DNA from: Planctomycetota bacterium
GTDB taxonomy: Bacteria > Planctomycetota > Brocadiia > Brocadiales > Brocadiaceae
Assembly (NCBI GenBank): GCA_016873165.1
Contig: VGXV01000032.1
Span: 1-36,980 of the forward strand
Length of the DNA stretch: 36,980 nucleotides
Reading direction: 5' to 3'
The position numbers were made by a program, and so were the translations under genes. Below the pieces are notes generated by a model that saw only the letters and a list, made by a program, of their open reading frames with translations, did no database searches and was not told the DNA's origin. Within the stretch, counting starts at the first letter, position 1. Every line of letters starts with the position of its first letter. Below are positions 1 through 36,980 of the stretch, piece after piece.

Positions 1-174
1 GAGGCATTGCATATTCAAAACCTCAAGGCAAGAAATATCCCTTGGGCTATGACTCTTTAATACCTGATTTCTAAAGAACTCTTTAACTTTTTTTTAAAAA
101 AGCTGGACATAGAATGTCTACCCACACCAATCCCATAAACGGTTACAAAAAATCGGGAATGCACCCAACCTGAT
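1..174. other. Left-edge intergenic region with a solo repeat end
   Basis: No gene is supported here. Positions 142-166 hold one end of a dispersed repeat (core AAAAAATCGGGAATGCACCC) whose other copies form the terminal inverted repeats of the element at 15547-15731 and, in diverged form, of the element at 28777-28968. The matching inverted partner is not in the window, so this is either a solo end or the right end of an element that starts before position 1. The 3' end of the minus-strand gene at 175 lies 9 bases from it. Confidence 0.6.
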
Positions 175-2055
175 TTACCTGGGGTTTTTAAGAAATATCT
201 GCATTATATTGTGAATATACATTATTTTTTGATATACCTGTCCCTGAGTTATTACCCCCGATCCGGCATCAGGCCTATGTTCGTATTCGTGTTCATGCTC
301 ATGAACATGCAGTCCATATACACCAGGCACACCAAGATGTTCTTGAAGAGTTGCAATTTCAGCAAGAACAATTCCCAGTTCATTGTAAATGTCACCGGGG
401 GTCACATTACAAATTTCACAATCGGATACCGCTATTTTCCGGATGTTTGCCCATGCTTGAATCTTTTCAAGGAGAACATATATTTCACGTACGACATGAT
501 GTGCATCATTTAGGGTTTTGTTCTCCTGAAGTAAAGGATTTTGGACCTGCAGGCTTATATTGAGGTGCTTTCCAAGCATCAACAATTCGTCAATAATTTG
601 CAATGCTTTTTTATATACATCATCAATATCGTAGCCCTCGGAACCGATCAAGGCATCCAGGTGGGATGAATTTCGACACATAATGTTACAAACATCGGCA
701 AAACTGACGTTGTCATTGCCGCAATCTACGTCTTCATTCAACACTATGGGCCTTCCATGTTCCATAGTCTGCAAAAGATTAAATTCATCAATAAGTCTCT
801 GAATGATTTCGTAAAGCTCATTGTTGGTCACATTGCTATGAGGATAATCACTAATTGCCGTTGGAAAATAGTTTGCTTTTAGGCGCAGAATGTTTATTTT
901 CTCCATACATTCCAGAGTCTTTTGATACACATGTATGGGCTGTCTGTCATTATTATTATAATGGACAGTTTCGGGGGAGAACGCAATGTTATGAAGTTTA
1001 TGATCAGATTTCAGATAATGAGTTAATTTATTCGCAAGGAGAAAAACGTCCTTCATTCTTTTTTGTAAATTATCGGGATTTTGCTGTATCAAAGGCATGC
1101 TTCCGTCGAATGGCGGCAATGTATCTTGCGCGAGTTTTAACAAAAAGATGACGTCATTTGGAGTCCTGTTTTGTTGTAATTCCGGTAGTTTAACACGATA
1201 TTCCATACCTATACGATACTTTATACGCTGAAGTTCGGAGATAACTGACAGAACGGCATCATACACTTCGTTTGTTTCTATTTTCCGATACGGCAATGCA
1301 GGAACTTCACACGAATCCATCCACAAATTGCGCTCTGCGTTCGCTACCCGTTCCTGTAATACGTATACTTCCCGCAGGATATGATTTGCGTGCCATTTTC
1401 TCGGCGTGTCAAAATCATCTCTTTCTGTTACTTCAGGCATATTTTGTGAGACGCGAAGAAATCTGATATCCTCCAGAGCTCTTTGCGCCATAACATAAAT
1501 ATCGTCAATTGAAAATCCTTCCACACCAAGCACAGGATCAAATGCCCTGGATATTTCTGAAATAAGTTGATAGTTTACGTCTTCTCCTATTGAAACAGTA
1601 TTATCAATGGACGGAATAACAAGATGTGATTTTGCGGTGCCCGTGATAATGCACAATTCTTCAAACAAACGCAAAGATGCATCATATTCTTCTTCTGACG
1701 TAATATCTCCCGAAGGATACATAGGAATCGTAATTTCACCGATACGTTTGATTTTTCTTAATCTGTTGATCTTTTCCAGCACCTCATAACATTTCTGGAG
1801 TACATGACGTGAATCGTGATGTTCTAATAGTTCTACCTTCGGCCAGGGAGTCTCTGTTTTTGACTGCTGTCGTAATTTTTCCACCTCAGATTTGACAAGA
1901 AGAAGCGCCCGATGAACATCGCGGGGAGTTTTTATTTCGTGTGCAAATATTCCTGAACAAAAAAAGAAGATAAAAAATACAGAAATAATGTTTAGCGAAA
2001 AAATGTTTTTGAAAATATTACGAATATTACCGGGAAGTATTGTGCCGTATTGCAT
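175..2055 (-). CDS. Secreted helical repeat protein of unknown function, internally duplicated
   Basis: I do not recognise a family. The 626-residue product has a basic N-terminus and a hydrophobic stretch (about residues 18-37, ending SGIFAHE) that looks like a signal peptide or membrane anchor. The rest is built from about ten helical repeats of the pattern V-Y-x(5)-I-x-E-I-x(2)-L. A larger duplication is visible: residues about 84-310 align with about 375-620 (for example GVEGFSIDDIYVMAQRALED against GSEGYDIDDVYKKALQIIDE, and HILREVYVLQERV against HVVREIYVLLEKI). Near the C-terminus residues 583-593 read HVHEHEHEYEH, a possible metal-binding run. The start at 2055 has no clear Shine-Dalgarno site, but it keeps the signal-like segment. 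A DUF445 gene precedes it by 36 bases. The function is unknown; a periplasmic or surface scaffold is a guess. Confidence 0.8.
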   Translation of the reverse strand: MQYGTILPGNIRNIFKNIFSLNIISVFFIFFFCSGIFAHEIKTPRDVHRALLLVKSEVEKLRQQSKTETPWPKVELLEHHDSRHVLQKCYEVLEKINRLRKIKRIGEITIPMYPSGDITSEEEYDASLRLFEELCIITGTAKSHLVIPSIDNTVSIGEDVNYQLISEISRAFDPVLGVEGFSIDDIYVMAQRALEDIRFLRVSQNMPEVTERDDFDTPRKWHANHILREVYVLQERVANAERNLWMDSCEVPALPYRKIETNEVYDAVLSVISELQRIKYRIGMEYRVKLPELQQNRTPNDVIFLLKLAQDTLPPFDGSMPLIQQNPDNLQKRMKDVFLLANKLTHYLKSDHKLHNIAFSPETVHYNNNDRQPIHVYQKTLECMEKINILRLKANYFPTAISDYPHSNVTNNELYEIIQRLIDEFNLLQTMEHGRPIVLNEDVDCGNDNVSFADVCNIMCRNSSHLDALIGSEGYDIDDVYKKALQIIDELLMLGKHLNISLQVQNPLLQENKTLNDAHHVVREIYVLLEKIQAWANIRKIAVSDCEICNVTPGDIYNELGIVLAEIATLQEHLGVPGVYGLHVHEHEHEYEHRPDAGSGVITQGQVYQKIMYIHNIMQIFLKNPR

Positions 2056-2091
2056 ATATTTTTATTAATAAAAAAGTAAAACTATATTTTG

Positions 2092-2790
2092 TTATAGTAA
2101 AATGGCGCTGAAAAAACCAATTAATGCCCCAAATACCCCTCCCCATACAACAAGCCAGCCCAGGTGTTTTCGTATCATATCCTCAATAATTTCCTTTACA
2201 TGTTGCGGGGATAATTCATTTAATCTGGCATTCACCATCGTATTAATCTTTGCCCTGAAGGAAACAAAGTCTGTTTCTTTCTGCAGCACTGTGGCGATAT
2301 CGATATTTTCTATAATTTCCGTCACCTGTTTTTCCATTTCGCCCTTAAAAGGTTCTCTCAGGGGTTCGAGTGCATTTTTTCCTCCGAATAAATCCAGCAT
2401 GCCGCCAAAGGAGGATTTTTTAACGGTGGAGACAAGTCCCGCAAATACTTTGTCGAAATCTATCTGTTCCATTACAAGTTCGGGTTTAATGGTGTGCGGC
2501 AATGTCTCCTGTGTAACTTTCGCAAAATTCTCTTCCGTGAAAAAATTTTCCATAATCAGTGAACGGATGCCTTCTTTAAACTGCTCAAACCTGAGGGTAA
2601 TTATTCCGGAACCGTAAAAACCTGGGATTTTTTCGAATAACATGTGAATGGCTACCCAGTTTGTCAAAGCCCCGGACAATGCAAAAATACTTGCATAGAC
2701 GAGGGCTGTTTTTCCAAAAAAAGAAGGGCAAAAGTACAAAATAAGAAAGACAATACCGGAAATCAGATTAGTAGCTAAGCTCTTATTCAT
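2092..2790 (-). CDS. DUF445 family membrane protein
   Basis: The 232-residue product starts MNKSLATNLISGIVFLILYF, with N-terminal membrane segments including the family signature region (ALTNWVAIHMLFEKIP, then GSGIITLRFEQFKEGIRSLI), and ends in a C-terminal membrane helix (LGWLVVWGGVFGALIGFFSA). This is the DUF445/YheB-like layout of hydrophobic ends around a soluble helical middle. The role of the family is unknown. I chose the ATG at 2790 rather than an upstream ATG at 2838, because AGAGG lies about 9 bases before it and the 16 extra residues are not family-like. It is probably co-transcribed with the secreted repeat protein downstream. Confidence 0.88.
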   Translation of the reverse strand: MNKSLATNLISGIVFLILYFCPSFFGKTALVYASIFALSGALTNWVAIHMLFEKIPGFYGSGIITLRFEQFKEGIRSLIMENFFTEENFAKVTQETLPHTIKPELVMEQIDFDKVFAGLVSTVKKSSFGGMLDLFGGKNALEPLREPFKGEMEKQVTEIIENIDIATVLQKETDFVSFRAKINTMVNARLNELSPQHVKEIIEDMIRKHLGWLVVWGGVFGALIGFFSAILL

Positions 2791-2838
2791 AAAACAAAAC
2801 CTCTTTTTGATATAATAATCAATTAATAAAAATTCCAA

Positions 2839-3158
2839 ATCAAATCTGTACTATTGCGAAACAGGGTATTTGGCATATTTGTTTATTTTAAAAGAAGATA
2901 TGATATATAATAGCTGTCAAAATGGGAAGGACAAATTACTACAATGGAGTCTGGTTTAAAATGGAGGGTTCAGTGTAATTCTCACAGAAGGCAAAAGAAA
3001 TGAATACCATAGGATACATCGGCACACAACTTGTTGGTTTCACCTGAAATCGTCATTTTGCCCCCTACGTACATGTTCAGGAATTTCAAACTGTTCGTGT
3101 AGTAGCAGGCGCGCCTTGCCACTACGTTGTTAAAAGGTGCCGAATATTTAATTTAACG
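2839..3158. other. Intergenic region with a copy of the GTTAAAAG/AGGAATTT repeat
   Basis: No gene is seen in these 320 bases. Positions 3073-3154 contain ATGTTCAGGAATTTCAAA, an imperfect stem-loop (GTAGT..GGCGCGCC..ACTAC, 3101-3126) and then GTTAAAAGGTGCCGAAT with an AT-rich tail. The same outer parts, in the same order around a different hairpin, occur at 11543-11700, so this is a dispersed repeat. It ends next to the stop codon of the signalling gene at 3159, and its stem-loop could serve as that gene's transcription end. Confidence 0.55.
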
Positions 3159-5990
3159 TCATTTTGAACCAAATTCGTTGATGAAAAACTTTTTGTCGAT
3201 TTCCATCGGCTTTCCGATGTGATACCCTTGCGCAAAATCTACCCCTATTTTCTTTAATAGTTGAATCGTATCATTACACCCTACGTATTCCGCAATGGTC
3301 TTTTTTCCCAACCATCGGGCAATTTCCACCATTGCTTTTACAAGGTGCTGATCTACAGGATTATTTGGCAGATCGCGGATGAAACTCCCATCTATTTTCA
3401 TGTAATCTACTTCCAGGTGTTTAAGATTGCTTAAAGAGGAAAAACCGCTTCCAAAATCATCGATTGCAAAACGGCATCCGATTCCTTTCAGCATTTTGAT
3501 AAAATTCTGTGCGTCAACTATGCTTTCAACAGCAGCCGTTTCGGTAATTTCCAGCACTAAACAGCCGGGATCGATAGATAATTTTGTTATCTCATTTTTT
3601 ATGATGTTCAGCAATTCTAAATTGGAGAGCGCCTTCCCGGAAATATTGACTTCCAAAAATAACCCCTTTTTGTCAAATTCATATTCGGCAATAAGTTGAA
3701 TTGCCTTGCAAATAACCCATTTGTCAATGTCGCTGATAAGTCCGAAGCGTTCCGCTACATGAATAAAATTATCCGGCAAAACAAGCTCGCCGTCTTCATT
3801 TTGCATACGCAATAATGCCTCATAACTTCCGATATTGTTATTCTTGATGCTCATTATCGGCTGCAAATGCAAGACAAATTGATTCGTTTTTATGGCGTCT
3901 CTGATACGCCTCTCCCAGGTAAGACGTGTTTCCACTTTTATTTTATGTTCGGGGGTAAAAATACGGGCGCAATTTTTCCCATCTTCCTTTGCCATATACA
4001 TTGCAAGATCAGCGGAAACGAGTAATTTATCCGCATCGGTGCCATGTTCAGGGAATAATACAATACCAATGCTGATGCCAACGGGGTGAGTTTCATCGTC
4101 CATAAGCATTTTTTCACGAACCAGTTCAATTATGTGCCTTGCTATTTCCATTGCCTTTTCAGCATTTGTGTGCGGCAATAATATCGCGAATTCATCTCCG
4201 CCAAATCTTGCCAATATATCTGTTTCCCTCATTCTCTGGCGTAATAAAACTGCAAATTTTTTCAGGAGTTCGTCGCCCTTTTGATGCCCGAGAGTATCAT
4301 TGACATATTTGAAATTATCAAGATCAAGAAATAAAAGAGCGCCCTTTATTCCGTATCTGAGGGATTGCGCCAGCATGGTATTCAGTTCTTCCCGGAATCG
4401 CCGGCGATTAAACAGGTTGGTAAGCGGGTCGTTATTTGCAAGATAGAGGAGTCTCGATTCGAAATTTTTTCGTTCCGTAATATCTTCTTTGATCGCGACA
4501 AAATGAGTGATAGTGCCTTTATTGTTTTTTATCGGAGATATGGAAACATGTTCCCAGAAAAAGGTGCCGTCTTTTCTTTTATTGTGAAAATCGCCTCTCC
4601 ATTCCTTGCCGGAGTTGATTGTCTCCCACAATTCCTTATATGATTCGGAAGGAACTTCGCCGGATTTCAATATTCTCGGATTCTTTCTAATAACCTCTTC
4701 CAACGAATATCCGGTATTTTTTGTAAAGCTTGGATTTACATACTCGATATCACCGTTATTATCGGTAATAACAATAGAACTCGGACTCTGGTTTATTGCC
4801 TGAGATAATTTACTATACTGCTCTTCCGCGTTTTTTCGCATCATAAACTGGCCTATTTGTTTGCCTATGGCATCCATCATATTCAGCAAATCATCATCCG
4901 GCGGTTGTATTTTATGGCTAAAAAAATCAATTACGCCAAGGCGCTTGCCCGCATTCAAAACGGGAAACCCGAATGCGCCGTGCAACCCTTCTTTTGCGGC
5001 TATTAATGCTCGGGGAAAATTTGTGTCTTTTGTGACATCGGGGATCCACGCGGATTTTTTAGTCTCCCAAATGCGGCCGGGAAGACCAATACCCGGGGTA
5101 AACAAAATATTTTTCGTAGATTCCAGGAATTCGTTGAATTGACGTGTTGGCACATGCCATAATGCCGTACAGCTTAATGCATTTACAAATGTATTGTATT
5201 CCCAAATTTCCCCGAAATCCCATCCCAGCGCTTCACAAATTGATTCAAGAATTTTTGGCATAGCTTCCGCGAGGGTATCAGCCTCTGACAAGATTCTGGT
5301 AACGGAATGTTGTGCTTTTAGCCTTCGTTCGGCATGTTTGCGTGCGGTGATATCCTCTTTAATTGCCAAAAAATGGGTAATAATACCCTCATCATTTTTT
5401 ACAGGAGAAATTGAGGCATATTCCCAATAGGATTCTCCATTTTTTTTCTTATTATGAAACTCACCCTTCCATTCTCCACCGGAAGTAATAGTTTTCCATA
5501 ACTGTTGATAGGTTTCTTTAGGCATATCCCCTGCCTTAAGAAAACGAGGATTTTTCCCAATACTTTCTTCAGCAGAGTAACCTGTGACCTGACAAAATTT
5601 TGGATTTACATATTCTATAGCGCCATCCTTATCAGTGATTGTAATGATATTAGAACTTTGGTTAAAGGCGAAAGCGAGTTTACTCAGATCATTTGCCGTC
5701 CGTGGGTTTCCTTTTTCCGTTCTTTGGAGGGCGCTGCTATAGGACATGAGGATTTCCAAAAAGGGAACTGCGAAGTCTGTTTCCCGTTTTATCGCCCCAT
5801 TGTTTGAATATTCGTGAGTGACAGTATGCACTGCATTTTCATGTATATTTTTTAACTCTTCGGGAGAAATGCTTGATTGTGCGAAATCACGCCCTAACTC
5901 TTCCGCAATGCTTCGCTGAAATGCCTCATGATCATCAACATAGCGTTTGAGCAATTCTGTGTATTTTTCTTTTAAAATTTCTATAACCAT
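3159..5990 (-). CDS. PAS-GAF-PAS-GGDEF-EAL cyclic-di-GMP signalling protein
   Basis: A 943-residue cytoplasmic protein without membrane segments. Residues 1-90 are helical and resemble the RsbU N-terminal type domain (inference). Domain order: PAS (about 100-218), GAF (225-388), a second PAS (393-510) nearly identical to the first, GGDEF (515-685), EAL (690-940). The cyclase motif GGDEF is intact at about 598-602, with the inhibitory RxxD (RETD) five residues before it. The EAL half keeps EALLR, EVNIS, LEITET, DDFGSG, MKIDGSF and the late AQGY, so phosphodiesterase activity is likely, but the usual ExVE reads EYVG. The protein could make and/or break c-di-GMP under control of PAS/GAF ligands. 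TTG at 5993 precedes the chosen ATG; a good promoter lies at 6047-6075. Confidence 0.93.
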   Translation of the reverse strand: MVIEILKEKYTELLKRYVDDHEAFQRSIAEELGRDFAQSSISPEELKNIHENAVHTVTHEYSNNGAIKRETDFAVPFLEILMSYSSALQRTEKGNPRTANDLSKLAFAFNQSSNIITITDKDGAIEYVNPKFCQVTGYSAEESIGKNPRFLKAGDMPKETYQQLWKTITSGGEWKGEFHNKKKNGESYWEYASISPVKNDEGIITHFLAIKEDITARKHAERRLKAQHSVTRILSEADTLAEAMPKILESICEALGWDFGEIWEYNTFVNALSCTALWHVPTRQFNEFLESTKNILFTPGIGLPGRIWETKKSAWIPDVTKDTNFPRALIAAKEGLHGAFGFPVLNAGKRLGVIDFFSHKIQPPDDDLLNMMDAIGKQIGQFMMRKNAEEQYSKLSQAINQSPSSIVITDNNGDIEYVNPSFTKNTGYSLEEVIRKNPRILKSGEVPSESYKELWETINSGKEWRGDFHNKRKDGTFFWEHVSISPIKNNKGTITHFVAIKEDITERKNFESRLLYLANNDPLTNLFNRRRFREELNTMLAQSLRYGIKGALLFLDLDNFKYVNDTLGHQKGDELLKKFAVLLRQRMRETDILARFGGDEFAILLPHTNAEKAMEIARHIIELVREKMLMDDETHPVGISIGIVLFPEHGTDADKLLVSADLAMYMAKEDGKNCARIFTPEHKIKVETRLTWERRIRDAIKTNQFVLHLQPIMSIKNNNIGSYEALLRMQNEDGELVLPDNFIHVAERFGLISDIDKWVICKAIQLIAEYEFDKKGLFLEVNISGKALSNLELLNIIKNEITKLSIDPGCLVLEITETAAVESIVDAQNFIKMLKGIGCRFAIDDFGSGFSSLSNLKHLEVDYMKIDGSFIRDLPNNPVDQHLVKAMVEIARWLGKKTIAEYVGCNDTIQLLKKIGVDFAQGYHIGKPMEIDKKFFINEFGSK

Positions 5991-5993
5991 CAA

Positions 5994-6336
5994 GATAGCG
6001 CTACCGGGAGAATAAAAATATTTGGATAATAAATCTAGATATTTAAATTATAAGTAGATAATGATATTTTGTAAATAGCCGATTTTGTGAAAGCTTCATC
6101 AGGATAAAATTAATCCGGATCTCATGATATAATAGTTATCGGCAAATAGAGAATTTTCATGATGTTTACTTCTCTATTCTTCATTAATGAACTCTCTACT
6201 GTATCCAATATTATCTGGCAATACACCATGAGATATATTATAAATGAATAGGTTTAAAGAATTATCAAATTTGCAGGGATTCTAAAGAAATTGTTGCGAC
6301 ACATATTGGTAAAATTCAATAGAGGAAAAAGATTCG
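5994..6336. other. Divergent intergenic region
   Basis: AT-rich region between divergent genes. It contains the minus-strand promoter at 6047-6075. On the plus strand there is an extended -10 (TGATATAAT, 6125-6133) that could serve the LOG gene, with a leader of about 200 bases. No gene, RNA structure or repeat is evident. Confidence 0.5.
6047..6075 (-). promoter_or_regulatory. Sigma70-type promoter of the GGDEF/EAL gene
   Basis: Read on the minus strand: TTTACA, 17 bases, TATAAT. It lies about 55 bases upstream of the ATG at 5990, with nothing between. Confidence 0.7.
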
Positions 6337-7059
6337 ATGCCAAAGAAAAACAAACAAGGTGCAAAGAAAAGCCACAGAAAAGTAAAAATAACCCCTGATC
6401 ATAGAATTACCAATGTTATTGAGAATCATGATGAGGAGATTTCTTCCTGGCGTCTTTTTAAAATTATCGGCGAGTTTGTGAATGGATATGAATTTTTAAA
6501 AAAATATGAACTTGCCGCAAGCATATTTGGAACCTCACGTCTCGGTTTTAACGACCAGGTATACAAAGACGCTCAGAAATTAGGTTATAAATTGGCAATG
6601 GCAGGCTTTGCAGTAATTACCGGCGGAGGGCCGGGAGTGATGGAAGCCGCGAATAAAGGAGCCTTTGAAGCCGGAGGAAAATCGGTGGGCATAAATATAA
6701 AACTTCCGCACGAACAGGAAACAAACAAATATGTTCAGGAATCCATCGAATTTAATTATTTTTTTGTGCGCAAGTTGATGCTGTCTTTCGCTTCCGAGGT
6801 ATATATATTTTTCCCGGGCGGATACGGAACACTTGATGAATTATTCGAAATGATCACTCTTGTTCAAACAAAAAAAAGCAAGCCCGTTCCTATCATTTTA
6901 GTAAATAAAAATTTCTGGAAACCGCTTTTGGACTGGATCGAAAATCAGATATTTAAGGAAAATCACGCAATATGCAAAAAAGATCTGGATATATTCCACC
7001 TGGTTGACACCGCAGACGACGCGTTTCTTTTAGTGAAAAAACTTATTGGTGTTAAGTGA
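6337..7059 (+). CDS. LOG family protein (cytokinin riboside 5'-monophosphate phosphoribohydrolase-like)
   Basis: The 240-residue product has a basic, probably disordered head (residues 1-25) and then the Rossmann-like LOG/'lysine decarboxylase' fold. Signature motifs are GGGPGVMEAANKGA at about 97-110, RK at 145-146 and PGGYGTLDE at about 160-168. These form the nucleotide monophosphate site of enzymes that release a base from a nucleoside 5'-monophosphate. In bacteria such proteins are often annotated TIGR00730, and their natural substrate may be AMP-like nucleotides. GAGG lies about 13 bases before the ATG. It stands alone between the signalling gene and the cassette cluster and is followed by an inverted repeat with a T-run at 7087-7129. 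Confidence 0.93.
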   Translation: MPKKNKQGAKKSHRKVKITPDHRITNVIENHDEEISSWRLFKIIGEFVNGYEFLKKYELAASIFGTSRLGFNDQVYKDAQKLGYKLAMAGFAVITGGGPGVMEAANKGAFEAGGKSVGINIKLPHEQETNKYVQESIEFNYFFVRKLMLSFASEVYIFFPGGYGTLDELFEMITLVQTKKSKPVPIILVNKNFWKPLLDWIENQIFKENHAICKKDLDIFHLVDTADDAFLLVKKLIGVK

Positions 7060-7085
7060 TAATGAAAGGCTAATTCTCATAATTT

Positions 7086-7129
7086 TACGGCTAACGTGTC
7101 AGTCCGGAACGCATTGTTAGCCGTTTTTA
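7086..7129. other. Short attC-like site, also a plus-strand terminator-like hairpin
   Basis: Perfect 9-bp inverted repeat ACGGCTAAC (7087-7095) / GTTAGCCGT (7116-7124), followed on the plus strand by TTTTT. Read on the minus strand it is GGCTAACAATGCG..GTTAGCC: both integron core boxes, with the stop codon of the minus-strand gene (7117-7119) inside the first box, as in cassettes. At about 35 bases it is too short for a full attC, so it may be a deleted attC or simply the LOG-gene terminator. Confidence 0.5.
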
Positions 7130-7563
7130 CTCCAATATTCACCAGATTTCTGATAAAGATATGCTAATAGTTCCTCTACCTTTGAATAATTCTCTTTCAG
7201 TTCTTGCTCTTTTTTTAATAAAGGATGGCTACCTACAAATTGATACAAATAGTCCAATGCTACCGATACTCTGTCCATAAACTCAAAATAGTGACCGGAG
7301 TTTATATCAATAACTGATTCATCCTCCACCAATACCTCTTTTCCATTTTCTATTTTTTCTTCTAATGCAGGTTCTCTAAATGCTCGTAAAAAATATCGAA
7401 TATCTTCTCTTAATTCCGCTAATGTAATACCGGAAGGTTTTACTGATTCTTTCGTCCAACCTTCTATTTGACCATTTTTATCATAATATACTTCGTGTAT
7501 TTCATATATACACTCATTGGTTTCTTTTATCAATTTACGTATTACTCGATAGTTCCATGTCAT
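7117..7563 (-). CDS. Hypothetical cassette protein (TWNYRVI-type)
   Basis: A 148-residue soluble acidic protein starting MTWNYRVIRKLIKETNECIY, then EIHEVYYDKNGQIEGWTKES. This is a small conserved type that I recognise only as a widespread hypothetical. The start is well supported: AGAGGAAAGG precedes the ATG, and only 14 bases separate the attC core GTTATAT (7578-7584) from the ATG, the compact leader typical of integron gene cassettes. The stop codon lies in the attC-like site at 7086-7129. So gene plus following site form one cassette (about 7120-7583). Function unknown. Confidence 0.75.
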   Translation of the reverse strand: MTWNYRVIRKLIKETNECIYEIHEVYYDKNGQIEGWTKESVKPSGITLAELREDIRYFLRAFREPALEEKIENGKEVLVEDESVIDINSGHYFEFMDRVSVALDYLYQFVGSHPLLKKEQELKENYSKVEELLAYLYQKSGEYWSKNG

Positions 7564-7577
7564 GGCCTTTCCTCTTT

Positions 7578-7637
7578 ATATAACATCGCTAATTAGCCGC
7601 GCGGTTTTTTTGCGTCGGATGAATTAGCCTTGTTCAA
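7578..7637 (-). other. attC site (integron cassette recombination site)
   Basis: On the minus strand it starts TTGAACA and ends GTTATAT. It folds as AACA/TGTT, GCTAAT/ATTAGC and CCG-a-CGC/GCGCGG around the spacer AAAAAAACC, with one unpaired A in the inner arm. This is the paired-arm, extrahelical-base structure of attC sites. The gene at 7593 ends inside it. The central GCAAAAAAACCGC is shared with the attC at 33185-33247. Confidence 0.8.
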
Positions 7638-8357
7638 TTTATATCCATAAATTTGATTCAATAATTCGGGTTCTTTTGTAGACAGGCCATCTACAACCTC
7701 GAATCGGCTGAAGAAAGTTGCGATATCGTTCATTCCCTCCGACTCGATGTAGGATTGTACCAATGCAAGCGCACTATCGAAGACATTCTTAAGAGCAGGC
7801 AGGATTGTAACGTAATCATTCCAATCGAAACCTGCAATTTTCAGCCCAATTCCAAATTTAGATACTCGTGGAGCCTTGGCAGATAAATCGCAATGGGCAT
7901 ACAATTGGTCTCGATCACGGATGACCTTTTCATGTATTTCTTTAGGAGAAGGAGTGCCAACGTCATCTTCAAGACGAAATTTTAACCCCAGTCGTCCATA
8001 GCTGTATTTGAATGGTCGGGAGTAACAGGTAAACGCATCTCTTAATAAGGGCATTCGAATGAGTGGGTCATTGCTTTGGCGGTCGATTAGGAGCAACAGT
8101 GATTGTTTGGCATCCTCAAGACTTACTGAGGCAAAATGCACGTAGAGTGAAAATCTCTCCTCCTCTTTCATGAATTTCAACCAATGATTGAGGGCCTCTG
8201 CATAATCGGCATTGCCCTTACAATATTCCAGTGCGGACAATGGCCCTCTTTTATTCCAGCCTTTATCTTTTGCGGTGGCTCTTGTGTGCTCAACAAACTG
8301 ATGAACATGATACCTCCAGTTTGTATTTATTCGGTACCGAACTAAATGGTCAACCAT
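7593..8357 (-). CDS. Hypothetical cassette protein with HEPN-like R-x5-H motif
   Basis: A 254-residue soluble protein, family not recognised. Two stretches suggest a helical HEPN-like protein: many amphipathic helices, and residues around 149-163 reading KVIRDRDQLYAHCDL, where RDQLYAH fits the R-x(4-6)-H catalytic motif of HEPN ribonucleases. That is inference from one motif. The C-terminus (NSSDAKKPRG) is read from attC sequence and its TAA is inside the site at 7578-7637, typical of a cassette gene. The ATG at 8357 is preceded by GGGGTAG only a few bases upstream. If it is a cassette, the upstream site is the hairpin region at 8391-8460. Confidence 0.7.
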   Translation of the reverse strand: MVDHLVRYRINTNWRYHVHQFVEHTRATAKDKGWNKRGPLSALEYCKGNADYAEALNHWLKFMKEEERFSLYVHFASVSLEDAKQSLLLLIDRQSNDPLIRMPLLRDAFTCYSRPFKYSYGRLGLKFRLEDDVGTPSPKEIHEKVIRDRDQLYAHCDLSAKAPRVSKFGIGLKIAGFDWNDYVTILPALKNVFDSALALVQSYIESEGMNDIATFFSRFEVVDGLSTKEPELLNQIYGYKLNKANSSDAKKPRG

Positions 8358-8390
8358 AGACTACCCCTTGAGTAACCCCGTAATTGATAA

Positions 8391-8460
8391 ATCGAACGCT
8401 TGTCTTCACAGGATTTGGTGGAGCGCCAGCATAACTAAAATCCTGTGCAAAACATTGCTA
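8391..8460 (-). other. Degenerate attC-like hairpin between cassettes
   Basis: Perfect 10-bp arms CACAGGATTT (8407-8416) / AAATCCTGTG (8438-8447) enclose a 21-base loop. On the minus strand the site ends in AAGCGTTCGAT, close to the AGGCGTT end of attC sites, and it sits exactly between two minus-strand cassette genes. The core boxes are poor, so the call rests on position and the stem. Confidence 0.45.
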
Positions 8461-8480
8461 GAATTTTTACAATATTTTTA

Positions 8481-9058
<578 letters not shown>

Positions 9059-9254
9059 ATAATAACATTTTTTTTTGATTTATAGATTACAGTGATAAAG
9101 TTGTTTGGAGGACAAAGTCCCCTTCGCACCGTGTTCTTCCCGGCGCGCGCAAAGCCTCAGAAACATTTATTTTTACTTTTATTCTATAAATTTTCAGAAT
9201 ACTACCATAAATTTAAAACGGAAATCAATATAAACAAGCATATTTAAAATTGCA

Positions 9255-9914
9255 CTACGCTATTGATTTCACATTCGCAGAGAATGTATTCCCATTGCAA
9301 TCGATTTCAATATACCCGCCGTCGCGGAACATGCCCGCATTTAAGACAACCGTATCCCCGATTGTATCTTTTCCTTTCGCCTCATGGATATGCCCTGAAA
9401 TACAAATATGGGGTTTGTGTTTCTCGATAAATTCCCTTGCCGCTGTGCTCCCGACATGCATTCCGTTACTGATGGTATCAATATTCGTATTTTTTGGCGG
9501 AGTGTGGCATACCATAATTTTCCATTGAGCGTCCTTTATCATGTTAAATCCTTTTAACAAGTTTGCCGTTATCTCATCTTCGCTGATTTCAGAAGGAGTA
9601 TGAAAAGGAGTCGGATTAGAGGCTCCGCAGCCGAAAATTCCGACATTTTCAATAACGTATCCTCTTCCATGCAGATTTATGCCAATATCTGTCAAATAAT
9701 TGTTTACTTCCTGCATGTCCATGTTTCCATACTGAGCGTACACCTTGTCTTTAAACTTCTTTACTGCCTTCACTACCGGTTCCGAATGGCTTTTCCCATG
9801 ACAATTAGTAATATCGCCTGAAATAATCACCAAATCTGCATTTTCAATGGTCTGTTTCATGTGCGCTAGTTTACTGATATCTTCATGTATGTCACCAAAT
9901 GATATTATCTTCAT
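9255..9914 (-). CDS. Metallophosphoesterase (calcineurin-like)
   Basis: A 219-residue protein with the full dimetal site of calcineurin-like phosphoesterases: GDIHED near residue 7, GDIT at about 35, GNMD at about 63, a central CHTPP and a late GHIHEAKGK. It probably hydrolyses phosphomono- or diesters; the substrate cannot be told from sequence. The start is supported by GAGG 6 bases before the ATG. It lies 60 bases downstream of the histidine ammonia-lyase gene on the same strand and may be co-transcribed with it. There is no signal peptide, so it is cytoplasmic. Confidence 0.92.
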   Translation of the reverse strand: MKIISFGDIHEDISKLAHMKQTIENADLVIISGDITNCHGKSHSEPVVKAVKKFKDKVYAQYGNMDMQEVNNYLTDIGINLHGRGYVIENVGIFGCGASNPTPFHTPSEISEDEITANLLKGFNMIKDAQWKIMVCHTPPKNTNIDTISNGMHVGSTAAREFIEKHKPHICISGHIHEAKGKDTIGDTVVLNAGMFRDGGYIEIDCNGNTFSANVKSIA

Positions 9915-9974
9915 TTTTTTACCTCAATAAAATCTTTTGTTGAACCTGTACATCGTACAATATATTTATAACGT

Positions 9975-11504
9975 TTATTGAAGATCACCAATCTTTTTTT
10001 CGACTTCCTGCAAAATCTTCCCTTCCTTCAGAAGTTTGTGCATGGTATTTATATCTTCAGAAATAATTCGGTCGTTTTCCATGTGAGTAATATGCTGCCG
10101 TATACATCGGTATGCCTCCATAGTGCCTGCGCCTGCCTTGAGATTGGTAAACAAATCCATTGCCTGGGCAGCGCATAATAACTCAATTGCAAGCACATAT
10201 TCGACGTTTCTCAGTATCTCGCGGCACTTCCGCGCAGAGATTGTGCCCATGCTCACATGATCTTCCTTGTTTGCAGAAGTAGGAATTGAATCGACACTTG
10301 CAGGGTGCGCCAACGATTTGTTTTCCGATACAAGGGATGCGGCAGTATATTGCGCAATCATGAATCCGGAATTTAATCCCGCATCTTTGATGAGAAAGGC
10401 GGGTAATCCGCTCAAGTGTGGATTCACCAGCCGTTCAATGCGTCTTTCCGAAATGTTAGCAATTTCAGAAAGCGCAATGGAGAGAAAATCCATCGCTAAG
10501 GCCACAGGTTGGCCATGAAAATTGCCTCCGGAAACAATCTGATCTGCATCAGCAAAAATTAACGGATTGCCTGTCGCGGCATTCATTTCGATTTCTATTA
10601 TTTTTTTTACATAATGAAGCGCATCCCGGGAAGCGCCGTGCACTTGCGGAGAACAACGTAAAGAATATGCATCCTGAATGCGCAAGCAATCTTTGTGAGA
10701 CGACACTATTTCACTGCCTTGTATAATTCTCCTGATATTGTCGGCGCTGGTGATTTGCCCCCTATGAGGTCTGGCTTCATGAATACGTTTATCCAATTCA
10801 ATATTCGAGGCCAGAAGCACTTCCATGCTTATGCCTGCGGCAATATCGGCAATTTTTAATAATTTCAGCGCATCGTATACATTCATTGCCCCTATCGCGG
10901 TCATTACCTGTGTTCCGTTGATGAGCGCCAGGCCTTCCCCCGCTTTAAGATGCACCAATCCAATATTTGCTGTTCGCATTGCCACATCGCCACGCATTGT
11001 TTTTCCATCGAATAATGCACTTCCTTCCCCCAATAATACCAATGCCATATGTGCAAGCGGCGCAAGGTCGCCACTGGCGCCCACAGAACCCTTTTCCGGA
11101 ATCATCGGGCACACATCTTTATTCAACATCTCTATTAACGTTTGCAATATCTCGATCGTAACGCCGGAATGCCCTTTTGCCAGATCATTGATTTTCAAAA
11201 GCATAATTGCCCGTGTGGTTTCTTTATCAAAATATTGGCCGACTCCTGCGGCATGACTCATGAGAATATTTTTTTGTAATTGTCTCGTTTGTTCATGAGA
11301 AATTACCTTATCACTCAACGCCCCGAATCCTGTTGTCAGGCCATAGATTGCCCTGTCATCTTCCAATGCCTTCATCACGCAATTACGCGCCGCCTTAACG
11401 CGGGAGAATGAGTCATTGTTTAGCCGAACACTTCTTTTATTTCTTGCGACCTGAATACATTGATCCAGCGTCAGCGAATTACCATCGAGTTCAATAGGCG
11501 CCAT
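9975..11504 (-). CDS. hutH: Histidine ammonia-lyase
   Basis: A 509-residue member of the MIO-dependent aromatic amino-acid lyases, converting L-histidine to trans-urocanate and ammonia. The self-forming cofactor triad ASG is at residues 143-145 in GSVGASGDLAPLAH. Other active-site stretches are IYGLTTGFG (53-61), NGTQ, QDAYSLRCSPQVHG and SANKEDHVSMG. The substrate-selecting pair is Ser-His (83-84, MSHAAGVG), as in histidases, rather than the His-Leu or Phe-Leu of tyrosine or phenylalanine lyases. The length is normal. No hutU, hutI or hutG is in the window, so a complete degradation pathway is not shown. The start has only a weak GGGG upstream. Confidence 0.93.
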   Translation of the reverse strand: MAPIELDGNSLTLDQCIQVARNKRSVRLNNDSFSRVKAARNCVMKALEDDRAIYGLTTGFGALSDKVISHEQTRQLQKNILMSHAAGVGQYFDKETTRAIMLLKINDLAKGHSGVTIEILQTLIEMLNKDVCPMIPEKGSVGASGDLAPLAHMALVLLGEGSALFDGKTMRGDVAMRTANIGLVHLKAGEGLALINGTQVMTAIGAMNVYDALKLLKIADIAAGISMEVLLASNIELDKRIHEARPHRGQITSADNIRRIIQGSEIVSSHKDCLRIQDAYSLRCSPQVHGASRDALHYVKKIIEIEMNAATGNPLIFADADQIVSGGNFHGQPVALAMDFLSIALSEIANISERRIERLVNPHLSGLPAFLIKDAGLNSGFMIAQYTAASLVSENKSLAHPASVDSIPTSANKEDHVSMGTISARKCREILRNVEYVLAIELLCAAQAMDLFTNLKAGAGTMEAYRCIRQHITHMENDRIISEDINTMHKLLKEGKILQEVEKKIGDLQ

Positions 11505-11900
11505 TACAGTAATTACCCCAGAAATAGTTATTCAATTAGTTGAATGTTTAGGAATTTCAATCTTTATAAGGGGTGGGCATTGCCCCACCGTCTCACGTTG
11601 TTTGCAGAGACGCATAGCAATGCGTCTCTACGTTTGGTGGGTGATGCCCACCCTACTCTGTTAAAAGTTGCCGAATGCCTAATTAAATGTTTAGGAATTT
11701 AAAAGTTTCTCATTATGCCTTTAACACACCCCGAACCCCTCTCAAGAGGGGAATATTAGAAGTCCCCTCTTGGAAGGAAATCCACCCCTAAATCCCCTCC
11801 GGGGAGGGGATTTAGGGGTGGGTAAAAAGAAAAGTCGTTGGGTTTTTTGTCTTTTAAAACCCAACCTAATTAATTTTTCCGATATGGGTTTCGCTTCACT
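11505..11900. repeat. Hairpin-rich intergenic repeat block
   Basis: About 400 bases without a gene. A 15-bp direct repeat AATGTTTAGGAATTT (11543-11557 and 11686-11700) flanks a 130-base stretch with AGAGACGCAT/ATGCGTCTCT (11606-11629) and GTGGG/CCCAC hairpins, ending in GTTAAAAGTTGCCGAATG. A second stretch holds CCCCTCTCAAGAGGGG and a 40-base near-perfect palindrome (11782-11821, 19-bp arms, 2-base loop). A third hairpin GTTGGGTTTT/AAAACCCAAC is at 11837-11865 and may end transcription from the gene at 11901. The outer parts recur at 3073-3154. Confidence 0.75.
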
Positions 11901-12671
11901 TTACTCAACCAAACATACTGCTTTTACTTCATTCAATATGTCAGTAACACTTGTATAAACATGTGGCAGTTCTAAAGCAGGCCTTGTGATCAAAATCGTG
12001 TCGATGCCCAAATCTATCGCTGCCTGAATTTTTTCCTTTACCCCTCCTACTCCGCCGCTTTCTTTAGAAACTATCGTATTAATTCCATACTGATGAAACA
12101 TGGCTTTATTCAATTCCTCTGAGAAAGGGCCATGCATTGCAATGATATTTTGGGGAGATATGCCCATTTCAATGCATGAAGCGATATGTTCCGGTATGGG
12201 AAGAATGCGCACAAACAGTTGTTTTTTACTTTTTAAAGGAATAAACTTTGAAACTCCGGAAATACCTGTTGTCAGAAAAATATTCGTTCCTAGCTCTCCT
12301 GCTTTTTCTACTGCATCATCAATAGAAGGAACCTTATGTATGAGCGGATGATCTGTTATTTCTGAATTTTTTCGTTCGAAACGAAAATATTTAATATCGG
12401 CTGTCCTGCATGCTTCATAAGCGTTTTTTGTTGCCTCAGCCGCAAAAGGATGTGTGGCATCAATAATAACCGTGATTCCATTTTCCCGGATAAGTTGCAG
12501 AAAACCTTCCTTGTCACAACGTTTCTGAATGCAAATGGTGTCGAGCCCGATTTGTTCAAACATCTTCTTTCCATATTCTGTAACCACAGTGGTCCTTACG
12601 TTAAAACCATCATGGTGAAGTTGTCTAACGATTTCTTTTCCCTCTTCTGTGCCGGATAATACCAATATCAT
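11901..12671 (-). CDS. cobK: Precorrin-6A reductase (CobK/CbiJ)
   Basis: A 256-residue protein starting MILVLSGTEEGKEIVRQLHH, the nucleotide-binding start of CobK/CbiJ, with the family landmarks DATHPFAAEATKNAYEAC, FLTTGISGVSKF, VRILPIPEHI and the late VSKESGGVGGVKEKIQAA. It reduces precorrin-6A (or the cobalt form) with NAD(P)H in corrin-ring synthesis. I moved the start from an upstream ATG at 12749 to the ATG at 12671, because the 26 extra residues are basic and aromatic and absent from the family; neither start has a clear ribosome site. Other ring-synthesis genes are not here; cobS and cobU lie 11 kb away. No cobalamin riboswitch was seen upstream. Confidence 0.9.
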   Translation of the reverse strand: MILVLSGTEEGKEIVRQLHHDGFNVRTTVVTEYGKKMFEQIGLDTICIQKRCDKEGFLQLIRENGITVIIDATHPFAAEATKNAYEACRTADIKYFRFERKNSEITDHPLIHKVPSIDDAVEKAGELGTNIFLTTGISGVSKFIPLKSKKQLFVRILPIPEHIASCIEMGISPQNIIAMHGPFSEELNKAMFHQYGINTIVSKESGGVGGVKEKIQAAIDLGIDTILITRPALELPHVYTSVTDILNEVKAVCLVE

Positions 12672-13093
12672 ATATCTATGTGTGCAGATAAATAAATGCC
12701 AATAACGATAAGCACGCAAAAAAAGATTCTTTTTAAAATGGCATTGCAAAACTACGGTAAAATATTAATACTTAAACATTTTCAATGCTTTGTTATCGTA
12801 CATAAAATAAAACTTACGGTCAATTTGAAAAAGTATCTATTATAAAGTACGAGATTGGAATAATTTACATGATAAGAGACATGAGAGATACATCTGGACA
12901 ATAGACAATATTCCTTAATAAATAATAATTAGGAACATCAACCGTTTTATTCTCTTCAATTTATTGTTAGGTTTTGTAGCTCAACCCAACCTTTAACTAT
13001 TTTTCGACTTGAAAAAAGTATATTGACATGATTTGTAATTACGATATTATGTAACCAGAGTCTTTAAAAACATAATTATATACCGAAATAGCC
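12672..13093. other. Intergenic region before the plus-strand cassette cluster
   Basis: AT-rich, no gene. It contains a GGTTTTGTAGCTCAACCCAACC imperfect hairpin near 12970-12991 and the promoter at 13023-13050. Upstream of the promoter I see nothing else that can be supported. Confidence 0.5.
13023..13050 (+). promoter_or_regulatory. Sigma70-type promoter leading into the cassette cluster
   Basis: TTGACA, 16 bases, TATTAT. It points into the attC-flanked gene cluster that begins at 13094, the position a cassette promoter would have, although no integrase gene is present. Confidence 0.65.
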
Positions 13094-13178
13094 GTATAAT
13101 AAGTCACCTGTAAGCGTATTATATGTACTAATAGCGGTAAAATAAGACGGCTATTAGTACGCCTAATTCATGTTATGC
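13094..13178 (+). other. attC-like site at the front of the cluster
   Basis: Begins GTATAATAAGTCACC, has a stem TACTAATAGC/GCTATTAGTA and ends CGCCTAATTCATGTTATGC, with the core GTTATGC at 13172-13178. A ribosome site (AGGATAA) and the ATG follow within 18 bases of the core, as in the other cassettes. The first box is imperfect. Confidence 0.6.
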
Positions 13179-13190
13179 GGAATAGGATAA

Positions 13191-13427
13191 ATGAAATACA
13201 CACAATACTTTCTCTATACACGACAAAGGCATGATAGAGCATACATTAGAAATGAATGGATTGAGTTCACTATTAAGAATCCTGTTAAAACTGAAATTCA
13301 ATCCGATGGCCGAATAAGAAAATGGTTAAAGATTGAAGAGGAAGGAAAATATTTGCGTGTTATATTGCTTGAAGATGGAGAAACAATTCACAATGCTTTC
13401 TTCGATAGGAACTTTAAGGAGGTGTAA
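13191..13427 (+). CDS. DUF4258-like small protein (putative toxin)
   Basis: 78 residues with the layout of DUF4258 / RelE-like small proteins: RHDRAYIRNEWIEFTIKNP, then GRIRKWLKIEEEGKYLRVIL and a final strand. Proteins of this type are commonly encoded just before DUF2283 proteins, as here (4-base gap), and the pair is often suspected to be a toxin-antitoxin or stress module; activity is not shown. AGGATAA precedes the ATG by 5 bases. It is the first gene of the cassette that ends at the attC 13638-13709. Confidence 0.75.
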   Translation: MKYTQYFLYTRQRHDRAYIRNEWIEFTIKNPVKTEIQSDGRIRKWLKIEEEGKYLRVILLEDGETIHNAFFDRNFKEV

Positions 13428-13430
13428 GTT

Positions 13431-13643
13431 ATGAAAATAAAGTATTTTAATGATACTGATACTGCTTTGGTGGAATTTACAGAAAAGATGGTAAAAGAAA
13501 CTCGAGAAATATCAGAAAATGTATATATTGACATTGATGAGAAGGGCAATATTGTTAGCATGACAATTGAGCATGCGAAAACGACAGCGCATCTGCCGGA
13601 TATATCTTATCAACAAATAGAGAAAGAGAAAATTACTGCATAA
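13431..13643 (+). CDS. DUF2283 family protein (putative antitoxin)
   Basis: 70 residues, MKIKYFNDTDTALVEFTEKM, then a YIDIDEKGNIVSMTIEHA centre. This is the typical DUF2283 small beta-rich fold. A very strong ribosome site (AGGAGGTG, 6 bases before the ATG) suggests it is made in excess over the protein encoded before it, as expected for an antitoxin. The last codons and the TAA are the first bases of the attC site (GCATAAC), a hallmark of cassette genes. Confidence 0.85.
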   Translation: MKIKYFNDTDTALVEFTEKMVKETREISENVYIDIDEKGNIVSMTIEHAKTTAHLPDISYQQIEKEKITA

Positions 13644-13709
13644 CAAATCGCTGCACCTGACCGCTATTCCGCTGCGCTCCATAGCGGCAGATGAGCTTTG
13701 GCGGTAGGC
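13638..13709 (+). other. attC site
   Basis: Starts GCATAACAAATCGCTGCACC and ends GCTTTGGCGGTAGGC. Complementary arms CCGCTAT (13661-13667) / ATAGCGG (13681-13687) enclose a short GC-rich loop. This is the classic attC plan. The final core reads GGTAGGC instead of GTTAGGC, one mutation that could block recombination. Confidence 0.85.
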
Positions 13710-13725
13710 ATGTGCAAACTCATTT

Positions 13726-14409
13726 ATGACTAAAGAACCTGAATTTTCAACGGATGAAGCTGTTCGTGAATATCTACCACTGATGCACGAATTGGTAATC
13801 CGGATAGCGCTTGTGGCTCACGCCTGCGAAGGGAAATTAAACTTATTACCGCCTTATGCTCGCGAATATGCTTATCTCCAATTTCGATACATGTGCGAGC
13901 TAATTGCATTAGGTTGCTTACAGCTTCATGGGGATTTGCCATTAGCAAAAAAGAAAGATTCTCAAAAAGCTTGGAATGCAGAGCAGATTATGAAGATGCT
14001 TCATAATAACTATAAGCATTCTTTTCCACAGTCTGTTACCCGCGAATCGACTCCAGAGGGAAACCACAGCATTAAATGCAACTCCAAGCCAAATGCTCTA
14101 ACGTTCGAAGAATTCAAAAAGCTTTATATTGAATGCGGAGAAGTTCTTCATCGCGGAACCATTCAGACTATAAAAGCGTCATTTTTAAATGGTGAGCATA
14201 ATTATCAGCGGATATTAGATTGGCAAAGTAAGATTGTAGACCTTATGAATGAACATATGGTAGGAAGAGCCAATGGTGCCGGATTCTATCTGGTTTCTCT
14301 AAAAACTGAATCTGGATACCCAGAATGTAGCATCTTTACTCCAAACAAATCCGGCGGTTTAGATGTGGCAATCCGTAAAATGGATTTAAAATTTGAAAAA
14401 ATGCCGTAG
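13726..14409 (+). CDS. Hypothetical cassette protein
   Basis: A 227-residue soluble, mainly helical protein, not recognised. Features: YAREYAYLQFRYMCELIALG in the first third, a KAWNAEQIMKMLHNNYKHSF stretch, and FKKLYIECGEVLHRGTIQTI in the middle, which resembles the helices of uncharacterised HEPN/Abi-like proteins (inference only). It starts 17 bases after the attC core, but without a good ribosome site. The stop is followed within 10 bases by the truncated ParE frame. Its position inside the attC-bounded stretch suggests a cassette gene. Confidence 0.65.
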   Translation: MTKEPEFSTDEAVREYLPLMHELVIRIALVAHACEGKLNLLPPYAREYAYLQFRYMCELIALGCLQLHGDLPLAKKKDSQKAWNAEQIMKMLHNNYKHSFPQSVTRESTPEGNHSIKCNSKPNALTFEEFKKLYIECGEVLHRGTIQTIKASFLNGEHNYQRILDWQSKIVDLMNEHMVGRANGAGFYLVSLKTESGYPECSIFTPNKSGGLDVAIRKMDLKFEKMP

Positions 14410-14418
14410 GTTGAGGTG

Positions 14419-14631
14419 ATGAACGAAGCCCAATATTTTCCATCAACAAACTTGCCTAACGCCAATTTTATTGCAAGGGATTCAGTTTATTATGCACAAA
14501 TGTTTACAACAGAAGTGTTTGAGGCAGTAGATCGCCTGGAATTATTTTCTGAATCTGGACGGGTTGTTCCTGAATTAAATCGTAAAGAAATCCAGACCAT
14601 AAAGGATAATAAAGTAAACCATGGAATTTGA
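14419..14631 (+). pseudogene. ParE/RelE-type toxin, C-terminally truncated
   Basis: 70 residues. FIARDSVYYAQMFTTEVFEA and RLELFSESGRVVPEL match the N-terminal two thirds of ParE/RelE toxins. The usual final strands with the I-R-E...Y-R-I-x-Y motif are missing; instead the frame reads RKEIQTIKDNKVNHGI and stops inside the next gene. No matching antitoxin is adjacent. This looks like a toxin whose 3' end was replaced when the brnT region was joined to it. An ATG at 14419 is preferred over GTG at 14416. Confidence 0.65.
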
Positions 14632-14890
14632 ATGGGATACGGGAAAAGCAAAAAAGAATCTTAGAAAGCATAAGGTTTCGTTTGAAGAAGCTATGACAGT
14701 ATTTTATGACCAGTTATCGGCAACTTTTGATGACCCTGACCATTCTGTTGATGAGGAAAGGTTTATAACCATTGGCTACTCTTCTCGTAGTCGTTTGCTT
14801 GTGGTATCGCATACCGAGAGAGGAAAAACAATACGTATTATCAGCGCGAGGACTGCAACCGCGCACGAAAGGAAAAAACATGAAAGCTAA
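14621..14890 (+). CDS. brnT: BrnT family toxin
   Basis: 89 residues, MEFEWDTGKAKKNLRKHKVS followed by FEEAMTVFYD, HSVDEERFITIGYSSRSRLL and a final TIRIISARTATAHERKK. This is the complete BrnT (DUF497) plan; these are RelE-fold ribonucleases held in check by a DNA-binding antitoxin. The predicted core residues of the C-terminal strand (ISARxAT..ER) are kept. It overlaps the truncated ParE frame by 11 bases and its antitoxin by 11 bases (ATGAAAGCTAA), giving translational coupling. Confidence 0.9.
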   Translation: MEFEWDTGKAKKNLRKHKVSFEEAMTVFYDQLSATFDDPDHSVDEERFITIGYSSRSRLLVVSHTERGKTIRIISARTATAHERKKHES

Positions 14891-15116
14891 AAAGAAGAAA
14901 ATTAGTGATGAATTACGCCCCGAATACGATTTTGATTATTCGAAAGCTGTTCGAGGCAAGTATCACAAACGCCTCATGTCAGAGGAAGCGAATGTTGTAA
15001 TGCTTGAGCCGGATATTGCTAAAGTGTTTACAGATTCAGAAGCGGTAAATAAGGCATTGCGGTCTTTACTTGATTTAACAAAGACGACAGAACGCCTAAC
15101 AAAACGCTCTACCTGA
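14880..15116 (+). CDS. Antitoxin of the BrnT toxin
   Basis: 78 residues, MKAKKKKISDELRPEYDFDY, then VRGKYHKRLMSEEANVVMLEPDIAKVF and EAVNKALRSLL. This is the short antitoxin type often found with DUF497 toxins, with a basic start, a linker that binds the toxin and a small ribbon/helix C-terminus. The ATG overlaps the end of brnT. The last six codons are read from the attC site at 15094-15156, so the gene is the end of a cassette. Confidence 0.8.
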   Translation: MKAKKKKISDELRPEYDFDYSKAVRGKYHKRLMSEEANVVMLEPDIAKVFTDSEAVNKALRSLLDLTKTTERLTKRST

Positions 15117-15156
15117 CCGCTATTACGCTGCGGGCAGGCGAGCTTGGTCGTTAACC
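15094..15156 (+). other. attC site closing the plus-strand cluster
   Basis: Starts GCCTAACAAAACGCTCTACC (perfect RYYYAAC core) and ends GAGCTTGGTCGTTAACC (core GTTAACC, 15150-15156). The arms CCTGACCGC and GCGGGCAGG can pair partly. It closely resembles the attC at 13638-13709 (shared CTGACCGCTATT and GAGCTT). Confidence 0.85.
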
Positions 15157-15185
15157 GATAAAATAATTAAATAACCACTAATTTC

Positions 15186-15486
15186 GTAACACTTTAGCTT
15201 TTTGAAAAATTTCCCATGTCTTAACCCCATGCTTCAGCATGGGGTTAAGGGGAGAAACAATCATGGGCTTCAGCCCTGAGGTAAAGTTAGCCCAATATCT
15301 TTTACTGTACCAGGTTGTAGAGACAGGTTTCAAACCTGTCTCTACCAAAGCCGGTGTATTTATTGTGGATATCTCCGCACTAAAGTGCGGAGTTAATGGA
15401 GGTGAAATTTACTCCATACGTCAATATTAGAGATGCCTTATAAAATAAAGGGAATCGAAGTCTTTTTCAAAAAGCTAAAGTGTTAC
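15186..15486. mobile_element. Miniature inverted-repeat element (301 bp) with 8-bp target duplication
   Basis: Perfect 24-bp terminal inverted repeats start GTAACACTTTAGC (15186-15209 and 15463-15486). They are flanked by the exact direct repeat CTAATTTC (15178-15185 and 15487-15494), as left by transposase insertion. There is no coding capacity. Inside are perfect hairpins: 15221-15248 (12-bp arms), 15317-15345 (14-bp arms, 1-base loop) and 15373-15392 (9-bp arms). It sits 22 bases after the last attC core. Confidence 0.85.
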
Positions 15487-15546
15487 CTAATTTCTGATCA
15501 AATAAAGTAATGGGTAAATATGAAAAATCCTGCGTAAGATTATTAG

Positions 15547-15731
15547 GGGTGCATTCCCGATTTTTTGTAAAAAGCTTATTATTTATGCAGGATGGGTCAA
15601 AGCCTGTCCTGAGCTTGCCGAATGGACGAAGCAGACCCATCAATCACATTTTCATTTATTTCTATGGGTGCGCTGATGCTTCACCCATTCTACTTAGAAA
15701 TGATGTGTTACAAAAAATCGGGAATGCACCC
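15547..15731. mobile_element. Miniature inverted-repeat element (185 bp), GGGTGCATTCCC family
   Basis: Perfect 24-bp terminal inverted repeats beginning GGGTGCATTCCCG (15547-15570 and 15708-15731). It contains the hairpins GATGGGTC/GACCCATC and TGGGTG/CACCCA and no gene. No target duplication is visible. It shares its ends with 142-166 and, diverged, with 28777-28968. Confidence 0.8.
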
Positions 15732-15945
15732 GTTAAAGGCAGCCATCACCTGTTCAGAAAAGAGGCTGTTATAGAAAAATTAATCTTCAGCGTGAGGGGC
15801 AATACGACAAAGCCTTATTGTTAATATGATCTATACATGTTTTCCCTTCTATCCCGTCCACTCCCTTATAATCACATAAACGACTCAATATTGTTACGAT
15901 TTGCCTGACTATACTTTAGAAAGCATCGACAGGGGAATATTTTAT

Positions 15946-17145
15946 ATGATAAAAACAGATATCGTAATTATCGGCGCCGGCATAATGGGACTCGCCGTTG
16001 CCAGGGAACTTCATCATCGACATCCGGGACTAAGAATTATCCTCCTTGAAAAGGAAGATACCTTCGGGCATCATGCAAGCGGAAGGAATAGCGGTATTCT
16101 TCATGCAGGATTTTACTATGCCCCGGATAGTTTAAAGGCAAAATTTACCGTCGAGGGAAACAGACTTTTGACAGAGTATTGTTTGCAACATAATCTTTCG
16201 ATCAACAGGTGCGGGAAGCTTGTGGTTGCAAAAGACGAAGAGGAACTGAAAGGTATATACGAGCTAAAAAACAGGGGCGACAAAAATGGTGTGCATTTAC
16301 AATTAATAGATGAACTTGAATTATCTCAACTCGACCCAAATGCGAAAACTCATTGCAAGGCTATCTATTCCCCCACAACTTCAGTAGTGAATCCAAAAGA
16401 GGTGTTGAGCCAAATCGCAACCGGCTTTAATAATAGTGTCAGCATTCTCTATAATGAGAAATTCATACAAAGAAAAGATGCACATTCGATAGTCACAAAC
16501 AAAAATACCATACAATATAAACATCTTATCAATTGTGCCGGACTCTATGCCGACAAAATCGGTCATCAATATGGTGTAGGAAAACATTATGCCCTTATAC
16601 CTTTCAAAGGATTGTATCTCGAATATAAAGACAGGAATCTTATTCAAAAGCATATCTATCCGGTTCCTAACCTGAAAAACCCTTTTCTTGGCGTACATTT
16701 TACAAAAATGGCCGACGGCAGGGTAAAAATAGGCCCCACCGCAATTCCTGCGTTATGGAGAGAAAACTATCAGGGTTTGTCCCGTTTTAATCTCGGTGAA
16801 TTTATTGAAATATTCCGGTACGAGACAAAACTCTTTCTTCGGAATTCTTTTAATTTCAGAGATTTGGCATTTACCGAGATAAAGAAATACTATAAAAAGT
16901 ATTTTATAAAACAAGCCGCACATTTAGTGAAAAAACTGGAGGAAGATAAATTTGGCGATTATCTCACTCCGGGAATCAGGGCTCAATTACTTGATACGAG
17001 AACAATGAAACTGGAAATGGATTTTGTTGTTGAACAGGAAGACACTTCCACCCATGTATTGAATGCCGTATCCCCCGCATTTACTTCTTCTTTTTCCTTT
17101 GGAAAATGTATCGCGGATAAGGCGGAAAGGGTAATGAAAATGTGA
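15946..17145 (+). CDS. lhgO: FAD-dependent oxidoreductase, L-2-hydroxyglutarate oxidase (LhgO) type
   Basis: A 399-residue DAO-superfamily flavoprotein. Residues 5-15 (DIVIIGAGIMG) are the FAD-binding Rossmann loop, followed by LLEKEDTFGHHASGRNSGIL and HAGFYY, which are LhgO/YgaF-type landmarks, then LINCAGLYADKIG and the substrate-domain stretch IPFKGLYLEY. The expected reaction is oxidation of L-2-hydroxyglutarate to 2-oxoglutarate, with electrons passed to the quinone pool; other 2-hydroxyacids are possible. I chose ATG 15946 over a TTG at 15901: AGGGG is 10 bases before it and the FAD loop then begins near residue 5, as usual. It is monocistronic. Confidence 0.88.
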   Translation: MIKTDIVIIGAGIMGLAVARELHHRHPGLRIILLEKEDTFGHHASGRNSGILHAGFYYAPDSLKAKFTVEGNRLLTEYCLQHNLSINRCGKLVVAKDEEELKGIYELKNRGDKNGVHLQLIDELELSQLDPNAKTHCKAIYSPTTSVVNPKEVLSQIATGFNNSVSILYNEKFIQRKDAHSIVTNKNTIQYKHLINCAGLYADKIGHQYGVGKHYALIPFKGLYLEYKDRNLIQKHIYPVPNLKNPFLGVHFTKMADGRVKIGPTAIPALWRENYQGLSRFNLGEFIEIFRYETKLFLRNSFNFRDLAFTEIKKYYKKYFIKQAAHLVKKLEEDKFGDYLTPGIRAQLLDTRTMKLEMDFVVEQEDTSTHVLNAVSPAFTSSFSFGKCIADKAERVMKM

Positions 17146-17191
17146 GCGCTATGGAGATTATTATTGTTATAGCAACAGATAACGTGTATTA

Positions 17192-17221
17192 TTGACAATA
17201 GTTACAAAAATCATACATATT
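17192..17221 (+). promoter_or_regulatory. Putative promoter of the DEAD-box helicase
   Basis: TTGACA (17192-17197) followed after 16-18 bases by TACATATT. It is 28 bases from the ATG at 17249. The -10 alignment is ambiguous. Confidence 0.45.
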
Positions 17222-17248
17222 TAAACAAAGTAAGGATAGAGAGAATCT

Positions 17249-18823
17249 ATGGAATCATTTGAAAGTTTAGGCCTTTCTGAAACCACATTAAAAGTATTAA
17301 AGGAAAAAGGATATGAAGAACCGACGCCAATTCAGCAGAAGACAATACCTGCCATACTGAGAGGAGATAAAGATATCGTAGGACAGGCTCAGACGGGAAC
17401 CGGTAAAACTGCGGCCTTTGGTCTTCCCATCCTGGAACTTCTGCCGGAAAAATCAAAAAATGTTCAGGCGCTGATACTTACTCCGACACGAGAATTGGCA
17501 ATCCAGGTGGCAGAAGAACTCAATTCTTTTAAAGGGAAAAAAAGGTTGAGCATTGTTCCTATCTATGGCAGACAATCAATGGAATTACAGTTAAGAAGCC
17601 TGAAAAAGGGAATTGATATCGTTGTAGGCACACCCGGCAGAATCCTTGACCATCTGAAACGCGGCACATTAAAACTCGGCAATATATCGTATCTTGTCCT
17701 TGATGAAGCGGATGAGATGCTGAACATGGGTTTTATTGATGACGTCAAAGAAATTATCGAAAGCGCCGGAAGCGAAAAAAGGACATTGCTATTCTCTGCC
17801 ACCATGCCATTTGAAATAATGCACATCGCAAAAAATTATATGGGCGAATTTGATGTGCTGAAAGTAACCGGCGGGCAACTTACGGTGAGCCAGACAGATC
17901 AGATTTATTTTGAGGTATTTGAAGCAGATAAATTTGAAGCGCTTTGCAGAATAATAGATATTGAAAAGGAATTTTACGGACTTGTTTTTTGCAGGACAAA
18001 GATTGATGTTGATGCGGTTGCCAACCATCTGATAGAACGCGGTTACGATGCGGATGCTTTACATGGTGATATATCTCAAAACCTGCGGGAAAAGATTCTT
18101 GCCAAATTCAAAAAACGTCAGATTAACATACTCGTTGCAACGGATGTGGCGGCGAGGGGGCTGGATATACAAAATCTTTCACATGTTATAAACTACTCAC
18201 TGCCGCAAGACCCGGAATCCTACGTCCACAGGATTGGCAGGACGGGGCGTGCGGGCAAAGGAGGAAATGCAATAACATTTATTACCCCGGAAGAGTACCG
18301 AAAACTGCAATTTATACAAAGAAGCGCAAAAACAGACATTCGTAAGGAAAAACTTCCAAAGATAGAAGACATTATACGGGCAAAAAAAGTTAAAATTAAA
18401 GATCATATTAATGAAATAGTAAATTTGAATGCACAGAGTTGTTACCTTGAAATGTCAAAAGAGCTGCTGGAAAACAACAAACCTGAAGATATTATCTCGG
18501 CTTTATTGCAGTATTCTTTCCCGGATGAACTTAATGAGAAACGATATGTTGAAATAGGAGATGCTGTTGTTGATAAGAAAGGGAAAACGAGACTCTTTGT
18601 AACGCAGGGAAAACAAGATGGGTTAACGCACAGAAAATTGGTGAACTATATCAGGGATAAATCAAATATTCCAAATGAAAAGATACGGGATGTTCAGATT
18701 CTCGATAAATATTCCTTTGTAACACTCCCCTTTCGCGAAGCAGAGGAATTATTAATGAGTTTTAAAAGAAGGAAAAAAGGATCGGGGCTCTTTATTACGA
18801 AGGCAAAAAAGGGCCGGATATAA
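17249..18823 (+). CDS. deaD: DEAD-box ATP-dependent RNA helicase (DeaD/CsdA-like)
   Basis: A 524-residue protein with all helicase motifs in order: Q motif (TPIQQKTIPA), AQTGTGKT (motif I), PTRELA (Ia), GTPGR (Ib), DEAD (II), SATMP (III), VFCRTK (IV), ATDVAARGLDI (V) and HRIGRTGRAG (VI). After the helicase core (about 1-370) comes a C-terminal RNA-binding domain of the DbpA/CsdA type (RLFVTQGKQDGLTHRKLVNY to FVTLPF), with a basic tail. It probably remodels RNA in ribosome assembly or mRNA decay, especially in the cold. Start: AGAGAG just before the ATG. It converges with rarA, the two stop codons being one base apart. Confidence 0.93.
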   Translation: MESFESLGLSETTLKVLKEKGYEEPTPIQQKTIPAILRGDKDIVGQAQTGTGKTAAFGLPILELLPEKSKNVQALILTPTRELAIQVAEELNSFKGKKRLSIVPIYGRQSMELQLRSLKKGIDIVVGTPGRILDHLKRGTLKLGNISYLVLDEADEMLNMGFIDDVKEIIESAGSEKRTLLFSATMPFEIMHIAKNYMGEFDVLKVTGGQLTVSQTDQIYFEVFEADKFEALCRIIDIEKEFYGLVFCRTKIDVDAVANHLIERGYDADALHGDISQNLREKILAKFKKRQINILVATDVAARGLDIQNLSHVINYSLPQDPESYVHRIGRTGRAGKGGNAITFITPEEYRKLQFIQRSAKTDIRKEKLPKIEDIIRAKKVKIKDHINEIVNLNAQSCYLEMSKELLENNKPEDIISALLQYSFPDELNEKRYVEIGDAVVDKKGKTRLFVTQGKQDGLTHRKLVNYIRDKSNIPNEKIRDVQILDKYSFVTLPFREAEELLMSFKRRKKGSGLFITKAKKGRI

Positions 18824-18824
18824 G

Positions 18825-20177
18825 TTATTTTTCATTCTCCCCCTTTCTCTTACTTTTATAAAAGGCAAGGCGTTTTTTTATTTCCGCGTCGAATCCGTTA
18901 TTTGTCGGCTGATAATACTCCCTCCCTTCCAATTCTTTCGGCAAATAGGTTTGTTTTACATATCCGTTGTAACTATGGGGATATTTGTAATCTTTGCCGT
19001 ATCCCATATCTTTCATAAGTGAGGTGGGCGCGTTTCTTACGTGCATTGGCGCCGGCAGCGCCCCCTTTTCTCTCACATCTTTTAATGCCGTTAAATATGC
19101 CATATACGACGCGTTGCTTTTCGGAGCACATGCAAGATAGGCGACTCCCTGGGCGAGCGGTATCCATCCTTCCGGCATGCCGACAAAATGGAATGAGTCT
19201 TTTACTGAAACGGCAAGTTGCAGTGCGGCAGGATCGGCATTGCCGATATCTTCCGCCGCGAATATGACCATTCTCCGGGCAATAAAAAGAGGATCCTCCC
19301 CTGCTTCCAGCATTCGTGCAAGCCAATAAAGCGAAGCGTCAGGGTCACTTCCCCGCATGGATTTTATGAAGGCTGAAATTACGTTGTAATGTTCCTCGCC
19401 TCCCTTATCATAGAGCAACGCCTTTCGCTGCATTGCCTCGCGGGCAATTTCCATAGTTACACTGCGAATCCCGGTTTCATTTTGCCGTGTGAGGATGACT
19501 GCTGTTTCCAGCGTATTCAGCGCCACCCTCGCTTCACCATGAGAAAACTCCGCAATAAAATCAATGACGTCTTGCGGCATTTCAATTTTATGATTTCCCA
19601 AACCCCGTTCTTTATCCGACAAGGCATTTGACAAAATAGCGATAATATGGTCTTTCCTGAGCGGCTCTAAAACAATCACCTTACATCGTGACAAGAGGGG
19701 TGAATTTACCTCAAAAGAGGGATTTTCCGTTGTAGCCCCGATTAACGTAATAGTGCCGTCTTCCACATGATGCAAAAAAGAATCCTGCTGGGCTTTATTA
19801 AACCTATGGATTTCATCCACAAAAAGAATGGTCTTTTTCCCATAATACTTAAGCTGTTCCTTTGCTTCCTCAATAACCGCCCGTATTTCTTTTACACCGG
19901 ACAATACTGCGGAAAATGTAACAAAATGCGCATTCATCGCTTTGGCAATAATCAGGGCAAGTGTAGTTTTTCCAACTCCCGGTGGACCCCAGAAAATCAG
20001 AGAAACAAGTTCTTTATTTTCTATAAAACTTCTCAGAATTTTACCCGATTCAACAAGATGTTCCTGTCCAACAAATTCATTCAGATTCCGAGGCCTCATC
20101 CTGTCGGCCAGAGGAGATTTTTTTGCAATATCCGGCGCTGCATCAAATAAACTTTTCTGTACCTTTTTTGTAATCAC
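18825..20177 (-). CDS. rarA: Replication-associated recombination protein A (RarA/MgsA)
   Basis: A 450-residue AAA+ ATPase. Walker A is GPPGVGKTT (Lys70), Walker B FVDEIH (about 119-124), sensor 1 lies in GATTENPSFEVNSPLLSRC, and the C-terminal lid and tetramerisation region runs through MRGSDPDASLYWLARML to the end. RarA acts at stalled replication forks and on single-stranded DNA ends with SSB. The length is normal for the family. The start is GTG at 20177, backed by AGAGGA about 8 bases upstream; the N-terminal QKSLFD motif is kept. It ends one base from the converging helicase gene, with no terminator between. Confidence 0.95.
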   Translation of the reverse strand: MITKKVQKSLFDAAPDIAKKSPLADRMRPRNLNEFVGQEHLVESGKILRSFIENKELVSLIFWGPPGVGKTTLALIIAKAMNAHFVTFSAVLSGVKEIRAVIEEAKEQLKYYGKKTILFVDEIHRFNKAQQDSFLHHVEDGTITLIGATTENPSFEVNSPLLSRCKVIVLEPLRKDHIIAILSNALSDKERGLGNHKIEMPQDVIDFIAEFSHGEARVALNTLETAVILTRQNETGIRSVTMEIAREAMQRKALLYDKGGEEHYNVISAFIKSMRGSDPDASLYWLARMLEAGEDPLFIARRMVIFAAEDIGNADPAALQLAVSVKDSFHFVGMPEGWIPLAQGVAYLACAPKSNASYMAYLTALKDVREKGALPAPMHVRNAPTSLMKDMGYGKDYKYPHSYNGYVKQTYLPKELEGREYYQPTNNGFDAEIKKRLAFYKSKRKGENEK

Positions 20178-20608
20178 CGAGTAATTCCTCTTCTCTTTAT
20201 CGAATATTTCAATAACTGCATACCGCTTTAATTCATCATAAGAAATGTGTTAAACGAAGTCAATCCTCTCCATTATTAAAGACTGTAAATAAAACCTACA
20301 AGCCATTCTTGAAGCAAAAACTACGGCAAATGCACCTTCCCAATACTAAGTAAAAGTGCCAGATAAAAAAGACTTGTTATGGAGAAAAATGTGCAATTAT
20401 TGCACATTTCATAAAAAATGAATAATTACATCCCAAATGCAATATTTTTGCTGAAATATGCATAATACCTTGTTGTTGCTATATTTAACAGTATGCGCAT
20501 ATTAATTCAGATATAGTTGGCATTATTATTGCTATACTGTAGAGCATGTAGCCACTTGTAACAGTGGGATATTATACGAAATAAAATTTCTTCATAGGAG
20601 GTGTAATT
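20178..20608. other. Divergent intergenic region with a perfect palindrome
   Basis: AT-rich, no gene in 430 bases. It holds the 23-bp perfect palindrome at 20387-20409 and an extended -10 sequence (TGCTATACT, 20530-20538) that could serve the small gene at 20609. Confidence 0.5.
20387..20409. promoter_or_regulatory. 23-bp perfect palindrome, possible operator
   Basis: AAATGTGCAAT-T-ATTGCACATTT is fully symmetric. No T-run follows, so it is not a terminator. Such symmetry suits a dimeric repressor, but no regulator gene is adjacent. Confidence 0.35.
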
Positions 20609-20797
20609 ATGATTATAACTGATGAAGAGATTGAGAAACGAAATTTTATTAGTTGGTACTGTTATTACGCAAAACCGCATGAAATTGAAACAGCAATGAA
20701 AACTCACCGGGAACAAATGGAAAGGTATATCAAGAAATATTATCCTGATATTATAAGGGTACGAAAAATAAATCGTCTCCGCGAAAAAATACTTTAA
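20609..20797 (+). CDS. Small hypothetical protein (62 aa)
   Basis: 62 charged residues, MIITDEEIEKRNFISWYCYY, then a basic helical end (MERYIKKYYPDIIRVRKINR). No family recognised. Its reality is supported by an ideal ribosome site, AGGAGGTG, 6 bases before the ATG, and by an extended -10 element about 70 bases upstream. It converges with the Cache-HAMP receptor gene (77-base gap, no terminator seen). Cytoplasmic, function unknown. Confidence 0.65.
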   Translation: MIITDEEIEKRNFISWYCYYAKPHEIETAMKTHREQMERYIKKYYPDIIRVRKINRLREKIL

Positions 20798-20874
20798 CGA
20801 ATAAAGAGTATGATATTTTGCCCATCGTAATGCTTCCTGTGCTTTTTGTGAGATATTTTGTTGCAAGTATATGG

Positions 20875-22023
20875 CTATCTGTGTTCCAATAACTCTGCCA
20901 TTTTGTTTATGGCGGTAGCAAGCTTTCCGATATCATCACCTGTCTGATAATCAATTCTCATTGAATAATTGCCATCGGCAATTTTCATTGCAACATCTGT
21001 TATTGAATGGAGGGGAGAAGAAATCTTTTTCCCGAGAAGAAAAACCACAATAACAATACCTAATGCTAAAAACGCAAAAATAAACATAACAGAATCACGC
21101 AATTTATGCAGTTTTCCATACCCTTCCCTTGCATCTATTTCCGCGATTACTCCCCAGTCATAATCAGGCATCCAATGCCAAAAACCAAGTACATTTACAC
21201 CGCGATAGTCAAAATAACCATTGGCATCATATCCATCCCCCCCGTTAATACATTCATTTACCCCTTTTGTTAGTGTGTTACGGAAAGGATCAACGACTTT
21301 TAACTCTAATGCAGTTCTTTTCTCTATACGATTTTCCTGTAATAATTCCCCGGAATATTTTGAAGTCGTTAACATATATCCGTTTTTGTTCACCAGGTAT
21401 GTCTCTCCCGTTTCCCCAAGATGGATATTCCGCATCATTTTATCAATCTCAGAAATAGCAACCCGTAATGCCAGTACCCCTACTATTAATTCCGTGGAGT
21501 TTTTTACCGGCGCTGCTATAACCATTGACGGAACATCTTCCTCACGGGGTTCAAATAAATTATCAGTGAGTTCCTGCAAAGGCTGTATGCCGGATACAAA
21601 AAATACTCCTGAAATTGCCTTTTTATGGTAATCCTTATTTAAAATATTTTTCCCGATAAATATTTGGTTGGAAGAAAAGAGTACTTCTCCGTTACGGTTT
21701 GCGGAAAAAACCTCTCTGTAACCAAAATCGCTGCACAGGGATTTTAAATATTCGTTAACGTCGTTTTCAGGTGTATTCCCCGATTGTAATGCCTGAACAA
21801 TGAACGGATTTTTTGCGATATTTCTTGCGCCTGACACACATTCTTCCATCCATTTCGAAATTAATTCTGCCTGTTTGTTTGCTGCAAGTTCCAGATTGCC
21901 AATAATTTCATCCTGTAATGCATTGAAGGTTACAGGATATACTATGAGCCTCATTACAAACAAGGGAAGGAACGACAGAATCAGCAAAAATATAATAAGT
22001 TTATTTTTTGTAAATTTGAACAA
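20875..22023 (-). CDS. dCache-HAMP membrane receptor without output domain
   Basis: A 382-residue membrane protein: one helix at about 8-28, a periplasmic double-Cache sensor domain (about 35-305; landmarks VFSANRNGEVLFSS, AAPVKNSTELIVGVLALRV, GETGETYLVNKNGYML and WGVIAEIDAREGY), a second helix (about 307-329) and a HAMP domain (about 330-382; PLHSITDVAMKIADGNYSMR, LATAINKMAELLE). The protein ends right after HAMP; no kinase, methyl-accepting, GGDEF or phosphatase domain follows. The start is TTG at 22023: the codon two upstream is a stop and an internal ATG would lose the first helix. It lies 3 bases after the transaldolase gene, so the two are co-transcribed. Confidence 0.85.
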   Translation of the reverse strand: MFKFTKNKLIIFLLILSFLPLFVMRLIVYPVTFNALQDEIIGNLELAANKQAELISKWMEECVSGARNIAKNPFIVQALQSGNTPENDVNEYLKSLCSDFGYREVFSANRNGEVLFSSNQIFIGKNILNKDYHKKAISGVFFVSGIQPLQELTDNLFEPREEDVPSMVIAAPVKNSTELIVGVLALRVAISEIDKMMRNIHLGETGETYLVNKNGYMLTTSKYSGELLQENRIEKRTALELKVVDPFRNTLTKGVNECINGGDGYDANGYFDYRGVNVLGFWHWMPDYDWGVIAEIDAREGYGKLHKLRDSVMFIFAFLALGIVIVVFLLGKKISSPLHSITDVAMKIADGNYSMRIDYQTGDDIGKLATAINKMAELLEHR

Positions 22024-22026
22024 TGT

Positions 22027-22674
22027 TTATTTTTTAGGAACTTTTTCCCAATCGGCAAGAAACTTTTTGATACCTGAGTCTGTTAAGGGATGCTGCACGA
22101 GTAAATTAAATACATTAAACGGGATGGTAGAAATGTCCGCGCCCATTAATGCCGCATCACGAACATGGAGCGGATTTCGAATGCTTGCAACAATTATTTC
22201 TGTCGTATACCCGTAATTGTCATAAATAGTACGGATATCCTGAATAATATCCATGCCGGTATGCCCAATATCGTCCAGTCTTCCCACAAATGGGCTAATG
22301 TACGTGGCGCCGGCCTTTGCCGCCAGCAATGCCTGATTGGCGGAAAAACAAAGGGTGACGTTTGTCTTTATTCCTTCTTCATTCAATATCTTAACCGCCT
22401 TCAGGCCGTCTTTTACCAGGGGTATTTTTACTACAATGTTCTCCGCAATTTTTGCCAGATCACGGGCTTCAGTCAGGAGACCTTTCGTATCAAGACTCAC
22501 CGCTTCTGCACTCACAGGGCCATTTACTATAGAGCAAATTTCCTCAATCGTTTCACGAAATGGCCTGCCCGTTTTGGCGATAAGGGATGGATTTGTCGTT
22601 ACACCGTCAAGAATTCCCAGGTCATGAGCTTCCTTTATCTCTTTTACGTCTGCTGTATCAATGAAAAATTTCAT
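22027..22674 (-). CDS. tal: Transaldolase (TalC / fructose-6-phosphate aldolase family)
   Basis: A 215-residue short-type transaldolase: [34 protein letters not shown] with the Schiff-base lysine at residue 83, [29 protein letters not shown] and STIPFNVF. It exchanges dihydroxyacetone units between sugar phosphates in the non-oxidative pentose phosphate pathway; some members are fructose-6-phosphate aldolases, which sequence alone does not settle. AAGGAA is 7 bases before the ATG. The holA terminator lies between it and the upstream operon, so it has its own promoter. The Cache-HAMP gene follows after 3 bases. Confidence 0.94.
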
Positions 22675-22723
22675 AATAATTCCTTTCTAAAAGTAACTGA
22701 GTTAAGATGCGTTTATTTCTTAT

Positions 22724-22748
22724 AAAAAACCATTTTGTTACCAAAATG
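22724..22748 (-). terminator. Rho-independent terminator of the cobS-cobU-holA operon
   Basis: On the minus strand: CATTTTG, loop GTAA, CAAAATG, then GTTTTTT. It lies 60 bases after the holA stop and before the transaldolase gene. Confidence 0.8.
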
Positions 22749-22807
22749 TCATTTGTAATTTTAAAACTTTTACACCAATATTATCAAGCGCTATTACTAT
22801 AAAAATA

Positions 22808-23800
22808 TCATATGCACAAAGTATGGACTAAAAGTTCAAGTAATAGTTGTTTATTAAAAGAACTCGTTTTGCTCTGGATATCAGATTCGAGAAGGACGGC
22901 ATGCTTTTTCATAAGATCATGTTCGGTAAAATTCTTTACCTGATCAAAAAATCTTTTTTTAAAATAAGGAACTATTTGAAGCTCCGAAGAGATGATATTT
23001 TCATCCTTTCCCTGCGCTAATAACTGTCTAGCCCTCCAGAGCCTTCTTATTTGCCATGCCAGCAGTGTAATGATCTTTACTGAATTTTCACCATGTATCA
23101 GCATTTGATTGAGTATTTTAAGCGCCTGTGAAATGTTTTTTTGGGCGACAGCGTCGGTAAGTTCAAATATCGTTCTATTCCTGTCGGCAATCACCAATGC
23201 TTCAATATCCGATTCATCTATTGTAGGTTTATTATCCTTGTAAATAGACAGTTTCTCAAGATGCATGTCCAATATGGCCAGATTATTGCCAACATCCTCG
23301 GCTAATCGTTGTGCGGTTTTAAGGCTGATGGTCTTTTTGTAATGTTTTGCACGGGTAATCAGCCAGTTCGGCAGTTGATAATCTTTTATTCTCTGACAAT
23401 CCGTGATACTCCCGGTTTTCTCCGTTAATTTTGACAACTTTGTTCTTTTGTCCCACTTGTTGCAGACAAGAATCAAGTTTGAATGCGATGAAGGCTTCTG
23501 TAAATAGTTCTCCAGCGAATCTTTGTTCTTTTCCACTAAATTATCTGCGTTTGTGACAATAACAAGTTTGTTGTTTTTTTGGAAGAAAGAACGCTTTCTC
23601 AATTCATTAAAAACAACCGGAGCAGGTGTTTCATTGCCGCTTATTTCAATCACCGGCGAACTCGGGTCGCTGTTATCGGACAACGCATTTTTTATCGTTG
23701 TTAATGCTTCTTTAACAAAAAATTCCTCGTCTCCGAAGATAACAAAGACCGGGTAGTTTTTATTCTTAGCTATTGATGTTTTGAGTTCCTGAATATCCAT
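22808..23800 (-). CDS. holA: DNA polymerase III subunit delta
   Basis: A 330-residue protein with the HolA layout: VFVIFGDEEFFVKEALTTIK at the start, LVIVTNADNLVEKN, WDKRTKLSKLTEK, an AEDVGNNLAILDMHLEKLSI middle, and the C-terminal collar domain (HGENSVKIITLLAWQIRRLW, then QGKDENIISSELQIVPYFKK). It is the wrench of the clamp loader that opens the sliding clamp. The ATG overlaps the cobU stop by one base (TAATG), so the two are translationally coupled; a terminator follows at 22724-22748. Divergence is normal for this poorly conserved family. Confidence 0.92.
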   Translation of the reverse strand: MDIQELKTSIAKNKNYPVFVIFGDEEFFVKEALTTIKNALSDNSDPSSPVIEISGNETPAPVVFNELRKRSFFQKNNKLVIVTNADNLVEKNKDSLENYLQKPSSHSNLILVCNKWDKRTKLSKLTEKTGSITDCQRIKDYQLPNWLITRAKHYKKTISLKTAQRLAEDVGNNLAILDMHLEKLSIYKDNKPTIDESDIEALVIADRNRTIFELTDAVAQKNISQALKILNQMLIHGENSVKIITLLAWQIRRLWRARQLLAQGKDENIISSELQIVPYFKKRFFDQVKNFTEHDLMKKHAVLLESDIQSKTSSFNKQLLLELLVHTLCI

Positions 23801-24321
23801 TACTTTATCTTTTGCGCGATTCCGGAAATTACAAAATATACTTCTTGCGCATATTGTGCCAGTATTTGGTTTGCAGATCCGGTTATATCGCGGAAACGTC
23901 TTGCCAATTCATTATCCGGCACAATGCCGAGTCCTACCTCGTTTGAGACCATAATAACGTCAGAAGCGGATTCTTCACAAACATGACACAGTTTATGTAT
24001 TTTATCAGTTATCGGTAATGCATCCTTCTTTTCCTGTCGGAGCAGAAGGTTTGTGATATATAAGGTAATGCAGTCAATAAGAATCAGGTCTGTTTTTTTG
24101 TTCTGATCAATAACCACTTTTTCAAGATCGTATGGCGATTCAACGGTTTTCCAGTGCGATGGTCTTCTTTCCCTGTGAATTCGTATGCGTTCCCGCATCT
24201 CATCATCATTGATTTCCGCAGTAGCTGCATACACGACCGTCTTGTAATGCTTTGCCAAATTTTCCGCAAAGGAAGATTTTCCGCTGCGCGCGCCTCCGAG
24301 AATAAGGGTCATCTTAGCCAT
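23800..24321 (-). CDS. cobU: Adenosylcobinamide kinase / adenosylcobinamide-phosphate guanylyltransferase
   Basis: A 173-residue CobU/CobP. The P-loop is GGARSGKSS (9-17), then ATAEINDDEMRERIRIHRERRP with the guanylyl-accepting histidine region, ILIDCITLYITNLL, and VSNEVGLGIVPDNELARRFRD. It phosphorylates adenosylcobinamide and attaches GMP to activate it for addition of the lower ligand; CobS, the next enzyme, is encoded 49 bases upstream. The gene is coupled to holA by a one-base overlap. It is complete and canonical. Confidence 0.95.
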   Translation of the reverse strand: MAKMTLILGGARSGKSSFAENLAKHYKTVVYAATAEINDDEMRERIRIHRERRPSHWKTVESPYDLEKVVIDQNKKTDLILIDCITLYITNLLLRQEKKDALPITDKIHKLCHVCEESASDVIMVSNEVGLGIVPDNELARRFRDITGSANQILAQYAQEVYFVISGIAQKIK

Positions 24322-24370
24322 AGAAAATAATCACAAATTTTACCATTTTCAGTACTAAATAAACGTAACT

Positions 24371-25189
24371 TTAAAAAACAACAAATATGGATAACAAAAA
24401 AATAATCTCTGCCATCTCATTTATGGCGCCTAATGTGTCACCTGTCATTCCACCGATTTTCTTTTTAATATACCAGATTGCGCATAAGGTAAGAATAACA
24501 ATTATTGTGCATGCCGCCAAACCCTTTATACGGAAGAAAAACAACATCAGCAATAAAGGAATAATGGAGGCAATAATCACATGTCTCATCGTAGTGCTAT
24601 TAACGATAAATGCTCCCGTTCCCGATGTCTCTCTTGCATAGTGAGATATTCCGGAAGCGAATACCTGTGCCCACCTCCCTGCTACCGGCATTAGACACAG
24701 CACAATAATTTTCAATAGCAATCCAGAGGAAATGTACTTACTGGTTATCATATGAAAAGTGGGAGATAAAACGGTTATGGTTTCTTTACCACTTGAATAA
24801 TCTCCAATGCACAAAAGGCAAACATATCTTACTCCAGTTATGCAAACCAAGCCAATAGTGCCATAACTCCCGATATGGCTGTCCTTCATTATCTCTAAAC
24901 GCCTTTCTCTATTCCATCCTCCAAAAATACCGTCACATGAATCTGCAAAACCGTCAAGATGCAAGGCCCCGGTTATAATAATATAGAGAATCAAAACAAG
25001 CGCATTTGAAATAAAACAAGGGAAAACATATTGAAATATTACGTAAAATATTGAAAGAATAATACCTATGACAATCCCTACAATGGGAAACCAGAAAACG
25101 ATATAATTATGTTTTTCAGAAAATTCCCCGGTTTTGCTTCTAACGGGAAGAGTGGTAAGAAATTTTAGCGCCCAGATAAAATTATTCAT
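24371..25189 (-). CDS. cobS: Adenosylcobinamide-GDP ribazoletransferase (cobalamin synthase)
   Basis: A 272-residue integral membrane enzyme joining adenosylcobinamide-GDP and alpha-ribazole (phosphate), the last stage of the cobalamin lower-loop assembly. Signature stretches are LTTLPVR near the start, ALHLDGFADSCDGIFGG with the catalytic acidic residues, RRLEIMKDSHIGSYGTIGLV and a late GGMTGDTLGAINEMAE. Several hydrophobic segments cross the membrane. It is the first gene of the operon cobS-cobU-holA. No cobalamin riboswitch is seen upstream. The ATG at 25189 has no strong ribosome site but matches the family start. Confidence 0.94.
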   Translation of the reverse strand: MNNFIWALKFLTTLPVRSKTGEFSEKHNYIVFWFPIVGIVIGIILSIFYVIFQYVFPCFISNALVLILYIIITGALHLDGFADSCDGIFGGWNRERRLEIMKDSHIGSYGTIGLVCITGVRYVCLLCIGDYSSGKETITVLSPTFHMITSKYISSGLLLKIIVLCLMPVAGRWAQVFASGISHYARETSGTGAFIVNSTTMRHVIIASIIPLLLMLFFFRIKGLAACTIIVILTLCAIWYIKKKIGGMTGDTLGAINEMAEIIFLLSIFVVF

Positions 25190-25259
25190 GAATGCATGAG
25201 GAGGTATTCCGGAATTTATTCGACATTCTAAAATAATTCCAGATTAAAAATGCTCTTTA

Positions 25260-25288
25260 TTGACAAATAATAATTGTACGGGTATATT
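25260..25288 (+). promoter_or_regulatory. Sigma70-type promoter of glgP
   Basis: TTGACA (25260-25265), 17 bases, TATATT (25283-25288). It lies about 180 bases upstream of the glgP ATG. The leader between them shows no recognisable RNA structure. Confidence 0.65.
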
Positions 25289-25466
25289 TTCATCTTTTGT
25301 AATTATTTTTTGTTAAGATTATAGTTCAATATAGTGATTTTTCAGGGTACGGTTTAAAACAATACCAAAATTAATTACAGACATGCAATAACAAATTATC
25401 TTATTCAATCAAGAGTACGGGTATCTTTGTTAATATCTAATAAAGATTTACACTAAGAAGGGTTAC

Positions 25467-27956
25467 ATGGAAAGAAACAATAAACTGAAAAAACTTCTCA
25501 ATAACATATCAGCAACAGACGCTGCGTCGCTTCAAAAATCCTTTGCCAATCATCTTGAGTGTTCTTTGGCGAAGGATACCTATTCGGCAACAAAGCTTGA
25601 CCTTTATAAAAGCATTGCCTATACCGTTCGTGACCGCCTTGTAGAACGCTGGATTGCCACCCAGCAAGCATATTATGACAATGACGCAAAACGCGTTTAC
25701 TACCTTTCCCTCGAATTCCTCATGGGCAGGTCGCTGGGCAATAACCTTGTCAACCTTAATTTTCTTGATGAATGCCACAAGGCATTACATGAGCTTGGAT
25801 ATGATCTGGAAGAACTGTGTGAAATGGAGGAAGACGCAGGGCTTGGTAACGGCGGTCTTGGCAGGTTAGCCGCATGTTTTCTCGATTCAATGGCAACCCT
25901 TGAATTGCCTGCGTACGGATATGGCATTCGCTATGAATACGGAATATTTCTGCAGAAAATAACGAATGGATATCAGGTTGAAATGCCTGAGAATTGGTTG
26001 CGCTACGGCAACCCGTGGGAAATAGACCGCCCTGAACATATGTATCCGGTAAAATTTTACGGTAAAGTACGGGAATATACCGATGAAAATGGTGTGCTAA
26101 AAACCGAATGGACAGATACCCAAATAATCATGGCTATGGCATACGACACTCCTATTTCAGGATATTGCAACAATACCGTGAATAATTTGCGTCTCTGGTC
26201 AGCCAGATCAAGTCGTGAATTTGATTTGGAGTTGTTTAATGAAGGAAATTATTTCAAAGCGGTGGAAGAAAAACAAAGAAGTGAGACGATTTCAAAGGTA
26301 CTCTACCCCAGTGACAATGTTCACGAAGGGAAAAAACTGCGCCTGAAACAGCAATACTTTTTCGTGTCGGCCACCCTGCAGGATATTATTCGCAGGTACA
26401 AAAAAATGAATGCATCCTTTGACGCATTTCCTGATAAGGTAGCCATTCATTTAAATGATACTCATCCTGCCATCGCAATCGCTGAAATAATGCGCATCTT
26501 TATTGATATTGAAGGTCTTCCATGGGAAAAGGCATGGGATATTACCGTCAGGACTTTTGCTTACACGAATCATACCATCCTGCCGGAAGCATTGGAAAAA
26601 TGGTGCATTAATCTTATAGGAACATTATTGCCACGACACCTTAAAATCATTTATGAGATAAACAGCCGGTTCCTTGAAAGTGTAAAAAACAAATATCCGG
26701 ATGACGTTGATCGTTTACGCCGTATGTCGTTAATTGAAGAGGGACACGAAAAACACATAAGAATGTCGCATCTGGCAATCGTGGGAAGTCATTCGATAAA
26801 TGGTGTGGCCGCTTTGCATACCGAGATTTTAAAAACGAACGTCTTCAGGGATTTTTATGAATTTTATCCGGAACGTTTTAATAACAAGACAAATGGAATT
26901 ACGCAGCGCAGATGGCTAAAGAAGTGCAATCCGGCGCTTTCCCAACTGATTATTGACACAATTGGCGATGGTTGGCTCAAGAATCTTGATGACTTGAAGA
27001 AATTGATGCCGTTCGCCTCGAATAAAGAATTTTGTGAAACATGGCGACGTATTAAAAAGACAAATAAAATAAAATTCGCGCAATACATAAAACAGACAAC
27101 AGGTATTGTGGTAAATACCGATTCGCTATTCTGTTGCCAGATAAAACGTATTCATGAATACAAGAGGCAATTGCTGAATATTATGCATGCAATTTTTCTC
27201 TATAGTTCTCTGAAAAATAATTCCTGTAAAAACCATGTGCCCCGCACCATACTATTCGGAGGGAAAGCTGCTCCCGGTTATTTTATGGCCAAGTTAATTA
27301 TCAAACTCATCAACTCTGTTGCTGATGTCATAAATAACGACCCTGACATAGGTGATAACCTTAAAGCAGTCTTTTTGCCAAATTACCAGGTTTCTATGGC
27401 AGAACACATTATTCCCGCAGCGGATCTTTCTGAACAAATTTCTACCTCCGGCACGGAAGCTTCCGGCACGGGGAACATGAAATTTGCTCTTAATGGCGCG
27501 TTAACGATCGGAACGCTTGATGGCGCCAATATCGAAATCATGAATGAAGTAGGTTCAGAAAACATTTTCATTTTTGGCCTCACGGAAAAAGAAGTTGAAC
27601 ACATTAAAATGCGGGGTTACAATCCTTACGAATACTATCTCAGCAATACAGCGCTGAAAACGGTGATCGATATGATTGCGAACGGTCATTTTTCGTCTTC
27701 AAACAGTTCCCTCTTTACACCAATTACCGATTCGTTGCTAAAAAACGACCCGTATATGGTTCTTGCTGACTTTGCCAGTTACATCAATACTCAGATGATG
27801 GTAAGCAAGTCATATCTTACCCAGGACGAGTGGACAAAAAAATCAATTCTCAACGTTGCGCGTATGGGAAAATTTTCCAGCGACAGAACCATACGCGAAT
27901 ATGCCGGAGACATTTGGAATGTGAAACCCGTTACGGTGAAACTGAATGGATCATAG
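25467..27956 (+). CDS. glgP: Glycogen/starch/alpha-glucan phosphorylase
   Basis: An 829-residue GT35 phosphorylase releasing glucose 1-phosphate from alpha-1,4-glucans. Landmarks: [71 protein letters not shown], the RIHEYKRQ and FGGKAAPGY phosphate-site stretches, and the pyridoxal-phosphate site [20 protein letters not shown] with its lysine in NMK. The length matches the bacterial maltodextrin/glycogen phosphorylases. AGAAGGG lies 5 bases before the ATG. It stands alone, with its own promoter, and no other glycogen gene is in the window. A degenerate antitoxin relic follows. Confidence 0.96.
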
Positions 27957-27963
27957 AAAATAA

Positions 27964-28077
27964 TTCGCTACATCCGGAAAGCTTAAACTCATCAATGAGT
28001 TGTGGGATTCTTTATCTTCTAAAGAAGACATTTTAGCAGTTCCGGAGCTACATAAAAATAAATGGCTATTGAATTAA
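27964..28077 (+). pseudogene. Remnant of an addiction-module antitoxin (PF09720-like)
   Basis: A 37-codon open stretch with no start codon reads GKLKLINELWDSLSSKEDIL then AVPELHKNKW. This fits the short antitoxins that go with ParE/RelE toxins (pattern LxEELWDSL...PxWHKxEL). The N-terminus is gone and no toxin follows, so it is a relic starting 7 bases after glgP. Confidence 0.55.
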
Positions 28078-28147
28078 CTCGGCACTAATATCAATAACAT
28101 GCTGTAAGTAACAAAACAACCCTTAAATAATTACAAAACTACCGTTA

Positions 28148-28684
28148 CTATTTTCCCTCTATATATTCCAAATCCAACAGCTTTTTGAGTATTTTCTCTG
28201 CAGATTCTTCAGCAGTTTCCTTGTCTGTTTCCACTACAAGATCAGGGTTTGACGGTTCTTCGTAGAGGTCTGATTTGCCAATGAATTTGAGAATGTTGCC
28301 TTGTAATGCCGCAAGGTGTATCCCTTCTGTGTCTCTTATTGCACATATCTCAAGGGGACATTTTACGTAAACTTCTATGAAATTGTTTATCTCAATGCGT
28401 GCCTTCTCTCTCGAAGCTCTCAGGGGGGATGTTGCTGTGGAGATCACTGCGATTCCATTGCGCGTTAATACTTTGCAGAGGAATATCGCGCAATGAATAA
28501 TGACGTCCTGATCGAGTTTGCTGTATTCAATCTCAGGACTGAGGTTTGTTCTGATTGTTTCGCTTGTAAGTATTTCCGTTTTTATACCATAATTTTCTTT
28601 TAGTCTCTTTTCCAGCAATCGGGAAATGGTTGCTTTGCCAGCGCCGGGCAAGCCGGTAAGCCAAACAGTAAAGCCTTTATTCAC
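28148..28684 (-). CDS. Adenylylsulfate kinase-like P-loop protein, divergent
   Basis: A 178-residue protein of the APS kinase (CysC) fold: WLTGLPGAGKATISRLLEKR at the P-loop, ISTATSPLRASREKARIEI, EVYVKCPLEICAIRDTEG, FIGKSDLYEEPSNPDLVVET and a C-terminal helix. APS kinases make 3'-phosphoadenylylsulfate. Two sites differ from typical CysC: the P-loop has Ala where Ser follows the lysine (GKAT), and the usual DGDNVR is TSETIR. The true substrate may therefore differ; the acceptor region resembles APS kinases closely enough to keep the family call. A miniature element lies upstream, and an alkaline-phosphatase-superfamily gene is 490 bases upstream on the same strand. Confidence 0.8.
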   Translation of the reverse strand: MNKGFTVWLTGLPGAGKATISRLLEKRLKENYGIKTEILTSETIRTNLSPEIEYSKLDQDVIIHCAIFLCKVLTRNGIAVISTATSPLRASREKARIEINNFIEVYVKCPLEICAIRDTEGIHLAALQGNILKFIGKSDLYEEPSNPDLVVETDKETAEESAEKILKKLLDLEYIEGK

Positions 28685-29033
28685 CTGAATTCTCTCTGAA
28701 AATTTTTAAAAGCCGCTCAGACACAATACTTCTTTACATAACAATATACAGTGTTGTTATTCTTTGTGACTCCGTGGGGAGCATTCCCAAATTTTTGCAA
28801 AATTCCAAAAGAGACCATGACTCGTTCCAAAGCTCCTGCTTTGGAACGTGATTGCTTGAGAAGCTTTGCTTCTCATAACAGGAAGCATGAGCTTCCTTCA
28901 CAATTGTGTTCCCAAGCAGGAACTTGGGAACAAGAATGATAGATTTGCAAAAATTTGGGAATGCGCCCACTCCGTGCCTTTGTGCGATAGGATAGATTCT
29001 AATCTTTTATAAAATATTTCTTGCCGACGATTA
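28685..29033. other. Intergenic region carrying one miniature element
   Basis: No gene. It contains the element at 28777-28968 and 65 bases of AT-rich sequence before the next element at 29034. Confidence 0.6.
28777..28968. mobile_element. Miniature inverted-repeat element (192 bp) with 8-bp target duplication
   Basis: Terminal inverted repeats of 25 bp with one mismatch, beginning GGG(A/C)GCATTCCCAAATTT (28777-28801 and 28944-28968). They are flanked by the exact direct repeat ACTCCGTG (28769-28776 and 28969-28976). Inside are four hairpins: TTCCAAAG/CTTTGGAA, GAGAAGC/GCTTCTC, GGAAGC/GCTTCC and GTTCCCAAG/CTTGGGAAC. It has no coding capacity. The ends are related to 142-166 and 15547-15731. 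Confidence 0.85.
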
Positions 29034-29180
29034 TATAGTCAAACAAATCTGTTTTCGATTAGCCTTTTATGCTTCGACTCCGCTCAGCATGACAAAACTA
29101 TCATCCTGAGCGGAGTCGAAGGGTCGTGTTTCTGAGTTAAAACTTGTTTGATATTTCGTAAACAGATTTGATTGACTATA
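29034..29180. mobile_element. Miniature inverted-repeat element (TA-flanked) abutting a gene's stop codon
   Basis: Terminal inverted repeats TATAGTCAA(A/T)CAAATCTG (29034-29054 and 29160-29180; 20 of 21 match). TA dinucleotides at both ends fit insertion at TA, as in IS630/mariner-type elements (inference). Inside is a long imperfect hairpin, CTTCGACTCCGCTCAG / CTGAGCGGAGTCGAAG. The right end contains the TAG (29176-29178, minus strand) that stops the next gene. Confidence 0.75.
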
Positions 29181-30564
29181 CAATGGCCTTCCCTTCCATA
29201 TTTTCCGGTATTTTCACGCCCAAATGCTGCAAGATTGTGGGAGAGACGTCATACAGGGTAACCTCTTTCTTCCTGATCCCCCCTAAATTCTCATTTTTTT
29301 TCAAAATAAAAATACCCTGTTGGGAATGGTTTGCGTCGTCCGGCCCGGTGTCGTTTTCATCCGCCCAAATTGAGCCGCTTCCGACACTGCCGATTGACCG
29401 CCAATCCAGATTGCCGTAATAAACGATTAAATCAGGAGGAATTCCCGCGCATTCCGAATAAATATCTTCCGGCTTGAATGCCTTTGTATTGATATTGTTG
29501 CCGTTTTCGTCCCGCAAATCTTCCAGTTTTCGTATTAATTCGTTCCTGAAATTTTCATAGTTGTGTTTTGGAATTACGCCATGTGGTTCCCTACCCTGCA
29601 CGTTCAGGAATATTCTCCCGTAATACCCCCCTTCTCCCCATGCCGCAGTGTTTTTCCAGTCTACCATAACTTTATTAAAGGGCGTTGATGTTTTCGGATA
29701 TTCAACCAGTTTCATATAACCGTTTTGTATGAGCCATTCATTGATGCATATCCCGCCTACCATCTTTTTTGAACCGTGATCGGATACAATGAGCACCATT
29801 GTGTTTTCATCCAAAAGTGCAAGGGTATCGCCGATTTCCTTATCCAGATATTTATAGTAATTTAAAATGGCGTCTTTAAATGCGGAGCCCGGTGGATGTT
29901 TTGGATGTGTTTCGTCAAAATATTTCCAAAATGCGTGATGTATTCGGTCGGGTCCCATTTCCACCATCATAAAAAAGTCCCATTCTTTCGAATGGATAAA
30001 TTTTCTCGTCAGTTTAAACCGCTTCTCGGTCATATCGTATATCTTTTTCAGTATGTAATCTTTCTTTTCACTCCTGAATTCATCAACATCGAGGATATAT
30101 CCGTTTGTTATGCTTTCCACCTCCGACTTTAATTCAGCAGGATAGGTATATTGGCTTTTTGTGTCAGGAGTCATAAAGCACGTAATCATGCATCCGTTTA
30201 CCGGCTGCGGAGGATAGGTCATGGGAATGCCAATCAATACGACCTTTTTCCCTATTCTTGAAAGAATATCCCATACAGTGTCTATTTTAATTGCTTTTGA
30301 ACTTGCGAAACTCAACCCATCATAACTATAATTCGAACGGTTTCTGAATCCATACAGACCGAGTCTTCCTGGGTTTGCGCTTGTCATCATGGATGACCAT
30401 GCAGGGCAGGTAATGGCAGGAATGGTGCTTTCCAAATCTCCGTAGAGACCCTCGGACACCAATTTTTTAATGTTGGGCAATTGATCAAGCCAGCGGTCAA
30501 AAAGCAATTCGGGTGGTATGGAATCTAATCCTAAAACAAATACTCTTTTTCTATTAATAACCAT
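29176..30564 (-). CDS. Alkaline-phosphatase-superfamily phosphodiesterase / nucleotide pyrophosphatase
   Basis: A 462-residue protein of the type I phosphodiesterase/nucleotide pyrophosphatase family. Near the start, RVFVLGLDSIPPELLFDRWL holds the first metal-binding Asp. TIPAITCPAWSSMMTSANPG holds the likely catalytic Thr. MVEMGPDRIHHAFW and LIVSDHGSKKM hold further metal ligands, and a C-terminal YDVSPTILQHLGVKIPENM completes the fold. It should cleave a phosphate or phosphonate ester; the substrate is unknown. There is no signal peptide with the start at 30564, chosen over the ATG at 30639 because the added 25 residues are not family-like. The stop codon comes from an inserted repeat, so a few C-terminal residues may have been replaced. 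Confidence 0.85.
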   Translation of the reverse strand: MVINRKRVFVLGLDSIPPELLFDRWLDQLPNIKKLVSEGLYGDLESTIPAITCPAWSSMMTSANPGRLGLYGFRNRSNYSYDGLSFASSKAIKIDTVWDILSRIGKKVVLIGIPMTYPPQPVNGCMITCFMTPDTKSQYTYPAELKSEVESITNGYILDVDEFRSEKKDYILKKIYDMTEKRFKLTRKFIHSKEWDFFMMVEMGPDRIHHAFWKYFDETHPKHPPGSAFKDAILNYYKYLDKEIGDTLALLDENTMVLIVSDHGSKKMVGGICINEWLIQNGYMKLVEYPKTSTPFNKVMVDWKNTAAWGEGGYYGRIFLNVQGREPHGVIPKHNYENFRNELIRKLEDLRDENGNNINTKAFKPEDIYSECAGIPPDLIVYYGNLDWRSIGSVGSGSIWADENDTGPDDANHSQQGIFILKKNENLGGIRKKEVTLYDVSPTILQHLGVKIPENMEGKAIV

Positions 30565-30697
30565 AGTATTGTAATGTAGTAAAAAATTAATCCTTCGAAT
30601 GTAAATTACAAATAAAGTTATTGAATTGCCATCACACACGTTTCATTTGTTTTGTGAGGCATTGAGGAAGGAAAATACCGAATGGAAATAATAAAAA

Positions 30698-30769
30698 GCC
30701 CGCGATCGGAGTCGAACCGACAACCTCATCATTACGAATGACGTGCTCCGCCAATTGAGCTACGCGGGC
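30698..30769 (-). tRNA. tRNA-Thr (anticodon CGU)
   Basis: A 72-base cloverleaf on the minus strand. The acceptor stem GCCCGCG/CGCGGGC, D stem GCTC/GAGC, anticodon stem CGTCA/TGATG with loop TTCGTAA, and T stem GTCGG/CCGAT with loop TTCGACT all pair. The anticodon CGT reads ACG (threonine). CCA is not encoded. Confidence 0.95.
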
Positions 30770-30839
30770 TAACCAAATTCTATTAAGAGAATATTATAAA
30801 ATAAAACTACGAATTTGCAATCTTATAAGAGGATAAAAA

Positions 30840-31852
30840 AATAAAATGGTTATTGAGTTCGCTTAATAATATATAACACTTGTCGCTATAGATGGAAGAG
30901 GCAAACAAAAAGAAATCGTCTCTGATTGCACCTGCCCCGTTGGAGTTGATTGCAAACATGCCGCAGCGGCAATTCTGGCATTTTCTCATGCCGTAAAAGA
31001 AAAACGGGAAAATATCCATAGCACAATCAACAGACCCGGACATTAAAACATTGGAAGGTGTCGGTAATGATAAAGACGAGGACTATAACGATTCGAATGG
31101 CGTCCTGTCCAAAGTAAAAAAGAAACCTGAGACGTCAACTCCAGATAACGATATTGCAGAATTTCTTGAACAACTTAACAAGGAATCAAGGTATAAGGCG
31201 GATTGGTGAGAAATATCCAGGAATTGCTCATCAATTGAAAGAACATGTAGCAATGCTTGCAGAGAAAAGCGGTGATTTTAATTCGATAATATTATTGCGA
31301 AAGGAAGAATTTGTAGATCATCCCTGCCTTGATAATTACGAAAAACTCATAAGGGGCATCCATCAAGGTGGAAATAAAGGCGTGGGCATTGAATTATTTG
31401 AAGACAGGCATTCTCAACGTACAGGAAGGTCAAAAAGTCGTTGAAAAATCGAAGAGAAACTGTTCCCGGAATTTTCCGGCATATAATGTGTTAATTGATA
31501 TCGCGGAGAAAGAAAAAGACGCCGATAACGCTTTGCACTGGTATAAGGAAGTTTGTAAAAAAGTATCTGGGGCTTTTCCGGAAATGCCCAGGTCGCCCGT
31601 ATTATTGCAGACAAGTATCCTGACGAAGCCCTGAAAATATGGCGTGGGCTGGCAGAAAGCCATATTGCATTAACGAAGCCGTCGGCTTATGAAACAGCTA
31701 TAGGGTATCTAAAACAGGCGCGTGGCGTTTATATAAATACCAACCGGAATCACGAGTGGGAATCCTACCTGACTGTTTTAGCAGAAGCCAATAAAAAAAA
31801 GACACGGTTTATACAAAGTTTACGCACCTTAAGCGGAAAAAAGGTTATATAA
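30840..31852 (+). pseudogene. SWIM zinc-finger protein, frameshifted remnant
   Basis: Coding sequence is recognisable in changing frames. At about 30900-31044 the frame reads EIVSDCTCPVGVDCKHAAAA, a complete SWIM motif (CxC...CxH), and then stops. Further pieces follow: DIAEFLEQLNKESRYKADW, IGEKYPGIAHQLKEHVAMLA, KDADNALHWYKEVCKK, and finally IIADKYPDEALKIWRGLAES to LRTLSGKKVI, stopping at 31852. Intact SWIM-type proteins of this kind carry the zinc finger followed by helical repeats. At least four frame changes and two early stops make it inactive. The 5' end, near 30840, is uncertain. Confidence 0.7.
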
Positions 31853-31913
31853 CCGGTATGAAAAAAATCCAGAGATTACAGGGAGAAGGCAAAACCCTTT
31901 AAAACGAACAAGA

Positions 31914-32240
31914 TCAATGTATATACGCGACTTCAATACTACGCTTCGCTTTAACTTTAGATTTATCGGTAACGGTTATTTCTATGTGTTGATCTAATTT
32001 TTCTAAAAAAGAAAATAACCGTTCCATAGAAAAACCCTTTAATCTCCCATTTTTTAGAGCAGATATTTTCGGTTGGTTTACTCCAAGAATTTTTCCGGCT
32101 TGATCCTGGGTAAGTCCTCTTTCCTCAATTATATCATTAATAATTGAAGCCAATCTTGCTTTAGCTAATTCTTCTTCCGGATTTTCAAAGTCTAAATCTT
32201 TAAATACGTTTCCTGAACCGATAATATAATCTTCTTTCAT
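31914..32240 (-). CDS. XRE-type helix-turn-helix antitoxin (HigA-like)
   Basis: 108 residues. The N-terminal part (GSGNVFKDLDFENPEEELAK) is typical of the antitoxins that pair with phage Gp49/HigB-like toxins. The DNA-binding domain follows, RGLTQDQAGKILGVNQPKIS and ALKNGRLKGFSMERL, then a short strand end (HIEITVTDKS). It starts one base after the toxin stop codon, so the order is toxin then antitoxin, as in higBA. It probably represses its own operon. No attC site was found downstream. Confidence 0.88.
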   Translation of the reverse strand: MKEDYIIGSGNVFKDLDFENPEEELAKARLASIINDIIEERGLTQDQAGKILGVNQPKISALKNGRLKGFSMERLFSFLEKLDQHIEITVTDKSKVKAKRSIEVAYIH

Positions 32241-32241
32241 C

Positions 32242-32583
32242 TTATTTTCCTTCGGCTATTTCTTTTGTTCTTTTTAATCGTTGCTTTATGACCTCGATTT
32301 CTTCTTTCGGAGTCTTTATGCCCTTTTTGGATTTCTTTTTGAAAGTATGGAGCACGTAAATATTCACTCCCAATTTATAAGTATATATTCCTCTGTAGGT
32401 ATCTTTATCATAATCGCTGACAATTTCCATAACACCATCGAAACCTTTTAGTGGCTTCGTTCTATGATGCTTTTTATTCATCTGTGCCTGATATAATGCA
32501 TACCCAAATTCTCTTTGTACTTCTTTTGGAAATTCTTTCAAGTCTTTCAACGAAGAACCTATCCAAATAATAGGTTTTAACAT
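32242..32583 (-). CDS. HigB/Gp49-like toxin (RelE superfamily)
   Basis: 113 residues starting MLKPIIWIGSSLKDLKEFPK, with VQREFGYALYQAQ, TKPLKGFDGVMEIVSDY, YRGIYTYKLGVNIYVLHTFK, KKSKKGIKTPKEEIEVIKQR. This is the complete phage-derived Gp49-like/HigB plan (RelE-type mRNA interferase). The conserved basic residues (KPLKG, YR, FKKKSKKG) are present, so it is likely active and controlled by the antitoxin downstream. I chose ATG 32583 over 32601: GGAAAAGCGAG stands directly before it. It lies 158 bases after the attC at 32742. Confidence 0.88.
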   Translation of the reverse strand: MLKPIIWIGSSLKDLKEFPKEVQREFGYALYQAQMNKKHHRTKPLKGFDGVMEIVSDYDKDTYRGIYTYKLGVNIYVLHTFKKKSKKGIKTPKEEIEVIKQRLKRTKEIAEGK

Positions 32584-32741
32584 CTCGCTTTTCCAAATCA
32601 TATATTCGCATCAAATATCCCACATTAAGGATAACTTTGCAATACTTATTTCTCTTTTTCTTCTGCTCGATGGCTTTACGCTAATTCCCCCTTAAACTTC
32701 AGTTCTACTGATGAGAACATGAGATTTGCATATATACTGGC

Positions 32742-32815
32742 GCATAACGCCGAAAATAACCGATGCAAATGTAGCACAATGGGATTTGCATCCGAGTTAA
32801 TTTGACTTGTTATAT
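32742..32815 (-). other. attC site
   Basis: On the minus strand it starts ATATAACAAGTCAAATTAAC and ends TTTTCGGCGTTATGC. Arms GATGCAAAT/ATTTGCATC, extended by AATTAAC/GTTATT and core boxes ATATAAC/GTTATGC, give a full attC fold. It closes the cassette with the gene at 32829-33170. Confidence 0.85.
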
Positions 32816-32828
32816 TTATTCATAATTT

Positions 32829-33170
32829 TTACTCAAAGTCCTTTCCCAGGGACAACGTCCATATTTTCAACCCCATCCATTTTCTCATAATCAATGAATC
32901 TTTGATTTTTTGACCAATACTTCTCTTAATGAGAAATATTGCTATGGTTGCGGTTGCAGAAGCTCCCCATGCAATACCCGCAATAGCCAATGAAAGTGGC
33001 TTGGCATCAAATAACAAAATGTGCTCTAAGAACTCTTCAGGATTGATGAATTCCCTATCGACTATCAATGCGATTAAAACAAGCACGGCATATGAGATGA
33101 GAAAAGAAATAATTATCTGCAATATCCTCACAATCAGAACATCATAATTCTTGATTTTTAATTTATCCAT
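32829..33170 (-). CDS. Small membrane protein carried on a cassette
   Basis: 113 residues with two membrane helices: about 12-36 (LIVRILQIIISFLISYAVLV) and about 59-82 (SLAIAGIAWGASATATIAIF), joined by an acidic loop (REFINPEEFLEHIL) and ending in a basic tail. No family recognised. AGAAGG stands 6 bases before the ATG, which is 14 bases from the attC core GTTATAT (33185-33191), the same compact spacing as the cassette gene at 7563. It is followed after 13 bases by another attC. Bounded by two sites, this is the best-defined single cassette in the window. Confidence 0.75.
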   Translation of the reverse strand: MDKLKIKNYDVLIVRILQIIISFLISYAVLVLIALIVDREFINPEEFLEHILLFDAKPLSLAIAGIAWGASATATIAIFLIKRSIGQKIKDSLIMRKWMGLKIWTLSLGKDFE

Positions 33171-33184
33171 TTCTTACCTTCTGA

Positions 33185-33247
33185 ATATAACGGCGGGCAT
33201 AAGGCGCGGCGGTTTTTTTGCAGTCGCTCTTAATGCCCTTGTTGGGC
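33185..33247 (-). other. attC site
   Basis: On the minus strand: core GCCCAAC (perfect RYYYAAC), GGGCATTAAG-a-GCG pairing with CGCCTTATGCCC, spacer AAAAAAACC, core GTTATAT. It has the same central GCAAAAAAACCGC as the site at 7578-7637. The TAA of the gene at 33230 is inside it. Confidence 0.88.
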
Positions 33248-34027
33248 GTTTTTTGTATTTAGCTCCGTAAGAAATCTTTGAGCTATTTCCATGAAGAAGG
33301 TTTTTTCAAACTCAGATTCGTATATATATTTTTGCATTTCAGGAATGAATTCAAATTTCTGGTCCGCTTTTGTCCGGTCAGCTACAACCAATAACCAACA
33401 TTTATCACATCTTTTCAAATATTCATTGTTTATTCTGTTCTTTTTAGTGATTGCAGCTTGGAGTTCCGGAATGAACCCTATGCGAACAAAACCGGGTTCC
33501 ATTACTTCCCAACGATGATGATTAAGCCAAACCTTCCCATTTACCGTACCTGGTGTAACGTAAACAAGAGAAATACCAACAAAAGGAAGGGGCGGATCGA
33601 TTTTAACGGAGTTGCCAGTCTCCATCTTCATTATCTTGTCCAAGTTCTTTTTAACAGTGCCCAATAATCCCTGAACTGCTTGATCCCGTTGTTTTTGTGT
33701 GAATCGGTAATAATGGTTATGAAAATTCACCTTGACATTAAGAGGCGGCAATCCTTGCTCGTCTGCAAGCCGTTCGGCTTTTCTGACAATATCCCGATGA
33801 ATACCTTTCAATTCTGCTAGTGACGGGATGCCTTGCGATGAAGCTAGTCTTTTAATCTCGGTGTGTTCTATCCCAACAATTGATTCACCACATTGAAAGA
33901 GGAAGTCAGGTTTCTGGGAAATATCTTGTCGGGGTAGTTCAACACCAGGAAGTCGTTGAAGAGTTGAGAAAACCTCTAGATGAAATCGCTCGTGTTTGTC
34001 CTTCAGATTTGCTTGATTAACACCCAT
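33230..34027 (-). CDS. Hypothetical cassette protein, putative PD-(D/E)XK-like nuclease
   Basis: 265 residues from the ATG at 34027 (a TTG start at 34084 would add 19). The stretch QDISQKPDFLFQCGESIVGI followed by EHTEIKR resembles the PD...(D/E)xK nuclease core. WLLVVADRTKADQKFEF later fits the same fold. The family is not named, so nuclease is inference. AGGAAAACC is about 10 bases before the ATG. The C-terminus runs into the attC at 33185-33247 (stop codon inside), so it is a cassette gene. A perfect core box GTTGGGC (34085-34079, minus) lies upstream and may be the junction with the preceding site. Confidence 0.7.
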   Translation of the reverse strand: MGVNQANLKDKHERFHLEVFSTLQRLPGVELPRQDISQKPDFLFQCGESIVGIEHTEIKRLASSQGIPSLAELKGIHRDIVRKAERLADEQGLPPLNVKVNFHNHYYRFTQKQRDQAVQGLLGTVKKNLDKIMKMETGNSVKIDPPLPFVGISLVYVTPGTVNGKVWLNHHRWEVMEPGFVRIGFIPELQAAITKKNRINNEYLKRCDKCWLLVVADRTKADQKFEFIPEMQKYIYESEFEKTFFMEIAQRFLTELNTKNAQQGH

Positions 34028-34078
34028 TTTGATTTTGGTTTTCCTAAATAAGTTCAAATCTGCCTGGCAATTATTTCT

Positions 34079-34100
34079 GCCCAACCAGTAATTGATAAAT
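34079..34100 (-). other. Leading-edge core box of the right cassette array
   Basis: Minus strand: ATTTATCAATTAC (34100-34088), two bases, GTTGGGC (34085-34079), a perfect GTTRRRY core. No partner box forms an attC upstream. The same ATTTATCAATTAC stands before the cassette gene at 8357 (8392-8380), three bases before GTTACTC. Confidence 0.45.
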
Positions 34101-34226
34101 TTATAGATAATACCGAATTAATTTAGTCATAGCTTTTTCGCTAGTGATTTTTCTTCGAAAAACAGATAGTTTTTTATAGATAATTCATTTTTATTTTTGT
34201 GTGTCAACCGCAGTATCCGTTGTTTC

Positions 34227-35057
34227 TCAGCCTTTATATTCCGTAACCGCATTATAAATAGCAACTGTTTGTTCTATAAGAGACTGTAATTCATTCAGCG
34301 GCAGCATTGTGGCAGCATCGGAAAGGGCTTGCTCAGGATTTTCATGCACTTCCAGGAATAGTCCGTTACATCCTCCAGTGGCAACAGCAGCCCTAGCAAG
34401 TGGTTTTACCATTGTTCTGTCACCTCCGGACATGTTTCCCTGTCCTCCCGGAAGTTGCACGCTGTGAGTCGCGTCAAAAACAACAGGACAATTAAATTTT
34501 TTCATGATAATCAGGGAACGCATGTCACTTACAAGGTTATTATACCCAAAGCACGCACCGCGTTCGGTAAGTATGATTTTCTCGTTGCCGGCGCTCCTGA
34601 TTTTTTCAACGACTGATTTCATATCCCATGGTGCTAAAAATTGCCCCTTTTTTACGTTAACAGGTTTTCCGGTGTTTGCCGCCGCGAGGATTAAATCCGT
34701 CTGACGGCATAAAAACGCGGGGATTTGAATAATATCAAGCACGTCTGCAGCCATTGACGCTTCTTCCGCGCTATGAACGTCAGACAAAATCGGAATCTTT
34801 AAACGTTCCTTAATTTCATTTAATATTTCCAGCCCTTTTGCAATGCCGGGGCCTCTGTATGAATGAATTGAGGTTCTGTTTGCCTTGTCATACGAAGCTT
34901 TGAAGACAAACGGCACATTATTTTTCTGAAAAATATTCTTTAATTTTTCCGCTAATCGCAAACAACCTTCTTTGCTTTCAATAATGCACGGCCCTGCAAT
35001 AAAGAACAACTCAGATTCACGTATCGAAAAATTGTTTAATTGTATTTTATTTATCAT
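34227..35057 (-). CDS. kdsA: 3-deoxy-8-phosphooctulonate synthase (Kdo-8-P synthase)
   Basis: A 276-residue enzyme condensing phosphoenolpyruvate with arabinose 5-phosphate to Kdo-8-phosphate for lipid A-linked core sugars. FFIAGPCIIESKEGC gives the N-terminal strand; the Cys at residue 24 is the metal ligand of the metal-dependent class (non-metal enzymes have Asn). VFKASYDKANRTSIHSYRGP, ILSDVH, LCRQTDLILAAA, VNVKKGQF, FDATHSVQLPGG and LFLEVHENP complete the active site. It is the second gene of an operon, 25 bases after the HAD-YvcK fusion gene. The start has only weak GAG upstream. Its presence argues for a Gram-negative outer membrane. Confidence 0.96.
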   Translation of the reverse strand: MINKIQLNNFSIRESELFFIAGPCIIESKEGCLRLAEKLKNIFQKNNVPFVFKASYDKANRTSIHSYRGPGIAKGLEILNEIKERLKIPILSDVHSAEEASMAADVLDIIQIPAFLCRQTDLILAAANTGKPVNVKKGQFLAPWDMKSVVEKIRSAGNEKIILTERGACFGYNNLVSDMRSLIIMKKFNCPVVFDATHSVQLPGGQGNMSGGDRTMVKPLARAAVATGGCNGLFLEVHENPEQALSDAATMLPLNELQSLIEQTVAIYNAVTEYKG

Positions 35058-35082
35058 CGTTTTTTAACAACTCAATGCTCTT

Positions 35083-36780
35083 TTATTTCACCTTTACCAT
35101 GGGCAAATTCGCGTATACCCTGAATACCGCATCTGCAAGTTTATCGGGATCGTGGCGAAGCAAGTCCTGCTTTTCCCAAAGGATGCGTTTTTTATCAAAA
35201 TCTTCGACTAAATCCGCCATTTTTATATTTATGTTCAGTCTGTTTACCCCCTCGTCAAATTCAGCCAAAGCCGCCCCTTCTTTTTTGTATCTGTCGAGAA
35301 TCTCTTTCCGGGGAATTTTTTCATTCACAATCACATAATCAATAACGCCATTCTCAAGATATGTATTAATGGCCTTAATATGATCTGAAACTTTATAGTT
35401 ATCCGTTTGCCCTGGCTGAGTAACTATATTGCAAATATATATTTTTATCGCGTTGCTATTGCATATTGCGTTACGAATGCCTGATACCAGCAGATTAGTT
35501 ATAAGACTTGTGTACAAACTCCCCGGCCCTATAACGATAACATCTGCGTTTTGAATTTCCTCAACTGCCTCCGTCAATGGAGAAACATTCTCATTTTTTA
35601 AAAATACTCTTTTAATAGGAGCTTTTCCCACCTCACGAACATTAAATTCTTCTTCTACATACGTGCCATCCTCTAATTCTGCGCAAATGTGGGTATCTTC
35701 AAGCGTCGAGGGCAGCACTTTCCCTCTGATATTAAGGATTTTACTGGCCTTTTTGATAGCCTGTTCGAAACTGCCGGTAATGTCGGTTAACGCAGTCATT
35801 AACAAATTCCCCAGACTCATTCCTTTTAATGACCCTTTGTCAAATCTGTATTGAAAAAGCTGGTACAATTCCTGCTCCTGTTCTTCGGTTTCTGACAGTG
35901 CAATAAGGCAATTTCTTGCGTCACCCGGAGGAAGGATACCAAACTCTTCCCGCAAAATCCCTGAACTCCTTCCGGAATCGGTTACGGTAACCATAGCGGT
36001 AAGATGCTTACTGTATGTCTTTGCTCCCTCAAGCATGATTGGCAATCCCGTGCCTCCGCCAATCGCGACGATTTTGAGATTGTCAGGGGTCTTTCCACTA
36101 TTGTAAAGCTGAAGAATCGTAGGAAGCTGAAAAATGCGTTTTATTTTATAATCCGGTTTGTCGCATTCGTGTATTGGCTGCTCATGTTTAAACCTTCCAT
36201 GTAACATCTGTATGGTAATCATTCCTAAAGACTTTGCAGCCCTCAGTTCGTTTCGGGCTCTGTCACCTACCATCACCGCTTCATTCGGATTTAAATTATG
36301 CCTTTTCAGGCAATCAAGTATGCAATCTTCCATAAGCATACCGATTTCCTGGTCATTAATGATAATCTCGTTAAAATACGACTTTAAACCAAGTATCTTT
36401 AACTTGTTTTCCTGTCTCTCATGTACTCCCACGGTAAGTAAAAACAGTTTAAACCCCCGTTTTTTAAAATCTTTGAGGGTGGAAATTACATCGGGAAAGG
36501 GAACAATCCCGGAAAGTTCACTGCTGTTGTATGCGCGATACGCAATATTTACCAATTTTTTGTTTGCCTTGAATTTCTTTACAATTTCGTTAAACACCGG
36601 ATGATACGGGCCATGCCGCGCGATGAGTTCCTTTTGTAATTGATACGCATTTTCCTCTGTTGTGGGAAGTCCTGCTTCAACCATCGCTTTTGCCGCGCGT
36701 TTTCTGGAAGCATCAATCAACAAACCGGTGCAGTCGTACAGGGTATCGTCCAGATCAAAAAATAGTGCTTTTATTTTCAT
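35083..36780 (-). CDS. HAD hydrolase - YvcK/CofD-like fusion protein
   Basis: 565 residues with two whole domains. Residues 1-228 are a HAD hydrolase with the catalytic motif FFDLDDTLYD, LLTVG (motif II), a lysine region and MVGDRARNELRAAKSLG (motif IV), ending in a linker near LYNSG. Residues about 233-565 are a YvcK/CofD-like protein: IVAIGGGTGLPIML, MVTVTDSGRSSGILREEFGI, LPPGDARNCLIAL, and SLGNLLMTALTDITG, NADVIVIGPGSLYTSLITNL. Stand-alone YvcK binds UDP-sugars and coordinates envelope and carbon metabolism. Fusion with a HAD domain suggests a sugar-phosphate or nucleotide-sugar role (inference). AAGGAAGAA is about 8 bases before the ATG and a promoter lies at 36806-36833. kdsA follows after 25 bases. 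Confidence 0.9.
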   Translation of the reverse strand: MKIKALFFDLDDTLYDCTGLLIDASRKRAAKAMVEAGLPTTEENAYQLQKELIARHGPYHPVFNEIVKKFKANKKLVNIAYRAYNSSELSGIVPFPDVISTLKDFKKRGFKLFLLTVGVHERQENKLKILGLKSYFNEIIINDQEIGMLMEDCILDCLKRHNLNPNEAVMVGDRARNELRAAKSLGMITIQMLHGRFKHEQPIHECDKPDYKIKRIFQLPTILQLYNSGKTPDNLKIVAIGGGTGLPIMLEGAKTYSKHLTAMVTVTDSGRSSGILREEFGILPPGDARNCLIALSETEEQEQELYQLFQYRFDKGSLKGMSLGNLLMTALTDITGSFEQAIKKASKILNIRGKVLPSTLEDTHICAELEDGTYVEEEFNVREVGKAPIKRVFLKNENVSPLTEAVEEIQNADVIVIGPGSLYTSLITNLLVSGIRNAICNSNAIKIYICNIVTQPGQTDNYKVSDHIKAINTYLENGVIDYVIVNEKIPRKEILDRYKKEGAALAEFDEGVNRLNINIKMADLVEDFDKKRILWEKQDLLRHDPDKLADAVFRVYANLPMVKVK

Positions 36781-36805
36781 AGAATATTCTTCCTTATGGT
36801 TGTCT

Positions 36806-36833
36806 ATTATACCGAAGTGATTCTATTAGTAAA
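36806..36833 (-). promoter_or_regulatory. Promoter of the HAD-YvcK / kdsA operon
   Basis: Minus strand: TTTACT, 16 bases, TATAAT (perfect -10), 25 bases upstream of the ATG at 36780. Confidence 0.6.
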
Positions 36834-36873
36834 ACTCATTATTTATCCGTACTATCCTAAATTGGAGAAAAAG

Positions 36874-36980
36874 TTAATAACTATGTAAAGCCTCTTCCTG
36901 GATTCCAAAAGCATCAAATATAACCCTCTGTTTTTTTGACACCTCACTGAGAAAAGGTTCATTTTTTTGTATGTGTGTTA
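36874..36980 (-). CDS. 3' end of a minus-strand gene running off the window
   Basis: The last 34 codons are open from the window edge to TAA at 36874: THIQKNEPFLSEVSKKQRVI followed by FDAFGIQEEALHSY. The protein-like composition suggests a real C-terminus. The PFLSE..KKQRxIFDAFGI style recalls the tails of some transposases, but this is too short to name. Confidence 0.45.
   Translation of the reverse strand, partial: THIQKNEPFLSEVSKKQRVIFDAFGIQEEALHSY

Follow-up and report, generated by a model that had tools for sequence, protein, structure and literature searches.

The window, a 36,980-nucleotide stretch of contig VGXV01000032.1 from a planctomycete of the order Brocadiales (class Brocadiia), encodes a 565-residue protein in which an N-terminal HAD phosphatase domain is joined to a complete YvcK/GlmR domain. 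The component families are known, and the joined form is conserved class-wide and apparently undescribed: no description was found in the literature searched, a scope outside which most subscription papers and all bioRxiv preprints fall. We tentatively read the protein as a class-wide variant of GlmR/YvcK, in which a putative UDP-GlcNAc-binding regulator would carry its own phosphatase and UDP-GlcNAc might steer it.

Identification of the HAD-YvcK fusion

The gene (positions 35083-36780, minus strand) is a single uninterrupted open frame, both halves of which are matched by Pfam and NCBIfam profiles. The HAD hydrolase domain, with a helical cap, spans residues about 1-226 (36103-36780, minus strand), where the HAD_2 profile (PF13419) matches residues 7-190 at 81.6 bits against a cut-off of 23.8. 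The YvcK/GlmR (CofD-like) domain spans residues about 236-560 (35101-36075, minus strand); the Pfam CofD profile matches residues 237-524 at 342.4 bits (cut-off 30), and the NCBIfam YvcK profile TIGR01826 matches residues 237-555 at 343.9 bits (cut-off 196), covering profile positions 1-308 of 310, which places this half in the YvcK/GlmR family. The first-pass annotation had described a complete HAD domain with all catalytic motifs fused to YvcK, and the one 565-residue frame with both profiles over cut-off bears this out.

Beyond the start codon the contig continues upstream for 200 bp. An endonuclease V gene precedes the fusion in relatives, and no remnant of it was detectable in these 200 bp. 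A promoter-like TTTACT-16-TATAAT (36806-36833, minus strand) lies upstream of the gene as a consensus match only; the region holds 11 such sites where chance alone would give 10.3, and the counts from the promoter and terminator scans showed no excess over chance expectation.

Structure model of the fusion protein

The AlphaFold2 model, built with 12 sequences in the alignment, has two folded domains, with a mean pLDDT of 78.5 and a pTM of 0.78; the segments 272-284, 310-326 and 529-538 have pLDDT values under 50. Structural comparison placed the YvcK half on 2hzb with a Z-score of 37.7 and an rmsd of 2.3 over 308 residues. The solved structure nearest to the HAD half is PH1655 (2hoq), with a Z-score of 22.6, an rmsd of 4.8 over 226 residues and 32% identity, followed by phosphoglycolate and N-acylneuraminate-9-phosphatases. 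In the model, the HAD half has a helical insert after its first strand. Despite this likeness, PH1655 differs from the fusion in being a stand-alone protein of 241 residues, and it is named merely a putative HAD hydrolase. The Foldseek matches of the fusion also included MtlD of Acinetobacter, in which a HAD phosphatase is likewise fused to a partner handling sugar phosphates (mannitol-1-phosphate dehydrogenase). However, this partner domain is of another kind and the TM-scores are at most 0.30; only the general idea is common to the two proteins.

Distribution and origin of the fusion

A survey of lineages, proposed in the first-pass annotation, showed that 65 of the 75 class genomes have the fusion: 55 of the 62 in the order and 10 of the 13 from elsewhere in the class. 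The 65 include six partial or split copies: a stop or frameshift interrupts the fusion of G031, that of G325 is spread across two contigs, and those of G006, G029, G318 and G328 are partial. Such carriage shows that the fusion is neither a chance product nor a frameshift artefact, and its class-wide conservation likewise rules out a chimaera. In the set of 59 genomes that includes the window genome, the fusion is present in 52; three have only a paralogous stand-alone HAD (G008, G025 and G028), and four match neither the fusion nor the paralogue (G034, G043, G047 and G056). The further class genomes without the fusion are G322, G331 and G330, the last having a fragment of 33 residues where a contig ends. 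A separate YvcK was not found in any of the 75 genomes, and, contig or frameshift breaks aside, no class genome carries the two halves as separate genes.

Beyond the class, a sample of 292 genomes of the phylum yielded two more fusions, in G154 and G140; among the matches listed, the other out-of-class YvcK proteins align from query residue 227 or later and leave the HAD half unmatched. The fusion is also present in G332, a relative of G154, and gave no match in G095, the one relative of G140. A scan of named genomes with six short peptide patterns detected the HAD half at seven planctomycete loci; at a further seven loci, from other phyla, the YvcK part alone was matched. A tree built on the YvcK half puts 22 fused rows on one side of a branch (support 100/96) and 45 single-domain rows on the other, so that, judged from these sequences, the fusion has one origin; some of the end branches are long and the sister group of the fusions is uncertain.

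Among close relatives, G002 carries a fusion 93% identical to the window protein. G003 holds two full-length copies (L005 and L110), 79% and 76% identical to it, which may reflect a recent duplication or a mixed assembly.

The YvcK half retains the UDP-GlcNAc contacts and has an altered catalytic motif

Residue conservation was assessed in 51 distinct fusions, which are the proteins from the fetched loci and not from every fusion-bearing genome. The Bacillus residues tested for UDP-GlcNAc binding, T14, N218, Y265 and R301 (PMC5482804), correspond in the 2hzb alignment to T244, N451, Y498 and R542 of the fusion, which are kept in 51/51, 50/50, 50/50 and 49/49 of the fusions having the position. 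The retained contacts are consistent with the UDP-sugar-binding regulator postulated by the first-pass annotation.

The catalytic motif differs. The Asp38-Asp39 pair is reported to be required for catalysis by Bacillus GlmR, and a D38A D39A double mutant is reported not to complement in B. subtilis (PMC13046274); the Listeria counterpart of the pair is D40-D41 (PMC10128056). Counting by hand from the 2hzb alignment, aided by the fixed spacing to the counterpart of Listeria N198 (N429), we placed the Bacillus pair at D268-S269 of the fusion, within D268-S269-G270-R271 (codons at 35968-35979, minus strand), the site of the GlmR Asp-Asp-Gly-Gly. The fusions therefore lack an Asp-Asp pair at this site: D268 is kept and the second position is Ser in 50 and Thr in one, giving DSGR in 50 and DTGR in one, versus DDGG in 37, DNGG in nine and DTGG in one of 47 single-domain YvcKs. 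An Arg at position 271 is present in every fusion and in none of the 47 single-domain proteins, and P247, M321, V453 and R532 are further positions separating the two groups.

A Ser or Thr at the second Asp is no proof of lost catalysis, because 2ppv from S. epidermidis and nine of the 47 single-domain proteins have DNGG and S. aureus GlmR is reported to be active (PMC10128056); the second Asp may be dispensable. The alteration touches the claim of uridyltransferase activity, not membership of the YvcK fold family. Thus, compared to Bacillus and Listeria GlmR/YvcK (TIGR01826; 2hzb, 2o2z and 2ppv), the fusion has the same domain, the fold over its whole length and the UDP-GlcNAc contacts, whereas it differs in its N-terminal HAD phosphatase and in the replacement of DDGG or DNGG by DSGR or DTGR.

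This motif bears directly on an explanation in which the fusion is simply two enzymes in one chain, the YvcK half making UDP-GlcNAc or another UDP-sugar and the HAD half clearing a side product or a sugar-1-phosphate pool. It would agree with the retention of D268 and N429 in all fusions having the position, with the Asn that replaces the second Asp in 2ppv, and with the uridyltransferase activity reported for GlmR homologues of three firmicutes (PMC10128056). However, S269 (or Thr) together with R271 in every fusion, the failure of the B. subtilis double mutant and a GlmU already encoded in the genome, short at 320 residues but holding the uridyltransferase part, speak against it, and we consider this explanation unlikely. 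We instead favour, tentatively, a YvcK half that would serve mainly as a UDP-GlcNAc sensor and less as a full uridyltransferase.

Other N-terminal additions to YvcK were seen in the comparison. In another planctomycete (G175, L081:6953-8317, minus strand), the YvcK domain also bears an added N-terminal domain, which is not a HAD but a response-regulator receiver (PF00072, 36.5 bits). The single-domain planctomycete YvcKs at L071, L077, L078, L079 and L083 have an N-terminal extension that, judged by eye, resembles two membrane helices, and a Clostridium YvcK (L042) has a similar extension.

The HAD half is a predicted working phosphatase

HAD motifs I-IV (DxD, T/S, K/R and GD...D/E) are represented by D9, D11, T116, K126, D173 and E178, the last being the second acid beside D173. 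Five of the six, D9, D11, K126, D173 and E178, are invariant in all 51 distinct fusions, and residue 116 is Thr in 44 and Ser in seven, at a mean identity to the window protein of only 66% over residues 1-226.

No substrate-specific NCBIfam family scored over its cut-off among the best 25 of 37 families matching the HAD half. The top match among these, TIGR02253 (CTE7), is the closest NCBIfam HAD family, but at 126.9 bits the fused half scores under its cut-off of 169.75. Weak matches were found to PpaX (60.9 bits), phosphoglycolate phosphatase (54.7 bits) and pyrimidine 5'-nucleotidase (49.3 bits).

Most genomes of the order also encode a stand-alone HAD paralogue (at L055, L056, L057, L059, L060, L061, L087 and others), which shares about 36-41% identity with the fused half. 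Its gene often follows the fusion immediately or lies close to a fabZ-like gene (fabZ named by eye). The paralogue keeps all six catalytic positions in 19 of 19 distinct rows.

These profile matches, spread weakly over many substrate families, and the wide occurrence of a paralogue with the same catalytic residues would fit a HAD half with its own housekeeping substrate, such as a nucleotide, phosphoglycolate or a damaged metabolite, for which fusion fixes dosage or location without crosstalk. However, the lack of any class genome encoding the halves separately stands against this, and we regard it as a doubtful account. Many fused domains are structural, and nothing more direct speaks for a catalytically idle add-on, which is very improbable given that none of the 51 fusions has lost any of the six catalytic positions despite their sequence divergence. 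The tethered HAD domain, a predicted working phosphatase, most likely cleaves a small phosphate ester belonging to amino-sugar or envelope metabolism; both this substrate and the control of the domain are what we infer.

Conserved neighbours and UDP-GlcNAc pathway genes

The fusion has family-specific neighbours. In family f1 it usually lies behind rnfC-rnfD-rnfG-scpB-endonuclease V (rnf and scpB named by eye), in families f2 and f5 behind an M54 peptidase gene and DUF192, and in family f4 behind DUF192. A second HAD gene usually follows directly in f2 and f4 (17 of 20 loci). In f4, nine of 13 loci have an archaeal-type glmU (TIGR03992, 477.4 bits versus a cut-off of 292.1) no more than 3 kb from the fusion, and in eight of the 13 glmM lies farther out; both genes are on the strand opposite to the fusion and convergent with it. 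As this neighbourhood is confined to one family, it lends modest support to a link with UDP-GlcNAc synthesis.

GlmS scored over cut-off in 15 of the 16 class genomes examined. PF03668 (YvcJ/RapZ) gave no match in any of 16 class genomes, a result that carries no weight, as the control, B. subtilis, which has yvcJ according to PMC7525490, was also not reported by the profile.

The GlmU of the window genome (L090:1474-2436; G000, contig C19) consists of the uridyltransferase part plus the initial hexapeptide repeats and lacks the remainder of the acetyltransferase half; behind its gene lies one that resembles a ribose-phosphate pyrophosphokinase gene (named by eye). Similarly short GlmU frames occur in G001, G012, G020, G033 and G040.

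kdsA adjacency is local, and kdsC is encoded separately

The gene directly behind the fusion is kdsA (34227-35057, minus strand), encoding a Kdo-8-phosphate synthase of 276 residues (TIGR01362, 399.6 bits; cut-off 314). It starts 25 bp past the fusion stop codon on the same strand, as the first-pass annotation had noted, and this spacing makes a common transcript plausible. That annotation further linked the fusion to LPS sugar synthesis and supposed that the HAD half could supply a missing Kdo-8-phosphate phosphatase; neither idea survived the wider comparison. The genome search proposed with it found a separate, intact kdsC (G000:C7:1354-1866; 170 residues, TIGR01670, 190 bits versus a cut-off of 106.95) directly behind a kdsD/kpsF-like gene. 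In a TIGR01670 search of the whole window genome (E <= 0.001), this kdsC was the sole match and the fusion was not matched. Moreover, kdsC scored over cut-off in 56 of 59 genomes, all but G034, G056 and G040, and in four of four fusion-bearing genomes tested outside the order.

Adjacency of kdsA was found at three of 57 fusion loci, a count that includes repeat fetches of one genome and some loci with little downstream sequence (for example, 177 bp at L064 and 2 bp at L038). The three are the window, L047 and L032, of which L032 and L047 lie on the same contig, leaving two genomes, both of Kuenenia. A third Kuenenia genome, G001, has manC in place of kdsA beside the fusion, with kdsA at 230855 and the fusion at 4001581. 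The link is therefore limited to part of one genus, and we regard it as a local rearrangement or accident of gene order, outside the conserved unit and the mechanism.

KdsC is a HAD phosphatase as well, but a capless one, whereas the model of the fused HAD half has a helical insert. A HAD half acting as Kdo-8-phosphate phosphatase together with the downstream KdsA is the least probable explanation and is rejected: kdsA behind the fusion in two Kuenenia genomes, the acidic sugar phosphate that is likewise the substrate of the related N-acylneuraminate-9-phosphatase, and G040, which bears the fusion and kdsA without a kdsC over cut-off, are outweighed by the separate kdsC of nearly all genomes, the window genome included, and by the finding that no further genome examined has kdsA beside the fusion.

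G040 (contigs C5 and C8) offers a natural case in which to seek another Kdo-8-phosphate phosphatase, or an assembly gap. Such a gap is possible since this genome is 94% complete; its genus mates G037 and G045 have kdsC.

Proposed mechanism and implications

B. subtilis GlmR is reported to stimulate GlmS, a stimulation that UDP-GlcNAc blocks (PMC7525490; PMC6171935), and GlmR has also been described as a uridyltransferase (PMC10128056). In the fusion, the kept binding site, the altered catalytic motif and the attached phosphatase together point to a UDP-GlcNAc sensor that may steer the phosphatase. UDP-GlcNAc binding to the YvcK half would shift the activity or the partner of the tethered HAD half, which in turn would hydrolyse a small phosphate ester, such as an amino-sugar phosphate, from amino-sugar or envelope-sugar metabolism, and the outcome might be feedback control on entry into UDP-GlcNAc.

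For this tentative reading we count the carriage in 65 of 75 genomes, the lack of a separate YvcK, the single branch, the HAD residues, the contacts and the altered motif, as well as the firmicute GlmR-GlmS control, the presence of GlmS and the glmU/glmM neighbours in f4. Counted against it are the convergent orientation of glmU-glmM and their restriction to one family, the lack of a substrate-specific HAD family over cut-off among the best 25 of 37, the variability of the second Asp in other members, and the retention of D268 and N429. A stricter form of the reading would have the GlmR domain turned into a pure sensor, with catalysis given up, so that UDP-GlcNAc controls the phosphatase allosterically as a feedback valve, standing in place of the firmicute GlmR-GlmS or GlmR-YvcJ partnerships; in this full form we think it unlikely.

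Most knowledge of how carbon flow into UDP-GlcNAc is controlled comes from firmicutes, and for their GlmR two roles have been put forward, activation of GlmS and accessory uridyltransferase activity. In a lineage that keeps the sensor residues, changes the catalytic motif and adds an apparently functional phosphatase, nature would have separated these two proposed roles. The peptidoglycan of anammox bacteria was reported in 2015 (PMC4432595), and the fusion provides a concrete lead on envelope control in these organisms. Altogether, it suggests that anammox bacteria and their relatives may use a phosphatase that responds to how much of a cell-wall building block is present.
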